DNA of 64,000 bases, taken from positions 248,001-312,000 of the forward strand of contig NZ_JAMQVC010000001.1 of assembly GCF_023721415.1 (NCBI RefSeq), read 5' to 3'. Positions within the stretch are counted from its first letter, which is position 1; each line of letters opens with the position of its first letter. Below are positions 1 to 64,000 of the stretch, one piece after another. The translations under genes and the position numbers were made by a program. The notes beneath the pieces are model-generated. The model ran no database searches. It had not been told where the DNA came from and worked only from the letters and a program-made list of their open reading frames with translations. This stretch comes from Galbibacter mesophilus. GTDB lineage: Bacteria; Bacteroidota; Bacteroidia; Flavobacteriales; Flavobacteriaceae.

Positions 1-1
1 A

Positions 2-481
2 ATTGGCAACCGCATTGAAGAATTGGAAAAAATGAACAACTTTGAGCGTTTATTAGGCTTTCTTTCCATTTTAAATGAACTTCAACTCTCTGAAGAATAT
101 CAAATATTGAACGCTGAAGGTTTTTCTATGCAAGCCGATGTACAGGACAACGACCGCATCAATGTGGTGTTCAATTATGTAAAGAAGAATTTCCAGGAAC
201 CTATAACACTGGACGAAATTGCCAATATTTCCGGAATGACCGTGCCTTCTTTTTGCAGGTATTTTAAGCAGATTACAGGGAAAACATTTACGCATTTTGT
301 AAATGAATACCGACTGGTGCACGCCTCCAAACTTTTGGCCGAAAAGCCCATAGGGATTACAGAAATTTGCTTTGAGAGCGGATTTAATAACTTTTCGTAT
401 TTCAATAAATCGTTTAAAAAATTCACTGGAAAAACACCCTCTCAATATCGAAATGAATTGAAAACAGTGATTGAAGATTAA
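2..481 (+). CDS. AraC family transcriptional regulator, C-terminal part
   Basis: The reading frame is open back to the window edge (codons ATT GGC AAC from base 2), so this is the 3' part of a longer gene. The TTG at 23 is an internal codon, not the start. The last ~100 residues form the two helix-turn-helix motifs of the AraC/XylS DNA-binding domain: first helix pair around TLDEIANISGMTVPSFCRYF, second around ITEICFESGFNNFSYFNKSF, closing with the typical GKTPSQYR. Bacteroidota members of this type are usually ~290 residues with an N-terminal cupin-like sensor domain, which would lie outside the window; the ligand cannot be guessed. It is followed by a hairpin (569-599) that probably serves as terminator on both strands. 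Confidence 0.9.
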   Translation: MGNRIEELEKMNNFERLLGFLSILNELQLSEEYQILNAEGFSMQADVQDNDRINVVFNYVKKNFQEPITLDEIANISGMTVPSFCRYFKQITGKTFTHFVNEYRLVHASKLLAEKPIGITEICFESGFNNFSYFNKSFKKFTGKTPSQYRNELKTVIED

Positions 482-563
482 AAAAGACGATTGAATTGGA
501 TCTTGATTTACAAAATCATCCAATTTGCGAAAACTTTATTTTGGAATTTGAACTCTATTAAAA

Positions 564-823
564 CGAAAGAAGCCGCATTTTAGGGAAAAATGCGGCTTCT
601 TTAAACTAACCAACTTAAAAAATAATCAAACAAGTTTTTATATAGTGATACTGAAGGAATATCTCTTCAGCACTAATTTTCAATTTTCAAACTTTTTGAA
701 TAGTAGAGCCGTACAATTTAAGGGGCTAACTATGAAAAATGTACGACTCTGCTAAATAATCAAATCAAAAAAAACATCTATTATGAAAAAATATTTTAAA
801 GAACTTTTCTCTTTCTTTATTAC
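564..823 (-). ncRNA. Candidate structured small RNA, copy A
   Basis: Inferred minus-strand RNA of about 260 nt. A -7 element TACCTTTG lies at 835-828; its -33 box is weak. Next come a leader shared with copy B (AAAGTTCTT, then TAAAATATTTTT and CATA), a 10-bp hairpin (749-706) whose loop contains CCCCTTAAA, an extra small hairpin (670-651), a conserved single-stranded stretch ending AAGTTGGTTAGTTT (~632-603), and a terminator hairpin (599-569) followed by TTT. Compared with copy B, the hairpin pairs change by compensatory or wobble substitutions. No convincing open reading frame runs along it. The terminator may also end the upstream AraC gene on the + strand. Confidence 0.6.
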
Positions 824-827
824 ATTA

Positions 828-835
828 CAAAGGTA
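828..835 (-). promoter_or_regulatory. Promoter -7 element of small RNA copy A
   Basis: TACCTTTG on the minus strand matches the Bacteroidota -7 consensus TAnnTTTG. The -33 position 17 bases upstream reads TTCT instead of TTTG, so this is a weaker promoter than that of copy B. It stands at the same place relative to the conserved leader as in copy B. Confidence 0.55.
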
Positions 836-995
836 CATCGGCCAGCCACTTTAGAACTTGTAAAAAACAAGCAAAAAATTTCCATCTTTAAAAAAGACAA
901 ACCTTCAATTTTCATCATAATGTATTGTGATTTTTAGTTAAAGAAACAAAAACGGTAATACGGACAATACGTTTAGAGTTTGAGACTTTTAAAAC

Positions 996-1028
996 AAAAA
1001 AAAAGCTGTATTTTAGGGAAAATACAGC
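996..1028 (-). terminator. Intrinsic terminator of small RNA copy B
   Basis: Minus-strand hairpin with a 10-bp stem GCTGTATTTT / AAAATACAGC and loop CCCT, followed by nine T residues. The orientation is clear because the T tract exists only on the minus-strand 3' side. Confidence 0.75.
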
Positions 1029-1228
1029 TTTTTCAAACTAACCAACTTAAAAAATAATCAAACAACCCCTATCCATCATCCTAAAATAAAGAGCCGTACA
1101 GGTTTAGGGGATAGAGGATTGGGGGGATTTGTACGGCCCTTAACTAACCAACCAAAAAAATTAAAAAGGTGATAAAAACACCACTATGAAAAATATTTTA
1201 TAAGAACTTTTGTATTCCTTTGAATTAC
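996..1228 (-). ncRNA. Candidate structured small RNA, copy B
   Basis: Inferred minus-strand RNA of about 230 nt between a consensus promoter and a strong intrinsic terminator. Parts in order: leader shared with copy A, a small GGTG/CACC hairpin, a GTTGGTTAGTT single-stranded stretch, a 10-bp hairpin (1139-1091) with loop motif CCCCTAAA, a linker, a second AAGTTGGTTAGTTT stretch (~1046-1033), and a terminator hairpin (1028-1005) followed by nine U. The loop of the large hairpin (1121-1109) is complementary to linker bases 1074-1063 over 12 pairs with one bulge, which would make a pseudoknot. Stem differences from copy A are G-U or full compensatory changes on this strand only. It could be a member of a known Rfam family; this cannot be checked here. 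Confidence 0.68.
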
Positions 1229-1232
1229 AGTA

Positions 1233-1261
1233 CAAAGATACGCCGCTGATAAAGGTGCAAA
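1233..1261 (-). promoter_or_regulatory. Consensus promoter of small RNA copy B
   Basis: On the minus strand TTTG (1261-1258), a 17-base spacer and TATCTTTG (1240-1233) match the Bacteroidota -33/-7 consensus exactly. Initiation is expected near 1228. The promoter sits about 100 bp upstream of, and divergent from, the AraC-type gene starting at 1357. Confidence 0.72.
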
Positions 1262-1356
1262 CTTGTAAAAACTGCTTAAAAATTTTCTATTTTTGATTTA
1301 ATTAACTCATTCCATGAGCTTTAACCAATTTTAACATTAAACACCAAAAGTAAATT

Positions 1357-2217
1357 GTGAATACTGATATATTTCATGAAGGCTTTATGCTTACGGAAGG
1401 AAAGACCGACCGAAAAATGACTTTGGACCGTAAACACAATTTCTTTCAAATTTTGTACATCAAAGAAGGATTGGGAAAAATGATTATCAATAAAATTGAT
1501 GTGCATTACCTTGCCAACAGTATTTTTCTCATGGCGCCCGAAGACATGTACGCTATTGATCCTTCAGAAGAAACAACTTACACCTCTATTAAATTCACAG
1601 AAATATTGTTTTCCAATAAATCTAGTCTTCCAGATAGAAAGTATTGGTTGCAACAAATTGAACACATTTTACATCACCCCAACATAATGCCAGGCGATTG
1701 CATTTCTAATGAAGAAGATCGAGAAAGATTATGGCGAATACACGACTTTATAGTAGAAGAATACAAAACTAAAAATGAATTCTATTGGAGTATCATAACC
1801 AACGGGTTGACCACTAGCTTAAGTATAATTGCTAGAAACATCATAAAAAAATATACGCCAAACAAAGAAATAGACCCTTCCATTAATTTAAAACGTACTG
1901 ACCAAATTCTAGCGTATATACGAAGTAATGTGTATGATGAAGAATTAATGAAGATTGAAAATCTGGCCGCGCAATTTAATATGTCTCAAGCCAATATTGT
2001 AAACCTATTTAAAAAGGAAACAGGGGAAAGCATCCGTCAATATATTATTAACTACAAATTGATGCTTGTAAAGTACCGACTTAGAAACACCAATTATACC
2101 ATTTCTGAAATTGGCTACGAACTAGGCTTTACGGATGAAAGTCATTTAACGAAATCTTTTAAGAAGCATTTCGGGAAAACCCCTAAGCAATACCGCTTGG
2201 AGTATCAAAAACATTAG
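1357..2217 (+). CDS. AraC family transcriptional regulator
   Basis: 286 residues with the usual AraC layout: an N-terminal sensor-like domain (about 1-160, beta-rich, cupin-like by position) and a C-terminal DNA-binding domain (about 185-283) with two helix-turn-helix units, MKIENLAAQFNMSQANIVNL and YTISEIGYELGFTDESHL, then GKTPKQYR. The start is GTG at 1357 because an in-frame stop (TAA at 1351) lies just upstream; ATG at 1387 is the alternative. Its upstream region contains the divergent promoter of small RNA copy B, so it may regulate that RNA; this is inference from position only. Its 3' end overlaps the convergent nuclease gene by four bases. The ligand is unknown. Confidence 0.88.
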   Translation: MNTDIFHEGFMLTEGKTDRKMTLDRKHNFFQILYIKEGLGKMIINKIDVHYLANSIFLMAPEDMYAIDPSEETTYTSIKFTEILFSNKSSLPDRKYWLQQIEHILHHPNIMPGDCISNEEDRERLWRIHDFIVEEYKTKNEFYWSIITNGLTTSLSIIARNIIKKYTPNKEIDPSINLKRTDQILAYIRSNVYDEELMKIENLAAQFNMSQANIVNLFKKETGESIRQYIINYKLMLVKYRLRNTNYTISEIGYELGFTDESHLTKSFKKHFGKTPKQYRLEYQKH

Positions 2218-2984
2218 AAGATATCGTCCAGTATTTTTGCCAAACGCAGCCCTCCTTTTTTTAACTGCTCTTGTACTGTGCTGAAATGGTCGTACATATA
2301 ATTGTATCCCAATTTTTCACCAACTTCGGCAGATTCATACACCTTTATAGCCAGATTCTGCGATTCTTCTGCCCAATCTAGAATGCTTCCGTTTACAATT
2401 ATTTTTCTTTGTGTTTTACTGTACTTAGGCAGATTTTCAGAGAGCTCAGTATAACTCATTCCGTAAGAATCAATCATATCGCTGTCCCAGACGCGGTGTA
2501 AGTTACTACCGTCTCCAAACCAGCGAACTTGAATATCGTTGCCTCCCTTATCCTCTGCTCTACCAACATGTAACGGCTGATGCAAATCCCCAACCAAATG
2601 AATTAACATTTTCAAATAAAAAACTTTATCATCATTAGTAGCATTTTCATCTTTTAGAACAGAAATACACTTTTCTATTCCAGTTATAATATCACCGTCC
2701 TCGCTAGGTGTAACTTCCGTGTATTTTTTATCAAAAGGAAAGTTTACATAGTGCCACGGACTGAAACTTCTATATCTTTTATCAGATTTTATTTCATCGG
2801 CATAGGTAGCTACCATTGCCAGACTTTGTCCATCTAAGAGTTTCTCTATTTTTCGCTTGGTGCTATTTTTAATATTTTCTGATGCCACTTCTCCTACAAC
2901 GCGGTGACCGGTTTGTCCCCAAAAAGGGGTATTCCCAAAAATATGCTGTACAAAAAGTAAAGTTGCAATTACTAATAAACGCAT
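2214..2984 (-). CDS. S1/P1-type nuclease, secreted
   Basis: 256 residues. S1/P1 nucleases are zinc enzymes that cleave single-stranded DNA and RNA (some also remove 3' phosphates), here probably in the periplasm or outside the cell. An N-terminal signal peptide precedes the mature sequence, which begins near W22 as in the family, where the N-terminal Trp itself binds zinc. All nine expected ligands can be placed with the family spacing: W22, H27, D63, H78, H129, D133, H139, H163, D167. Length fits the bacterial branch. The gene stands alone, convergent with the AraC gene. A TATTTTTG -7-like element lies at 3008-3001. Confidence 0.93.
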   Translation of the reverse strand: MRLLVIATLLFVQHIFGNTPFWGQTGHRVVGEVASENIKNSTKRKIEKLLDGQSLAMVATYADEIKSDKRYRSFSPWHYVNFPFDKKYTEVTPSEDGDIITGIEKCISVLKDENATNDDKVFYLKMLIHLVGDLHQPLHVGRAEDKGGNDIQVRWFGDGSNLHRVWDSDMIDSYGMSYTELSENLPKYSKTQRKIIVNGSILDWAEESQNLAIKVYESAEVGEKLGYNYMYDHFSTVQEQLKKGGLRLAKILDDIF

Positions 2985-3247
2985 AATGATGATTTTAATT
3001 CAAAAATACTATACTTAACTATTCGCCTTTGTTAAGTTTACGTTCTCTTTTTAGACAGGTTACGCAACATAAACGATAACGGGTAAGTAAACTCCTTAAA
3101 AATACGGATTTTCGCAAAGAATTAAAGCGTAAAGACCTCTTTAAAATTCCCGTTACTTTCTTACCTTTACAAACCAATTACCTCAACGCTAGAAAACTAT
3201 AAACCCTAACAAACACCTATTTATTATGTTGTATTTTAAATTGACAA

Positions 3248-4624
3248 ATGAAAAGCAACAAATCCAGACTGTTAACAATGAATACTAAACATACTACCTT
3301 TTATGTAGTCTTATTTTTATTTTTCCATTTCGGTTTTACCCAAATTCCTGAAGTTGTAAAAAAAGAAGTTCAATATCGGGTTAGGAATCAAATAAATCCA
3401 TCCATCGCTATTGGGGTATTGGATTCGACCGGCACACATTATTACGTGCATGGATTTAAAAATTTGGAGCAAAAAGTAAAAGCAGATGAAAACACTTTAT
3501 ACGAAATAGGCTCCATCACTAAAACTTACACGGGCTTGCTTTTGGCAAAAGGCATTACCGAAAAAAGAATGTCCTTAAAAGATCCAGCCAATAAATTTCT
3601 ACCAGACTCCATTAAACTAACCGATAAAAAAGGCGTTGATGTTACATTGCAAAGTCTATCGACCCATTCAAGCGGATTGCCAAGACTACCGGATAATTTG
3701 AAACCGAAAAACCAAATGGATCCTTATGCCAATTACAGCAGAAAAGAAATGTTTACATTTTTGGCTCACTATATTCCGAAAAGTGTGGACAAGAACTTTT
3801 CATACTCCAATTTAGGCGTTGGTTTGTTAGGTGAAATTTTGGCAATGGAACGAAAACAATCGTACACGGCTTCGCTTCAAAATGAAATTTTAAGTCCGCT
3901 AAAACTTGATAACACTTTTTTAAAAGTTTCAGAGACACAGACAGAAAACTTAGCCAAAGGATACATGGGAACGCAGGAAGTACATCATTGGCATTTTAAA
4001 GCAATGGCTGCTGCTGGCGGTTTAAAAGCTAGTGTAAAGGATCTTTTGAAATATGGAAAAAGCTATTTAAAAAATGATAGTCCGCTTGCTACTTCCCAAA
4101 AATTAGCGTCCACTACTAAATTCACGGACCAAGATGGGAACAAACATGGTTTAGGTTGGTTTATTAACGAAGACAACATTATTTTCCACGGCGGAGGAAC
4201 AGGTGGTTTTAGAACCTTTTTGGCGGTTGACAAGGAGAATAAAAGGGTAATCGCTGTTTTAACGAACTCTGGATCGAGTCCGGCCGAAGATATTGCAGAG
4301 TTTTTGATAGATCCGAAGAAAAATCCGCTGGACGTAGCCAAGGAAGAAGTCGCCATTTCCGTAGAAGAATTGATTGAATATGAAGGGAATTATATTAACG
4401 ACGGACTAAAATTCTCTTATGATTTTATTCTGAAAGAAGACACACTGCAGGCGCAACTGCAAGGCCAGCCTGAGTTTCCGGTTTTCTACCAAGGAAAGGA
4501 TACTTTTATTTATAAAGTGGTAAAAGCAAAAATTGTATTCGACCGCGATGAGAATGATACCATTGTTGGACTTACACTATACCAAAACGGACAAGAAATT
4601 CCATTTATAAAAACGACACCATAA
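3248..4624 (+). CDS. Serine hydrolase of the beta-lactamase (class C/PBP4*) family
   Basis: 458 residues. The beta-lactamase/transpeptidase-like fold is shown by the catalytic SITK (S89-K92), the second motif YSN (Y186-N188) and the HGG triad (H314-G316) in place of KTG. This matches penicillin-binding-protein-like esterases and peptidases rather than resistance enzymes. A hydrophobic segment at about 18-30 looks like a signal peptide. If translation starts at the second ATG (3281, residue 11) the signal peptide would have a more normal length. A C-terminal domain (~360-458) resembles the lipocalin-like tail of this family. It is followed after six bases by the HAD gene, suggesting one transcript. 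The substrate cannot be stated. Confidence 0.88.
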   Translation: MKSNKSRLLTMNTKHTTFYVVLFLFFHFGFTQIPEVVKKEVQYRVRNQINPSIAIGVLDSTGTHYYVHGFKNLEQKVKADENTLYEIGSITKTYTGLLLAKGITEKRMSLKDPANKFLPDSIKLTDKKGVDVTLQSLSTHSSGLPRLPDNLKPKNQMDPYANYSRKEMFTFLAHYIPKSVDKNFSYSNLGVGLLGEILAMERKQSYTASLQNEILSPLKLDNTFLKVSETQTENLAKGYMGTQEVHHWHFKAMAAAGGLKASVKDLLKYGKSYLKNDSPLATSQKLASTTKFTDQDGNKHGLGWFINEDNIIFHGGGTGGFRTFLAVDKENKRVIAVLTNSGSSPAEDIAEFLIDPKKNPLDVAKEEVAISVEELIEYEGNYINDGLKFSYDFILKEDTLQAQLQGQPEFPVFYQGKDTFIYKVVKAKIVFDRDENDTIVGLTLYQNGQEIPFIKTTP

Positions 4625-4630
4625 ACGTTT

Positions 4631-5443
4631 ATGTACAAAATTATTTTTACAGATATCGACGGGACTCTTTTGGGTCCCGATAGAGATTTAACCGAAAACA
4701 CCATTTCTCAATTTAAAAAAATCAATCACATTCCGTTGGTATTGGTATCGGCGAGAATGCCTAAGCAAATGCATCATTTGCAAGAAAAATTGAATATTGT
4801 TAACGAGCCGCTTATCGCATTTAATGGCGCTTTGGTAACAGCAGGTGAAAAAACGATTCATTCCACCGAAATTCCTATAAATATTATTGAAGCCCTTGTT
4901 GAATTCAACGAAAATACTTCCGAAGAAAAAATACACATCGGCCTCTTTAACCACAACAATTGGTATGTAGAAGAGATGGATTATTGGGCAAAACGGGAAG
5001 AAAACAATACCAAAATAACTCCGGAAATCAAGAAAAATAAAGACGTGGTTTCCCTTTGGAAGGAAACAGGCAAAGGCGCCCATAAAATAATGTGTATGGG
5101 CGATGCAGCCTATATCGATGGGATTTTTAAATTTTTGGAAGATAATTTTAACGATTCTTTACATCTATACCGCTCTAAAGACACTTATATTGAAATTGCC
5201 AATAAAGAGGTTTCCAAACTTACTGGGATTAAGCTTTTGCTAGAAGATTTTTATCCCTCTATTTCTTTGGAGGAAGTGATTGCCTTTGGAGACAATTATA
5301 ACGATGTGGAAATGATAGGCGCCGTTGGTCACGGAGTTGCTGTTTCCAACGCCCGCGACGAGGTAAAAGCCGTTGCAAAAGCAGTAACAAGCCACCACAA
5401 GGAAGATGGCGTTGCTGTTTACCTTGAAAGTTTGTTTAAATAA
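4631..5443 (+). CDS. HAD-superfamily hydrolase, Cof type
   Basis: 270 residues. Motif I is FTDIDGTLLG (nucleophile Asp at residue 7, acid/base Asp two on), motif II lies in LVSARMPKQM, and motif IV in FGDNYNDVEMI near residues 219-229. A long cap domain between motifs II and III places it in the Cof/IIB branch, which dephosphorylates sugar phosphates, phosphorylated cofactors or pyridoxal phosphate. The exact substrate is not evident. The gene follows the serine hydrolase after six bases and precedes the M61 peptidase by 55 bases. It is cytoplasmic, with no signal peptide. Confidence 0.9.
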   Translation: MYKIIFTDIDGTLLGPDRDLTENTISQFKKINHIPLVLVSARMPKQMHHLQEKLNIVNEPLIAFNGALVTAGEKTIHSTEIPINIIEALVEFNENTSEEKIHIGLFNHNNWYVEEMDYWAKREENNTKITPEIKKNKDVVSLWKETGKGAHKIMCMGDAAYIDGIFKFLEDNFNDSLHLYRSKDTYIEIANKEVSKLTGIKLLLEDFYPSISLEEVIAFGDNYNDVEMIGAVGHGVAVSNARDEVKAVAKAVTSHHKEDGVAVYLESLFK

Positions 5444-5445
5444 CT

Positions 5446-5475
5446 TGTAACTTTTACCCTACAAGTTTGTCTAAT
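5446..5475 (+). promoter_or_regulatory. Candidate ECF-type promoter of the M61 peptidase gene
   Basis: TGTAAC (5446-5451), a 17-base spacer, then GTCTAA (5469-5474). AAC in the -35 box and GTC in the -10 box are general features of ECF sigma promoters. Similar arrangements lie upstream of rpoD and the pirin gene in this window. Inference only. Confidence 0.4.
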
Positions 5476-5498
5476 GCATGAATTGATAATTACTCAAA

Positions 5499-7358
5499 AT
5501 GAAGAAAATACTATTTTCAGCTTTGGCTGCAACCGTATTGGCCTGTACGCCAAAAGTTAACGATTTAGCGACCAATGTTCCTGTAGATGCCAACATCGAT
5601 TTGGTGAATGTGAAAGATGATAAAGTACATGTATCGGTAGATCCGGGAAGATTTACTTCTGAAACTATAAATTTTTATATCCCGAAAACGGTACCTGGAA
5701 CATACAGCAATAATGATTACGGTCAGTTTTTGGAAAACGTAACTGCTTACGATTACGACAACAATACTATGGAAATTGTTAGCGTAGATAAAAACACCTG
5801 GAAAATAAGCAATGCAACCAATTTTGATAGAATTGAATACGATGTAAACGATTCTTTTGATTCTGAAGCCGATTTCGAAGAGCCTGTTTTTTCTCCCGCT
5901 GGATCAAATATTGAGGCAAACAAAAACTTCTTTTTAAACCTTCATATGTTTGTTGGCTATTTTTCCGATTTAAAGGAAAGACCATACCAACTTACTTTTA
6001 CACATCCATCTGGCTTTAAAGCATCAACTTCTTTGGAAAAAGTTACCGCTAAAGACCCAAAACCCAATACCGATACTTTTTTGGCAAACCGTTATTTTGA
6101 AGTAACAGACAATCCAATAATGTACGCCAAGCCTGATATGGAAAATTTTTCCGTGAACGACATTGAAGTTACCTTAGCGGTGTATTCTCCTAACAAAGTA
6201 TATTCCGCTTTGAGCATCAAAGAGCCGATGGAAAAAATGATGAAAGCGCAAAAAACGTTTTTGGGAGACATCAATGCTACCAAAAAGTATGATATCCTTT
6301 TGTTTTTAAGCGCTATGGAAGAAGGAGATCCAACTGGCTTTGGTGCACTAGAACACCACACCAGTACAACAGTTGTCTTACCAGAATCCATGCCAAAAGA
6401 AGCTTTGGTGGAAACCATGACAGATGTAGTATCCCATGAGTTTTTCCATATTGTAACCCCGCTAACGGTTCATTCTGAAGAAATTGAGTTTTTTGATTAT
6501 AACGACCCAAAAATGTCTAAACACCTTTGGATGTATGAAGGGGTAACGGAATACTTTGCCAACCTTTTCCAAATAAACCAAGGATTAATAGATGAGCAGG
6601 CTTTTTATGATAGAATTGCAGGAAAAATAGAAAATTCTAAAAGATATAACGACAGCCTTTCTTTTACTGAAATGAGTAAAAACGTTTTGGTTGAACCTTA
6701 TAAGAAAAACTATGCCAACGTGTATGAAAAAGGTGCGCTAATCGGTATGTGCGTAGATTTAATAATAAGGGAGCAAAGCAATGGTGAGAAAGGAATCTTA
6801 TGGCTTATGAAGCAACTTTCCCAAGAGTACGGCATGGACAAATCCTTTAAAGATGAAGAGCTTTTTGATAAAATAGTTTCTTTAACCTATCCAGAAGTTG
6901 ATTCATTTTTTAATACCTATGTTATAGGAGACACGCCCATTAACTATGAAGATTTCTTAGGAAAAGCCGGACTCACATTTGAAGATGAAATAATTACCAC
7001 TTCTTTTTTCCTAAACGGTCAAATTCCCTTTATTGATGTAAAACCAGAAAACAAAGAGATTTTTGTAAGGGATACTGAATTAAACTCCTCAATGAAGGAA
7101 ATCGGATTGCAGAGTGGGGACATCATTAAATCGGTGAATGGAACCGAATTTACGGTAGAAGCAATTAGAAATGTAATTATGGGCTCTATGTCATGGCAAC
7201 CAGATGCCGAAGTTACACTTGTTGTAGATAGAGATGGGGAAGAAATTACCCTCACCGGAAAAGCTGGCACACCTAGCATCATGAAAAAGAAGCTTACCAA
7301 AATGGAGACTACAACACCTCTACAAGATGCTTTACGTGAAGCATGGTTGAAAGGATAA
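5499..7358 (+). CDS. M61-family peptidase with PDZ domain, lipoprotein
   Basis: 619 residues. The N-terminus is a lipoprotein signal (VLAC, Cys16), so the mature enzyme should be membrane-anchored in the envelope. Domain order: an M61 N-terminal beta domain (~20-220), a thermolysin-like catalytic domain with zinc motif HEFFH (H313, E314, H317) and downstream Glu (E347 in MYEGVTEYF), and a PDZ domain (~500-590). This is the layout of glycyl-aminopeptidase-like M61 enzymes. Substrates are probably peptides; specificity cannot be read. It lies 55 bp after the HAD gene and may have its own ECF-type promoter. A strong terminator follows. Confidence 0.93.
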   Translation: MKKILFSALAATVLACTPKVNDLATNVPVDANIDLVNVKDDKVHVSVDPGRFTSETINFYIPKTVPGTYSNNDYGQFLENVTAYDYDNNTMEIVSVDKNTWKISNATNFDRIEYDVNDSFDSEADFEEPVFSPAGSNIEANKNFFLNLHMFVGYFSDLKERPYQLTFTHPSGFKASTSLEKVTAKDPKPNTDTFLANRYFEVTDNPIMYAKPDMENFSVNDIEVTLAVYSPNKVYSALSIKEPMEKMMKAQKTFLGDINATKKYDILLFLSAMEEGDPTGFGALEHHTSTTVVLPESMPKEALVETMTDVVSHEFFHIVTPLTVHSEEIEFFDYNDPKMSKHLWMYEGVTEYFANLFQINQGLIDEQAFYDRIAGKIENSKRYNDSLSFTEMSKNVLVEPYKKNYANVYEKGALIGMCVDLIIREQSNGEKGILWLMKQLSQEYGMDKSFKDEELFDKIVSLTYPEVDSFFNTYVIGDTPINYEDFLGKAGLTFEDEIITTSFFLNGQIPFIDVKPENKEIFVRDTELNSSMKEIGLQSGDIIKSVNGTEFTVEAIRNVIMGSMSWQPDAEVTLVVDRDGEEITLTGKAGTPSIMKKKLTKMETTTPLQDALREAWLKG

Positions 7359-7378
7359 TATTTAATTTATAAAAAATT

Positions 7379-7420
7379 AAAACCCGCCATCGCAGTAGCA
7401 TGGCGGGTTTTTTGTTTTTA
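7379..7420 (+). terminator. Intrinsic terminator after the M61 gene
   Basis: Hairpin AACCCGCCAT / ATGGCGGGTT (7381-7409) followed by a run of seven T. It separates the M61 gene from rpoD. Confidence 0.9.
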
Positions 7421-7453
7421 GAAATACTCCTATAAAAATATTTCATCTTTTTT

Positions 7454-7482
7454 TGTAACCTTTTCTCTGTTTGCTTCGTATA
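7454..7482 (+). promoter_or_regulatory. Candidate ECF-type promoter upstream of rpoD
   Basis: TGTAAC (7454-7459) and CGTATAAT (7477-7484) stand 17 bases apart, 50 bp before the rpoD start. The pattern resembles ECF promoters rather than the TAnnTTTG type seen elsewhere. No TAnnTTTG element is visible before rpoD. Confidence 0.4.
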
Positions 7483-7530
7483 ATACCTGTACACCAAGAT
7501 TATTCATTTAAAACAATCAGGAGAGAATAG

Positions 7531-8394
7531 ATGAGACAGCTCAAAATCACGAAGCAGGTTACCAACAGAGAAACCGCTTCCCTGGACAAGTATCTTCAAG
7601 AAATTGGTAAGGTAGACTTAATCACAGCAGACGAAGAAGTAGAATTGGCACAGCGAATTAAGGCAGGAGACCAAATTGCCTTAGAAAAACTTACGAAAGC
7701 CAATTTACGTTTTGTGGTTTCGGTAGCAAAGCAATACCAGAACCAAGGATTAACTTTGCCTGACTTAATTAACGAAGGTAACTTAGGTCTTATTAAAGCT
7801 GCACAACGTTTTGATGAAACGCGTGGTTTTAAATTTATATCGTACGCCGTATGGTGGATTCGTCAATCTATCCTACAGGCGTTGGCAGAGCAATCTAGGA
7901 TTGTTCGTTTGCCGTTGAACAAAATTGGTTCTATTAATAAAATTAATAAAACCTATGCATTTTTAGAGCAAGCTCATGAACGTGTTCCTTCTGCGGAAGA
8001 AATTGCGAAAGAGCTAGACATGTCTATCAATGATGTGAAAGAGTCTATGAAAAACTCTGGGCGCCATGTATCGATGGATGCTCCTTTGGTGGAGGGTGAA
8101 GATTCTAACCTTTACGACGTTTTGCGTAGTGGTGAATCACCAAACCCAGATAAAGACTTATTGCACGAATCACTTCGTACAGAAATTGAAAGAGCTTTAG
8201 AAACCCTTACGCCTCGCGAAGCAGATGTAATAAGACTATATTTTGGTTTGGGAGACCAACATCCAATGACGCTAGAGGAAATAGGAGAAACTTTTGATTT
8301 AACCCGTGAGCGTGTTCGCCAAATTAAAGAAAAAGCGATTAGGAGACTTAAGCACACTTCGAGAAGTAAAATCCTAAAAACCTATTTAGGATAA
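7531..8394 (+). CDS. rpoD: RNA polymerase primary sigma factor RpoD
   Basis: 287 residues, the short form of the primary sigma-70 found in Bacteroidota (no large region 1.1). Region 1.2 is [20 protein letters not shown], region 2 contains [20 protein letters not shown] and the -10-binding stretch around [19 protein letters not shown], region 3 lies at ~125-205, and region 4.2 ([19 protein letters not shown]) holds the -33-binding helix-turn-helix. In this phylum the protein recognises TTTG and TAnnTTTG boxes, which are common in this window. The gene is monocistronic, bounded by terminators on both sides, with a possible ECF-type promoter. Confidence 0.97.
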
Positions 8395-8505
8395 TTCTAT
8401 AAATTTATTTTTTTGTATTTTACTACTGAAAATAGATTTGCTAAGAATCGAGATTATTACTTTCATTGAAAATTGAAATGATTCTCTAAAAATATAGAAA
8501 GCAAC

Positions 8506-8534
8506 AACAGTTTATCATAAACTGTTCGTTTTTT
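8506..8534 (+). terminator. First terminator after rpoD
   Basis: Hairpin AACAGTTTAT / ATAAACTGTT (8506-8526) followed by CGTTTTTT. First of two tandem + strand terminators after rpoD. Confidence 0.75.
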
Positions 8535-8546
8535 GATTGATGAATA

Positions 8547-8573
8547 AACTCCGGCTGATTACCGGAGTTTTTT
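8547..8573 (+). terminator. Second terminator after rpoD
   Basis: Hairpin AAACTCCGG / CCGGAGTTT (8547-8570) running into a six-T tract. A backup terminator 20 bases after the first. Confidence 0.85.
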
Positions 8574-8603
8574 CATTTTATCTTTTTCCATTTTTAATAC
8601 CAC

Positions 8604-8633
8604 AAAAAAAGCGGATGATGTTATATCATCCGC
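8604..8633 (-). terminator. Terminator of the HEIGH metallopeptidase gene
   Basis: Minus-strand hairpin GCGGATGAT / ATCATCCGC (8633-8611) followed by seven T (8610-8604). It lies 47 bases after the stop codon of the gene on that strand. Confidence 0.85.
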
Positions 8634-8680
8634 CCATAGCAATTTTTTCCTTTTAACCAGTTTTTTTCAGCAATCCACTT

Positions 8681-9514
8681 TTAATATAAGAAGTTAAGCG
8701 CTGTAATATCATTGTTGTTAAACTCCCCATTTGTACTAAAGCTAAAACAAGATAGCATGATTGAAGTGGAGTCATATCCCGTAGGTGTTCCTGGAATATG
8801 CACCGCTCCTACTCCAGCTGTACCTTCGTTTACATTTTGACCACAGCTTTGACGGCTAAACCAATCTGTATGTCTAAATCCAATGGAATGACCAATTTCA
8901 TGAGTGGCTACATGTTCATTTACATTATTACTGGCGTTATCCAATCCAGTAAAAATTTGAATAAATTTATTTGGATTACCTCCACTAGGAAATCCTGCTG
9001 AACCTCCAGCCCCACTTTCAGTTGGATTGCGGTAAACTACCATATCTGCGTTGGTACTAGCAGCAAAACTCAAGGACATGGTTATCCCAAGGTTTAAACG
9101 ATTGTAATTAGCTACTGCCCATTGCAATCCCGTACGCATGCTATTGGTTAGAGCATAACCTCCACCGCCTGTGTAACCAATTACGGTTAATGTCCTAGGC
9201 GAACTTACCAAATTATTTGTACGGTATTGCTCTGTAGTGATACCTCCATAAATACTCATCCCGTCTAATTTATCGGGGTCGATGGTAATATCTCCTTCCA
9301 CCACATATCTAGACACCAAAGTGCCATCCGGTAGCGGAATGTCTTTCATAACAACATCATTAGTATTTAAAGATAAAGAGCCAATTTTATCGAGTACCTC
9401 TTGACTGATATTTTGTGACTCTTCAACAGGGCTATCTACTTCATCTTTAGCACAAGAAGCGAATAAAAGGGCAACCAAGGCTCCCCAAGACATGATTAAT
9501 TTGATTTTTTTCAT
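8681..9514 (-). CDS. HEIGH-type zinc metallopeptidase (M57-like), lipoprotein
   Basis: 277 residues. A lipoprotein signal ends in FASC (Cys21). The catalytic motif HEIGHSIGFRH (H205, E206, H209, third ligand H215) is the extended metzincin-type zinc site of the dual-action HEIGH metallopeptidases common in Bacteroidota. Downstream Cys pairs (Cys in RQSCGQ and in MLSCFSF) could form a disulphide. The mature protein should be tethered to the envelope or the cell surface and degrade protein. It is transcribed alone, with its own terminator, away from the subtilase gene starting ~300 bp further right. Confidence 0.9.
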   Translation of the reverse strand: MKKIKLIMSWGALVALLFASCAKDEVDSPVEESQNISQEVLDKIGSLSLNTNDVVMKDIPLPDGTLVSRYVVEGDITIDPDKLDGMSIYGGITTEQYRTNNLVSSPRTLTVIGYTGGGGYALTNSMRTGLQWAVANYNRLNLGITMSLSFAASTNADMVVYRNPTESGAGGSAGFPSGGNPNKFIQIFTGLDNASNNVNEHVATHEIGHSIGFRHTDWFSRQSCGQNVNEGTAGVGAVHIPGTPTGYDSTSIMLSCFSFSTNGEFNNNDITALNFLY

Positions 9515-9819
9515 CTCAATAATTTTTTAAGTTAATGTTATAAAGTTGCAACTTTTTGATATTCCTAAATTTAAAACATTTCAAGACTAAAAAATGAGTA
9601 TAATTTGTTAATTTAACATAATTTAAAATCATATTTTAAATACGAAAACGTTATAGTATGAATCGTAGGATAAAGCGTACAAAGCACTTCATCGATGAAA
9701 TGCATCATTTAATCCTAATAATCGAATGTTTTATTTGTAACAAAAATGATTTAAAAAGTTTTAAAACAGACAAAATGTTACATAAATATTGAATAGTTGT
9801 TAAAAATTCGACCCAAATA
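9515..9819. other. Divergent intergenic region between two protease genes
   Basis: 305 bases, very AT-rich. It must carry the promoters of the HEIGH peptidase (left) and the subtilase (right), but I see no good TAnnTTTG box. The only structure noted is a near-perfect palindrome at 9684-9703 centred on CATCGATG, which could be an operator. Confidence 0.5.
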
Positions 9820-12663
9820 ATGAGTATATTGCAAACAAATAAGCTGAAATTGAAACACTTAACCTTAATTATTGCTTTCGCAATCAGTTTAAATTGCTTT
9901 TCGCAGCAAAAAACGGATTGGCAACACTTCATTTTAGACAAAAAAGAGGAAGGAAAAACAGAGAACACTACCTCATATTATCTCGTTAAACACAATACAT
10001 TTAAAAACGCTATCCCAACCAATAGCAGTTATGAAATTAAGAGGGTTTTAGACAACAACCATTTTATTGCAAGTACAAAAAACCCATCCGAAATTGAAAA
10101 GCTAATAAAACCTACATCTATCTTAAAAGCCAATAATCTTTGGAAACTAAATGCTAACATTCAAAATAAAAGAAGCGCCCTCTTTACCGTTTCCAGCTCG
10201 AATGGAGATATGGCGCACTCATATTTTCAAGGGTTAAATGAAATTGAAATCATCAAAAGAATCGATGATTTCTTTATTATAAAAACCAATACTTCCGTAG
10301 TTGAGAAGAAACTGCTTCAACAACCCTTCGTAAATTATATTGGAGAGGAACAACTTTCACCTAATACAGAATCTATTGTGTTGGATATGGACTTAACGGT
10401 GAATAACATTACAAAAGTCCGCAACGAAGAAATAAACTTACAAGGAAGCGATATCACAATATCAGTAAAAGATGAATTGTTATACCGAGATGATATAGAT
10501 TTACTCGGTAAAACTATTGTTCCCGACACGACCACCAACGAGATTGGAACCCATGCCACCGATATGGCCACTATTACTTCCGGACTAGGCAATTCCGCGA
10601 TGAATAGTTTTGGGGTTGCACCATTTTCAAAAGTAGCTTCTTCCAACTTCAATTCACTACCTCCAGATGAAAACAATTATTTTTTAGAGAATGACATTAC
10701 CATTCAGAATCATTCATACGGCACGTCCATAGAACCTTTTTACGGAGCATTGGCAAGCCTTTACGACGCGCAAAGTTATGAGCTCCCCAATATACTACAT
10801 GTTTTTTCAGCCGGAAACCAAGGTTCGGTCTCATCTACCGAAGGTAAATACAAAGATTTGGGTCCGATCGCCAACCTCACTGGAAACTTTAAATATTCGA
10901 AAAACACCCTATCAGTAGGAGCCTGCAACTACAATAATCAAGTCATAGAAATATCGTCTAAAGGGCCTGCTCCGGATGGCCGCATAAAACCAGAATTGGT
11001 GGCATACAGTTCATTTGGAACCTCGAACGCTGCCGCCATTACAGCCGGTGCCGCTGCATTGCTCCAAGAAAAATACAACCTTCTTTACCAAGACAATATT
11101 CCTTCTTATTTAATGAAGGCTATGCTAATTGCGGGTGCCGATGACATTGAAGAAAAAGGGCCAGATTATAAAAGTGGTTTTGGAAAATTAAACCTTTCTG
11201 AAAGCCTTGACATTCTAAAAAATGAGCAGTTTATTTTAGATGAAATTTCAGCAAGTAGTAAAAAAAATCACACAATTGAAATACCAGAAAACACTAAAAG
11301 TATAAAAGTCACCTTAACATGGCTAGACCCTGCTGCTAATCCGAACGACAATATTGCTTTAGTTAACGATTTGGACATTACAGCAACCGATGGAACAATT
11401 ACAATCTACCCCCTTATTTTAAACGATTCTCCAAATGAAAATATCTTAAATCAAACTGCGAAAGAGGGAGTGGACAACAAAAACAATATTGAGCAGATTG
11501 TTATTGAAAACCCAACAAAAGAAAATTATACGCTTTCCGTGAAAAGCAACGCTCTGCAAACAGCATCGCAAAAATATGCGATTGCGTATCATTTTTTAAC
11601 AGACAATTCCTTTGAATGGCACTACCCGTTATCTTCAGACAATGTACCCTACAATGGAGAATCTATTGCAAACTTCAAATGGAAAAGCACACTGAGCGAA
11701 GAAATTGGCGATTTAGAAATAAGCTTCGACAACGGGAACACTTGGCAACTTATTGAGAGCAATATAAACCTAACGAAAGGAAACTACCTTTATAACGCCC
11801 CCAACGAAACAAACTCAGCAGCCAAGCTTCGGATAAAAACCAGCACACAAACTTATGAATCACCGATTTTTACTTATAGTTTTTCGCCAAGAGTACGGGT
11901 TTCATTAAACTGCAATGACACAAAAGAAATTAAATGGAATGCGCTTAAAAATGTAGATGAATATCAGCTGTTTCGACTTGAAAATAATAGAATGGCTCCG
12001 CTAACAACCGTTAAAGACACTAGTTTTGTTATACCTAAAATTGAAGAAAACAAGATGTATTATGCAGTTGCTCCCATTTTGGAAAATGGTCTTTTAGGAG
12101 CAAGAAGTGAAACCATTAATGTAAATGAATCCGAAAATATATGCTACATAAACAATTTCCTTGCAAATACCGATTTGGAAACTTCCACCGTAAGCATTTT
12201 TACTAGTCTTAACAGCTCTTTCAATATTGAATCAGCAACCGTATTTTCTTTGAGAGAAAATGAACGAATTCCCATTACCACCCTGAATACTGCAAGTGGA
12301 AGCAGTTTTGTGTCGCTAGACAACAACCCCACCCAAGGCATTAACCGATATCAATTAGAAATAAAATTGAAGTCGGGAGCTACAATTCTATCCGAAATTA
12401 CCACAACTATTTTTCTAACAGACACTCCTTTTTACATCTTTCCAAATCCCACTACCAATGGTATAAATGTTTACACGAAAGATTTTACAAATGAAAAAGT
12501 AACCTTCAACCTATTTAATATTGCAGGACAACTTTGTTACACAACAGAGATTACCACCAGTAATTCTTACGTTACGTTCGGGAGTCAACCTCCAGGGGTT
12601 TATATTGTACGACTGAAAGCCAGCAGCGGCGAAGAAACTATTAAAAAAATAGTGATTAAATAA
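9820..12663 (+). CDS. Subtilisin-like S8 peptidase with T9SS type A sorting domain
   Basis: 947 residues. A signal peptide (cleavage near residue 28) is followed by a propeptide-like region to ~190 and an S8 catalytic domain with the triad D218 (VKDE), H245 (GTHATDMA) and S402 (FGTSNAAA). A beta-sandwich region follows (~470-590), then a fibronectin-like stretch. The C-terminal ~75 residues (FPNPTTNGINVY to the end in KKIVIK) are a type A sorting domain, the signal for secretion by the type IX system and attachment at the surface. The T9SS genes themselves are not in this window. Probably an extracellular protease feeding on protein. Confidence 0.94.
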   Translation: MSILQTNKLKLKHLTLIIAFAISLNCFSQQKTDWQHFILDKKEEGKTENTTSYYLVKHNTFKNAIPTNSSYEIKRVLDNNHFIASTKNPSEIEKLIKPTSILKANNLWKLNANIQNKRSALFTVSSSNGDMAHSYFQGLNEIEIIKRIDDFFIIKTNTSVVEKKLLQQPFVNYIGEEQLSPNTESIVLDMDLTVNNITKVRNEEINLQGSDITISVKDELLYRDDIDLLGKTIVPDTTTNEIGTHATDMATITSGLGNSAMNSFGVAPFSKVASSNFNSLPPDENNYFLENDITIQNHSYGTSIEPFYGALASLYDAQSYELPNILHVFSAGNQGSVSSTEGKYKDLGPIANLTGNFKYSKNTLSVGACNYNNQVIEISSKGPAPDGRIKPELVAYSSFGTSNAAAITAGAAALLQEKYNLLYQDNIPSYLMKAMLIAGADDIEEKGPDYKSGFGKLNLSESLDILKNEQFILDEISASSKKNHTIEIPENTKSIKVTLTWLDPAANPNDNIALVNDLDITATDGTITIYPLILNDSPNENILNQTAKEGVDNKNNIEQIVIENPTKENYTLSVKSNALQTASQKYAIAYHFLTDNSFEWHYPLSSDNVPYNGESIANFKWKSTLSEEIGDLEISFDNGNTWQLIESNINLTKGNYLYNAPNETNSAAKLRIKTSTQTYESPIFTYSFSPRVRVSLNCNDTKEIKWNALKNVDEYQLFRLENNRMAPLTTVKDTSFVIPKIEENKMYYAVAPILENGLLGARSETINVNESENICYINNFLANTDLETSTVSIFTSLNSSFNIESATVFSLRENERIPITTLNTASGSSFVSLDNNPTQGINRYQLEIKLKSGATILSEITTTIFLTDTPFYIFPNPTTNGINVYTKDFTNEKVTFNLFNIAGQLCYTTEITTSNSYVTFGSQPPGVYIVRLKASSGEETIKKIVIK

Positions 12664-12722
12664 TGGGCCTATCACTTTGAAACCTTTCCCTGCTCAACTA
12701 AACTTTTAATTGCATTTCTTAC

Positions 12723-12730
12723 TATCTTTG
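12723..12730 (+). promoter_or_regulatory. -7 promoter element of the phosphoribosyltransferase gene
   Basis: TATCTTTG matches the Bacteroidota -7 consensus, 18 bases before the start codon. No clear -33 box was found. Confidence 0.5.
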
Positions 12731-12747
12731 ACTAAAATATTTGAGCA

Positions 12748-13251
12748 ATGGCAAGTAACCAAAATAAAATATTGAACCACGAGGAAATTCAGCATAAAAT
12801 AAAACGAATTGCTTATCAAATCTATGAAACCTATGTGGATGAAGAGGAAATCGTTATTGCGGGAATTGCTTCTGGCGGACTAGAACTTGCAAAAAAAATC
12901 AACGATACAATGCGAGAAATCGCGGATATCAATACGCAATTGTGTGAAGTTAAAATAGATAAAGAACAACTTCTAAAACCTATTGAAACTTCTATTGACA
13001 AAGACGGTTACCAAAACAAAGCTATTGTTTTAGTAGATGACGTTTTAAATTCTGGCGGTACTCTAATCTACGGCGTAAAACATTTTTTAAACGTCCCCAT
13101 TAAAAAAATAAAAACGGTAGTTTTAGTCGACAGAAACCATAAAAGATATCCTGTTAAAGCCGATTTTAAAGGCATTTCCCTCTCCACTTCCCTACAGGAA
13201 CATGTTTCTGTAGTTTTTGAAGAAGGAAACGACGCCGTGTATTTAAACTAA
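12748..13251 (+). CDS. Phosphoribosyltransferase-family protein (PyrR-like)
   Basis: 167 residues. The PRPP-binding loop VLVDDVLNSGGTL (residues ~94-106) is the family signature, and the N-terminal IAGIASGGLELAKKI is the second loop. Proteins of this size and motif in Bacteroidota are often labelled PyrR (uracil phosphoribosyltransferase and pyr attenuation regulator). There are no pyrimidine genes next to it and no visible PyrR-binding structure, so the base used (uracil, xanthine or other) is left open. It converges with aroK and overlaps it by nine bases. Confidence 0.85.
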   Translation: MASNQNKILNHEEIQHKIKRIAYQIYETYVDEEEIVIAGIASGGLELAKKINDTMREIADINTQLCEVKIDKEQLLKPIETSIDKDGYQNKAIVLVDDVLNSGGTLIYGVKHFLNVPIKKIKTVVLVDRNHKRYPVKADFKGISLSTSLQEHVSVVFEEGNDAVYLN

Positions 13252-13758
13252 TTTTTTCAAAATTATTTCGACCAGCTCTTCTGGAGTCTCATTTTCAACA
13301 TTAATAATGTGAGGCGCCTGGAGGTAAAAGAAGTTTCTTTCAAATAGATGTTTTCTTATAAAGTCAGAAAGCTCATCATCACCAATTTCTTTTATAAGTG
13401 GACGCTGTTCTTTTTCCAAGGTCAATCTTTTCACAAGAGCGTCTACGGAAAGTTTCAAATAAAAAACATGTTCAGTAGCTTTTAAAACATCCTGCATATT
13501 ATTCCCAAAACAAGGAGTTCCGCCTCCAAGCGAAACAACGGCTTTTGGTTTTTCAGCCAATAACTGCTGAAGATACTCGGCTTCTTTTTTTCTGAAATAA
13601 ATTTCCCCTTTCTGTTTAAAAATTTCTGGAACGCTTAAGCCTTCTTTATTTTCAATGTAATCATCAAAATCTATAAAATGTAACGATTGTTTTTCAGCCA
13701 ATAGTCTACCAACAGTAGATTTACCGCTTCCCATATATCCCAGTAACACTTGTGTCAT
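13243..13758 (-). CDS. aroK: Shikimate kinase
   Basis: 171 residues. It phosphorylates shikimate at O3 with ATP in the chorismate pathway for aromatic amino acids. Walker A GYMGSGKST (residues 7-15, Lys13), shikimate-binding DFDDYIE near 32-38, the YFRKKE stretch with its Arg, GGGTP near 79-83, and the lid region around QRPLIKE are all present. It stands alone on the minus strand and overlaps the convergent phosphoribosyltransferase gene by nine bases. A TAAATTTG -7-like element lies at 13820-13813, back to back with the tRNA promoter. Confidence 0.95.
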   Translation of the reverse strand: MTQVLLGYMGSGKSTVGRLLAEKQSLHFIDFDDYIENKEGLSVPEIFKQKGEIYFRKKEAEYLQQLLAEKPKAVVSLGGGTPCFGNNMQDVLKATEHVFYLKLSVDALVKRLTLEKEQRPLIKEIGDDELSDFIRKHLFERNFFYLQAPHIINVENETPEELVEIILKKLV

Positions 13759-13832
13759 TTCAGTTCAAATTATTAATTATCATGGTTTTAGGCTACGCAC
13801 CTAAAAAAATGACAAATTTATATTAAAAATGG

Positions 13833-13863
13833 CTTGAATTATAAATAAATGGTCTTATATTTG
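13833..13863 (+). promoter_or_regulatory. Promoter of the tRNA-Lys cluster
   Basis: CTTG (13833-13836), a 19-base spacer, then TATATTTG (13856-13863), a good Bacteroidota promoter 50 bp before the first tRNA-Lys. Confidence 0.65.
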
Positions 13864-13912
13864 CACCCGCAAACGACAAACGTTTTGCAACGTACTTTAA
13901 AATTACGTTATT

Positions 13913-13985
13913 GACTCGATAGCTCAGTTGGTAGAGCACAACACTTTTAATGTTGGGGTCCTGGGTTCGAGCCCCAGTCGGGTCA
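13913..13985 (+). tRNA. tRNA-Lys (anticodon UUU), copy 1
   Basis: 73-nt cloverleaf. The acceptor stem GACTCGA / TCGGGTC pairs over seven positions with discriminator A. The D-arm is intact, the anticodon loop CTTTTAA gives UUU for lysine, and the T-arm contains GTTCGAG. The 3' CCA is not encoded. Part of a 169-bp duplicated unit. Confidence 0.97.
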
Positions 13986-14081
13986 CTTAATGACTTTTGG
14001 CTAGTAAAGCTTATCATTCCTTGCAGTATTTGGCGAGAAGCCTGTACCGAGCGAAGTCGAGGTAAGCCCCAGTCGGGTCAC
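13913..14081 (+). repeat. 169-bp duplicated tRNA-Lys unit, copy 1
   Basis: The tRNA-Lys gene plus about 80 bp of spacer plus a second copy of the tRNA 3' end, AGCCCCAGTCGGGTCAC (14065-14081). The whole unit recurs at 14175-14343 with only a few differences in the spacer. Confidence 0.9.
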
Positions 14082-14144
14082 TTTGTAACATTTCTGTTAC
14101 AATGTTATGCATTTTTTTAGAGCATAACGAAACAATATTTACAA

Positions 14145-14173
14145 AATAGCCTTTTTGGGCTATTATTTTTTTT
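14145..14173 (+). terminator. Terminator between the two tRNA-Lys genes
   Basis: Hairpin AATAGCC / GGCTATT followed by eight T that end just before the second tRNA. The palindrome GTTATGC...GCATAAC lies shortly upstream (~14106-14128). Confidence 0.7.
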
Positions 14174-14174
14174 A

Positions 14175-14247
14175 GACTCGATAGCTCAGTTGGTAGAGCA
14201 CAACACTTTTAATGTTGGGGTCCTGGGTTCGAGCCCCAGTCGGGTCA
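14175..14247 (+). tRNA. tRNA-Lys (anticodon UUU), copy 2
   Basis: Identical in sequence to the first tRNA-Lys (73 nt, anticodon UUU). No clear promoter of its own is visible directly upstream, where a terminator hairpin abuts it, so it may depend on read-through. Confidence 0.97.
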
Positions 14248-14343
14248 CATTATGACTTTTGGCTAGTAAAGCTTATCATTCCTTGTAGTATTTGGCGAGA
14301 AGCCTCTACCGAGCGAAGTCGAGGTAAGCCCCAGTCGGGTCAC
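14175..14343 (+). repeat. 169-bp duplicated tRNA-Lys unit, copy 2
   Basis: Second unit with the same order: tRNA-Lys, ~80-bp spacer, then a 17-base copy of the tRNA 3' end at 14327-14343. It differs from copy 1 at a few spacer positions, for example CTTGTAG for CTTGCAG. Confidence 0.9.
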
Positions 14344-14354
14344 TAAGAACAAAA

Positions 14355-14384
14355 AAAAGTTGAGCAAATAGCTTAACTTTTTTT
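14355..14384 (+). terminator. Terminator after tRNA-Lys copy 2
   Basis: Hairpin AAAAGTTGAGC / GCTTAACTTTT with loop AAATA, then a T tract. A weak promoter (TTG 14360-14362, TATTTTCG 14384-14391) overlaps it and could serve tRNA-Leu. Confidence 0.7.
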
Positions 14385-14402
14385 ATTTTCGCAAATATAA
14401 AC

Positions 14403-14486
14403 ACCGGGATGCTGGAATTGGTAGACAGGCATGGTTGAGGGCCATGTGTCCATTAGGGCGTGTGGGTTCGACTCCCATTCCCGGTA
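14403..14486 (+). tRNA. tRNA-Leu (anticodon GAG)
   Basis: 84 nt with a long variable arm, as expected for leucine. The acceptor stem ACCGGGA / TCCCGGT pairs fully. The anticodon stem CATGG / CCATG encloses TTGAGGG, so the anticodon is GAG. The T-arm has GTTCGAC. It is followed by a terminator. Confidence 0.96.
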
Positions 14487-14490
14487 CAAG

Positions 14491-14522
14491 AAGGTTTAGA
14501 AAACACATCTAAACCTTTTTTT
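14491..14522 (+). terminator. Terminator after tRNA-Leu
   Basis: Hairpin AAGGTTTAGA / TCTAAACCTT followed by a T tract that runs into the stop codon of the convergent membrane-protein gene. Confidence 0.85.
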
Positions 14523-14754
14523 ATACCTTATCTTTTCTAAATATTAGGTAATAGAAGTTAACTCCCAGAATGGCTATGTTGGTAAGAATTACAGGGATGG
14601 ACGGTAATAAAAACCCATAAATTACAAAAAGGAGACACCCTATAGAATTAACAACCCGCAATCTCCTAATCTCCTTCATAAAAAAAGAAAGCAACACGCC
14701 TATAGAGGCCGCGTAACCAATTAATTCAGTGGGAGATGTACTAAAATATTCCAT
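14521..14754 (-). CDS. Small membrane protein, YgjV-like
   Basis: 77 residues with about three hydrophobic helices (~11-25, ~34-52, ~55-72) joined by a short basic loop KEIRRLR. Size and pattern fit the small YgjV-like inner-membrane proteins often seen in flavobacteria, sometimes under wrong enzyme names. The function is unknown. Its stop codon lies inside the terminator region of tRNA-Leu. Confidence 0.72.
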   Translation of the reverse strand: MEYFSTSPTELIGYAASIGVLLSFFMKEIRRLRVVNSIGCLLFVIYGFLLPSIPVILTNIAILGVNFYYLIFRKDKV

Positions 14755-14917
14755 ACTTAATTACATTTATAAAATCCGAAAACAGCTATTTCATTACAGA
14801 ATAAATATAACCTAAAAGTTAATTTGATTTTATAAAAACAGTAAAAAAACGTGGAATAATAACTACAATCCATTACTTTTACCATTAAATATTTCTTTTT
14901 TAGCAAAAATTAAATAA

Positions 14918-15670
14918 ATGGAGATTTTAGGTATAGATGTAGGAGCTTCAGGAATGAAAGGGGCAATCGTAGACATTGATAAAGGTGTTTTACTTACTGA
15001 ACGATTTAGAATTGAAACCCCTAGACCTGCTACCCCAGGAGCCATGGCAGCCGTAATAAAACAGATTGTTGATCATTTTGAATGGAAAGGCCCTGTTGGC
15101 TGCGGATTTCCAACTGCTATTAAAAACGGTATTACACTTACTGAAAGTAATCTTCATAAAAAATGGATTGGTGTAAACGCTGAAAATCTCTTTGAACAAG
15201 AAACAGGACTTCCTTTCGCAGTTGCTAATGATGCAGATGTAGCTGGAATAGCCGAAATGAACTTTGGTGCTGGAAAGGGCAAAAAAGGTTTTGTACTTAT
15301 TATTACTGTTGGTACCGGACTAGGTTGCGGAGCTTTCTACGACGGTAAACTAATCCCAAATTTTGAATTGGGACAGATGTACTTCAAGAAATATAAGAAT
15401 ATAGAAAACTACGCCGCAAACTCCGTTAGGAAAAGCAAAAATATGAGCTTTAAAAAATGGGGAAAGCGTTTTAATAAGTTTTTGAATTACGTTCACCTAA
15501 TTTTAAGTCCAGACTTATTTATCATCGGTGGTGGGGGCAGCAAGTACTTTGAAGAATACGAGAAATACCTCGACATGAAAGTACCTACTATACAAGCAGA
15601 AACACTTAACGAGGCTGGTATAATTGGAGCTGCCTATGCAGCAAAGGAGTTGGCCTCTGTGAAGTCCTAA
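14918..15670 (+). CDS. ppgK: Polyphosphate glucokinase (ROK family)
   Basis: 250 residues. ROK-fold sugar kinase with phosphate 1 motif [14 protein letters not shown] at the N-terminus, [18 protein letters not shown] in the middle (catalytic Asp) and [12 protein letters not shown] for phosphate binding. Length and the motifs GCGFPT and FELGQM fit polyphosphate-glucose phosphotransferases, which use polyphosphate and often ATP to make glucose 6-phosphate. It lacks the Cys-rich zinc motif of other ROK members, as expected for this branch. It converges with the polyprenyl synthase gene. The donor preference cannot be proved from sequence. Confidence 0.88.
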
Positions 15671-15704
15671 AAGAGTTTTCTTTTAAATAAAGAGTAGTTA
15701 AACC

Positions 15705-16682
15705 TTACTTCTTACGCTCAATTACGTAGTTTACCATTAATTCTAAAGAATCTTTGTAAACAGAGTCAGGGAATTTGGAAAGAATTTGCAATGCTTCTTC
15801 TTGGAAAGCTATCATTTTCTGTTCGGCATATTCTAGTCCGCCGTTATCTTTTACGTAGGTAATAACCTCTTTTACCCGTTTTTTGTCTTTATTGTATTTT
15901 TTAACGGAATTGATCAGCCATTTTTTATCTTCTTTAGACGCTGTATTGAGCGCATAAATTAGCGGCAACGTCATTTTTTGCTCCTTAATATCGATTCCCG
16001 TCGGTTTGCCAATTGGGCCGTCGGTATAATCAAATAAATCGTCTTTAATTTGAAAAGCCATTCCGATTAACTCACCAAATTTTCGCATTTGAGGAACTTC
16101 ATCAGAATCCGGTTTTACGGAACAAGCTCCCAAACTACAACAGGCAGCAATTAAAGTAGCTGTTTTCTGGCGAATGATTTCGTAGTATACCTCTTCAGTA
16201 ATATCTAGCCTACGTGCCTTTTCAATCTGTAGCAACTCCCCTTCACTCATTTCCCTAACGGCTACGGAAATAATCTTCAGCAAATCAAAATCTTCATTAT
16301 CTATAGAAAGCAACAGGCCTTTGGAAAGAAGATAATCCCCTACCAGTACAGCAATTTTGTTTTTCCAAAGAGCGTTCAACGAGAAAAAACCTCTTCTTCG
16401 GTTACTGTCGTCTACCACATCATCATGCACCAAAGTAGCAGTGTGTATCAACTCGATTACACTTGCCCCTCGATAAGTACGGTCGTTTACTTTTCCTCCG
16501 GAAACCATTTTGGCTACGAGAAAAACAAACATGGGTCGCATTTGCTTTCCCTTTCTGTTTACAATGTAATACGTGATACGGTTAAGTAACGCTACTTTTG
16601 AAGACATGGATTCATGGAACTTTTTCTCAAAAAGCTCCATTTCCGTACGTATGGGTTCTTTAATTTGTTCTACTACTTTCAT
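15705..16682 (-). CDS. Polyprenyl diphosphate synthase
   Basis: 325 residues. Trans-prenyl chain elongation from isopentenyl diphosphate, probably giving the side chain of menaquinone. The first Asp-rich motif DDVVD (D87-D91) lies in LVHDDVVDDSNRRRG, the second is DDLFD (D214-D218), and GKQMRPMF supplies the Arg/Lys that bind substrate. The chain length of the product (hepta- or octaprenyl) cannot be read safely. It shares direction with rlmN, which ends about 115 bases upstream, so the two could be co-transcribed. Confidence 0.93.
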   Translation of the reverse strand: MKVVEQIKEPIRTEMELFEKKFHESMSSKVALLNRITYYIVNRKGKQMRPMFVFLVAKMVSGGKVNDRTYRGASVIELIHTATLVHDDVVDDSNRRRGFFSLNALWKNKIAVLVGDYLLSKGLLLSIDNEDFDLLKIISVAVREMSEGELLQIEKARRLDITEEVYYEIIRQKTATLIAACCSLGACSVKPDSDEVPQMRKFGELIGMAFQIKDDLFDYTDGPIGKPTGIDIKEQKMTLPLIYALNTASKEDKKWLINSVKKYNKDKKRVKEVITYVKDNGGLEYAEQKMIAFQEEALQILSKFPDSVYKDSLELMVNYVIERKK

Positions 16683-16798
16683 AGAAAGCGTAAAGATAGT
16701 GAACTCGAAGAAACTTTTTCCTATTGGGTAAAAATGATTTTAATCGGAATAAATTCAGTAGAAATCTCAGATAACCATTCCGAACAAAAATCTAAATC

Positions 16799-17839
16799 TT
16801 ACGATTTATTGGCTAATTGACCGCATGCGGCATCGATATCTTTTCCTCTGGAACGCCTTACGGTTACGGTAATGCCATTACGTTCTAAAATTTCCCTGTA
16901 CATATCTAAAGCAGCGCTATCTGCCTGATGAAACATTTCATCGCCAATGGGGTTGTACTCAATTATATTTACTTTGGAAGGGGCAAATTTGCAAAACTGT
17001 ACAAGTGCTTCGGCGTCTTTCGGTTTATCGTTTACGCCACGCCAAACTACATATTCGTAGGTAATTCTACTCTTTGTTTTGCTGTACCAATATTGAAGCG
17101 CCTCCCGAAGGTCGGCTAAAGGGAAGGTAGCATTAAAAGGCATGATGGAAGTACGTACTTCGTCTATGGCAGAGTGCAGTGAAACCGCAAGTTTAAACTT
17201 TACCTCGGTATCTGCCATTTTCTTTATCATTTTAGGAACACCCGATGTGGAAACGGTGATTCTACGGGGTGACATTCCCAATCCTTCCGGAGAAGTTATT
17301 TTTTCAATAGCCGCCAGTACATTGTTGTAATTCATAAGTGGTTCGCCCATTCCCATAAAAACAATATTGGACAACGGACGGTCGAAATACAACCTGCTTT
17401 CGTTATCAATGGCCACTACTTGGTCGTAAATTTCATCTGGATTTAAATTACGCATCCTTTTCAATTTGGCGGTAGCACAGAACTTACAATCTAAACTACA
17501 CCCAACCTGACTGGAAACGCACGCCGTGGTTCTGGTATCCGTAGGAATTAAAACCGATTCCACAATTAAATCGTCATGCAAACGCACTGCATTTTTAATG
17601 GTGCCATCACTACTCCGCTGCATTTGGTCCACCTTTATGTGGTTGATTACAAAGTTATCTTCCAACATTTGTCGGGTTTCTTTGGAAATGTTGGTCATTT
17701 CTTCAAAAGAGTATGCCGCTTTCCCCCACAACCATTCATATACTTGATTTCCGCGAAAAGCCTTGTCTCCCTGAGACACAAAAAAATCCCGCAATTGGTC
17801 CTTCGTCAACGCCCGTATGTCTTTCTTCTTCGTTTGCAT
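16799..17839 (-). CDS. rlmN: Dual-specificity RNA methyltransferase RlmN
   Basis: 346 residues. Radical-SAM enzyme that methylates C2 of A2503 in 23S rRNA (and A37 in some tRNAs). The [4Fe-4S] cluster motif is C114-x3-C118-x2-C121. The upstream C107 matches the conserved extra Cys of the family, and C339 in AACGQL is the residue that carries the transient methyl group. A TATCTTTG promoter box ends only five bases before the ATG, so the mRNA may have almost no leader. Confidence 0.96.
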   Translation of the reverse strand: MQTKKKDIRALTKDQLRDFFVSQGDKAFRGNQVYEWLWGKAAYSFEEMTNISKETRQMLEDNFVINHIKVDQMQRSSDGTIKNAVRLHDDLIVESVLIPTDTRTTACVSSQVGCSLDCKFCATAKLKRMRNLNPDEIYDQVVAIDNESRLYFDRPLSNIVFMGMGEPLMNYNNVLAAIEKITSPEGLGMSPRRITVSTSGVPKMIKKMADTEVKFKLAVSLHSAIDEVRTSIMPFNATFPLADLREALQYWYSKTKSRITYEYVVWRGVNDKPKDAEALVQFCKFAPSKVNIIEYNPIGDEMFHQADSAALDMYREILERNGITVTVRRSRGKDIDAACGQLANKS

Positions 17840-17844
17840 AGGTG

Positions 17845-17852
17845 CAAAGATA
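17845..17852 (-). promoter_or_regulatory. -7 promoter element immediately before rlmN
   Basis: TATCTTTG on the minus strand, followed by CACCT and then the ATG of rlmN. Expected initiation falls 0-2 bases before the start codon. No strong -33 box. Confidence 0.55.
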
Positions 17853-18525
17853 CGTTTTGATTTGTGAAATGCGATGGTTTATTAAAAACACATGTTACAA
17901 GCATAAACACACAGGGAGCACCCCATCTTGACATGGGTCACACCCCATCCCGATTACCTCGGAAGGGAAGCACAACAGTTTATAAATGTTATTTTATCCC
18001 TTTTTTTTGAAATCATCAGCCTTCTACCCCATGCAAACACGTCTATTTCTGAAAATTTATGAGTTTTAACCCTTACTAGGAAGTCCGATACCTTGACTGA
18101 CATCATTTTAAGTGATAAAAAGGTACTTCGAAGTGATAGAGAGACACTTAGTTTCATGTTTTTAAGGCTTAAAAGCCATATAGGCAGCCTATTTTTTGAT
18201 TTTCTATCCTTTATTTTAGATAATTTAAGGCTTCGAAGCCTTCCGATGCGCCTAATAAGCGATAATGTATCACAAGTAAGCATCAAATTATCGAATGGAA
18301 GCATGCTTTTTTCACTACGAAGGCTGTTTATATGGCTTTTAATGCTCCCTAAATGGAAACTATGCCTGTTAATCACCCTTCTCCCCCATCCCCTAAGGGG
18401 TAGAATACATCAAAAATAGTATTGTTTGTTAATCTATTTAGGTAAACATTCTCGGCGCAGGGCTTGCGCTAGCATTTCGAACAGGTAAGCGTAGGAGCAT
18501 TTAAATCTCGATTATCGAGTAAAAT
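17853..18525. other. Gene-free stretch rich in short palindromes
   Basis: About 670 bases without a credible gene. A 140-codon frame on the minus strand (17954-18376) and a 108-codon frame on the + strand (18093-18419) overlap each other; both have skewed, low-complexity composition and no family I recognise. Small inverted repeats are dense, for example the perfect 16-base palindrome AAGGCTTCGAAGCCTT at 18227-18242 and GGCTTAAAAGCC at about 18166-18177. This may be a decayed element or a structured non-coding region. Confidence 0.4.
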
Positions 18526-19761
18526 TTATTCAAACTTAATGGACTTCGCCGGAGAGATTTTGGTGATAATGTAAGACGGAATTAAAAGCATGAGCATACA
18601 TAGCAATAACACACCCACGTTAAGCACAATAACATGAATTGGGTTGATATATACTGGCGCTTGGGATACGTAATACGTGGAGGCATCTAACGAAATAAAG
18701 CCAAATTTTTGCTGAAGAAACAACACCCCGAGTCCGATGAGATTGCCCCAGAACAATCCTACAACTAGTAAGTAAGCAGCGTTGTATAGGAAGATTTTAC
18801 GTATGCTCCAATTGCTACTTCCCAAGCCTTTTAAAAGACCAATCATTTGGGTACGCTCTAAAATTAAAACCAACAAAGCGGTAATCATGTTTATCCCGCC
18901 CACAATTACCATAATACCAATGATTATTGCAATATTGAAATCGAACAACGCCAGCCATTCAAAAATGGTATAATACTTTTGGGAAATAGTCTGCGAGTCC
19001 AATGTAGAAAGGGTAACTCCGTATATCTCACGTCCTTTTTGTTCAATTTTATCAAAATCATCCACAAATACCTCAAATGTTCCTACTTGATTGTCTTTCC
19101 AGCGGTTCATGCGTTGAATGTGGCGTAAATCAGTAAAGATATAATTGGCATCAAAATCTTGAAATCCGCTATCGTAAATCCCTACGATTTCAAATTTTAT
19201 TTGATTGGGAATATCGCTAACATCTTCCTTAAGGAAAAATGCCCAAAACGTGTCTCCCACTTTAAAATGAAGTCTGTTTGCCAAATAGCGGGAAATAAGA
19301 ACTTCTTCATTTCTCTTTTTGGTATAATCCGGTAAGCGCCCTTCCACTAAAAAATCCTGAAAAGGCTCCCAATTATAATCTGCTCCAACCCCTTTGGCAA
19401 TAATCCCTTCAAAGGTGTTTTCCGTTCTAATTATTCCTCCTTTGGTGGCAACCGCTTGCACATGGCTAATGCCGTCTACGGTTTTAAATTCAGGATAAAA
19501 ATCTTGCTGAAGGGAAATAGGGTTTACCGAGACATCGGAAGTATTATTATCGTAATTGTAGATTTGAATATGCCCATTAAAAGCTGCTATTTTTTCCCGA
19601 ATCTTTCGTTGCAACCCCACTCCCGTGGCAATAGCTATAAGCATCATAATAACGCCCAAAGCAATTGCGGTAATGGCAATTTTTATAATTGGCGCCGATA
19701 TACTACTTTTATGCTCCTTTCCCTTTATAAGGCGTTTGGCAATAAAATATTCTAAATTCAA
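18526..19761 (-). CDS. ABC transporter permease, LolC/LolE type
   Basis: 411 residues. Membrane permease of the MacB/FtsX family. One N-terminal membrane helix (~25-45) is followed by a large periplasmic domain (~48-265), and three C-terminal helices carry the FtsX-like domain, including LERTQMIGLLKGLGSSNWSI at the cytoplasmic coupling site. This layout fits the lipoprotein-releasing LolC/E permeases, which extract lipoproteins from the inner membrane with LolD. No LolD ATPase gene is adjacent. Translation appears to start at TTG. The start faces that of the NamZ-like gene with only 15 bases between them. Confidence 0.88.
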   Translation of the reverse strand: MNLEYFIAKRLIKGKEHKSSISAPIIKIAITAIALGVIMMLIAIATGVGLQRKIREKIAAFNGHIQIYNYDNNTSDVSVNPISLQQDFYPEFKTVDGISHVQAVATKGGIIRTENTFEGIIAKGVGADYNWEPFQDFLVEGRLPDYTKKRNEEVLISRYLANRLHFKVGDTFWAFFLKEDVSDIPNQIKFEIVGIYDSGFQDFDANYIFTDLRHIQRMNRWKDNQVGTFEVFVDDFDKIEQKGREIYGVTLSTLDSQTISQKYYTIFEWLALFDFNIAIIIGIMVIVGGINMITALLVLILERTQMIGLLKGLGSSNWSIRKIFLYNAAYLLVVGLFWGNLIGLGVLFLQQKFGFISLDASTYYVSQAPVYINPIHVIVLNVGVLLLCMLMLLIPSYIITKISPAKSIKFE

Positions 19762-19776
19762 ACTATACGATACTTT

Positions 19777-20994
19777 ATGAGCTTCAAAAATACATTTTTA
19801 TTATTGTTTTTCGTAGCGATTTCCTGCGGGAATAATCAACCGAAAAAAAATGCTCCTCTTACGAAGACGGAAACAACTTCCGAAGAAAAAATTATTGTCG
19901 GCGCCAATAGAATGGAAGAATATCTTCCTTTACTGAAGAATAAAAAGGTAGGTATCGTAGCGAATCAGACTTCCGTAGTTTTCAGGAAAGATGGCAGTTA
20001 TAGCCATTTGGTAGATACTTTAAAAAGTTTAAACGTTGATATAAAAAAGATATTTTCACCCGAACATGGCTTCCGCGGAAAGGCTGATGCTGGCGAACAT
20101 GTAAAAGGGAATATTGATACCAAAACAGGTTTGGAAATTGTTTCCCTTTACGGAAAACATAAAAAACCAGCTCCCGGACAATTACAAAATCTCGACGTAG
20201 TTGTTTTTGATATTCAGGATGTTGGAGTTCGTTTTTACACCTATACCTCTACCCTTCATTTGGTTATGGAGGCCTGTGCGGAAAATAACGTTCCTGTTAT
20301 TGTTTTAGACCGTCCAAACCCGAATGCTAGCTATGTAGACGGACCAACTCTAGAAATAGAACATGCCAGCTTTTTAGGAAAAGTCCCTATTCCATTGGTA
20401 TACGGACTAACGATTGGGGAGTATGGTAAAATGTTGAATGGCGAAAAGTGGCTCGAAAATGGCGTGAAATGTGATTTAACGGTAATTCCGAACAAAAACT
20501 ATAACCACACTTCGGCATATAACCTCCCGATAAGGCCTTCCCCTAATTTACCGAATGACCAATCGATAGCATTATACCCAAGTCTTGGTTTTTTTGAAGG
20601 GACTAACATCAATGCTGGACGGGGAACGGAGTTTCAGTTTCAGCGTTATGGCGCTCCTTGGTTTAACAAAGAGCATTTTCCTTTTTCATACACCCCAAAA
20701 CCGAATTTCGGTTCTAAAAATCCAAAACATGATGGAAAGCTGTGCTACGGGGAAGATTTAAGCAATATTGATGCTCCGAAAGCCGTAAATCTGGAATGGC
20801 TTATAAAGGCTTACAATGGCACTGAAGACAAGTCTGAGTTTTTTAAAGATGGCTCTTTCACCCTTCATGCCGGAACGGAAAAATTGAGAAAGCAAATAGA
20901 ATCGGGTTTGACAAGTGAAGAAATCCGCGCAACTTGGAAAACCGATTTGGATGCATTTAAAAAGATTCGGGAGAAGTATTTGATTTATGATTGA
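19777..20994 (+). CDS. DUF1343 lipoprotein, NamZ-type exo-beta-N-acetylmuramidase
   Basis: 405 residues. Lipoprotein signal ending AISC (Cys17). The body is a DUF1343/YbbC domain with FSPEHGFRGKADAGE, VFDIQDVGVRFYTYTSTL and LDRPNPNA, all typical. The family founder NamZ removes terminal N-acetylmuramic acid from peptidoglycan fragments, so a role in cell-wall recycling in the periplasm is likely. This is transferred from the family, not shown here. The gene is divergent from the LolC/E-type permease, and its promoter must lie inside that gene. Confidence 0.88.
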   Translation: MSFKNTFLLLFFVAISCGNNQPKKNAPLTKTETTSEEKIIVGANRMEEYLPLLKNKKVGIVANQTSVVFRKDGSYSHLVDTLKSLNVDIKKIFSPEHGFRGKADAGEHVKGNIDTKTGLEIVSLYGKHKKPAPGQLQNLDVVVFDIQDVGVRFYTYTSTLHLVMEACAENNVPVIVLDRPNPNASYVDGPTLEIEHASFLGKVPIPLVYGLTIGEYGKMLNGEKWLENGVKCDLTVIPNKNYNHTSAYNLPIRPSPNLPNDQSIALYPSLGFFEGTNINAGRGTEFQFQRYGAPWFNKEHFPFSYTPKPNFGSKNPKHDGKLCYGEDLSNIDAPKAVNLEWLIKAYNGTEDKSEFFKDGSFTLHAGTEKLRKQIESGLTSEEIRATWKTDLDAFKKIREKYLIYD

Positions 20995-21011
20995 TAAAAT
21001 ATTGTATTCTA

Positions 21012-21201
21012 ATGTTCATTTTTTCCATCGATGAAAAAACGAACCAAAAAAATCTAGGCTTGCTATAAAAATATAAGAAAATACTACGGAACCCCCAGCC
21101 ACTGATAAAAATAACTCGCCCTTCCTACGGTCGGACTCAAACAGATTTTTATCATTTACCCACACTGCTTCCTTGATTTTCAATATTTTTCTAGACAGGC
21201 C
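21012..21201 (+). repeat. 190-bp dispersed repeat, copy 1
   Basis: Nearly identical to 22255-22444 (direct) and 45409-45599 (inverted). One end carries an imperfect palindrome GTTCATTTTTTCC/ATCGATGAAAAAACGAAC. Inside, TGATAAAAAT and ATTTTTATCA face each other across ~33 bases that contain CTCGCCCTTCCTACGGTCGG. No coding capacity beyond short frames. The rest of this gap, to 21343, holds nothing I recognise. Confidence 0.93.
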
Positions 21202-21343
21202 AAAACAAGTTTCTAATTCCCATTAAAGAATCTGTATAGAACGCGTTAACCTCCAAGCTGAATACTAAGAAATTTAATATACTCTCGCTCGAATCCTCTA
21301 AAAAAAATTGTAAGAAGATATAAAGTTTAAAGATAGTCCGTCA

Positions 21344-22234
21344 CTACTTAAATTTTGCGCCCTCTGGTGCCCGATACTTGGAGAATGGTATTTTTAGGAG
21401 TTTAACTACATCTGTATTGGAGTCAACATCGGGGTACGTATCTACACCATACACTAAATCTTCATTTCGCATACGGGAAAAAGTCCCAAAAATACGGTCC
21501 CAAATGGAAAATATATTTCCGTAGTTGGTATCTGTATATGGGAGTACATAGTGATGATGTACTTTGTGCATATCTGGCGAAACAATAATCCAACTTAAAG
21601 CAGAATCAACACCTTTCGGTAATTTAATGTTAGCATGGTTAAATTGCGAAAAAACTACCGATAGTGATTGGTATAGTAAAACAATACCAACGGGAACACC
21701 ACCAATAAAAACCCCAAGCAAGGTAAACACAAATCGCACCACACTTTCACCGGGATGATGCCTGTTTGCCGTGGTTGTATCCACATGATTATCGGTATGA
21801 TGGATGAGATGGAACATCCACAATGGTTTTATTTTGTGTTGTACCCAATGCGCTAGCCAAGCGCCAATAAAATCCAACAGTAGCAATCCAACCAAGATAG
21901 TTGCCCACAACGGCATATTTAGCCATTGCAAAACCCCAAATTGAGTTTCTACCACCCAATCACTCGTCTTTAACAGCAAGAATGCCAAGACAAAGTTTAC
22001 CACAATCGTTGTTAAGGTAAAAAAGAGGTTTGGCCAAGCATGACGGAACTTTTTATACTGAAATTTAAACAGTGGAACACCATATTCCAATAGCCAAAAA
22101 AAGGTGATTCCCGAAATCAAAATAAGACTGCGGTGCGAGGAAGGTATGGTTTCAAAATAACTGATAATCTTTTCCATAATTACAAGATACAAATATTTTG
22201 AAAGTTGAATTTGTTTAATTTGACTATCAGACAA
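21344..22234 (-). CDS. Sterol desaturase / fatty acid hydroxylase family protein
   Basis: 296 residues, integral membrane di-iron enzyme family. Histidine clusters are HWVQHK (HxxxH), HLIHHTDNH (HxxHH), NRHHPGES and HKVHHHYVLPYTD, as required for the two iron atoms. About four to five membrane helices surround them. Members hydroxylate or desaturate lipids such as sterols, carotenoids or fatty acids; the substrate is open. A downstream ATG at 22177 (MEKIISYFE, residue 20) is a likely alternative start because the first 19 residues look unlike the family. The gene is bracketed by two direct copies of the 190-bp repeat. Confidence 0.87.
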   Translation of the reverse strand: MSDSQIKQIQLSKYLYLVIMEKIISYFETIPSSHRSLILISGITFFWLLEYGVPLFKFQYKKFRHAWPNLFFTLTTIVVNFVLAFLLLKTSDWVVETQFGVLQWLNMPLWATILVGLLLLDFIGAWLAHWVQHKIKPLWMFHLIHHTDNHVDTTTANRHHPGESVVRFVFTLLGVFIGGVPVGIVLLYQSLSVVFSQFNHANIKLPKGVDSALSWIIVSPDMHKVHHHYVLPYTDTNYGNIFSIWDRIFGTFSRMRNEDLVYGVDTYPDVDSNTDVVKLLKIPFSKYRAPEGAKFK

Positions 22235-22254
22235 TGATTGTACCTAAACTCTAT

Positions 22255-22444
22255 ATGTTCATTTTTTCCATCGATGAAAAAACGAACCAAAAAAATCTAG
22301 GCTTGCTATAAAAATATAAGAAAATACTACGGAACCCCCAGCCACTGATAAAAATAACTCGCCCTTCCTACGGTCGGACTCAAACAGATTTTTATCATTT
22401 ATCCCCACTGCTTCCTTGATTTTCAATATTTTTCTAGACAGGCC
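22255..22444 (+). repeat. 190-bp dispersed repeat, copy 2
   Basis: Same orientation and length as copy 1, with only about two to three base differences across 190 bp. It lies 20 bp upstream of the annotated hydroxylase start. The remaining bases to 22546 show nothing recognisable. Confidence 0.93.
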
Positions 22445-22546
22445 GAAATCACCTGGAACAATCTAAAAATCTTCTGAACCGATTTGCTTTAATCACTTAA
22501 AGAAGAGACATAAATAAGGACTATATTTCTACGCCTTTTCGCAAGC

Positions 22547-23041
22547 CTACTTCGGTAATCGGGCTTTCATGGCTTCTACAATATTGTAAGCGGCGGGACA
22601 AATAGCTGTGTTCTTTATGGTAAGATTTCCTATTTGATGGAATTTCTTTCGGTCGGTGTGCGGGTATTCTCGGCAGGCTTTGGGTCTAACTTCGTAAATC
22701 AAGCAATAATTATCGTGTCCTAAAAAAGTACAAGGCACCTCTTGAAGCACATGGTCATTATCCTCATCTACTCGCAAATAGGTTTCTACAAACTGTTGTG
22801 GCTTTAATTTTAAGTGCTTTGCAATACGCTCGATGTCGGCATTGGTAAAAAGTGGGCCAGTTGTTTTGCAGCAATTTGCGCAGGTAAGACAATCGGTTCT
22901 TTCAAATTCTTCATCGTGCAATTCCTGCATCACGTAATCCAAATCCTTTGGCGGCTTCTTCTTAAGCTTCGCAAAGTATTTTTTGTTTTCAGCCTTTTTA
23001 TCGTTGGCCAGTTGCGGGAGTTGTTTTAAGAAATCTTGCAT
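22547..23041 (-). CDS. YkgJ-family cysteine cluster protein
   Basis: 164 residues. Two Cys-rich blocks, CLTCANCCKTTGPLF and CTFLGHDNYCLIYEVRPKAC, define the YkgJ/UPF0153 zinc- or iron-chelating family. The biochemical role is not established; some relatives are linked to Fe-S proteins or flagellin modification. The N-terminal ~45 residues are charged and helical. It is divergent from the methyltransferase gene. A -7-like TAATTTTG lies at 23068-23061. Confidence 0.87.
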   Translation of the reverse strand: MQDFLKQLPQLANDKKAENKKYFAKLKKKPPKDLDYVMQELHDEEFERTDCLTCANCCKTTGPLFTNADIERIAKHLKLKPQQFVETYLRVDEDNDHVLQEVPCTFLGHDNYCLIYEVRPKACREYPHTDRKKFHQIGNLTIKNTAICPAAYNIVEAMKARLPK

Positions 23042-23120
23042 ATTTTACTTTTCCGAAGTGCAAAATTACAAAACGCCGCTTGTAAAACTTGAAATAACTG
23101 CGGATTTAAGATAATCTCAC

Positions 23121-23128
23121 TACTTTTG
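23121..23128 (+). promoter_or_regulatory. -7 promoter element of the methyltransferase gene
   Basis: TACTTTTG matches TAnnTTTG, 28 bases before the ATG. The -33 box is not clear. Confidence 0.45.
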
Positions 23129-23156
23129 CTGGAATAATGCTTTCAACCATTTTTTA

Positions 23157-23858
23157 ATGAAAGACCTCATAGGCCTCGCAATTCAAGATTATTACAATGA
23201 TAATTTCACCGAAGAAATCTATACAGAAACTTCTATTTCTGAAGAAGACATTCTTCCTGTCTCTTATCTTTTTCGAGAGTATGATGAAATGCCAGTTTTG
23301 GAACAAAAAGCCCTTCAACTTGCAAGAGGAACTGTTTTAGATATTGGTTGCGGAGCTGGGAGCCATTCTCTTTATCTTCAGAATAAAAAGAAAGTTGATG
23401 TAACTGCTTTAGATATTTCTGAAGGCGCTATCGAGGTTTGTAAAAATAGAGGTGTTGAAAAAACCGTTCACGGAAATGTTTTTCAGTTGAAAAATGAAGA
23501 ATACGACACTGTTTTATTACTAATGAACGGTACGGGGATTTTTGAACGCTATAAAGAAGTTCCTAATAAATTAAAACACCTAAAAAGCTTACTGAAAAAA
23601 GATGGCCAGATTCTTATCGATTCCTCCGATATTATTTACATGTTTGATGAAGATGAAGACGGCGGAAAGTGGATTCCCATGGACGGCGATTATTACGGCG
23701 AACTAAGCTACACCCTGAAATACAAAGGGCAGACCGAAACGACTTCTTGGCTGTATTTGGATTTTGATACCTTGCAAACACTAGCCGAAATGGCGGGACT
23801 TACTTGTGAACTAATAGCGGAAGGTGACCATTACGATTATTTAGCGCGATTATATTAG
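23157..23858 (+). CDS. Class I SAM-dependent methyltransferase
   Basis: 233 residues. The glycine-rich SAM-binding motif I is VLDIGCGAGSHSLYL (~residues 61-75), the acidic residue after strand beta-2 is the Asp in VTALDISEGAI, and motif IV is around YDTVLLLMNGTG. A single-domain methyltransferase of UbiE/type-11 style. Neither substrate nor pathway can be deduced; neighbours are unrelated. Confidence 0.86.
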   Translation: MKDLIGLAIQDYYNDNFTEEIYTETSISEEDILPVSYLFREYDEMPVLEQKALQLARGTVLDIGCGAGSHSLYLQNKKKVDVTALDISEGAIEVCKNRGVEKTVHGNVFQLKNEEYDTVLLLMNGTGIFERYKEVPNKLKHLKSLLKKDGQILIDSSDIIYMFDEDEDGGKWIPMDGDYYGELSYTLKYKGQTETTSWLYLDFDTLQTLAEMAGLTCELIAEGDHYDYLARLY

Positions 23859-24188
23859 TATGCAGTTCGCAGTTTTCAGTATTCAGTATTCAGTTAAACC
23901 AAAAAGCCTTTCGTCTTCAGACATCAGTCTTTGAATTAAATTAGGTAAATTAATTTCAAAAATAATTGACTACCCCAAAGAAAATAGGCTTTTTCCCTGT
24001 CCATAATGGCGATTTATCCCCTTGAAAATTCCTGTTTCTACCTTTAACTTTGGAAAGTCCTTCATCAATCTATCCCAAATATATACTTGTCCTTGACTTC
24101 TAGATAGACTGCTTAAGCAATAAAAAATGGTATGCTTTAACGGTAGAAATCATCAATGATTACTATCGCCAACTTAAAAAAGGTAAAC
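23859..24188. other. Intergenic stretch before the DUF418 gene
   Basis: 330 bases. Near the left end are short repeats of CAGTATT. On the minus strand an open frame of about 60 codons without an early ATG (24150 to ~23972) reads like protein (GQVYIWDRLMKDFPKLKVE) and might be a remnant of a lost gene. I recognise no family. No clear promoter. Confidence 0.35.
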
Positions 24189-25427
24189 ATGTCAACAATC
24201 CAACCAACCTCCCGTAAAGAGCGCTACAAAGTGCTCGATGTACTGCGTGGCTTTGCTTTAATAGGCGTACTTATTGCAAATATGTTTGCCCATTCGGGTT
24301 ATTTCTTTATGACTCCAGAAGCTCAAAACAACTTACCAAATGCTGAAGCAGGTAACATCTTGCTATGGATAATACACTTTACTACCGATGGGAAGTTTTA
24401 CTCCATTTTTTCTTTACTTTTTGGTATTGGTTTTGCTTTGCAACTAAATCGCGCTAAAGCCAATGGCGTCAAGTTTACAGGTCGCTTTATGCGTAGGTTA
24501 TTTATCCTTTTACTTTTTGGAATTCTGCATGCCTTCCTGTTTTTTGTCGGGGACATTCTTACGGTGTATGCTCTTTTAGGATTCGTACTCCTATTTTTCA
24601 CCAAATTCTCCAACAGATCCCTGCTTATTTGGACTGCTATATTGCTGACCCTTCCAATATTTCAATATTCCTTAAAATGGATTGGGAATTTAGGCAATCC
24701 TCCTCTAGACCTTTCCGGGCAATACGCATTCTTTGAAACTATTCTTCAGACTTACAAAACAGGTTCTTATAAAGATATTATAATGATTAATATTGGTGGG
24801 ACATTCTTTGGGCGTTATCCCGATCTTATATTTACAGGAAGATTTTTTAAAGTGTTAGCTATGTTTTTATTGGGATATTGGGTGGCGCGGAAGACACTTT
24901 TCAGAAATCTTGAAACACATATCTCTTTTTTTAAAAAGGTAGTAAAATGGGGATTCCTCATTGGAATTCCTTGTAATACTATTTTAGCACAAATGATGAC
25001 TACGGATGCCTACTATAACTTAGCACCAAAAGGAATTATACAGCCGTTGGTTTATGCCTTTGGTGTTCCTGCATTGGGGCTAGCTTACGCAGCGGGATTG
25101 GCTTGGCTATACACCAATCCATTTTGGCAGAAAAAACTTGAAATTCTGGCTCCTTTTGGGCAAATGGCGCTAACCAATTACATCACCCAAAGTATAATTT
25201 GTGTATTTATTTATCAAAGCGTAGGTTTGGGTCTTACCGGCGAACACGGCCCCGTTACATTTACGCTAATTGGTTTGTGTATTTTGCTATTTCAAATTGT
25301 TTTCAGCAAACTTTGGCTTACAAAATTTCGATTTGGACCCTTGGAATGGCTTTGGCGATCGCTCACTTATTTAAAATTTCAACCGATTTTAAAACAGCAA
25401 AAGGATATAGTTACAAACATACAATAG
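24189..25427 (+). CDS. DUF418 family membrane protein
   Basis: 412 residues from ATG 24189; an in-frame ATG at 24156 would add 11. The later start is preferred because the family begins shortly before RYKVLDVLRGFALIGVLIAN and AAAAAGG lies just upstream. About ten membrane helices are visible, with the DUF418 core in the C-terminal half (FGQMALTNYITQS, FGPLEWLWRSLTY). The N-terminal part resembles the DUF1624/acyltransferase-3-like fold (RGFALIGV). Relatives are thought to be inner-membrane transporters or acyltransferases; the function is unknown. Confidence 0.87.
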   Translation: MSTIQPTSRKERYKVLDVLRGFALIGVLIANMFAHSGYFFMTPEAQNNLPNAEAGNILLWIIHFTTDGKFYSIFSLLFGIGFALQLNRAKANGVKFTGRFMRRLFILLLFGILHAFLFFVGDILTVYALLGFVLLFFTKFSNRSLLIWTAILLTLPIFQYSLKWIGNLGNPPLDLSGQYAFFETILQTYKTGSYKDIIMINIGGTFFGRYPDLIFTGRFFKVLAMFLLGYWVARKTLFRNLETHISFFKKVVKWGFLIGIPCNTILAQMMTTDAYYNLAPKGIIQPLVYAFGVPALGLAYAAGLAWLYTNPFWQKKLEILAPFGQMALTNYITQSIICVFIYQSVGLGLTGEHGPVTFTLIGLCILLFQIVFSKLWLTKFRFGPLEWLWRSLTYLKFQPILKQQKDIVTNIQ

Positions 25428-25461
25428 ATGAAAATGCCTAACATTTAAACCCCAGGCTTCG

Positions 25462-26134
<673 letters not shown>

Positions 26135-26138
26135 GCCG

Positions 26139-26146
26139 CAAAGATA
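26139..26146 (-). promoter_or_regulatory. -7 promoter element immediately before queE
   Basis: TATCTTTG on the minus strand, followed by CGGC and the ATG. Predicted initiation falls at or next to the A of the start codon. No strong -33 match. Confidence 0.5.
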
Positions 26147-26195
26147 CGGTTTCCTTTTTGATTATTGAGCAGCATGAAAAATAGGATTTACCAAG

Positions 26196-26228
26196 GCAAA
26201 AAAAAACCACCCTAAAAAGGTGGTTTTG
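26196..26228 (-). terminator. Terminator of secDF
   Basis: Hairpin AACCACC / GGTGGTT with a long U tract on the minus strand. A shorter T tract exists on the + strand as well. It lies between the secDF stop (26249) and queE. Confidence 0.82.
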
Positions 26229-26248
26229 TAGTTATATTACTTATTCCT

Positions 26249-29218
26249 TTAATTCTTCTTTTCACCTTTATCTTTAAGCGTATCGAACATAACAGGTGTT
26301 GCGATAAATAAGGATGAATACGTACCTACAGCGATACCCACAATCATCGCAAACATAAATCCACGTAAGGATTCACCACCAAAGATGAAGATTGCCAATA
26401 ATACTACTAAGGTAGTTAAAGAGGTATTAAGCGTTCTACTCAACGTGCTATTTAAAGCCTCGTTGGTATGGTATCCACCGCGCCATCCTTTCTCTTTAAC
26501 CACTTCACGAATACGGTCGAATACAATTACGGTATCGTTTAATGAATAACCGATTACAGTAAGGATTGCGGCAATAAAAGCTTGGTCAATCTCCATGTTA
26601 AAAGGCATAATACTTGAAGTGATTGAGAAGATTCCCAACACTATCAATACATCGTGGAATACAGCTGCTACCGCACCTAATGAGAATTGCCATCTACGGA
26701 AACGTAATAAGATGTACAAGAACACAACCGCTAGCGAACCGATAATTGCCCAAACTGCATTTTTCTTAATATCATCTGCAATCGTTGGTCCTACTTTTAT
26801 AGATTGAAGAATACCAATTTTATCAGTTCCACTTCCTGTAGTGAAATCTTCATAAGTAGCTCCTTCCGGAAGGTATTTCTTCAAAGTTGTAAATAAACTT
26901 TTTTGAATTTCCTGATCTACCTCAGTTCCTTCTTCGTCAACTTTATATTTAGTTGTTATTTTCACCTGATTTGCATCACCAAACGTTTTCACTTCAGTAT
27001 TTCCAAAAACTGCATTTAAATCGTTCGCAATTTCTGATGGGTTCACTGGATTTACAAAACGAACTTGATAAGAGCGGCCTCCAACAAAATCTACACCACC
27101 TTCAAGACCTTTGGTAAACAATGAAGTTAAACTTATCAAGATTAAAATTCCAGAAACAATATATGCCACTTTACGCTTCGCAAGAAAATCGAAGTGTGGA
27201 TTCTTAGGTAATTTACTGGTAATTCCAGTTGTAAAAGTCATCGGGTTTTTACCACCTTTAACATTCCACTCCACCAACAATCTTGTTACAAAAATTGCAG
27301 TGAATAGAGATGTAGCAATACCAATTAATAAGGTAGTGGCGAAACCTTGGATAGGACCAGTACCGAATAATAATAAGATAATCGCTGTTAAACCAGTGGT
27401 AATATTTGCATCTAGAATTGAAGATAGTGCATTGCTAAATCCATCTGCAATTGCTTGCATTTGTCCTTTTCCAGCTCTTAATTCTTCTTTAATACGTTCG
27501 AATATAATTACGTTTGCATCAACCGACATACCGATGGTTAATACGATACCCGCAATACCAGGAAGCGTTAGTACCGCTCCTAGACCTGCCAGCACCCCGA
27601 AAATTAAAACAATGTTGAAAACTAAAGCGATATCAGCAAAGATTCCAGCTCTACCGTAGTAAGCCAACATCCAAATCAATACCAAAATCATAGCAACAAT
27701 AAACGAGAACATCCCGCTATCGATAGCTTCTTGACCAAGCGACGGACCAACAACTTCTGATTGAATGATATCCGCTGAAGCTGGTAATTTACCTGCTCTA
27801 AGTACGTTCGCTAAATCGGCTGCTTCGTCTAGTGTAAAGTTTCCAGAAATTTCTGAATTCCCTCCTGTAATTGCTCCCTTAGAAACACCAGGTGCAGAAT
27901 ACACAATATTATCCAACACAATAGCAATATTACCTTGCTCTCTAAAAGCTTTGCCAGTTACCTCTTCCCAAATTTTTGCTCCTCTAGAACTCATTTGCAT
28001 TGAAACTGCTGGCCTTCCTGCCAAATCGTATGATTGTTGAGCATCGGTAATTACGTCACCGCTCATGTTAGGGATGTTCTCACGGTTCCCTTTTAATGCA
28101 TACAACTCAACAACCGAAGCCTCTTTTGGAGGAATTCCCCAAGCAAATTTTGCATATTGAAGGTTAGCAGGTAATTGCTGCTTTATTTCTGGCATTTTTA
28201 AGTACTGCATAAATTGTGCAGTATCTTTTGTTGCTACCATGGCAATAACTGGAGATCCTTGTGCACCTCCGCTCACCAATAAATCAAATAAAGGATTTAC
28301 TTGATTGGCAATATCTAAAGAATCTTCCTCCGCATTGGATAAAAGAGAATCGATTTCAGAAGTAGTTTCTTCTTGTGCTTCTTCTTTTTCAGCAGGAGCA
28401 ACAATATCTTTAAGTGTATTATTAGCAGCTACTAAAAACGGTGCCACTTGATCTGCTTTATACGTTTCCCAGAATTCTAACTGCGCAGTGCTTTGTAATA
28501 GATTTTTAACTCTATCTACGTCTTTAGCTCCTGGCAATTCCACCAAAATACGTCCAGAAGTACCTAAACGTTGAATGTTTGGTTGGGTAACCCCAAATTT
28601 ATCAATACGCTTACGCAATACCTCGAATGCAGAAACAATAGATTCGTCAATTTTTCTACGGATGATAGGCTGAACCTGTTCATCAGTCATTTGAAAATTA
28701 ATCTCTTCGCTTAACGTTTTATTAGCAAAGATATCCGGAGAAGCTAGTTTTGTAGAACCAGCACTTGCTTTTTCAAACTCTTGAAAGAACAAGTCGATAT
28801 AATCATCTTGACTGTCTTTTGAAGCTTCATCGGCTTGTGCCAACGCTTTATTAAAAACAGGATCTTTGGTATTATTTGCCAATCCTTTCAAAATATCCTT
28901 AACAGATATTTGAAGAATTACGTTAATTCCACCTTTAAGGTCAAGACCTTTGTTTAATTCTTTTTCTTTTACCTCATCATAGGTAAATTCAGCAAATCCT
29001 AGATTGAAAACCTCTTGACTTCCAAGAGAATCCAAATACCTAGATTCTTCGGCTTCACGCTTCGCTACATAGTTCTCCTCTGCATCCGAAATTTTGTTAA
29101 GTGCATACGTTTCTGCCTCTCCTTCTACCTTGTTTGCAACAAATGTAAAAGACAATTGATAGATACTTACAATACCAAACAAAATAGCAAACAGCCTAAT
29201 AAGTCCTTTATTCTGCAT
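26249..29218 (-). CDS. secDF: Protein translocase subunit SecDF (fused)
   Basis: 989 residues. SecD and SecF are joined in one chain, as is usual in Bacteroidota; it uses proton flow to help pull secreted proteins across the inner membrane after SecYEG-SecA. The SecD half (1 to ~690) has a first membrane helix, a large periplasmic domain with GLDLKGGINVILQ, an insertion of low complexity (~270-310, rich in Glu and Ser) and six-helix block. The SecF half begins near 720 with GLEGGVDFVGGRSYQVRF. SNDTVIVFDRIRE and VDANVIIFERIKEEL are the paired RND signatures. Its promoter is visible. Confidence 0.97.
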   Translation of the reverse strand: MQNKGLIRLFAILFGIVSIYQLSFTFVANKVEGEAETYALNKISDAEENYVAKREAEESRYLDSLGSQEVFNLGFAEFTYDEVKEKELNKGLDLKGGINVILQISVKDILKGLANNTKDPVFNKALAQADEASKDSQDDYIDLFFQEFEKASAGSTKLASPDIFANKTLSEEINFQMTDEQVQPIIRRKIDESIVSAFEVLRKRIDKFGVTQPNIQRLGTSGRILVELPGAKDVDRVKNLLQSTAQLEFWETYKADQVAPFLVAANNTLKDIVAPAEKEEAQEETTSEIDSLLSNAEEDSLDIANQVNPLFDLLVSGGAQGSPVIAMVATKDTAQFMQYLKMPEIKQQLPANLQYAKFAWGIPPKEASVVELYALKGNRENIPNMSGDVITDAQQSYDLAGRPAVSMQMSSRGAKIWEEVTGKAFREQGNIAIVLDNIVYSAPGVSKGAITGGNSEISGNFTLDEAADLANVLRAGKLPASADIIQSEVVGPSLGQEAIDSGMFSFIVAMILVLIWMLAYYGRAGIFADIALVFNIVLIFGVLAGLGAVLTLPGIAGIVLTIGMSVDANVIIFERIKEELRAGKGQMQAIADGFSNALSSILDANITTGLTAIILLLFGTGPIQGFATTLLIGIATSLFTAIFVTRLLVEWNVKGGKNPMTFTTGITSKLPKNPHFDFLAKRKVAYIVSGILILISLTSLFTKGLEGGVDFVGGRSYQVRFVNPVNPSEIANDLNAVFGNTEVKTFGDANQVKITTKYKVDEEGTEVDQEIQKSLFTTLKKYLPEGATYEDFTTGSGTDKIGILQSIKVGPTIADDIKKNAVWAIIGSLAVVFLYILLRFRRWQFSLGAVAAVFHDVLIVLGIFSITSSIMPFNMEIDQAFIAAILTVIGYSLNDTVIVFDRIREVVKEKGWRGGYHTNEALNSTLSRTLNTSLTTLVVLLAIFIFGGESLRGFMFAMIVGIAVGTYSSLFIATPVMFDTLKDKGEKKN

Positions 29219-29253
29219 TCTAAATTTATTTAATGGTCAATTTTAAAAACGGA

Positions 29254-29284
29254 CAAATATAGGGTTTACGATAAGAATTGACAA
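29254..29284 (-). promoter_or_regulatory. Promoter of secDF
   Basis: TTG (29284-29282), a 20-base spacer and TATATTTG (29261-29254) on the minus strand, giving a leader of about 30 nt. Confidence 0.6.
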
Positions 29285-29308
29285 TTATTTTTTTTGAAGT
29301 TTTAAATA

Positions 29309-29342
29309 CAAAAAATCCTACAAAATTTAATTTTGTAGGATT
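29309..29342 (-). terminator. Terminator of mdh
   Basis: Hairpin AATCCTACAAAA / TTTTGTAGGATT with U tract on the minus strand, 30 bases after the mdh stop. Confidence 0.85.
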
Positions 29343-29372
29343 CTAATAAATTCTATTATAGAAATGCGAAAA

Positions 29373-30299
29373 TTACAGCTCTAAAAGTCCGTTAGTTTTT
29401 CTAACACCTTCAGCACTTTCCTGAAGCTTTTCTTTTTCAGCATCTGTCAATTCTATTTCAACAATCTCTTTGATACCATTCTTTCCAAGAATTACAGGTG
29501 CTCCGATACAAATATCTGAAAGCCCATACTCGCCATCTAGCAAGACAGAACAAGGGAACATTTTCTTTTGATCACACGCAATTGCTTGTACCAAACCAGA
29601 AACCGCAGCTCCAGGCGCATACCAAGCACTGGTTCCTAACAACTTAGTAAGAGTTGCACCACCTACTTTGGTATCTTCTTTAACTTGCTCCAAACGGTCT
29701 TCGGCTAAAAACTTGCTTACAGGAACACTATTTCTAGTAGCCAAGCGCGTTAATGGAAGCATTCCCGTATCGCTATGCCCACCAATTACCATTCCGTCTA
29801 CATCAGAAATAGGAGCTCCAAGCGCCTCTGCCAAACGGTATTTAAAACGAGCACTATCTAATGCACCGCCCATACCGATAATTTTGTTTTTAGGAAGTCC
29901 AGTTGTTTTATGAACCAAGTACGTCATCGTATCCATTGGGTTACTCACAACGATAATGGTTACATCCGGAGAGTGCTTAATTAAGTTGCTAGAAACATCC
30001 TTTACAATTCCTGCGTTGATACCAATCAATTCTTCACGTGTCATTCCCGGCTTACGAGGGATCCCACTAGTAATAACTGCAATATCAGAACCAGCTGTTT
30101 TAGAATAATCGCCGGTTGTTCCTGTAATTTTAGTATCGAAATTATTTAAAGAAGCCGTTTGCATTAAGTCCATTGCTTTTCCTTCAGCAAAACCTTCTTT
30201 GATATCTAGTATAACTACTTCTGAAGCAAAATCTTTAATTGCGATGTACTCCGCACAGCTAGCACCTACTGCTCCTGCTCCTACAACTGTAACTTTCAT
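29373..30299 (-). CDS. mdh: Malate dehydrogenase
   Basis: 308 residues. NAD-dependent oxidation of malate to oxaloacetate in the citric acid cycle. The N-terminal Rossmann motif is GAGAVGAS, with an acidic residue at the end of strand beta-2 (LDIKEG) favouring NAD. Substrate-binding arginines are in PRKPGMTREELIG (mobile loop) and DSARFKYRLAE. The catalytic His is in VIGGHSDTGMLPL. Length matches the LDH-like bacterial MDH. Separate terminator; no good TAnnTTTG box upstream. Confidence 0.96.
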   Translation of the reverse strand: MKVTVVGAGAVGASCAEYIAIKDFASEVVILDIKEGFAEGKAMDLMQTASLNNFDTKITGTTGDYSKTAGSDIAVITSGIPRKPGMTREELIGINAGIVKDVSSNLIKHSPDVTIIVVSNPMDTMTYLVHKTTGLPKNKIIGMGGALDSARFKYRLAEALGAPISDVDGMVIGGHSDTGMLPLTRLATRNSVPVSKFLAEDRLEQVKEDTKVGGATLTKLLGTSAWYAPGAAVSGLVQAIACDQKKMFPCSVLLDGEYGLSDICIGAPVILGKNGIKEIVEIELTDAEKEKLQESAEGVRKTNGLLEL

Positions 30300-30502
30300 A
30301 TTTTTATATTATTAGTTTAAATGAATGTATATTATTCCATTTACTCATCAATATTACTAGAATAAAATGTGTCTTTTTACTTTTATCTTTATCACAAAAT
30401 AAAACCGTAGCTTAGGCTATGCTGTTATTTTCTTCTTCGCTAAAAGAAAAAATCATCCATTTTCTTTTACAGTAATATCAATTAATAAATGGTATTAAAA
30501 CA

Positions 30503-30537
30503 CAAAGCTACTAATTTTAACACAATCAGTAGCTTTG
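30503..30537 (-). terminator. Hairpin terminator after the unknown secreted-protein gene
   Basis: Stem CAAAGCTACT / AGTAGCTTTG on the minus strand followed by TGTTTT, 36 bases after the stop. The rest of the mdh upstream region (30300-30500) shows nothing else. Confidence 0.65.
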
Positions 30538-30573
30538 AAAATTATTAAAAAATGTTATAAAAAGTCGTTCAGC

Positions 30574-31323
30574 TTAATTTACCATCTTCGTATATTCAAA
30601 AATGTAAGTCCCTAAATTTTTCCATTCTATTTTGTTTTTAGGGTACTTCAGTTTGAAGGCTTCACTATCGGCGAATAAGGAATCATAAGCTTCTTTGAAA
30701 TCTTTTTTATTTAACCAAAAAATATCGTCTCCCTTTTTTACATAATAGGACTTGTCCAAACCTCCAGCTACATTAAACCCACCAATACCTATTGAAGTGG
30801 TTCGCTTAGCATTTGGGTCTCCATAAACTTCAATTTTATCACTAAAAGTTGGATTCACAAGCTGCATTAAATAATCTTTGTGCTTTTTCTTATTTTTAAG
30901 TGACACCGTGTGCTTCTTAAAATAAATATATCCTTGCGAAATGATATCCCCATCTAGCTTTCGACTCTCCCACTGTCTTGTATCCTCTAAAAAACGTGAA
31001 ATTTTACCTAATTTCTCAAGTCCGCCAGGATACAAATACATTTCGTCAATATCTTCAGAGTCAATCCGATGCTTCTTCCCGCTAACACTGTCTTTTATTT
31101 TAATGTAGTAAATTTGACCTTTCTTTCTATCCACATCCTTTTTATAGCCTTCTATGACCGTACCATCACCCAACTTAACTATAGATAATTTATTTCCTGA
31201 ATAACTGTTATAAACCGGATCAAACATATTGACATCAGCTTCCACATTATCTTGTGCAGATACACCAGCACTAGACAACAACAGTACCATTAAAAAGTTT
31301 TTAATTTTTAGATTTAGTTTCAT
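30574..31323 (-). CDS. Secreted protein of unknown function
   Basis: 249 residues. A signal peptide (cleaved near VSAQ, ~24) is followed by a soluble, Lys-rich domain. I do not recognise a family. Notable stretches are KLGDGTVIEGYKKDVDRKKG, which resembles a small beta-barrel repeat, and a closing KNLGTYIFEYTKMVN. Residues 165-200 (TSIGIGGFNVAGGLDKSYYV) could be a membrane-inserting or loop segment. Situated between mdh and the DUF6588 gene on the same strand, but with its own terminator. Location is probably periplasm or outer membrane. Confidence 0.75.
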   Translation of the reverse strand: MKLNLKIKNFLMVLLLSSAGVSAQDNVEADVNMFDPVYNSYSGNKLSIVKLGDGTVIEGYKKDVDRKKGQIYYIKIKDSVSGKKHRIDSEDIDEMYLYPGGLEKLGKISRFLEDTRQWESRKLDGDIISQGYIYFKKHTVSLKNKKKHKDYLMQLVNPTFSDKIEVYGDPNAKRTTSIGIGGFNVAGGLDKSYYVKKGDDIFWLNKKDFKEAYDSLFADSEAFKLKYPKNKIEWKNLGTYIFEYTKMVN

Positions 31324-31396
31324 ACTATAATTTTAAATATTTTATGAAACTAATGTATTAAAAATTTTCTATAAATGTGTAGGAAATTTATTTAAT

Positions 31397-32422
31397 TTAT
31401 CTAAATCCGAAATTTAGCCCTACGGAAAAGCTGTCGTATTCTGCAAAAGTATAATCCGCATTAAGGCGGAAAAAACCGAGCTTCAGTCGCGTACCTAGCG
31501 TCCCTCTTACCCCTGAAACTTTGCTGGAAACGGAATACGGATCTACAATAGCCTCCGAAGAAAGTCCGAGCGCATCATTGGTTACAATATAGGTCCCTAA
31601 AATATCTGATTCGGATTTCCCAGTTAAATATCCGATGCCACCATAAAAGTTAATTATTGGCAAACGAGTGGAAGCGATTGCTTGAAACAACCATGTATTG
31701 GTATCATTTTCTAAACGTTGGTTTTCGCCTTCTATCCCCGAAGTTTCCGTAAAATCGTGTTTTCCATCAAGATGTGTATAAGAAACTAATCCTGAGATTG
31801 CAACTGGCAATAATTTATCGGCTGGCAACCAGTGGGTAAATTCATGTTGCAAACCAAAGCCGTACATCCCGATCTCTGTATCATCGGAGTTAACCTTAGG
31901 CACAAACCTCGCTTTGAATTCAGTACCAAAAGACAAACCAATGCTTCCTTGCAAAAAGGCTGTCGGTAAAAAGCTCAAGCCTTCAGCTGCCAAACCGTTT
32001 GGCAACTCCAATTCTACGGATGCATTTCCAAATATAGGATCGTCGTAAGTAACCTCAACCAAGACAGCAGGATCGTTCTCACCCAAAACCGTTCCCACAT
32101 TTTGCGCTGACGGACCTTGGACAAAGGATACGTTTTCGTAATCATTTGTATCCATGAAAAACTGTTTTTGACTATCATCGATAACTCCCGCGTTGGCCAT
32201 AACGGAAATCTCGAAACCCAACAGCGGTTTCACCTTAGCGGTATTATACCAACCGTTGTTAATTCCATACATTAAAGCATCCGTTCCGGGAGCTAAATAA
32301 TCATTTGTAAAACGCTGCGCGTCCTCCACACCTGCAGCTAAAAGGGCATCAAAGCTATCTTGTGCTTGAGTAGTTACACACAAAAGTGAAGCAACAGCAA
32401 TAAGTGATTTTTTCATGTTCAA
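31397..32422 (-). CDS. DUF6588 family outer-membrane protein
   Basis: 341 residues. Signal peptide MNMKKSLIAVASLLCVTTQAQ, then a chain with alternating hydrophobic residues and a C-terminal aromatic end (SVGLNFGFR), as in outer-membrane beta-barrels. Stretches such as LPTAFLQGSIGLSFGTEFKA and GFGLQHEFTHWLPADKLLPV match the DUF6588 family found in Bacteroidota. The function is unknown. The gene lies downstream of gyrB on the same strand but behind the gyrB terminator. Confidence 0.8.
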   Translation of the reverse strand: MNMKKSLIAVASLLCVTTQAQDSFDALLAAGVEDAQRFTNDYLAPGTDALMYGINNGWYNTAKVKPLLGFEISVMANAGVIDDSQKQFFMDTNDYENVSFVQGPSAQNVGTVLGENDPAVLVEVTYDDPIFGNASVELELPNGLAAEGLSFLPTAFLQGSIGLSFGTEFKARFVPKVNSDDTEIGMYGFGLQHEFTHWLPADKLLPVAISGLVSYTHLDGKHDFTETSGIEGENQRLENDTNTWLFQAIASTRLPIINFYGGIGYLTGKSESDILGTYIVTNDALGLSSEAIVDPYSVSSKVSGVRGTLGTRLKLGFFRLNADYTFAEYDSFSVGLNFGFR

Positions 32423-32457
32423 TTTTTATTTTTTAAGATTTGAAACAGTGCGCAAAA

Positions 32458-32490
32458 TAAAAAAACTCATGAGGATATCATGAGTTTTTT
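32458..32490 (-). terminator. Terminator of gyrB
   Basis: Hairpin AAAAACTCATGA / TCATGAGTTTTT, loop GGATA, with T tracts on both strands, 29 bases after the gyrB stop. Confidence 0.85.
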
Positions 32491-32518
32491 CGGTATAAAT
32501 AATGTTTTGTTCTTTCAG

Positions 32519-34498
<1,980 letters not shown>

Positions 34499-34594
34499 TT
34501 AACCGGACAATAAAAAAGAATCATAACTTAACAATATAACGTAATGCCAGTGCTAAGTTTATTTAAACATATATTTCTGTACCATATGTCCATA

Positions 34595-34622
34595 AAAAAA
34601 TGCACTTTTAGGTGCATTTTTT
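34595..34622 (-). terminator. Terminator-like hairpin in the gyrB leader
   Basis: AAAAAATGCAC / GTGCATTTTTT with loop CTAAAA. It has a T tract on both strands. No gene ends nearby on the + strand. Confidence 0.55.
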
Positions 34623-34785
34623 GAACACCTACAAATATACGAAATTTAAGGGTGTTTTTAAAGCTTTTAACGCAAATAAGCTTTAAATTATCAACAATTG
34701 TTGATTACTTCAAAAAGCGCTTAAATCGCCTAAAAACCACTTTAAATTCAATTTTACCTAAATTTAACATTTCAACGAGATGCTG

Positions 34786-34822
34786 AAAAACCAAAAACCC
34801 CGCAGAAGCAGGGTTTTTGGTT
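34786..34822 (-). terminator. Terminator of asnB
   Basis: Stem AACCAAAAACCC / GGGTTTTTGGTT with a U tract on the minus strand, 25 bases after the asnB stop. Confidence 0.88.
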
Positions 34823-34846
34823 CAAAATATAAATTAAATTGAAATA

Positions 34847-36517
34847 TTATTTCTCATAAGCATCGGCATGCACTCTTGCTACTGCCCTACCGGATGGATC
34901 GTTCATGTTTTTAAAAGCTTCATCCCACTCCAATGCAATCTGCGTGCTACACGCTACGGAAGCCTCCTGTGGAACACAAAGCGCTGCAGCATCCGATGGA
35001 AAGTGCTCTTCAAAAATAGAACGGTAATAAAACTCTTCCTTTGAAGTTGGCGTTTGAATCGGGAACCTGAATTTAGCGTTCGCCAATTGTTCATCGCTCA
35101 CTTCTTGATTCACCACTTCTTTCAAAGTGTCGATCCAACTGTAACCCACACCATCAGAAAACTGTTCTTTTTGTCTCCAAGCAACACTTTCCGGCAGGTA
35201 ATCTTCAAAAGCTTTTCTTACCACCCACTTCTCCATGCGCTCGCCGTTTATCATTTTATCCTGAGGGTTGATACTCATCGCTACATCCATAAATTCTTTA
35301 TCTAAAAACGGAACACGACCTTCAATTCCCCAAGCCGCCAACGATTTGTTAGCACGCAAACAATCGTACATATGAAGTTTGCTTAATTTCCTTACGGTTT
35401 CTTCATGGAATTCCTTTGCATTCGGAGCCTTGTGGAAATACAAATACCCACCAAATAGCTCATCGGCACCTTCACCAGACAACACCATCTTTATACCCAT
35501 GGACTTGATTACCCTTGCCATTAAATACATAGGCGTGGAGGCTCTAATAGTGGTAATATCGTATGTTTCTAGGTTATAAACCACATCTTTTATGGCATCT
35601 AATCCTTCCTGAATTGTAAATTTAATCTCGTGATGCACTGTCCCAATATGATCAGCGACTTTTTGGGCAGCTGCTAAATCAGGAGAACCTTCCAAACCTA
35701 CAGAGAAGGAGTGTAAACGCGGCCACCAAGCTTCCGAAGTATCATCGGATTCAATTCTTTTTTCAGCATATTTTTTGGCAATTGCCGAAGTTACCGAGGA
35801 ATCCAAACCACCTGAAAGCAAAACTCCATAAGGCACGTCGGACATTAATTGTCTGTGTACGGCAGCCTCTAAAGCTTCTTTTATTTTCTGAATACTGGTT
35901 TCGTTTTCTTTAACCGCATCGTACTCCGTCCAATCACGAACGTACCATTTTTTAAATTCCCCATCGGAGCTATGCAAATAATGTCCAGGAGGAAATAATT
36001 GTATTTTAGTACAAACCCCTTCAAGAGCTTTCAATTCTGAAGCCACATAAAAAGTACCGTTTTTATCCCAACCAATATAAAGCGGGATTATTCCCATGTG
36101 GTCGCGAGCCACGAAGTATTCATCTTTTTCGACATCATAAATTGCGAATCCAAAGATTCCATTCATTTCATCTATAAAGTCAGGACCTTTCTCTTTATAA
36201 AGCGCCAAGATAACCTCACAGTCGGATTCCGTTCTGAACGTATACTTTCCTTCAAACTGCTTGCGTAAATCCCTGTGGTTGTAAATTTCACCATTGGCAG
36301 CTAAAATCAATTTTCCGTCTTCACTCAACAAAGGCTGTTTTCCAGAAGCTGGATCTACTATAGCCAAACGCTCGTGTGCCAAAATAGCTTTATCATCGCT
36401 ATAAATACCGCTCCAGTCGGGACCACGATGACGCACCTTTTTAGACATTTCCAACAACTGAGGTCTTAAGTCCTCTGCTTTTTCTTTTAGATCAAATGCA
36501 CAAACAATTCCACACAT
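34847..36517 (-). CDS. asnB: Asparagine synthase (glutamine-hydrolysing)
   Basis: 556 residues. Makes asparagine from aspartate, glutamine and ATP. The N-terminal glutaminase begins MCGIVCAF with nucleophile Cys2 after Met removal, followed by RHRGPDWSG and ANGEIYNH. The synthetase domain has the PP-loop SGGLDSSV (~ residues 233-240) and LSGEGADELFGGY. Length matches the E. coli AsnB type. A promoter-like CATATTTG lies at 36565-36558 with TTTG 20 bases further up. It ends in a strong terminator, so it is monocistronic. Confidence 0.96.
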   Translation of the reverse strand: MCGIVCAFDLKEKAEDLRPQLLEMSKKVRHRGPDWSGIYSDDKAILAHERLAIVDPASGKQPLLSEDGKLILAANGEIYNHRDLRKQFEGKYTFRTESDCEVILALYKEKGPDFIDEMNGIFGFAIYDVEKDEYFVARDHMGIIPLYIGWDKNGTFYVASELKALEGVCTKIQLFPPGHYLHSSDGEFKKWYVRDWTEYDAVKENETSIQKIKEALEAAVHRQLMSDVPYGVLLSGGLDSSVTSAIAKKYAEKRIESDDTSEAWWPRLHSFSVGLEGSPDLAAAQKVADHIGTVHHEIKFTIQEGLDAIKDVVYNLETYDITTIRASTPMYLMARVIKSMGIKMVLSGEGADELFGGYLYFHKAPNAKEFHEETVRKLSKLHMYDCLRANKSLAAWGIEGRVPFLDKEFMDVAMSINPQDKMINGERMEKWVVRKAFEDYLPESVAWRQKEQFSDGVGYSWIDTLKEVVNQEVSDEQLANAKFRFPIQTPTSKEEFYYRSIFEEHFPSDAAALCVPQEASVACSTQIALEWDEAFKNMNDPSGRAVARVHADAYEK

Positions 36518-36745
36518 AATATATATCGTATTATTCTATTTCTAATTATTTATAAGGCAAATATGCATTGTTAGTTTCTATTTACAAACAAATACATCGA
36601 TAAAGATTACATTTATAAACTAAAAATGAGTAATAAGATTCAGAAATAAACCTTTATCATAATTTTAATAGTATTTCTTTTTAAAATTGTAAGTTCTAGT
36701 TATATTTTTATACAAACATAAACACTAAAACAAATTAAATACATC

Positions 36746-37291
36746 ATGAAAAAATCTATTATTGCTATGATTTTCATAGCAGCTTTCACATTCTCAACAC
36801 AAGTTGAAGCCCAAAAATTTAGCGGATTAGACAAAAGCCCTGCTGATATTGTATATTTCAAACCTGAAAAAAATGCACCACCGATGATGAAAGTCATCTA
36901 CAGCAGACCTCAATTAAAAGGCAGAACGGTAGGTACCGACTTAGCTCCTTACGGAAGTGTTTGGAGAACGGGAGCTAATGAAGCCACTGAAATTAAATTT
37001 TACCAAGACGTTTCCCTTGGCGGAAAACCAATTCCCGCTGGAACATACAGTTTGTTCACCATTCCTGGAAAAGATAAATGGACGGTAATTATCAACAAAG
37101 ATGTGGATGTTTGGGGTGCTTATTCTTACAACGAAGGAAACGATGTAGCGCGTATTGAAGTACCTGCCGGAAGTGGAAACAAATCTCTAGAGGCATTTTC
37201 AATAGCTTTCGAACCGATGGATGATGGAGCGAAAATGATTATGGGATGGGATAAACTTCGTGTAGAAGTGCCAATTACAAAAAGCATGTAA
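36746..37291 (+). CDS. DUF2911 domain secreted protein
   Basis: 181 residues. Signal peptide ending VEAQ (~24), then a single DUF2911 domain: MMKVIYSRPQLKGRTVG, YGSVWRTGANEATEI, IPAGTYSLFTIPGKDKWTVI and GAYSYNEGNDVARIEV. This family is common in Bacteroidota and periplasmic, with no known activity. Monocistronic with a very strong terminator. Confidence 0.9.
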   Translation: MKKSIIAMIFIAAFTFSTQVEAQKFSGLDKSPADIVYFKPEKNAPPMMKVIYSRPQLKGRTVGTDLAPYGSVWRTGANEATEIKFYQDVSLGGKPIPAGTYSLFTIPGKDKWTVIINKDVDVWGAYSYNEGNDVARIEVPAGSGNKSLEAFSIAFEPMDDGAKMIMGWDKLRVEVPITKSM

Positions 37292-37315
37292 TTTCACATA
37301 TATTTATAAAGACAA

Positions 37316-37348
37316 ACGAGGGGCTGAATTACCAGCCCCTCGTTTTTT
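37316..37348 (+). terminator. Terminator after the DUF2911 gene
   Basis: GC-rich stem ACGAGGGGCTG / CAGCCCCTCGT followed by six T. It abuts the stop of the convergent GH2 gene. Confidence 0.92.
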
Positions 37349-37351
37349 CTT

Positions 37352-39184
37352 TTATTCTTTCAAAGTTTCAATCACTTCTTTATTTACTTTCCTTACTTTT
37401 TCAACATTCATTTTATCCACTTTCCTTTCGTAAGTCATAAATCCATTCACTTCCCCTTCCACATCGGTCGTTTGGGTGTAGATAGCTGCGGAAAATCCGG
37501 CTTTTACCAATTTCTTTAATTCCTCGGCATATTTAATATACTCTGCAGTAGTTTCTTTGGAATTTTTGAACTTGATATATCCCCAATTATTATCCGGTTT
37601 CCATAAATGTCCCTCTAGTGGGAGTCCGATACCGCCATACTCGCCAAGAACTGTTACCCGCTGGGCATCGTACAAATACAACTGCGGACCTGGATAGTTA
37701 TGCAAATCCAATATATCGCCTGTTTGAAAATGGTTCCCCCCACTGGCGGAATTCACCAATCTTGAAGAATCATAATTTTTGGTCCATTCTGTGATTTCAA
37801 CCGTTTTAAATTGTCCCCAACCTTCGTTAAAAGGGACCCAAACCACAATACTCGGATAAGAATACAGATAATCCATGATATCTTTCCATTCCTTTCGATA
37901 GATTGCTTCGGATTTAGGACTTCTTTTCAATTCGGTTCCATCGAAATACTTTCGGTTTTGCCAAATTGGCTGTTCATCTCCGTTGGGCATATCTTGCCAA
38001 ACCAACATTCCCAGTCGATCGCAATGTGTATACCATCTGGCGGGCTCAACTTTTACATGTTTACGGATCATATTAAAACCTAGTTCTTTTGTTTTGACAA
38101 TATCATATTTTAAGGCTTCATCTGTTGGCGCAGTGTAGAGCCCGTCTGGCCACCAACCTTGGTCTAAAGGTCCAAATTGAAAGTAATCTTGATTATTCAA
38201 CTGCATTCTAACGATTCCATTTTTATCTCTCTTTTTAGAAATCTTACGCATAGCAAAATAACTATTAACCTCATCGACCTGTTCTCCCTCGGAAAGGAGC
38301 CTAACTTTAACGTTGTATAAAAATGGATTTTCAGGCGACCACAACTTTTGATCTTTCAAGTGAACCTGCAACGCTTCATCTGCTCGAGTTTTTGACACCG
38401 AAATAACTTTTTCTCCATCCATTACCGAAACCTCAACTACATCTCCGTAAGAGGTGTTGTCAGTTTCAGCTAGAATTGACACCGAACTCGCATCAATATC
38501 TGGGGTTATTCTTAAATTCTCAATGTATTTTTCTGAAACCGGCTCTAACCAAACCGTTTGCCAAATTCCTGTTACTGGGGTGTACCAAATTCCTTTAGGC
38601 TCTTCTACCTGCTTTCCTCTTGGTTGAGGCCCATCATTGGTTGGGTCCCATACTTTCACCACAAGATTTTGATCTTCCGAAGTTAAAAAAGGTGTAATAT
38701 CAAATGAAAAAGGTGTATAACCGCCGGTGTGAGAGCCAATTTTTATATCATTCAACCAAACTTCGGCTTTCCAATCTACAGCCCCAAAATGTAATAACAC
38801 ACGCTTCCCCTCCCATCTTTTTGGGATTATGAATGCTTTGTTATACCAAACTACCTTTTCTGCCCCTACATCTTTCATTACGCCAGAAAGACTGGATTCC
38901 ACAGGAAAGGGCACCAGTATTTTTTCTTTAAACTGTTGTGGAGCATCGGCATTTTTTTCTTGTATGGAAAAATCCCACAATCCATTTAAATTTTTCCATT
39001 CTTTCCGTTCCATTATGGGTCTTGGATATTCGCCCAAAACATTATTCACATCAATTTTTTCCGCCCATTTTGTTTTAAGTTTATCTCCGGCAGGCTTCCA
39101 GCTTTGAGCCACACTGGTTAAAGAAAAAAATAAAACAGCCCAAAGAAACGGGCCTCTCTTTTTAAAGTAATAGTGAAGTTTCAT
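37352..39184 (-). CDS. Glycoside hydrolase family 2 enzyme, secreted
   Basis: 610 residues with a signal peptide (cleaved near SVAQS, ~28). Domain order of GH2: sugar-binding jelly-roll (~50-210, AEVWLNDIKIGSHTGGYTPF), immunoglobulin-like domain (~215-315) and TIM barrel. Acid/base Glu is E454 in VPFNEGWGQF, the nucleophile E515 in VLGEYGGIG. The family covers beta-galactosidases, glucuronidases and mannosidases; the specific sugar cannot be assigned and no polysaccharide-utilisation genes flank it. Periplasmic or surface location is likely. Confidence 0.9.
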   Translation of the reverse strand: MKLHYYFKKRGPFLWAVLFFSLTSVAQSWKPAGDKLKTKWAEKIDVNNVLGEYPRPIMERKEWKNLNGLWDFSIQEKNADAPQQFKEKILVPFPVESSLSGVMKDVGAEKVVWYNKAFIIPKRWEGKRVLLHFGAVDWKAEVWLNDIKIGSHTGGYTPFSFDITPFLTSEDQNLVVKVWDPTNDGPQPRGKQVEEPKGIWYTPVTGIWQTVWLEPVSEKYIENLRITPDIDASSVSILAETDNTSYGDVVEVSVMDGEKVISVSKTRADEALQVHLKDQKLWSPENPFLYNVKVRLLSEGEQVDEVNSYFAMRKISKKRDKNGIVRMQLNNQDYFQFGPLDQGWWPDGLYTAPTDEALKYDIVKTKELGFNMIRKHVKVEPARWYTHCDRLGMLVWQDMPNGDEQPIWQNRKYFDGTELKRSPKSEAIYRKEWKDIMDYLYSYPSIVVWVPFNEGWGQFKTVEITEWTKNYDSSRLVNSASGGNHFQTGDILDLHNYPGPQLYLYDAQRVTVLGEYGGIGLPLEGHLWKPDNNWGYIKFKNSKETTAEYIKYAEELKKLVKAGFSAAIYTQTTDVEGEVNGFMTYERKVDKMNVEKVRKVNKEVIETLKE

Positions 39185-39510
39185 AAAATGTATTTAAGTT
39201 GGTTTGGTGTTTTTCTGATTCTTCTCGCAGTAAAATTTCTTTTTAAAATGGATTCCGCAAAAAGTTTTAACTACTAATTTATAAAGCAATATACATTTTA
39301 AAACAGAGAAATGCGATTCTTAAAAGTGAAAAAGACTTTTAAAACCTATGCTTAAATTTCAGTAGTAATTAAAACAAACCTCCATTTTTAGCTTAAAAAG
39401 AAAGTAAGAAATTGCTAAAAGAAATATTCGCTTAAAAACGAAATCCACTTCAGAACTTGGCAACCCAAGATTCTATGAAGTGGAAATAAATATTTTAGAT
39501 AAGCTACCTA
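39185..39510. other. Intergenic region between histidine kinase and GH2 genes
   Basis: 326 AT-rich bases. Only a hairpin terminator of the kinase gene (39445-39483) is evident. The GH2 promoter must be here but no clear TAnnTTTG box was found. Confidence 0.5.
39445..39483 (-). terminator. Terminator of the GAF histidine kinase gene
   Basis: Minus-strand stem CCACTTCA / TGAAGTGG with an inner CTTGG / CCAAG stem, then ATTTCGTTTTT. Confidence 0.6.
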
Positions 39511-40716
39511 TCAATCAATAGGCCTGCGCACCAAGGGCATTTTAAAAGTGAAAGTAGTTTGCAAGTCGTTTGATTTAACATTAACAACTCCGTTATGGGC
39601 TTTGGCAATTTCTGAAACAATGTATAGGCCCAGTCCTAAGCCGCTTTCGTTTTTAGGTGTATGCTCTTTATAATAAGGCTTGAAAAGGTTATTAATCCTT
39701 TCTTCTGGTATTTTCTTTCCACCATTAATAACGGAAATAACAAAATTTCTATTCTCAATATACACGTCTACCTGCAATGGCTTCTTTCGACTACCGTGTT
39801 TTAAGGCATTCCCCAAGAGATTGGATAAAAGTTGTGCGATACGGTGCGGATCGCAAAGCACATCTTCTTTAATTCTTATATTTTCAATAACTTCTCTGGA
39901 GGGGTCCAGTGCACGGGCTTCTGCCACTACTTGCTTCAACTCTTTCAGCAGTTCCTTTTTATTGCGTTCGAGCTTCAGTTTAATTCCATCTCCCAAATGC
40001 CCTTTAGCAAAATCCAATAAATTATCGATGAGTTCCTGCATGCGATAAGAAGAAGATTTTATCATCTCCAACTGTCTCAAAACTGGTGCTGGAAGGTCGG
40101 TTTTCAGAAGTATATCAGCAGACATTCTTGCGGTTCCAACGGGATTTCTCAAATCGTGGCCTAGAACCGCAATAAAGGTTTCGCGTAGTTCTGCAATTTT
40201 ACGCTCTTCCCTCAATTGTAGGGTTGTTGCTTTTAAATCGTCTGTCATTTCAAGATGTAACGAAATTAATTCCGCATACATTTTGAACATATCTAAAATT
40301 TCCGGACTCTTGAGTTTTACCGGTTTTGGATCTAAAGCGAATAGAGTTCCGAAAAAATCCTTGTTTTTGCGATAAATAGGGACCGCAATATAGCTTTGGT
40401 AACCATACAAAGGCGGACTAGGATGTGATGAATAGTACAAATCCTGATTTGCATCTTCTATCACCACTTTTTGTCCGTGCTGACGAATTTCATTGCAAAT
40501 GGTGTTGTTCACCTCCAATTGATCGCCAGATTTTAATTTGAAATTAATATTATCCCGCGATGTACACGTTACCCACTCTTTTTCGGTAACCCGTGATACA
40601 GCGGCAAACCCCATACCTGTGGTTTTGCAAATCACATTTAAAATGGATGGGACAATTTTTATGTCCTGAATGGATTCCACATCCATTTGTACATCAAAGT
40701 CTAATTCTTGATACAT
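39511..40716 (-). CDS. GAF-domain sensor histidine kinase
   Basis: About 401 residues from ATG 40716; the frame extends to a GTG at 40791. The later start is chosen because a TATCTTTA promoter-like box lies between the two at ~40768-40761. A GAF domain covers the first ~150 residues (IAVPIYRKNKDFFGTLFALD), then a HisKA dimerisation domain with phospho-acceptor His in VLGHDLRNPVG, and a HATPase domain with LLGNALKHG and GLGLGLYIVSEIAKAHNG. No membrane segments, so it is a soluble sensor. No response regulator is adjacent; the signal is unknown. Confidence 0.87.
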   Translation of the reverse strand: MYQELDFDVQMDVESIQDIKIVPSILNVICKTTGMGFAAVSRVTEKEWVTCTSRDNINFKLKSGDQLEVNNTICNEIRQHGQKVVIEDANQDLYYSSHPSPPLYGYQSYIAVPIYRKNKDFFGTLFALDPKPVKLKSPEILDMFKMYAELISLHLEMTDDLKATTLQLREERKIAELRETFIAVLGHDLRNPVGTARMSADILLKTDLPAPVLRQLEMIKSSSYRMQELIDNLLDFAKGHLGDGIKLKLERNKKELLKELKQVVAEARALDPSREVIENIRIKEDVLCDPHRIAQLLSNLLGNALKHGSRKKPLQVDVYIENRNFVISVINGGKKIPEERINNLFKPYYKEHTPKNESGLGLGLYIVSEIAKAHNGVVNVKSNDLQTTFTFKMPLVRRPID

Positions 40717-40978
40717 AAATTCTTTCTCGATGGTTAGGTAAAAAGGTTTTTCAGCGTATTGTAAAGATACTATATTCACTTCGGTAAGCACGTACCAACC
40801 CTCAACATTTAACCATCTGTGTTAGTAATATTTGCTATTGTGTTATTTATAGCATATCTAACCAATAGATTATACGTTTATTTTACAAACCATTCCTTCC
40901 CGACACCAATTTTTAAAGGCACCTTATTTAAAAATTATTAGTACTTTAGACTACTATTTCAACAACCACTTAATATTC

Positions 40979-42019
40979 ATGATTAGCATACAAGTTCAGT
41001 CTTTACCCATAGATGAAGTTATTCAAGATATTGCAAGCGCGTTGGACGCTGATTATAAAGTTATTTGCGACGAGTATATCTTGGAAATACCAGAAAAACA
41101 TGGATCTGGTAAAATAAAAGGCATTAATTTCAATAGAGGACTTGGACTTATTCAATACAACTGTACTTTTAAAGAAGATATTGAAATTCAATTTGTGGTA
41201 GACGATGTACATCCTGTGAAATTTATTTTTTGTCTGAAAGGAGATTTTTACCATCGTTTTGAAAATTCCGAAGAAGAAAACCACATTTCTCAATTTCAGA
41301 ATGCTATTGTAGCTAGTCAAAATAGTTTTGGCCATATTTTTAGGGTAAAAGCGAATACGGAAGTGTGCATTAACAGCGTAGAAGTCATCCGGGCTTTATT
41401 TGAAGAAAGATTGAGATGCGACATGGACGATCTCGATGAAAATCTTTTGAAACTGTTTAAAGATAAAACCGGTAACGACTCTTTCTACTACGAAGGTTTT
41501 TACAGCTTAATTATAGCAAACACCTTAAAAAATATTAATAATTACGCCGAGGAAAGGTTTCTACGGAATTTATTTCTGGAAGGAAAAACATATTTGGTAC
41601 TAGCTCAACAAATCCTACAATACAAAGACGACAAAGAAAACGGCGACCAGAAAAAATTGATACGCCAAAGTGAAATTAAGCTTATAGAAAAAGCTGCCAA
41701 TCATATACATCATAGCCTCAGCAATTTAGGCACCATTACCGAAATTGCCGCTCAAGTAGGAGTCAACCCCAATAAATTACAAATGGGATTTCAAGAACTT
41801 TACGGCGAAACCGTAAACGATTTTATAAAAAGAATTCGCTTGAATACCGCTACAACATTACTCACGGAAACCGATTATTCCATGTTGGAAATTCAAGACA
41901 GGATAGGGATTTCCAGTAAAAGTTATTTCTCTAAAATTTTCAAAGACCACTACGGAATTTCTCCTTCCAAATTTAGGCAAGACAACAAAGAAGCGCTTAG
42001 AAAACGAAAGGATAAATAA
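40979..42019 (+). CDS. AraC family transcriptional regulator
   Basis: 346 residues. The N-terminal ~220 residues are a sensor domain with no family I can name (IEIQFVVDDVHPVKFIFCLKG). The C-terminal ~100 residues hold the AraC helix-turn-helix pair: LGTITEIAAQVGVNPNKLQM and YSMLEIQDRIGISSKSYFSK, ending GISPSKFRQ. It is divergent from the GAF histidine kinase (263 bp between the chosen starts) and is followed at 119 bp by a small membrane-protein gene. A regulator of unknown effector. Confidence 0.88.
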   Translation: MISIQVQSLPIDEVIQDIASALDADYKVICDEYILEIPEKHGSGKIKGINFNRGLGLIQYNCTFKEDIEIQFVVDDVHPVKFIFCLKGDFYHRFENSEEENHISQFQNAIVASQNSFGHIFRVKANTEVCINSVEVIRALFEERLRCDMDDLDENLLKLFKDKTGNDSFYYEGFYSLIIANTLKNINNYAEERFLRNLFLEGKTYLVLAQQILQYKDDKENGDQKKLIRQSEIKLIEKAANHIHHSLSNLGTITEIAAQVGVNPNKLQMGFQELYGETVNDFIKRIRLNTATTLLTETDYSMLEIQDRIGISSKSYFSKIFKDHYGISPSKFRQDNKEALRKRKDK

Positions 42020-42051
42020 AGGCTGGACAAAAGATAGATTCCCAGATGTTT

Positions 42052-42059
42052 TGTACCTT
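42052..42059 (+). promoter_or_regulatory. -7 promoter element of the small membrane-protein gene
   Basis: TACCTTTG followed by CACCC, 79 bases before the ATG. This implies a leader of about 70 nt containing GACGC...GCGTC inverted repeats. The -33 box is weak. Confidence 0.5.
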
Positions 42060-42137
42060 TGCACCCACAAAGAAGAGGACGCTTTGAAATGTTTTCCAGA
42101 CTTTTGCGTCTAAAGAAAGAACAACGAATAAGAGCAT

Positions 42138-42341
42138 ATGAAATTAGCACTCATTAGCATTGTATTATTAGGATTAGCATTTGCCGGAATCGCCATAAAA
42201 ATTTGGGGTAAAAAAGACGGTAAGTTCGCTGGAACCTGCGCCAGCCAGTCGCCTTTTTTAAACAAAGAAGGAGAAGCTTGTAGTTTCTGCGGAAAATTAC
42301 CGGAAGAACAAGACTGCAAAGCAGAAGCAAAACAAAACTAA
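42138..42341 (+). CDS. Small membrane-anchored protein with a cysteine motif
   Basis: 67 residues. One hydrophobic helix (residues 2-22) then a short soluble tail with four Cys: CASQ, CSFC and DC. The CxxC suggests metal binding or a disulphide. Similar short proteins are widespread in flavobacteria without a known role. It lies between an AraC regulator and an ECF sigma gene on the same strand and has its own -7 box. Confidence 0.75.
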   Translation: MKLALISIVLLGLAFAGIAIKIWGKKDGKFAGTCASQSPFLNKEGEACSFCGKLPEEQDCKAEAKQN

Positions 42342-42427
42342 ATTCGCTTTAAAATAAATTTATAATGAATGGCTGATATCATAACTAGCCATTTATTAAC
42401 CCACTTATTACTGAAAACGTTGCCGTA

Positions 42428-42991
42428 TTGCAAATTTCTGAACAGACCATTAAAGAACATATAAAAAACGCCAAGGAAGGCGATCAAAAATCGTTTAGTT
42501 TTTTACTGAACAGTTTCTGGATTGATGTCTACAGTTTTCAGCTTTTAAGAACGCGTAATGAAAATGACGCGGAAGATATCACCATAAGGACTTTCTCCAG
42601 GGCTTTCGACAAAATTGACAGCTACAACGATGATTATGAATTTAAAACGTGGCTCATCACGATTTCCAAGAATATTCATATTGATTTAGTCCGAAAAAAG
42701 AAATCGGAAATTAACCACAAAACGCTTCAACAAGAGGATAACAATATTTACAATCTGGCAGACGACAGCCCTTCCGCAGAAGATAATTTGATTAAAGAAC
42801 AAAATCTTGCAAGTTTACTTCAGCATATAAAAAAATTGAAGCCACATTATCAAAAAGTGATCAACCTACGGTTTTTCCAAGAATTATCTTATGCAGAAAT
42901 CGCCAAAGAGCTTGACGAACCCTTAAACAACGTTAAAGTTAAAATTTTACGGGCAAAAAAATTGTTGGCAGAAATTATTCATCAGAAATAA
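42428..42991 (+). CDS. ECF-type RNA polymerase sigma factor
   Basis: 187 residues from TTG 42428; no ATG is available near the N-terminus. Region 2 contains NDAEDITIRTFSRAFDKIDSY and EFKTWLITISKNIHIDLVRKK, and region 4 YQKVINLRFFQELSYAEIAKEL with helix-turn-helix DEPLNNVKVKILRAKKLL. No anti-sigma gene follows; the next gene, a metal transporter, starts 53 bases on. Its regulon is unknown, but three ECF-like promoters are noted in this window. Confidence 0.9.
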   Translation: MQISEQTIKEHIKNAKEGDQKSFSFLLNSFWIDVYSFQLLRTRNENDAEDITIRTFSRAFDKIDSYNDDYEFKTWLITISKNIHIDLVRKKKSEINHKTLQQEDNNIYNLADDSPSAEDNLIKEQNLASLLQHIKKLKPHYQKVINLRFFQELSYAEIAKELDEPLNNVKVKILRAKKLLAEIIHQK

Positions 42992-43043
42992 AACTGTAAA
43001 CTTTTTCTGCTCCCTACTCCCACTTTACCCAACATCATTTCTT

Positions 43044-44330
43044 TTGCAATTAGATTTGCTAAAAAAATCCTTAATTTCACGAGTTGAAAAATTAACTTCA
43101 ACCAAAACCAACGTGATTAAGTTTCTTAAAAAATTAGGTCCCGGACTTCTATTTGCGGGAGCCGCCATTGGCGTGTCCCATTTAGTTCAATCTACCAGAG
43201 CCGGAGCCGATTATGGTTTTAGCTTACTTTGGGCGCTGTTACTCGCGCATCTTTTCAAATATCCCTTTTTTCAATATGCGCCGCGGTATGCTATGGCTAC
43301 CGGCGAAAGCTTATTGGACGGTTATAAAAAATTGGGAAAAGGTGTTTTATACGCTTATTTTTTACTAAACCTAACTACCATGTTCACAATACAAACCGCA
43401 GTAACCATTGTTACCGCAGGTTTGGCTTCGAATCTTTTTGGCATTACGGCCAATCCTATTACATGGAGCGTTATTGTTACCATTTGCTGCTTGTTAATTT
43501 TACTAATCGGAAAGTACAAGCTTTTGGATAATTTGATGAAAATCATAATCTGTACGCTTACGCTGTGTACCGTAGTTGCTATTCTAATGGCATTTTCATC
43601 TTCAGAAAAATCAATAAATCTTACGCAAACATTCCCAACGGATATTGGCGGGATTGCCTTCATTATTGCCTTCATGGGTTGGATGCCAGCACCTTTAGAT
43701 ATTTCTGTTTGGCATTCCCTTTGGGCTCTTGAAAAAAAGAAAGGTCAAAAGTCCTACAAAACAAAAAGAGCCATTACCGATTTTAATATTGGCTACCTCA
43801 GCACCATTATTTTAGGTGTTTTCTTTTTAAGCTTGGGCGCTTTGGTTATGTACCAATCCAATGAAGATTTTAACAACGGTGCTACCCAATTTGCATTTCA
43901 GTTTATAAACATGTACACAGAAACGCTTGGCAGCAACACCTATTACGTCATCGCGATAGCGGCATTTACGGCTATGTTTAGCACTACGCTTACCACTTTA
44001 GATGCTTCGCCAAGGGCAATGGCTGCCTGCACATCTTTAATTTTAAAAAAGAAGAATCGAAACTATTATCCCTATTGGATCATAAGTTTAGCCATCGGGA
44101 CTATATGTATTTTGTTTTTCTTACTATCCGAAATGAAACTGCTTATCGATATCGCCACTATTTTATCTTTCATTACAGCTCCGTTTTATGCCATCATAAA
44201 TTATAAATTGGTTACCTCGAAACACATGCCAAACAAATGGAAACCTAGCACCTGCATGCATATTTTGAGCTGGATGGGAATTCTATTTTTAATAGGGTTT
44301 ACACTTTGGTATTTAGCAACTATTCTCTGA
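43044..44330 (+). CDS. NRAMP-family divalent metal transporter
   Basis: 428 residues with about eleven membrane helices. GPGLLFAGAAIGVSHLVQSTRAGADYGF is a variant of the first-helix metal-binding region of NRAMP proteins, where DPGN in classical members is replaced by GVSH. GWMPAPLDISVWHSL covers the sixth helix, where classical members have MPH. The change at both helices means that manganese or iron transport is not certain; magnesium or another substrate is possible. The start is TTG 43044, or GTG 43111 could be used. It follows the ECF sigma gene by 53 bp. Confidence 0.84.
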   Translation: MQLDLLKKSLISRVEKLTSTKTNVIKFLKKLGPGLLFAGAAIGVSHLVQSTRAGADYGFSLLWALLLAHLFKYPFFQYAPRYAMATGESLLDGYKKLGKGVLYAYFLLNLTTMFTIQTAVTIVTAGLASNLFGITANPITWSVIVTICCLLILLIGKYKLLDNLMKIIICTLTLCTVVAILMAFSSSEKSINLTQTFPTDIGGIAFIIAFMGWMPAPLDISVWHSLWALEKKKGQKSYKTKRAITDFNIGYLSTIILGVFFLSLGALVMYQSNEDFNNGATQFAFQFINMYTETLGSNTYYVIAIAAFTAMFSTTLTTLDASPRAMAACTSLILKKKNRNYYPYWIISLAIGTICILFFLLSEMKLLIDIATILSFITAPFYAIINYKLVTSKHMPNKWKPSTCMHILSWMGILFLIGFTLWYLATIL

Positions 44331-44385
44331 TTTTAAAGCCTTTAATACTTCATCCCGTTTAACGTAATTTTCAGACATAACTTTG

Positions 44386-44393
44386 TATCTTTG
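44386..44393 (+). promoter_or_regulatory. -7 promoter element of lipA
   Basis: TATCTTTG followed by TACCC, 17 bases before the ATG; the -33 box is weak. Confidence 0.55.
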
Positions 44394-44410
44394 TACCCTA
44401 ATATTTAATT

Positions 44411-45289
44411 ATGAGTATAGATACTGCCAGCAGCATTGCCCCTCCTAAAAAAGGAAAGCCAAAATGGCTACGGGTAAAACTGCCGACCGGAAAAAAATAT
44501 ACAGAATTAAGAGGGTTAGTAGATAAATACAACCTGCATACCATTTGTACTTCTGGTAGTTGTCCAAACATGGGCGAATGCTGGGGGGAAGGTACCGCCA
44601 CTTTTATGATTTTAGGGAATGTTTGTACCCGATCTTGTGGATTTTGCGGAGTTAAAACCGGAAGACCGGAGACGGTAGACTGGGAAGAGCCTGAAAAAGT
44701 TGCGCGCTCCATTAAAATTATGGGCATAAAACATGCGGTTATCACCTCTGTAGATCGTGATGATTTAAAAGATATGGGGTCTATCATTTGGGCAGAAACT
44801 GTGAAAGCTATTCGCAGAATGAACCCAAACACCACCCTGGAAACACTCATTCCAGATTTTCAAGGAATCGAAAGACATTTAGATAGAATCGTTACCGTTT
44901 CTCCTGAAGTAGTTTCCCACAACATGGAAACAGTTAGAAGGTTAACCCGCGAAGTGCGCATTCAAGCAAAATATGACCGTAGCCTTGCTGTTTTAAAATA
45001 TCTAAAAGACCAAGGCATTAAACGTACAAAATCTGGTATCATGCTAGGTTTAGGTGAAAAAGAAGAAGAAGTCATAGAAACCTTGCACGACCTTAGAGAT
45101 GCCAATGTAGATGTTGTTACCATTGGTCAATACCTGCAACCTTCAAAAAAACACTTGCCCGTAAAACAGTTTATAACACCAGATCAGTTTAAAAAATATG
45201 AAGAAATAGGGCTGGATTTAGGATTTAGACATGTAGAAAGTGGCGCTTTGGTGAGATCATCTTATAAAGCGCACAAGCATATTGAGTGA
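44411..45289 (+). CDS. lipA: Lipoyl synthase
   Basis: 292 residues. Radical-SAM enzyme that inserts two sulphur atoms into octanoyl groups on lipoyl domains. The auxiliary cluster is bound by C46, C51 and C57 ([12 protein letters not shown]), the radical-SAM cluster by C72, C76 and C79 (CTRSCGFC). The C-terminal [11 protein letters not shown] supplies the Ser ligand of the auxiliary cluster. Full length. Single gene with its own -7 box; no lipB adjacent. Confidence 0.97.
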
Positions 45290-45408
45290 TTTTTCAATTT
45301 TTAGTATTGCTAGAGTTGCTATTTTATAAATAGCTTCCTAAATGTTTTAGACAAAGCATCATTACAGATAATTATTTTAAAAGTTTTTGCATTGTTCAAG
45401 TTTGCTTT

Positions 45409-45599
45409 GGCCTATCTAGAAAAATATTGAAAATCAAGGAAGCAGCAGGGGATAAATGATAAAAATCTGTTTGAGACCGACCGTAAGGAAGGGCGAGTTA
45501 TTTTTATCAGTGGCTGGGGATTCCGTAGTATTTTCTCATATTTTTATAGCAAGCCTAGATTTTTTTGGTTCGTTTTTTTATCGATGAAAAAAATGAACA
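45409..45599 (-). repeat. 190-bp dispersed repeat, copy 3 (inverted)
   Basis: The reverse complement of copies 1 and 2, somewhat more diverged, for example an extra A in the terminal palindrome and GACCGA for GTCCGA. It includes the palindrome end at 45567-45599 and the inner TGATAAAAAT / ATTTTTATCA pair. It ends 34 bp before the gap start codon. The rest of the 45290-45408 gap shows nothing recognisable. Confidence 0.9.
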
Positions 45600-45632
45600 A
45601 ATAATATTTTAAGACTCGATTGTTATTTTATA

Positions 45633-46637
45633 TTGAATGTTTTGGAAAAAACCCGCATTGCCATTAATGGATTCGGTAGAATTGGCCGAACTGTTTTCCG
45701 TCTTTTGTTAGAAAACCCCGAAATTGAAGTGGTTGCCATAAATGATTTGGCGGACACTAGAACTTTAAGTCATTTATTAAAGTATGACAGTATTCACGGT
45801 GTTTTATCTAAGGAAGTAACCTTTGATGATAAACACATCATTGTTGAAGGTAAAAAATTCCAGCTTTTAAATTGCGCTACTATCGAAGCAATTAATTGGA
45901 AAGAGTTGGAAGTTGATATTGTTATTGAAGCCACTGGAAAATTTAAAAAACGTGAGCAATTGCAACATCACATTTTGGGCGGCGCAAAAAAGGTAATACT
46001 ATCGGTTCCCCCAGTGGATGAATCCATTAAAATGGTTGTTTTAGGTGTGAACGAGCATATTTTAGATGGTTCGGAAACTATTATTTCCAATGCTTCCTGC
46101 ACCACCAACAATGCAGCACCCATGATTAAGGTTATAAACGAACTGTGCGGTATTGAACAAGCATACATAACGACCGTTCATTCTTACACATCAGATCAAA
46201 GTCTGCATGACCAACCCCATCGTGACCTAAGAAGGGCTCGCGCCGCTAGTCAGTCGATTGTGCCCACTACTACCGGTGCTGCAAAAGCCTTAACAAGTAT
46301 TTTTCCGTCGCTTAGTGATGTTATTGGCGGCTGTGGAATTCGTGTTCCTGTTCCGGATGGTTCCTTGACGGATATTACTTTCAACGTTAAAAAAGAAACT
46401 TCAATTGAAGCCGTGAATGAGGCTTTTAAAAAAGCTTCCGAAGGAAAATTAAAGAATATTCTTTCTTATACTGAAGATCCTATTGTTTCCGTGGATATTA
46501 TAAACAATCCCTATTCCTGTACTTTCGATGCTCAAATGACCTCCGTAATCGGTAAAATGGTAAAAATAATCGGTTGGTACGACAATGAATATGGATATAG
46601 TAACCGGGTTGTCGAATTAATTCAGCTTATTAAATAG
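45633..46637 (+). CDS. gap: Glyceraldehyde-3-phosphate dehydrogenase, type I
   Basis: 334 residues. NAD-binding GFGRIGR at the N-terminus. AINDLAD after strand beta-2 points to NAD. Catalytic C156 lies in SNASCTTNN and H183 in TTVHSYTSDQ. Oxidises glyceraldehyde 3-phosphate in glycolysis or runs in reverse. The start is read as TTG 45633 (another TTG at 45642); no in-frame ATG is suitable. It stands 34 bp downstream of repeat copy 3, which may supply or have displaced its promoter. The hybrid kinase gene follows after 36 bp. Confidence 0.94.
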   Translation: MNVLEKTRIAINGFGRIGRTVFRLLLENPEIEVVAINDLADTRTLSHLLKYDSIHGVLSKEVTFDDKHIIVEGKKFQLLNCATIEAINWKELEVDIVIEATGKFKKREQLQHHILGGAKKVILSVPPVDESIKMVVLGVNEHILDGSETIISNASCTTNNAAPMIKVINELCGIEQAYITTVHSYTSDQSLHDQPHRDLRRARAASQSIVPTTTGAAKALTSIFPSLSDVIGGCGIRVPVPDGSLTDITFNVKKETSIEAVNEAFKKASEGKLKNILSYTEDPIVSVDIINNPYSCTFDAQMTSVIGKMVKIIGWYDNEYGYSNRVVELIQLIK

Positions 46638-46673
46638 AAATAATTATATTTACAGCATAGCATTTATTTAAAT

Positions 46674-48866
46674 ATGCGCTGTGTTGTCCTCATAATCTTC
46701 TTAACCTTGCTCCCTATTTCCATAGGGGCCCAGCTAAACACTGCCTTTAAAGACAGTATTGAGGCTATTACTCAACGAGTTTACAAACACAAAAACAACG
46801 GTAATTACGAACTTGCTCTATCGGAAATTGAAAAAGGACTTCAAATTGCCAATTCTATAAATGCATATGAATCTATTGTAGATTTTTACAATCTTTCAGC
46901 AAGATTAAATCTTAAATACAACAAACCGGTAAACCCAGAAATTTACTTACATGAAGCTCGGGAAGTACTAAGTCTTTACAAATACAACAAAGGAAAAGCC
47001 TTAACCGCTATTTTAGAGGGGTATTTAAAAGCAAAAAGCAGGCAACCCAATCAAGCTGAAGCATTTGTGAAAGAAGCTTTTGAATCAGCAGATTACAAAG
47101 ACAAGAGCTTATTGAACACGCTTTTGTATTATCAAGGGTTAATTTATTTTGAGTTAGGACAAAATGGAAGAGCCAAGTCTATCTTTCAAAAGATGATTCC
47201 ACCGGATCATGACTACGAACAGGAATACCTTTCTGCCGCAACACAGCTTACACTGGCAAAGATTTATGTAAATGGCAACAATCTTGAAAGCGCTCAAATT
47301 CTATTGGACAATATTATTAGAATTGCTGCCCGACATAAATTTCCAGAAATCCTTCTTGGCACGAATTTACTGAGATATGAAATTGCCAACAGAAGTAAAG
47401 ATTACCACGCTGCCCTATTATATTATAGAAAAGCCGATAGTATTAAACAAAAATACTTCAATCCAGACATTTTAAGGTCGCAAAATGAAGCTGCGTACAC
47501 CAACGAAGCTAAATTCCTTAACAATGTTATCGCCCGAATGAGCCAAGACGAAATTGAGCAACAACAAAAAGTAAATGTTTCTAAGCTTACTTCTGTTTTA
47601 AGCTCGGCGCTTCTTATCATTATTTCGTTGCTAACTATTTCTTTATACAGAAACAACCAAATAAAGTTTAAAACAAACGATCTTTTATTAAAGAAGAACA
47701 GCGAACTACAGTTAGCAAAAGATAAAGCAGAAAAAGCGATGCGTGCCAAAGGTCAGTTCCTTTCCACGGTTAGTCACGAACTGCGAACACCCCTTTATGC
47801 GGTTACTGGATTAACGCATTTGTTACTTGAAGAAGATCCGAAAGAGAGTCAAAAAGAGCATTTAAAATCGCTTAAATTTTCAGGGGAGTACTTATTGGAT
47901 TTCATAAACGATATTCTTCAAATAAATAAAATCGACGCCAATAAACTTATTGCTGAAAATATAATTTTTGATCTTCAGAAAACATTGGAAGATGTGGTGT
48001 ATTCGTTAAAACAAACGGCGAAGGAAAATAGGAATACCATCATTTTGGATATTGATAAAAATACGCCTAAAAAATTGGTGGGAGACCCATTAAAGTTGTC
48101 GCAAATCCTTATCAACTTAGTAGGAAATGCTTTGAAATTCACAGAAAATGGAAAAGTTATTGTCCACACCAAGTTATTAAGCGCTACAGAAGACACCTAT
48201 AAGATTCATTTTGAAGTAAACGACGAAGGAATAGGAATTTCTGAAGAAATGCAGAAGAATATTTTTGAAAGTTTCTCGCAAGGATCCATCCAAATCAACA
48301 GAAAATATGGAGGAACAGGTCTCGGACTTACCATCGTAAAAAGCCTTTTAAGTTTATTCAATAGTGATATTCAGGTGAAAAGTGAAATAGGAATGGGAAG
48401 TTCCTTCTTTTTCGACCTCGAATTTAAAGCTCCAGATCCAGCAGAAATAGAACTGGAAGAGGCAGAGGAAATAGAAGAGGCTGTATTAAAAGACCTTTAT
48501 TTTCTAGTAGTTGAAGATAATAAAATCAACCAAGTGATTACCAAGAAAATGTTAGCCAAAAAAGGTGTTAATGCTGATGTTGCCGACAATGGTTATGAAG
48601 CGATTGAGTTAGCTAAGAAAAACAATTACGACCTTATTTTAATGGATATTCATATGCCTGGAATAAGTGGATTAAAGGCTACGGAAGAAATAAGAACCTT
48701 TAATGCAACCATCCCGATAATTGCATTGACTGCTTTGACGCTAGATGAAAGCACTGACGATTTCTTTAGCTCTGGCTGCAACGATATTATCACAAAGCCA
48801 TTCAAACCAGATTTATTCTATAAAATAATTGGGAACGCACTGGCAAAAGCTAGCAGCAGGGTTTAA
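46674..48866 (+). CDS. TPR hybrid sensor histidine kinase / response regulator
   Basis: 730 residues. Signal-like N-terminal helix, TPR-like helical repeats in the periplasmic part (~25-290), one membrane helix (~303-325, SSALLIIISLLTISLYR), coiled coil, HisKA with H368 in STVSHELRTPLYAV, HATPase with NLVGNALKFTENG and GGTGLGLTIV, an acidic linker (~590-605) and a receiver domain with phospho-acceptor D658 in DLILMDIHMPG. No DNA-binding domain is attached, so a further phosphorelay partner is needed. It abuts lpxK stop to stop with no base between. Confidence 0.93.
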   Translation: MRCVVLIIFLTLLPISIGAQLNTAFKDSIEAITQRVYKHKNNGNYELALSEIEKGLQIANSINAYESIVDFYNLSARLNLKYNKPVNPEIYLHEAREVLSLYKYNKGKALTAILEGYLKAKSRQPNQAEAFVKEAFESADYKDKSLLNTLLYYQGLIYFELGQNGRAKSIFQKMIPPDHDYEQEYLSAATQLTLAKIYVNGNNLESAQILLDNIIRIAARHKFPEILLGTNLLRYEIANRSKDYHAALLYYRKADSIKQKYFNPDILRSQNEAAYTNEAKFLNNVIARMSQDEIEQQQKVNVSKLTSVLSSALLIIISLLTISLYRNNQIKFKTNDLLLKKNSELQLAKDKAEKAMRAKGQFLSTVSHELRTPLYAVTGLTHLLLEEDPKESQKEHLKSLKFSGEYLLDFINDILQINKIDANKLIAENIIFDLQKTLEDVVYSLKQTAKENRNTIILDIDKNTPKKLVGDPLKLSQILINLVGNALKFTENGKVIVHTKLLSATEDTYKIHFEVNDEGIGISEEMQKNIFESFSQGSIQINRKYGGTGLGLTIVKSLLSLFNSDIQVKSEIGMGSSFFFDLEFKAPDPAEIELEEAEEIEEAVLKDLYFLVVEDNKINQVITKKMLAKKGVNADVADNGYEAIELAKKNNYDLILMDIHMPGISGLKATEEIRTFNATIPIIALTALTLDESTDDFFSSGCNDIITKPFKPDLFYKIIGNALAKASSRV

Positions 48867-49871
48867 TCAGCCGTGGTTTTGAACAAAATTCAGAATGGCA
48901 GCATCAAAGGCTTCCTTACCATCCAAAAAAGTGGTCTTAATAGGAAGATAAACTACATTATTCAATTCGGGAGCTAAGCGAACATAGTCTTTTTCGGTAG
49001 TTACAATCAACTCTTTCTTCTTTAAAGTATCGATTTCACGGGCAGAAAATTTGTGATGATCCCTGTATTTTAAATGTTCAAACTGCAACCCTTGTCCTTT
49101 TAAATAAGACAGAAATGGCGCGGGATTGGCAATACCTGTTACCACAGTAAAATTTTTGTCTTTTATGGCTGCTAAGGAAAGTTGGCTTTGGGAACCCAAA
49201 AATTCCTTTTGATAGGCGATTGTTGAAAAGAAAACTTGTTGTCCAGCTCGTAACCTCAATTTCCTCTTGATTTCCTGCTTTTCGATTTCTTCCAAGTCAA
49301 TAGGGCATTTGGTCACCACAATTATCGCTGCTCTTCTGGCTTGAGATTTAAGATCTCGCAAATTTCCAGCGGGCAACAACAGGTCGTCCACATACAAATC
49401 GCCGTACATAGTGAGAAGAATATTGAGTCCTGCGGTTACTTTTCGATGCTGAAAGGCATCATCTAAAATAACCACATCTGGATTTAACGTTTGTTGAAGT
49501 TCAGAAATTCCATGTTGCCGATTTTCATCAACCGCTACTGTTACACCTTTCAATTTTTGAAAATACTGAAAAGGTTCATCCCCTATAATTTCAACGGTGG
49601 TATCTTCAGAAGCCAATACAAAACCCTTGGAAGAACGTTTATAACCTCTACTTAAAATAGCTGTTTTGTAAGAAACGTTTAAAAGTTTAGCAACATATTC
49701 CGTCATAGGCGTTTTTCCTGTACCGCCCACACTTAAATTCCCAATACAGATTACAGGAAAATTATAACGTACCGATTTAAGAACCTGTACATCAAATAAA
49801 TAATTACGTACCAATATGATTGCTCCGTAAATCCATGAAAACGGTAAAAGCAATTTTCTCCAACTTCCCAT
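48867..49871 (-). CDS. lpxK: Tetraacyldisaccharide 4'-kinase
   Basis: 334 residues. Phosphorylates the 4' position of the lipid A disaccharide in the inner membrane. Walker A is in NLSVGGTGKTPMTEYV (~42-57), preceded by a hydrophobic N-terminal anchor (LLPFSWIYGAIILVRNY). DDAFQHRKV is the conserved second motif and VTGIANPAPF the third. Divergent from the Nif3-like gene; convergent with the hybrid kinase, stop codons adjacent. Confidence 0.95.
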   Translation of the reverse strand: MGSWRKLLLPFSWIYGAIILVRNYLFDVQVLKSVRYNFPVICIGNLSVGGTGKTPMTEYVAKLLNVSYKTAILSRGYKRSSKGFVLASEDTTVEIIGDEPFQYFQKLKGVTVAVDENRQHGISELQQTLNPDVVILDDAFQHRKVTAGLNILLTMYGDLYVDDLLLPAGNLRDLKSQARRAAIIVVTKCPIDLEEIEKQEIKRKLRLRAGQQVFFSTIAYQKEFLGSQSQLSLAAIKDKNFTVVTGIANPAPFLSYLKGQGLQFEHLKYRDHHKFSAREIDTLKKKELIVTTEKDYVRLAPELNNVVYLPIKTTFLDGKEAFDAAILNFVQNHG

Positions 49872-49892
49872 GAAGGCGAAATTAGAATATTT

Positions 49893-49900
49893 TATCTTTG
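49893..49900 (+). promoter_or_regulatory. -7 promoter element that decides the start of the Nif3-like gene
   Basis: TATCTTTG covers the upstream in-frame TTG (49898), so that codon cannot be the start. The ATG at 49916 is the first possible one, giving a leader of about 12 nt. Confidence 0.6.
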
Positions 49901-49915
49901 AAAAAAAATGATTGT

Positions 49916-51010
49916 ATGCTTATTCAAGATGTAATAAATGCCATAGAGGAAATTGCTCCCCTGCCCTATGCAGAAGATTTTGACAATGTAGGCCTTTTAG
50001 TTGGCGATAAATCGGAAAATGTAACCGGAGTCTTGGTTTGTCTTGACACTTTAGAAGCGGTGGTAGACGAGGCGATTGAAAAAAACTGCAACCTTATTGT
50101 AAGTTTTCATCCTATCATTTTTAGCGGACTCAAGAAAATCACGGGTAAGAACTATGTGGAACGTGTGGTTTTAAAAGCTATAAAGAACAATATTGCGATT
50201 TATGCTACTCATACAGCTCTGGATAATAGCATTGTTGGAGTAAATGATAGAATCTGCGATGTACTGGGACTTCAGAATAAAAAAATACTTATCCCTCAGA
50301 AAAGCACCATTAAAAAGTTAGTCACTTTTGTGCCTACCAAAAATGCAGACACCTTGCGGGAAGCTTTGTTTAATGCAGGTGCAGGCTCTATTGGCAATTA
50401 CGACCATTGCAGTTTTAATGTTACTGGAAAAGGCAGTTTTAAAGGCAACGAAGCTTCCAATCCGGTTGTTGGGAAAAAAGGAGTAACACATTTTGAAGAG
50501 GAAACACAAATTGGAGTAACCTTTGCCAAACATTTAGAAAGTAAAATCCTGAAAGCGTTATTCAAAAATCATCCATATGAAGAGGTTGCTTATGAAATTA
50601 CCACTTTGGAAAATACCAACCAACATATTGGTATTGGGATGGTTGGAGAACTAGAAACGGCGGTAAATCCCACAGAATTTCTTACATTCGTAAAAGAACG
50701 GATGCAAACCGGTTGTGTGAGACACTCAGAAATCATTGACAAAAAGGTGAAAAAAATAGCCGTATTGGGGGGCAGTGGCGCGTTTGCCATTCCCAACGCT
50801 ATCGCCGCTGGCGCCGACGTTTATATAACAGGAGATGTAAAGTATCATGATTTTTATAAAGCTGAAAACAAGATTATTATAGCCGATATTGGTCATTATG
50901 AAACTGAACAGTTCACAAAAAATCTTTTAGTTGAGTTTCTTACAAAAAAATTCACTAATTTTGCAGTCGTTTTATCAGTTTGTAATACAAATCCCGTCAA
51001 GTATTTATAA
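49916..51010 (+). CDS. Nif3-like dinuclear metal centre protein
   Basis: 364 residues from ATG 49916. Members form toroidal hexamers with two metal ions per subunit; some act as GTP cyclohydrolase 1 type 2, but the role is uncertain. Typical stretches: PYAEDFDNVGLLVGD, VSFHPIIFSGLKKI, YATHTALDNS and the C-terminal YITGDVKYHDFY and IGHYETE, with His/Asp/Glu metal ligands. The central insert (~130-230) is the PII-like domain found in the longer form. The next gene, the coiled-coil zinc-ribbon relative, starts five bases later, a pairing often seen. Confidence 0.93.
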   Translation: MLIQDVINAIEEIAPLPYAEDFDNVGLLVGDKSENVTGVLVCLDTLEAVVDEAIEKNCNLIVSFHPIIFSGLKKITGKNYVERVVLKAIKNNIAIYATHTALDNSIVGVNDRICDVLGLQNKKILIPQKSTIKKLVTFVPTKNADTLREALFNAGAGSIGNYDHCSFNVTGKGSFKGNEASNPVVGKKGVTHFEEETQIGVTFAKHLESKILKALFKNHPYEEVAYEITTLENTNQHIGIGMVGELETAVNPTEFLTFVKERMQTGCVRHSEIIDKKVKKIAVLGGSGAFAIPNAIAAGADVYITGDVKYHDFYKAENKIIIADIGHYETEQFTKNLLVEFLTKKFTNFAVVLSVCNTNPVKYL

Positions 51011-51015
51011 GAAAT

Positions 51016-51795
51016 ATGGCAAAGAAAACAGAAGCAACAGTAGAAGAAAAACTAAGAACCTTATACGATTTGCAACTTATTGATTCTAGAATCGATGAAA
51101 TAAGAAATGTGCGTGGTGAATTACCTTTAGAGGTGGAAGATTTAGAAGATGAGGTAGAAGGTCTTAAAACACGTTTGGACAAACTCAACGGGAACCTTGA
51201 TGAAATTACACAGGAAATTTCTAACAAGAAAAACCTAATTGAAGAGTCTAAAGCTTCTATAAAGAAATATGCTGAACAGCAAAAAAATGTTCGTAACAAT
51301 AGGGAATTCAACTCACTTTCCAAAGAAATTGAATTTCAGGAATTGGAAATTGAACTAGCTGAAAAGCACATCAAAGAATTTAAAGCTCAAATTGAGCAGA
51401 AAAAAGAGGTGATTTCTCAAACTAAAGAGCGTTTGGCGGAGAGAGAAAGCCACTTGAAACACAAAAAAGGGGAACTTGACGATATTCTTAAGGAAACAGA
51501 AAAAGAAGAAAAAACGTTGATGGACAAGAGTCTTTCTTACGAAGACCTTATCGAACCAAGACTTCTTTCTGCTTACAAAAGAATTAGAAAAAGCGTTAAA
51601 AACGGTTTAGCAGTTGTGCCGATTGAGCGTGGAGCTTCTGGAGGTTCTTTCTTTACAATCCCACCTCAAGTACAAATGGAAATTGCTTCCCGTAAAAAAA
51701 TCATCACTGATGAGCACAGTGGTAGAATTTTAGTTGACCCTGCGTTAGCTGAGGAAGAAAGACAGAAAATGGAAGATATGTTTGCTGCGATTTAA
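51016..51795 (+). CDS. Coiled-coil protein with degenerate C4 zinc ribbon
   Basis: 259 residues. Residues ~10-185 are a long charged coiled coil. The C-terminal part aligns with the C4-type zinc-ribbon domain (zf-RING_7, CdsZ-like), recognisable from IPPQVQMEI, RKKIITDEHSGRIL and the preceding IERGASGGSF. The four Cys that should bind zinc are replaced: Ala/Ser in GASGGS and Asp/Ser in TDEHSG. The chain contains no cysteine at all. So the fold is probably kept without metal. Relatives have been linked to protein translation or secretion chaperoning; the function here is unknown. It is in an operon with the Nif3-like gene. Confidence 0.85.
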   Translation: MAKKTEATVEEKLRTLYDLQLIDSRIDEIRNVRGELPLEVEDLEDEVEGLKTRLDKLNGNLDEITQEISNKKNLIEESKASIKKYAEQQKNVRNNREFNSLSKEIEFQELEIELAEKHIKEFKAQIEQKKEVISQTKERLAERESHLKHKKGELDDILKETEKEEKTLMDKSLSYEDLIEPRLLSAYKRIRKSVKNGLAVVPIERGASGGSFFTIPPQVQMEIASRKKIITDEHSGRILVDPALAEEERQKMEDMFAAI

Positions 51796-51850
51796 TCCAT
51801 TTACGATTAAGTATAATTTACCTTAGGTAGCAAACAATCTAAAAAATAGA

Positions 51851-51876
51851 AGCCTCGCAATTTTGCGGGGCTTTTC
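51851..51876 (+). terminator. Terminator after the Nif3-zinc ribbon operon
   Basis: Stem AGCCTCGCA / TGCGGGGCT followed by TTTTCATTTT. Confidence 0.75.
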
Positions 51877-51909
51877 ATTTTCCTCCACTTTTTGTAACTT
51901 AAACAGAAA

Positions 51910-52335
51910 ATGAAACTTTTTATCCTCACACTTTTTATTACGCTTACGGGCTTAAACATGAAAGCACAGCATATAGATTTAGATGATTTAAAATGGAAAA
52001 AGAGAATTGTTATCATTAAGCACAACAAAGAAGTCGATATACTAAACAGTAAACAAACTACGCTATTTCTTCAAAACGAGGCGCAAAATTCTGAACGTGA
52101 TTTAGTAATTTTCACAGTCGATTCAACAACTGTTTATTTAGGACGGAAAGAAACAAAAGAGAACCCATTACACTTTTGGAAACAAACTGGATTAAAAAAA
52201 ACTTTTGAAGGTATCGTTTTAATTGGGAAAGATGGAGGAGTAAAATTGAAAGAACCTTTCCTTATCGAACCTCAAAAAATTTACGATTTAATTGACAGTA
52301 TGCCTATGCGAAGAAGGGAAATGGACAAAAACTGA
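51910..52335 (+). CDS. DUF4174 domain secreted protein
   Basis: 141 residues. Signal peptide ending MKAQ (~20), then a DUF4174 domain (LDDLKWKKRIVIIKHNK, GFEGIVLIGKDGGVKLKEP with the family's G-L-I-GKDGG-K pattern). The fold is predicted to be thioredoxin-like, but without a CxxC motif, so a redox role is doubtful. Probably periplasmic. The gene is alone. Confidence 0.82.
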   Translation: MKLFILTLFITLTGLNMKAQHIDLDDLKWKKRIVIIKHNKEVDILNSKQTTLFLQNEAQNSERDLVIFTVDSTTVYLGRKETKENPLHFWKQTGLKKTFEGIVLIGKDGGVKLKEPFLIEPQKIYDLIDSMPMRRREMDKN

Positions 52336-52367
52336 AAGTCCTTACAACTCTATTCTTAACTTTTGAA

Positions 52368-53024
52368 TTATTTATTTTTTTCTGAAGACGAACAAAGCGT
52401 TACTGCTTTTCCAAGATACTTTGGGTTATCAAGATTTTGAACGATAAAGTCAGCTACACTTAACCTTGAAATATTCGTAGTTTGCACTCTTCCACTTTCC
52501 ATCACCAAGTAATTCTTTTGGTTCATCATTTCATCAGTCAAGCCCACTGGCCTCACAATAGTATAAGGAAGAGAACTCTCCCTCACGTAGTTTTCCTGAG
52601 CTTCATGATCTGAAATATGTCCTTTTAAAATGGTATTCACAAATGTTCTGCTAAAAAAGCCTAGATGGCCCAAACTTTCATTAGCCCCTGCAGAGCTCAC
52701 CACCCAAATTCGGGGATTTGCATTGGTTTGCGAAAGACACTTCACAACATTTTTCGTAACATCTCCGCGAACCGTAGAACACTTTAACGAATCCGCTCCC
52801 ACGGCTATAATTACCGCATCGAAGCGTTGGTTACCGAACAGATTTTGCAAATTGGAAATATCTATTCCATCACCCCGAATTACCCTAACCCCAGTTTGCG
52901 GTCGAGGTAATTTCTCTGGGGACCGAACAAACGCCGTTACTTGATGGCCCTCGTTCAAAATTAATCTTACGAGATGACGACCTGTTCTTCCAGTAGCTCC
53001 CAACACTAATATTTCCATATTCAA
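52368..53024 (-). CDS. NAD(P)-binding (NmrA/SDR-like) protein
   Basis: 218 residues. Rossmann motif LGATGRTGRHLVRL at the N-terminus (GxxGxxG), VIIAVGAD after strand beta-4 and PYTIVRPVGLTDE further on place it in the atypical short-chain dehydrogenase group (NAD(P)H-binding, NmrA-like). The usual catalytic YxxxK is not evident, so it may be a redox sensor or reductase of unknown substrate. Single gene on the minus strand. Confidence 0.85.
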   Translation of the reverse strand: MNMEILVLGATGRTGRHLVRLILNEGHQVTAFVRSPEKLPRPQTGVRVIRGDGIDISNLQNLFGNQRFDAVIIAVGADSLKCSTVRGDVTKNVVKCLSQTNANPRIWVVSSAGANESLGHLGFFSRTFVNTILKGHISDHEAQENYVRESSLPYTIVRPVGLTDEMMNQKNYLVMESGRVQTTNISRLSVADFIVQNLDNPKYLGKAVTLCSSSEKNK

Positions 53025-53127
53025 TTCTAATTTGCTACACGTGGCGCATCGTGTAAATCATTGAAAAAGGTAAGAAAAATAGAATTAGATTATTGCTCTT
53101 TTAAAAGTATTTTTAACTTTTTCCCTT

Positions 53128-53469
53128 TCAAATTTCTTCAATTATCGATGTGCCTTTTGAAAAGTCTCCAGACGTCCACTCCCAAGTTTCATGAAGCCTT
53201 ATTTTATTATTTTCAATAATTTCGGGTACAGAAGTACATTTACCCGTTCTTAGATTTCCATGGATGTCTATTTGGTGATAACACATGGTTATTACACCGT
53301 CTTTATCGACCAAACCCAAAAGATGGCCTTTCGCAATCTCTCCGCCCCCATAGTTTGCGGAAACCATTTGCCCCTCTTGCTTATATTTAAAAATAGTTTC
53401 CTGCGAAGTTTGTCCGTTTTCCGTGTTTGCAACAGGTTTAAAAGCTTTGTTATCGTAATTTATGCGCAT
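53128..53469 (-). CDS. Small conserved lipocalin-like protein
   Basis: 113 residues, soluble, mostly beta strands (IFKYKQEGQMVSANYGGGEI, HLLGLVDKDGVITMCYHQID). The pattern fits a small antiparallel barrel. Relatives in databases are often called n-acetylglutamate synthase, which the size makes unlikely. It lies four bases after the kynurenine monooxygenase stop, so it is probably its operon partner. Confidence 0.72.
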   Translation of the reverse strand: MRINYDNKAFKPVANTENGQTSQETIFKYKQEGQMVSANYGGGEIAKGHLLGLVDKDGVITMCYHQIDIHGNLRTGKCTSVPEIIENNKIRLHETWEWTSGDFSKGTSIIEEI

Positions 53470-53473
53470 TGCA

Positions 53474-54817
53474 TTATTTTGATAATTTTTCCAATATTTT
53501 ATCTTCTACCTCTTCACTATCCCATTTATCTTCAATATTCTCCATTTCCATCACCTCATCCATTATCTTTCGTTGGAAATCCCCCATTTCGAGGGCTTCT
53601 TTGTATGGGTCGTTAGAAAAAGTGACACGGCTGTAGAGTGGAATCCACTTTTCAGGGTATTTATTATGAAAATGTTTTTCTATCTTCTTCCGAAGTAAAA
53701 AAGAATCATCAGCTGTTTTAGAACTCATTTCCATAAAATTGCGGTAACTAAGTTCGGCTATGGCATCAGTGTTGGGTTTACGGCTCGTTTCATATTCAGC
53801 AAAAATTGTTTTCCAATCGTCGCCATGCTTCTCCATTAAATCGTTCAAAACTGTAATATCCTCAAACCCGGCATTCATTCCTTGTCCGTAAAAAGGAACA
53901 ATAGCGTGGGCGGCATCCCCTATTAATGCAACCTTGTCCCAGTACGTCCAAGGTTCACATTTTATGGTCACCAGAGAACTGGTTGGGTTTTTAAAGAAAT
54001 CCCGAATTAAATTAGGGATGTCCTCTTTTACATCTTCAAAGTGGGTAGAAAAAAAGTTTTCAACCTTTGTTTCGGTGTCAAGACTTTCAAAAGAAACCTC
54101 TCCTTCTATAGGCATGAAAAGTGTACAGGTAAAACTTCCGTCCAAATTGGGTAACGCAATAAACATAAACTCCCCTCTGGGCCAGATGTGTAGGGAATTT
54201 TTATTCAGTTTATGACTCCCATCTTTATTGGCAGGAATGCTTAACTCTTTATAACCCGTTTTTAAAAAATGCTGACTGTAATTAAACATACTTCGTCGTT
54301 GCATTTTGTGCCGTATCCTAGAAAAAGCACCATCAGCACCAAAAACCATATCATATTTATGCGGTGTCCAATCCTCGTCTTCCGCATCACCCGTATAAAT
54401 AATGGCTTCCGGAAGGGAAACGTCCCACACTTTGGAATTAAATATGAAATTCACCCCAGCGTTTTCGGCTAAGTCAATCATTTTTTTATTCAAAATCCCT
54501 CTTGAAATGGAATAAATTGCCTCCCCTTCATTCCCGTAATACTGAAAATACATGGGTTTATCCGGGGTATGAATGGCTCTTTTATCCATCGGGATAGCAA
54601 TCTGCCTAACGGGTTCTGCCATGCCTATAGTCTCCAACGCCTTCCAGCCGCGGTTGGACATAGCCAAGTTTATTGAACGACCCGAAAACTCGGTAGTCCT
54701 AATATCTGGGCGCCTATCATAAACATCCACTTGGTGTCCTTTTCTTCGTAAATAAATGGCTAATAAACTTCCTACGAGACCGCTGCCGGTAATCGCAATT
54801 TTCTTAGGCGTTTGCAT
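53474..54817 (-). CDS. kmo: Kynurenine 3-monooxygenase
   Basis: 447 residues. FAD-dependent aromatic hydroxylase: N-terminal GSGLVGSLLAIYLRRKGHQV binds FAD, GADGAFSRIRHKM is the second motif, and GDAAHAIVPFYGQGMNAGFED the third. The RSINLAMSNRGWKAL stretch near the N-terminus is typical of the kynurenine enzymes, which make 3-hydroxykynurenine in tryptophan breakdown or NAD synthesis. No other kynurenine-pathway gene is in the window. The leader carries a terminator-like hairpin between promoter and ATG. Confidence 0.92.
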   Translation of the reverse strand: MQTPKKIAITGSGLVGSLLAIYLRRKGHQVDVYDRRPDIRTTEFSGRSINLAMSNRGWKALETIGMAEPVRQIAIPMDKRAIHTPDKPMYFQYYGNEGEAIYSISRGILNKKMIDLAENAGVNFIFNSKVWDVSLPEAIIYTGDAEDEDWTPHKYDMVFGADGAFSRIRHKMQRRSMFNYSQHFLKTGYKELSIPANKDGSHKLNKNSLHIWPRGEFMFIALPNLDGSFTCTLFMPIEGEVSFESLDTETKVENFFSTHFEDVKEDIPNLIRDFFKNPTSSLVTIKCEPWTYWDKVALIGDAAHAIVPFYGQGMNAGFEDITVLNDLMEKHGDDWKTIFAEYETSRKPNTDAIAELSYRNFMEMSSKTADDSFLLRKKIEKHFHNKYPEKWIPLYSRVTFSNDPYKEALEMGDFQRKIMDEVMEMENIEDKWDSEEVEDKILEKLSK

Positions 54818-54832
54818 GAAATCTTGAAATAT

Positions 54833-54853
54833 AAAAAGACCCGCTTATGCGGG
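54833..54853 (-). terminator. Terminator-like hairpin in the kmo leader
   Basis: Minus strand CCCGC ATAA GCGGG followed by TCTTTTT, located between a TAACTTTG box (54869-54862) and the kmo ATG (54817). No gene ends here on this strand, so it is a candidate attenuator. Confidence 0.55.
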
Positions 54854-55038
54854 ATACCCTACAAAGTTAACAAATTATATGGTTTTATTAACGAATCTTA
54901 ATCATATAGCCCCCTTAGCGATTATTATATTTGAGTGAGAAGGAAATTTTAATACAAACTTTTGGTGTTAAGGAATTCAATTCTATTACGACCGAAAGTT
55001 GAAACATCTTAATTTAAAAATTAAAAAGAAAAAATTCT

Positions 55039-56157
55039 ATGAAATCAAATCAACCGTTATTGGAAAGTTATCAACTGGGAGACATTACCATACAAAACCG
55101 AGTGATTATGGCTCCTATGACACGTTCTAGGGCTGATAACAAAGAAAATGCCCCAACGGACATCCATGCTAAGTATTATCAACAAAGAGCAAGTGCAGGT
55201 TTAATTATTTCTGAAGGAACTCAAGTTTCCAAAGAGGGCGTTGGCTATATTAACACTCCTGGAATACATTCTGAAGCACAAGTTGAAGGATGGAAAAAAG
55301 TGACTGAAGCCGTTCATGAAAAAGACGGTAAAATCTTTGCCCAGCTTTGGCATGTAGGAAGAATGTCCCATCCTTATTTTCACGATGGCGATTTGCCTTT
55401 AGCGCCAAGTGCTGTAAATCCGAAAGAAAAAGTATATACCCCTGACGGATTTGAAGAAACGGTAACGCCGAAGGAAATGACAGTTAGCGACATAAAGAGA
55501 ACCATCGCCGATTTTAAACAAGCTGCAAAGAACGCTAAAGCTGCTGGTTTTGATGGAGTAGAAATCCATTCTTCAAACGGGTACTTATTTCATCAGTTCT
55601 TTAACAATAGTTCTAACAAGAGAACTGATGATTACGGTGGCAGTATTTTGAACAAAACGCGGTTCTTTTTTGAGGTATTGGATGAAGTGAAAGAGATATT
55701 CCCAGAAAACAAAATCGGAGTTCGTCTAAATCCGTCTTTGCATGGTGCTTTCGGAATGGAAGCAGACGAGGAAACCATTCCAACATTCGACCATATCATA
55801 AAGAAATTGAACGATTACAATTTAGCATATTTACACTTGTCGGAACCCTTCACCGATGTCTCTGATGTCCCTTTTTTAGTGAGCGATATTGCATTGCATT
55901 ACAGACCTTTGTACAATGGTACGCTAATGATTAATACAAACTTCAATCAAGAAAGAGGAAATAAGGTTATTGAAGAAGGAAATGCCGATTTGGTATCGTT
56001 TGGCAAACCCTTTATATCCAATCCTGATTTACCTGAACGATTTGCTTTGAACGCACCAATTGCAGAGTGGGATGAAGCCACTTTCTATGTTCCAGGAGAA
56101 AAAGGATATACCGATTATCCAACGTATAAAGAAACCTTAAAAAACGCTGATAATTAA
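55039..56157 (+). CDS. Alkene reductase, old yellow enzyme family
   Basis: 372 residues. FMN-binding TIM-barrel oxidoreductase that reduces activated C=C bonds with NAD(P)H. MAPMTRSRA at the N-terminus, AQLWHVGRMSHP, the catalytic-site HSSNGYLFHQFFNNSSNKRTDDYGG (read in two blocks, HSSNGYLFHQF and NKRTDDYGG) and VSFGKPFISNPDLPERF are typical of the NemA/OYE class. The physiological substrate is unknown. Single gene, followed at 49 bp by a small helical-protein gene. Confidence 0.94.
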   Translation: MKSNQPLLESYQLGDITIQNRVIMAPMTRSRADNKENAPTDIHAKYYQQRASAGLIISEGTQVSKEGVGYINTPGIHSEAQVEGWKKVTEAVHEKDGKIFAQLWHVGRMSHPYFHDGDLPLAPSAVNPKEKVYTPDGFEETVTPKEMTVSDIKRTIADFKQAAKNAKAAGFDGVEIHSSNGYLFHQFFNNSSNKRTDDYGGSILNKTRFFFEVLDEVKEIFPENKIGVRLNPSLHGAFGMEADEETIPTFDHIIKKLNDYNLAYLHLSEPFTDVSDVPFLVSDIALHYRPLYNGTLMINTNFNQERGNKVIEEGNADLVSFGKPFISNPDLPERFALNAPIAEWDEATFYVPGEKGYTDYPTYKETLKNADN

Positions 56158-56206
56158 TGTCTTAAAAAATTATTCCGTATATTAATGGAACTTTAAAACA
56201 TTAGTT

Positions 56207-56446
56207 ATGAGCGAAAAATTGGATAGAATGCGAAAAATTCTTTCAAAATTGGAAGATATTAAGAATACACAGGAAAGTAGCATCGACAAGATTAACCACG
56301 TTATTACCGACCTTTTTCAGCATCCAGATGCTAAACTAGAAAAAGTAATGGAAGACGCCCATCAAAGGGCATCAGATAACGTGGATATGGTTCGCGAGGC
56401 TATTAATGAATATGAAGAGCGGGTTAAAAAACTCACTCCAGAGTAA
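56207..56446 (+). CDS. Small helical protein of unknown function
   Basis: 79 residues, no signal peptide. Strongly helical and charged, with heptad-like spacing (LDRMRKILSKLEDI), so probably a coiled coil or DNA- or protein-binding helix bundle. I recognise no family. A terminator follows 40 bp after the stop. Confidence 0.6.
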   Translation: MSEKLDRMRKILSKLEDIKNTQESSIDKINHVITDLFQHPDAKLEKVMEDAHQRASDNVDMVREAINEYEERVKKLTPE

Positions 56447-56486
56447 GAATGCGTTCTCTTTAAAGAAACATAGATATCTAATTACC

Positions 56487-56517
56487 AAAAGGCAGGCTGT
56501 TGTAAGCTTGCCTTTTT
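56487..56517 (+). terminator. Terminator after the small helical-protein gene
   Basis: Stem AAAAGGCA / TGCCTTTT with inner GC pairs, then TTTTT. Confidence 0.8.
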
Positions 56518-56615
56518 ACTTTTATTTAACACACTTTCAAAATCCAAATCCGTAATCGTGGCGTATATATTAAAAATACTAAAATATCGCTCCAAGCGTC
56601 TATATATATTCAACG

Positions 56616-56646
56616 AACCCTCACTAAATAAGTGAGGGTTTTTATT
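56616..56646 (+). terminator. Second + strand terminator in the 56.5 kb gap
   Basis: Stem AACCCTCAC / GTGAGGGTT followed by TTTTTATTTT. Confidence 0.85.
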
Positions 56647-56793
56647 TTCCACTCTATTCTCAAATTTCAGTTTGTATTTCTTCTAAGTTTCGAATTGAAA
56701 TGATGTTCATTTAAAAACTTCTGAATATCAATTTTTTATATTAAATTGTATCTAACAACCCCACTGAATTTTCAGTGCTTAAAAAATTTAATT

Positions 56794-56952
56794 ATGAGAG
56801 ATTTAATCTGGTTAATTATTGTGATTCTAATTATTGGATGGTTAGTTGGCTATTTTGGCTTTGGAGAAGCCGTTGGAAGTTTAATCCATATCTTACTGGT
56901 ATTAGCCATTATAGGTATTCTTTACAGACTTGCAACTGGACGACGACCATAA
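56794..56952 (+). CDS. Small membrane protein, lmo0937 family
   Basis: 52 residues from ATG 56794, missed if the longer frame from 56746 is used. Two hydrophobic helices (~4-20 and ~27-45) separated by FGFGEAVGS and ending in TGRRP. This pattern, WLIxVxLIxxWLxGYFxFG, is that of the lmo0937-type small membrane proteins common in Bacteroidota, often stress-induced. The function is unknown. A terminator follows 94 bp downstream. Confidence 0.78.
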   Translation: MRDLIWLIIVILIIGWLVGYFGFGEAVGSLIHILLVLAIIGILYRLATGRRP

Positions 56953-57045
56953 TTTTTTAAAAAAAAATTACTTTTCCGTAATCCAAAAGCAAAATACGGC
57001 CGTATATAAAGTAATCATTACATAGTAGTAGGTATTAGTTTAGGG

Positions 57046-57083
57046 AAAAAGCCTCTCGTTTTTATATCGGGAGGCTTTTTATT
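57046..57083 (+). terminator. Terminator after the lmo0937-type gene
   Basis: Stem AAAAAGCCTC / GAGGCTTTTT followed by more T. Confidence 0.85.
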
Positions 57084-57119
57084 TGCTGCTATTCTTTCCT
57101 CACCTAAAAACACGGCCCA

Positions 57120-57668
57120 CATATTACTGTTCTTGTATTCATGTGCGCTTCCTTTCCAAACATATTTCTCTAACCAAACAGAAATCTCTTTTTTAAAAGT
57201 CTACCAGAGTCTATAAAACTTGTAAAAAAGAAGTTTTAATTAAAACTGGACCCTGATTTTATAGTTAATCGGATGTATTAAAGTTTATGAATTAGACGTA
57301 CAGGGAGACGAACATAAAATAGAATTCACCATGGAAAACTGGTGGATTAGCGATTTTAAAGTTTTTTACAGGCAAGAAAAAGCCACACTTTATAATTATA
57401 ATAACAAAAGACACCAAACTACTAAAAATAACTAAATAGAAAATCAAAAAATTGTTTACACAGTCAGCTATATTGGACCGTTTACCAAAATAAAACTTAC
57501 AAATGCTTTTATATAGATGCAATACTGTATTTTGGGAGCTTTAGGTAAAGAAAGCTCTGAGCGCTATTTAGTCGTTTAAAAGGTTATACAAATATTGCGC
57601 AAAGATTTCCAAAATATCTTATGGTAGCTTATTTAGGAAAAAGAAGAAAGTCTGAAAAATCGATTTAA
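57120..57668 (+). pseudogene. Decayed Crp/Fnr-family regulator
   Basis: Fragments in shifting + frames read as a Crp/Fnr regulator of Bacteroidota type. NQTEISFLKVYQSL (~57170-57210), then GCIKVYELDVQGDEHKIEF and TMENWWISDFKVFYRQEKAT (57271-57400) cover the cyclic-nucleotide-binding-like domain. LTNAFI (~57500), ILGALGKESSERYL (~57527-57570) and SRLKGYTNIAQRFPKYLMVA followed by YLG (57569-57640) cover the dimer helix and the start of the DNA-binding domain. Stops interrupt at several points (e.g. after KTTKNN-like text at ~57432) and at least two frameshifts are needed. Domain order and spacing fit one gene of about 180 codons. Confidence 0.78.
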
Positions 57669-57715
57669 AAAAATCACTTAGAGGGAAGTTTTTAAAAATC
57701 TCCAATTCACAAAAA

Positions 57716-58513
57716 TTAAAGTTGTATCAATCCTTCTGCTAAACATAGCGTAATTAAGTGAGTAGAATTTTTACATCCAGCTTTTTTAAGGATATTTTTT
57801 TTATGAGTATGAACTGTATGCTCGGATATATTTAAATGTTTTGCTATATCCGAAACTCTGCTTCCCAAAGCAATTTCTCTTACAACCTGTAATTCTCTAT
57901 TCGTTAATAGTCCTGTTATTTTGCCCACTTGTTCCGAGCATTCGGCAGTAAAAGCATCCGCATCGATATTTACATTAAAAAACGATTGCCCCCCATTAAT
58001 GTGTATAAACGATAAATCGTTGGCTGCCTTAATTGAGAATGGAGTAATATCGCTGTGAATCCCAAGAACATGTACAAAACAACCTTCACTACTCAAAGAT
58101 AGCGGCGTGGCTTGATGTAGCATTATCCGTTCACTATTTGTGGTATGCTTCATTTTATAAGTGTACATAATTTTATAATCTTGCATTTCGGTTGGCTTCA
58201 AATAATGCATATAAAAACTCTGTATGATTTGTTCCTTCTTATAAACTAGGTCAATATCCGACGATGATACAAAAGAAAGCAAATGCTCCATAGTCAATGT
58301 GGAAGGCTCCAATCCCGTAAATTCTTTCACACTATCAGAAATGTATTCTATTTCCATTGTATGGAAATTCACAATATAATAATAAGATTTTCCTGGAGCG
58401 ACCAGCTTAATCATTTTTTTCAAATATTCTGGAATAGTTAATCTATTAGAGCTTTTCACCTTTGAAGTGTAATTAGCCCGCCAATAATTTGAAATCTTTT
58501 TAAAATCACTCAC
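57716..58513 (-). CDS. PAS-LuxR transcriptional regulator
   Basis: 265 residues. The N-terminal ~180 residues hold a PAS-like sensor (YYYIVNFHTMEIEYISDSVKEFTGLEP). The C-terminal LuxR-type helix-turn-helix (LTNRELQVVREIALGSRVSD then IAKHLNISEHTVHTHKKNIL, ~200-250) binds DNA. No receiver domain, so it is not a two-component partner. Beside the decayed Crp/Fnr gene and upstream (divergent) of the PEGA-like protein gene. The signal is unknown. Confidence 0.88.
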   Translation of the reverse strand: MSDFKKISNYWRANYTSKVKSSNRLTIPEYLKKMIKLVAPGKSYYYIVNFHTMEIEYISDSVKEFTGLEPSTLTMEHLLSFVSSSDIDLVYKKEQIIQSFYMHYLKPTEMQDYKIMYTYKMKHTTNSERIMLHQATPLSLSSEGCFVHVLGIHSDITPFSIKAANDLSFIHINGGQSFFNVNIDADAFTAECSEQVGKITGLLTNRELQVVREIALGSRVSDIAKHLNISEHTVHTHKKNILKKAGCKNSTHLITLCLAEGLIQL

Positions 58514-58726
58514 TTTTAAATTATTAAGAATTTTACTATTCTAATATATAAAAAATACCCATAAAAGGGTATTGTGATAAAAATTAGAAGAACCTAAGTT
58601 TGTGCACAATAAATTAGCTGTTTTTGTTAAAATCATAAAGGAAGTAACACACAATTAACGAAATGCTTTTACATTAAAACAGATTTTTTTATAAATCTTT
58701 TTTTACAAACTAAACAACCTAAAAAA

Positions 58727-59416
58727 ATGAAAAGAAAAATTACAATTCTAACTTTCATTGCTGTGCTAATCTTTTCTGTGACGCCAGCAAGATCAAATGA
58801 AGTTTACTATGGAAAGAAAAAAATTCAAGTAAGCGCTTCGGAATCGGACGCTGAAATTATTGTAAATGGAAAAACTGTCGGAAAAGGATCGGCAGAAGTA
58901 TTAGTCCAAAAAGACGACTGTGTTACTGTTTTAGTAAAAAAAATAGGGTATCTGGTAGAGCAAATTGAGTTTTGTAACCAAAAGGGAATGGCTGCCCCTC
59001 CAAAGTCACACCACTTCGAAATGCATAACGATGATGCTTTTGATGCTTCCGTACAAACAGACATTGCTAATGTTGATATTGAAATTAAAGTAGACGACAT
59101 GGATAAAGACAAAGCGTGGAAACTAATCAATCAGATTGTTTTAAATTATATTGATGTAATCGAAATGACCGACAAAGAGACTGGTTATTTAAGAACTGCT
59201 TGGTCTTTACAAACTTTCAAACAAAACACCATTAGAACACGAATGATTGTAAAAGAATCTTCTACTAGCCCTTTAGTTTATAAAGTTAAGCTTGTGAGTG
59301 AAGAGTCTGGTGAACCACTTACTAGCGTTAAAAATGACCATCTCTTTAAAGAATGGGATCGCGTGCTTAGAAGTTATGACCATACAATTTCTGAGTTTCA
59401 AGCTAGAATAAAATAA
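58727..59416 (+). CDS. Secreted protein with PEGA-like N-terminal domain
   Basis: 229 residues. Signal peptide (~1-23, ends ARSN). Residues ~30-80 (VSASESDAEIIVNGKTVGKG, VTVLVKKIGY) resemble a PEGA beta-domain, a small module found in surface and spore proteins. The C-terminal half (~105-225, DMDKDKAWKLINQIVLNYID, YKVKLVSEESG) is a separate alpha/beta domain with some likeness to BamC-type modules; that is only a resemblance. Divergent from the PAS-LuxR gene, 213 bp apart. Terminator follows. Confidence 0.7.
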   Translation: MKRKITILTFIAVLIFSVTPARSNEVYYGKKKIQVSASESDAEIIVNGKTVGKGSAEVLVQKDDCVTVLVKKIGYLVEQIEFCNQKGMAAPPKSHHFEMHNDDAFDASVQTDIANVDIEIKVDDMDKDKAWKLINQIVLNYIDVIEMTDKETGYLRTAWSLQTFKQNTIRTRMIVKESSTSPLVYKVKLVSEESGEPLTSVKNDHLFKEWDRVLRSYDHTISEFQARIK

Positions 59417-59462
59417 TTATCCCTGCCAATTAGAGAAATCAATTCAGTTTTAGCTGAAAATT

Positions 59463-59497
59463 AAACGCTTCTTTTATAGAAAAAGAAGCGTTTTTAT
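59463..59497 (+). terminator. Terminator after the PEGA-like gene
   Basis: Stem AAACGCTTCTTTT / AAAAGAAGCGTTT followed by T tract. Confidence 0.88.
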
Positions 59498-59586
59498 TTC
59501 TCAAAAATTGACACTATAACATACATCTTCATCAAGGGATCACTCATTAAAAAAAATGTCTATTTTTATAAAAAATTAAAACCCAA

Positions 59587-60255
59587 ATGAAACATATAAC
59601 CTTATTCTTCACAATATTTATTTTTATCATTAGCTGTAAAAAAGAAAAAGAGCAAACTACCGATTTAAATCCTCTGGAGAAAGTTGCTCACGCCCATGGT
59701 TTTAAAAAGTGGAACAAGGTAGAAACGATAAAGTTTACTTTTAACGTTGATAGGGACACCACCCATTTTGAAAGAAGCTGGGAGTGGAATCCTAAAAAAA
59801 ATGAAGTAACCGCCATTAAAGATGGGGAATCTTTAACCTTTAACAGAAGTCAGATTTTAAGTGACGAAGAATTGATTGCCGATAAAAACTTCATTAATGA
59901 TGTGTATTGGCTTTTGGCTCCATATAAATTAGTTTGGGATACAGGTTTGGAATATGATGAACCGACAATGGCAAAAGCCCCCATCAGCAACGATTCTTTA
60001 CAAAAGCTAACTATAACCTATAACAGCCAAGGTGGCTATACTCCTGGTGATGCATATGACTTTTATCTAGATGAAAACCACGAAATAAAAGAATGGGTGT
60101 ACCGCGAAGATAATAGTTCGTCTAATTGTATGATAACTACTTGGGAAGATTACCGTGATTATGAAGGCTTAAAAATTGCTACCATGCACCAAAATGAAAA
60201 CGGTGTTTTTAAGTTGTATTTCACTAATATTGATGTAACGCTAACTAAAAATTAA
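59587..60255 (+). CDS. Lipoprotein of unknown function (LolA-like beta fold)
   Basis: 222 residues. Lipoprotein signal ending IISC (Cys17). The mature chain is rich in beta strands (VETIKFTFNVDRDTTHFERS, YDFYLDENHEIKEWVYRED) and resembles the LolA/LolB-like or DUF6503-type proteins of Bacteroidota. No catalytic motif is visible. It ends in a four-base overlap with the convergent MFS gene. Confidence 0.7.
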   Translation: MKHITLFFTIFIFIISCKKEKEQTTDLNPLEKVAHAHGFKKWNKVETIKFTFNVDRDTTHFERSWEWNPKKNEVTAIKDGESLTFNRSQILSDEELIADKNFINDVYWLLAPYKLVWDTGLEYDEPTMAKAPISNDSLQKLTITYNSQGGYTPGDAYDFYLDENHEIKEWVYREDNSSSNCMITTWEDYRDYEGLKIATMHQNENGVFKLYFTNIDVTLTKN

Positions 60256-61406
60256 TCATTTTTCTTTCTTAAATAGTAACTGGTAAAAAAAACAATGATT
60301 GCCGCTACAAGCAGCGCAGTAAAACTAAGCCTTAACGAAGATAAATCTGCTAAAAATCCAAGTATTACCGGTCCAGTTAAAAACCCGACAAAGCTTATCC
60401 CTGCAATAAACGAGATGCCTTTAGCGGGCTCCACTCCATCCACTTTTCCGGCTAACCTAAATAATTCGGGAATGATTACAGAAAAACCTAATCCCACCAA
60501 ACCAAAACCAAGAAGTGCCAAAAAAGTATTGGCAGTAAGAATTAACAAATAGCCAACAACCCCTATTCCCACTCCTACATTTATAATCTTTAATGCTCCG
60601 TATTTATCGCTTGCAAAATCCCCAAAAAAACGACCGCACGTCATCGTCGCAGAGAATAATGTGTACCCTAATCCTATAAGAAAAGTTGATGATGTAAGCG
60701 TAACATTTTTCAGGTACAAACTACTCCAATCTGCAATGGCTCCTTCGCTTGCTAAAATTAAAAATCCAATTACGCAAAGTCCAAAGAGCGGCTTTAAATA
60801 GGCTAAATCCATGCCTCCTCCACTGGAAACCGTGCCTTTTACACTTTTGTAAAACTTAAATAGTAGCAGGTTAGTAATTACTACAAAAATTATAACGCAA
60901 AGCATATGCACCCAAGGAGTTTCAATAAACAGCTTTAAGAGGCTTCCAACGCCTGCGCCTATAACACCCCCCAAGCTAAAAAAGCCATGTGTGGCAGACA
61001 TAATAGTTATATTATCTTCCCGTTCAACTTCAGAAACCAACGTATTCATTACAATATCCGTCAAACCGGAACTTGCTCCTACTATGAATAAAGAAACTGC
61101 CAAAAGTAAATATGAAGGAGCTAAAAATGGCAGCAAGAATAAAACAGCGTATAAAACAATTCCAAGAAAGGTAGAATGTCCTACTCCTAGTTTTTTGATA
61201 ACCAAAGGCGCTATGGGAATGAAAACCAATGTCCCTAAAGCGAAGAAAAACAATGCTATTCCCAATTGACCTTCTGTTATTTCCAATTTAGATTTTATAG
61301 TTGGAATATAAATAGCCCACGTCCCAAAAAGTATGTTTAGAGAAGCGAAAACCCAAGCAGGAGCAAAATACTTTTTATTGGTTAGGATTAATTTTAATGC
61401 ATTCAT
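60252..61406 (-). CDS. MFS transporter
   Basis: 384 residues with twelve membrane helices in two six-helix halves. The loop between helices 2 and 3 (LVIKKLGVGHSTFLG) and between 8 and 9 (FFGDFASDKYGALK, the family GxxxDRxGRR-like motif) are present. The type is that of the YbjJ/FucP-like sugar or metabolite transporters. Substrate unknown. Confidence 0.87.
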   Translation of the reverse strand: MNALKLILTNKKYFAPAWVFASLNILFGTWAIYIPTIKSKLEITEGQLGIALFFFALGTLVFIPIAPLVIKKLGVGHSTFLGIVLYAVLFLLPFLAPSYLLLAVSLFIVGASSGLTDIVMNTLVSEVEREDNITIMSATHGFFSLGGVIGAGVGSLLKLFIETPWVHMLCVIIFVVITNLLLFKFYKSVKGTVSSGGGMDLAYLKPLFGLCVIGFLILASEGAIADWSSLYLKNVTLTSSTFLIGLGYTLFSATMTCGRFFGDFASDKYGALKIINVGVGIGVVGYLLILTANTFLALLGFGLVGLGFSVIIPELFRLAGKVDGVEPAKGISFIAGISFVGFLTGPVILGFLADLSSLRLSFTALLVAAIIVFFTSYYLRKKND

Positions 61407-61446
61407 TTTTATGGATAACTTTACTTACAGGAAGAAGCTTGTAATT

Positions 61447-61475
61447 TGTAAGAAAACAAATATTTCAACGTCTAA
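61447..61475 (+). promoter_or_regulatory. Candidate ECF-type promoter of the pirin gene
   Basis: TGTAAG (61447-61452), 17 bases, GTCTAA (61470-61475). Spacing is identical to the M61 gene promoter. Confidence 0.38.
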
Positions 61476-61504
61476 CTATTGAAGTTAAAATTAAAAAAAT
61501 ATCT

Positions 61505-62215
61505 ATGAAAACAACACTTTATAAATCAGATACAAGGGGGCATGCCGATCATGGTTGGTTAAACGCCTATCACAGTTTTAGTTTTGCCAATTATTTTGAC
61601 CCACAGCGTATAAATTTTGGTGTTTTGCGTGTATTAAACGACGACACAATTGCACCGGGCAGAGGTTTTGGTAAGCACCCACACGACAACATGGAGATTA
61701 TCACTATTCCGTTATCTGGCGATTTGGAGCACGAAGACAGTATGGGCAATAAAAAAGTGATAAAAGAGGGCGACGTGCAATCTATGTCTGCCGGAACGGG
61801 TGTTGTTCATAGCGAATACAACGCAAACCAAGATAAGGAAGTAAAACTGCTTCAAATTTGGTTGATGCCAAAAAAACGAAATATCACTCCGACTTACGAC
61901 CAAATAAGTCTAGAGTTGAAAGACAGAAAGAACAAATTTCAGCAAATTGTATCTCCAAACCCAGATGATGCTGGGGTGACCATCAATCAAGATGCTTGGT
62001 TCAACATTACGGAAATGGATGCAGGAAAAGGGTTGAACTACACATTACATAATCCAAAAAATGGGGTGTACGCATTTCTTTTGGAAGGTAATGTTTCCAT
62101 AAACGATGAAACTCTTGAAAAGAGAGACGCCCTTGGCATTAGAGAAGCGGAGGAACTAAAAATAAACGCAACAGCCGACAGTAAATTATTGCTGATGGAG
62201 ATTCCTATGGCGTAG
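61505..62215 (+). CDS. Pirin family protein
   Basis: 236 residues, bicupin fold. The N-terminal cupin carries the metal site HPHDNMEIITIPLSGDLEHED (shown in parts: HPHDNME and LEHED) and MSAGTGVVHSEYN, matching YhhW-type pirins, some of which are quercetin dioxygenases and others redox or transcription cofactors. The C-terminal cupin (~150-236) is reduced as usual. Single gene with a possible ECF-type promoter. Confidence 0.93.
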   Translation: MKTTLYKSDTRGHADHGWLNAYHSFSFANYFDPQRINFGVLRVLNDDTIAPGRGFGKHPHDNMEIITIPLSGDLEHEDSMGNKKVIKEGDVQSMSAGTGVVHSEYNANQDKEVKLLQIWLMPKKRNITPTYDQISLELKDRKNKFQQIVSPNPDDAGVTINQDAWFNITEMDAGKGLNYTLHNPKNGVYAFLLEGNVSINDETLEKRDALGIREAEELKINATADSKLLLMEIPMA

Positions 62216-62352
62216 TGTGATAGACTTTTAAATTCTTACGGCTTAAATTTTGAATAGAGCTTCATTCAGTTGTAAATGACTCAAAAGGATTTTGCTGCTG
62301 GATGAAGCTATTTTTTTACGTTTAGTTTTTACGAAGACAGCATGTTTTACAA

Positions 62353-62481
62353 TCATCGATTTCTTCGGCACCTTTCACTGCAGTACTTTACATGCTCCCA
62401 GTCTCGCTCCCATTTATTACGCCACGTAAAAGGCCTACCACAAACTAAACAAATCTTGGAAGGTTTTTCTTTGTTGGCCAT
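62353..62481 (-). CDS. DUF2256 small zinc-binding protein
   Basis: 42 residues, too short for automatic ORF lists. Reads [18 protein letters not shown], then [17 protein letters not shown] and ERCRRNR. CxxC (C11, C14) and CSERC (C34, C38) form a zinc-finger-like site, with the conserved TWRxKWERxW block of DUF2256. In other genomes such proteins often lie beside cryptochrome/photolyase genes, which are absent here. It lies between pirin and the MsbA-like gene; 24 bp separates its start from the exporter's stop. Confidence 0.9.
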
Positions 62482-62505
62482 GGGTAAAATAATTTTTCAA
62501 ATGTT

Positions 62506-64000
62506 TTATACGGCCTCTTCCGCTAAAAACTGAACTTCATATAGATTTCTATAGTAACCATCAGGTTTTTTCAGAAGCTCTTCATGCGTCCCGGATTCTA
62601 CAATGTTCCCAGCTTCCATCACCAGAATTTTATCGGCTTTTTTAATGGTTGCCAAGCGGTGTGCAATGACAATTGAAGTGCGCCCTTTGGTAATTTTATC
62701 GGTAGCTTTTTGAATGAGTTTTTCTGAATGTCCGTCCACCGAAGAAGTTGCTTCATCTAAAATTAAAATACTCGGATTACTTACGTAAGCCCGTAAAAAC
62801 GCAATTAGTTGCCTTTGACCACTGGAAAGCATGCTTCCACGTTCTTTTACGTTATAGTGATAACCGCCTGGAAGGCTCGTAATAAATTTATGAATTCCGA
62901 TATCTTTTGCAGCTTGCACTACATCTTCCTCTCTTATGGAATTATCATTTAAGGTGATATTATTTAATATAGTATCCGCAAATAAGAATACATCTTGAAG
63001 TACAATGGCAATTTGTGAACGTAATGATTTTATGGTGAATTCAGAAATATTTGTGCCATCCGCCAAAATCTCCCCGGAGTTAATATCGTAAAAACGATTC
63101 AGCAAATTAATTATAGTTGATTTACCCGCGCCTGTAGCTCCAACAATTGCAATGGTTTCCCCCGGTTTTGCATCAAAGGAAATACCGTGAAGCACTTCTT
63201 CATCTGGAACATACCCAAAACGAACATTCTTAAACGAAATTTCACCTTTTAAATTATTAGCCTTTAAGGTTCCTTTGTTTTCAATTTTACTATCCGTGTC
63301 AAGAATATCAAAAACACGGTTGGCAGCAACCATACCCATTTGAAGGGTGTTAAATTTATCGGCGATTTGTCTTAGAGGTCTAAAAATCATGGAAGAGAGC
63401 ATGATAAACATAAATATATTACCTAAATCTTCCGCTCCATCCATAACGGCACGTAAGCCTCCAAACCAAACAATTAAACCTGTTGTGATAGAAGACATTA
63501 ATTCTACTACCGCAATAAAAATGGAGTTGTACCAAACGGTGTTTACCCAAGCTTTTTTATGTTTATCGTTTATTTCTTTAAATTGTTGATATTCTTCATT
63601 TTCACGAACAAAAAGCTGTACGATTTTCATTCCCGACAAGCGTTCCTGCACGAAAGAATTTAAATTGGAAACTTCTCTACGTACCTCCACAAAAGCTTTT
63701 TTCATAGCCTTCTGAAACAAACGGGTAGCATAAAGCATTAAAGGTAGCACCGCAAAAATAATGAGCGAAAGTTTCCAATCGAAATAGATCATTACCCCTG
63801 CCACCACAATCATTTTTAGCAAGTCGCTCACAATCATGAACAGCCCATCGCTAAAAATAGCCGCGATACGTTCAATATCGCTAACCGCCCTAGTAACCAA
63901 CACTCCCACGGAAGAGCTATCAAAATACTTCATTCTAAAACGAAGCATGTGCTTAAAAAGTTTTACCCGGATATCTTCAATAACCGATTGTCCGAGCCAA
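62506..64000 (-). CDS. ABC exporter, MsbA-like, N-terminus outside window
   Basis: The frame continues upstream of the ATG at 63948 to the window edge (read: LGQSVIEDIRVKLFKHM), so the first helices are missing. About 497 residues are visible. Membrane part with intracellular loops (LVTRAVSDIERIAAIFSDG), then the nucleotide-binding domain with Walker A GATGAGKST, Q-loop VLQDVFLF, signature LSSGQRQL, Walker B ILILDEATSSVD and switch His in VIAHRLATI. Fits the single-chain lipid A or multidrug exporters. Confidence 0.92.
   Translation of the reverse strand, partial: WLGQSVIEDIRVKLFKHMLRFRMKYFDSSSVGVLVTRAVSDIERIAAIFSDGLFMIVSDLLKMIVVAGVMIYFDWKLSLIIFAVLPLMLYATRLFQKAMKKAFVEVRREVSNLNSFVQERLSGMKIVQLFVRENEEYQQFKEINDKHKKAWVNTVWYNSIFIAVVELMSSITTGLIVWFGGLRAVMDGAEDLGNIFMFIMLSSMIFRPLRQIADKFNTLQMGMVAANRVFDILDTDSKIENKGTLKANNLKGEISFKNVRFGYVPDEEVLHGISFDAKPGETIAIVGATGAGKSTIINLLNRFYDINSGEILADGTNISEFTIKSLRSQIAIVLQDVFLFADTILNNITLNDNSIREEDVVQAAKDIGIHKFITSLPGGYHYNVKERGSMLSSGQRQLIAFLRAYVSNPSILILDEATSSVDGHSEKLIQKATDKITKGRTSIVIAHRLATIKKADKILVMEAGNIVESGTHEELLKKPDGYYRNLYEVQFLAEEAV

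Follow-up and report, generated by a model that had tools for sequence, protein, structure and literature searches.

The window, as the whole stretch of 64,000 nucleotides of Galbibacter mesophilus DNA analysed here is called, carries at 564-1262 of its minus strand two diverged, terminator-ended units arranged head to tail and flanked by two AraC-type genes. AraC1, whose start lies before the window (L065), is represented by its 3' part at 1-481 of the plus strand and is convergent with unit A, while AraC2 occupies 1357-2217 of the plus strand and is divergent from unit B. Both were recognised as AraC-family regulators by Pfam, AraC2 through its HTH_18, HTH_AraC and AraC_binding domains. The -7 promoter boxes, the predicted starts near 1228 and 823, and the terminators that a sequence-only reading of this DNA had proposed for the two units were all found in place.

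Every part of the units lies on the minus strand. Unit B (winB) is preceded by an upstream activator-like site (UAS; 1261-1287), an exact match to the pattern GAAAnTTTn9TTnTACAAGT, with the -7 box TATCTTTG (1233-1240) following after 20 nt and a predicted RNA of ~233 nt (996-1228) starting near 1228. Its leader contains an imperfect boxA-like sequence, GTTCTTATAAAA (1196-1207), and a short hairpin, GGTG...CACC (1168-1182), that varies between units. Downstream are found the first TTGGTTGGTTAGTT box (1142-1155), an internal hairpin (1089-1141) whose C-rich loop has CCCCUAAACC as its end, and a linker (1064-1088) in which 9 nt are able to pair with that loop, a pseudoknot candidate also present in the orthologue of genome G005. 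The 3' end is formed by an invariant 3' box, TTTGATTATTTTTTAAGTTGGTTAGTT (1036-1062), and an intrinsic terminator with the loop CCCU (999-1034). In unit A (winA), the UAS, again an exact match, is located at 856-882, the -7 box TACCTTTG at 828-835, and the predicted RNA of ~260 nt at 564-823, with its start near 823. Its leader bears the boxA sequence GTTCTTTAAAA (794-804), followed by an internal hairpin with GCCCCUUAAA within the loop (706-749), the invariant 3' box (604-630), and a terminator to which the hairpin script assigns the loop UCCCU (566-602). This terminator is nearly symmetrical, so that it could terminate AraC1 transcripts too.

The two units are alike in blocks rather than overall, sharing repeat pairs of 94, 48, 35 and 24 nt at 73-83% identity. 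Three copies of GTTGGTTAGTT are present in the window, where 0.04 would be expected; of the one or two such stretches per unit described earlier, copy A keeps one intact and is degenerate at the second place. No ATG frame of at least 15 codons is common to the 11 units considered below on either strand. At the gathering score, Rfam identified three tRNAs in the whole window and nothing else, and a permissive search of 480-1360 returned 37 matches, all below their cut-offs, the best reaching 24.9 bits against 50. The comparison with known families proposed in the sequence-only reading thus points to no family, with neither Flavo-1 nor 6S RNA among the matches. A match to LhrC was rejected as chance, being on the plus strand and scoring 21.5 bits against a cut-off of 110.

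When the whole stretch was searched against 60 related genomes, long or multiple strong matches appeared in the same genus alone (G003, G004, G005 and G006); the congeners G001 and G002 gave no long or strong match in this search, and matches in other genera were short, with E values of 1e-5 at best. A scan of 84,980 species, one genome each, for exact copies of the 27-nt 3' box returned three records, namely Galbibacter pacificus, Joostella atrarenae and Galbibacter orientalis, and no stretch of viral contigs matched the box exactly. Plasmid occurrence was rejected, since the single 25-nt match was judged to be chance. Homologous units are thus present in four of the six other congeneric genomes, amounting to 11 units in five of the seven genomes of the genus: two in the window, four in G003, one in G004, and two each in G005 and G006. 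With one to four homologous, apparently stand-alone RNA genes per genome, at least two is the usual number, one genome having a single unit, and each copy appears to have its own promoter and intrinsic terminator and no ORF. In all five genomes the locus is the same: the units are enclosed by the two AraC genes, on whose far sides come a small secreted protein (next to AraC1) and an S1/P1 nuclease (next to AraC2); Pfam was applied to the proteins of the window genome alone, and neighbours in other genomes were recognised by sequence. Farther neighbours vary, a DUF885-type gene being found in four of the five stretches (not in G004) and a beta-lactamase-family gene also in four (not in G005, whose nuclease is followed by another ORF). 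The two units of G005 are separated by several direct repeats of ~115 nt (CCCGACC..GTCGGGAT), REP-like in character, at about 4080-4560 of L062.

From 5' to 3', the order of parts is the UAS, a spacer, TAnnTTTG, the leader, an optional small hairpin, and a U-run bearing GGTTGGTTAGTT or a degenerate form of it; the 3' half consists of the internal hairpin GAGTCGTAC...GTACGGCTC, a free linker, the invariant 3' box and the terminator. The spacing from UAS to promoter is 20 nt in ten units and 19 nt in P_1, with an unconserved spacer sequence, and the 27-nt 3' box is identical in 11/11 units. J_1, one of the four J. atrarenae units, is degenerate and lacks both the internal hairpin and boxA. Linkers differ between copies and are not conserved between species, while the conserved parts (UAS, leader, C-rich loops and 3' box) are common to the copies; the earlier suggestion that differing linkers reflect different targets therefore gains no support from this comparison.

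The UAS pattern matches exactly ten times in the seven genomes of the genus, every time at a unit, J_1 having one mismatch. As the pattern was derived from the units, the finding lies in the absence of other exact matches. At two mismatches the matches in the seven genomes do not exceed the control background, so that a wider AraC2 regulon is not visible. AraC2 is found in all five genus genomes with units and is missing at E 1e-30 from both genomes without them (G001 and G002), in which AraC1 directly adjoins the nuclease gene. AraC1 is present in all seven and hence shows no presence/absence link to the units. The tree of AraC1 and the nuclease fits one change (support 78/96), two changes being also compatible, and the co-occurrence in five genomes versus two would also be explicable as a single cassette lost in one block. 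Considering (i) that the UAS is at sequence level unique to the units and linked to the presence of AraC2, and (ii) the position of AraC2 beside them, AraC2 is proposed as their dedicated activator, a role in which it would bind the UAS. Similar RNAs beside distant AraC2 homologues (at most 38% identity) were rejected, none being found in the first 900 divergent bases of ten loci; one such locus, L076, has one GGTTGGTT beyond those bases.

Sequences resembling GTTCTTTAAAA lie 23-27 nt after the -7 box in ten units. Six of the 11 leaders carry this sequence exactly, and eight match GTTCWTTAAAA, so that a boxA-like element appears early in the putatively untranslated leader of eight units; it is missing in J_1 and imperfect in winB and O_2. 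The 11-mer GTTCTTTAAAA is identical to a natural boxA that PMC7862264 reports upstream of a CRISPR array, and the organism's own 16S-23S spacer carries the similar GTTCATTAAAA and GTTCATTGACA. A single chance match of the pattern in 64 kb was obtained in 16 of 100 shuffles; since this is not rare, the argument for boxA rests on fixed position and conservation. Being missing or imperfect in some units, and not recognisable by eye in g242, the second genus discussed below, the boxA-like leader is at best a feature of the genus.

Regarding RNA structure, the pair changes noticed earlier between copies A and B, in the terminator stem and in the internal hairpin, are present, and they exceed chance in view of the units in four of six congeners, the covariation of the terminator and the G-U bias on the minus strand. 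In the terminator (10 distinct sequences), 98% of cells are paired and 5 of 10 pairs change on both sides, which is matched by 3 of 500 shuffles, and none of 500 reaches the covariation score; further pair types do not rise above the shuffles (396/500). In the internal hairpin, 93% of cells are paired (reached by 10/500 shuffles) and the covariation score is reached by 6/500, these statistics covering nine of ten sequences because the upper stem of P_1 differs and was misaligned. A single pair shows a double change there, as in shuffling (439/500). For the internal hairpin the case is thus weaker than originally worded. Most of the covariation is that of the intrinsic terminator. Since such a terminator would covary whatever the transcript, the covariation supports transcription of the minus strand more than a special RNA fold. 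On the minus strand, both hairpins of the homologues together contain 15 G-U cells against 4 A-C cells (8 versus 0 in the core of the internal hairpin), indicating that pairing is kept on this strand, in agreement with the earlier assignment of the RNA strand. Tested as whole units, copy A folds significantly (z -4.47) and copy B does not (z -1.54). Taken as a whole, the comparative evidence agrees well with the earlier notion of sibling RNAs that are structured, stand-alone and transcribed from this strand. A possible pseudoknot of 9 to 12 pairs between loop and linker was seen in winB (1066-1117) and in its G005 orthologue (L062 3935-3993), with shuffle fractions of 0.025 and 0, respectively, and 0.049 in J_2; as a general feature it was rejected, the fraction being at least 0.31 in seven of ten units.

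The loops themselves are rich in C, which accounts for 128 of 316 loop bases (41%) in the 11 units against 149 of 2262 (7%) outside the scripted hairpins, the latter group including the bases of the O_1 terminator, which the script missed. CCC is present in 19 of 21 loops, mostly as CCCTA, CCCTAA, CCCATAA, CCCCTAAA or CCCCAAAC, the exceptions being the G5_2 and O_2 terminator loops; C-richness is kept while the precise sequence of the loops varies. Loops of this kind are seen in the terminators of further flavobacterial RNAs as well, and so do not have to be target seeds.

The 3' end of the units proved to be far from exclusive to them. Together with its terminator, GTTGGTTAGTT, previously listed among the parts of the units, belongs to a common 3'-end module of Flavobacteriaceae, and as a hallmark of these RNAs it was rejected on account of its family-wide occurrence before terminators. 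A covariance model of box plus terminator matches 161 of 397 family genomes at E 0.01 (the window genome, G001 and G005 included), scoring 87-98 bits on the units of the window genome and G005 and below 50 in all other matches listed; 28 loci matching it indicate a general 3'-end module, shared by mRNA 3'UTRs and further small RNAs. Likewise, TTGGTTGGTTAGTT occurs 239 times in 149 genomes of the family against 20 for the reversed pattern. It runs straight into a strict terminator in 19 of 29 loci (30 were returned, and one that the script did not locate was left out) versus 7 of 511 places chosen at random from these loci, window unit B being among the ten that fail this strict test. Examples of TTGGTTGGTTAGTT directly before intrinsic terminators in these 149 genomes are provided by L165-L193. 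Across the family, this module may serve as a general signal for termination or for RNA docking.

Other small RNA families came to light in the same comparison. A tandem family with a GTGGTTAC box and the same 3' module has three copies in L160 (G309) and two in L163 (G119), and related short RNAs occur in L168, L172, L174, L178 and L180; Rfam gave no match in six of the seven loci, L178 being left out. Two of the three L160 copies and both L163 copies are preceded by TTGGCAC-N5-TTG, which we take to be sigma54-like. In L161 (G304), four tandem short units lie downstream of a gene that by eye resembles one for phosphoglucosamine mutase, each unit ending with ATATTGGTTAGTT and a terminator with a TCCCCAA loop, and a similar unit is found in L101. 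L162 (G166) contains, between genes, two near-identical tandem copies ~220 nt apart that start with GCACGCAACC and end in a terminator. In L094, an Rfam match to DUF805b RNA (1378-1412, minus strand; 44.8 bits against a cut-off of 35.6) lies beside a short GGTTAGTT-terminated unit.

Relatives of AraC2 at E 1e-60 are found in 13 of 397 family genomes. Outside the genus, a pattern search detected UAS plus promoter close upstream of AraC2 in six of the 11 genomes, in each case among the first 330 divergent bases, against a background of 56 in 2232 windows of 320 nt and 14 in 236 windows of 1450 nt, drawn from loci that include some unit-bearing ones. By eye, G246 and G234 also have site and promoter; three of the 11 (G205, G172 and G356) have no such site. 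A sequence model of site, promoter and leader matches 12 of 397 family genomes at E 0.001, the window genome and G005 included; the best matches outside the genus, at most 31.5 bits, are G251 and G407, both of genus g242, the other eight of the ten outside genomes scoring 20-22 bits. In several genera a palindrome, CTATGCATGCATAG or variants of it, is located between the AraC2-type site and the start region (L205, L215, L216, L217 and L218), which suggests a second regulator; it was not seen in the 11 Galbibacter unit promoters.

In G407 the gene order is nuclease, AraC2 (53% identity), a 133-aa protein with a site-bearing promoter, tandem units, an alkB-like gene and AraC1, and in G251 a DoxX-like gene and units are divergent from its AraC2. 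The place of the units in G407 is marked by three further TAnnTTTG starts, at 3009, 3394 and 3922 of L206, the latter two followed by the 3' box. The 133-aa protein is weakly MauE-like, below cut-off; the small protein beside AraC2 is weakly DoxX- or MauE-like in two more genomes and above the DoxX cut-off in G378, and that of G251 has no clear DoxX or MauE match. The DoxX/MauE-like 3'UTR of G407 displays a 9-bp hairpin with the loop AGCCCUAAAC, then TTTGATTTTTTAAGTTGTTAGT, then a terminator, which is the layout of a Galbibacter unit. Units of G251 on another contig carry CGTGCCC[AAGCCCTAC]GGGCACG and TAACATGCCT[AAGCCCTAC]AGGCATGTTG. Some loops of other genera again have CCCUAA-like cores, and a scan of these genera for CCC-loop hairpins was uneven and suggestive, with none in the G378 3'UTR, G246, G172 or G356. 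Layout and synteny in this second genus suggest that the units and the DoxX/MauE-like 3'UTR beside AraC2 are related or of common ancestry, with 3'UTR to sRNA as the presumed direction.

The cassette is conserved in sequence, its site-promoter geometry fixed and one strand favoured, with no conserved frame, C-rich loops and a common 3' box. On this basis we consider it rather probable that the units constitute a new family of sibling small RNAs, activated by AraC2 and acting through CCCUAA-type loops, with a probable relationship to an mRNA 3'UTR. The two units of the window would then be stand-alone non-coding sRNA genes forming one cassette with the divergent AraC2. AraC2 would sense a signal, bind the site upstream of each promoter and turn on all copies together, TTTTTACAAGT being the sequence through which unit transcription would depend on it. 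RNA polymerase would start at TAnnTTTG, and the boxA-like leader of most copies would probably recruit NusB-S10 and carry the untranslated transcript past the internal hairpin, until transcription stops at the final terminator, after the flavobacterial UUGGUUAGUU module, whose sequence is present and whose role in stopping is presumed. The resulting RNA is predicted to display C-rich CCCUAA-type loops on two hairpins; their partners would be G-rich segments of target mRNAs, or else a protein, and the invariant 3' box would be a likely docking site for a chaperone.

Binding of a protein by the loops might by itself be the function, the RNAs being sponges that titrate an RNA-binding protein instead of pairing with mRNAs, much as CsrB-type RNAs titrate a protein by their GGA loops. 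The same type of C-rich loop on two hairpins per RNA, repeated over one to four units, and the retention of C-richness while the loop sequence varies are consistent with this idea. It is nevertheless unlikely, as each RNA offers just two sites, the CCCUAA-like cores recurring in loops of other genera also fit a base-pairing seed, and we know of no C-rich-binding protein in the flavobacterial group. The layout common to the units and the DoxX-like 3'UTR, together with a conservation that is strongest in the upstream site, the 3' box and the terminator while linkers vary freely, would also agree with transcribed relics of a lost DoxX-like gene, retained mainly as elements whose promoters titrate AraC2 and whose terminators insulate the AraC genes, no function being left to the RNA. 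The invariance of the 27-nt 3' box in 11 units, the retention of leader and loop motifs, and four copies in one species, needless for relics, make such a transcriptional buffer improbable as well.

Hardly credible, finally, is a type I toxin-antitoxin-like array, with a small hydrophobic peptide encoded on the plus strand, such as MKKYFKELFSFFITLQRYIGQPL opposite the leader of unit A. ATGAAAA starts do lie opposite most leaders, and frames of 20-27 codons exist in winA, G5_2 and two J. atrarenae units, but the frame ends after 4-12 codons in winB, G5_1, O_1 and O_2, the start is absent from P_1, J_1 and J_2, and the wobble pairs favour the minus strand. No conserved small hydrophobic ORF was found, and membership in this class, largely refuted by the frame breaks, was rejected.

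For the sibling sRNAs, a history can be put forward tentatively: the AraC regulator may have moved from control of the mRNA of a small membrane protein to an expanding tandem sRNA array derived from the 3'UTR of that mRNA, each copy retaining its activator site and terminator while a boxA antitermination leader was acquired by most, so that the known output of the Galbibacter regulator would then be purely RNA. The sequence-only reading had remarked neither on the site upstream of each promoter nor on the link to AraC2, and neither the boxA-like leader nor the resemblance to the DoxX-like 3'UTR was mentioned in it. The system is compact, comprising a single regulator, a single DNA site and one to four RNA copies, and is naturally absent from two congeners; the cassette would open sRNA action, the use of boxA outside rRNA and the passage from mRNA 3'UTR to free-standing sRNA to direct testing.

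No paper linking Galbibacter with an sRNA was found in open-licence PubMed Central. Among known systems, VqmR/VqmA and Qrr/LuxO of Vibrio also have the sRNA gene or genes adjoining the gene of a dedicated regulator, with Qrr RNAs being multicopy siblings; they differ in belonging to other regulator families and another phylum and in having no tandem units each preceded by the same upstream site. Flavobacteriaceae are called understudied in PMC9723704, few sRNAs of the family having been studied. According to the same paper, Rfp18 of Flavobacterium psychrophilum resembles the units, by description, in being a stand-alone structured flavobacterial sRNA with a predicted pairing region in a stem-loop, and differs in being conserved in the genus Flavobacterium and needed for precise protease expression. 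Another parallel is the FopS family of Bacteroides thetaiotaomicron, to which GibS belongs: as described in PMC11697453, these are Bacteroidota multicopy sRNAs with a common conserved segment and individual promoters, that of GibS having an additional motif believed to be bound by an unidentified activator, which can be likened to the UAS of the units. Unlike the 14 FopS copies, described there at multiple loci, the units are in tandem at one locus beside a candidate regulator. The LhrC family of Listeria, with which PMC13350326 deals, offers a further likeness in its multicopy homologous sRNAs with C-rich single-stranded seeds. The units would thus work as sibling sRNAs with a neighbouring regulator, representing a new family rather than a new principle.
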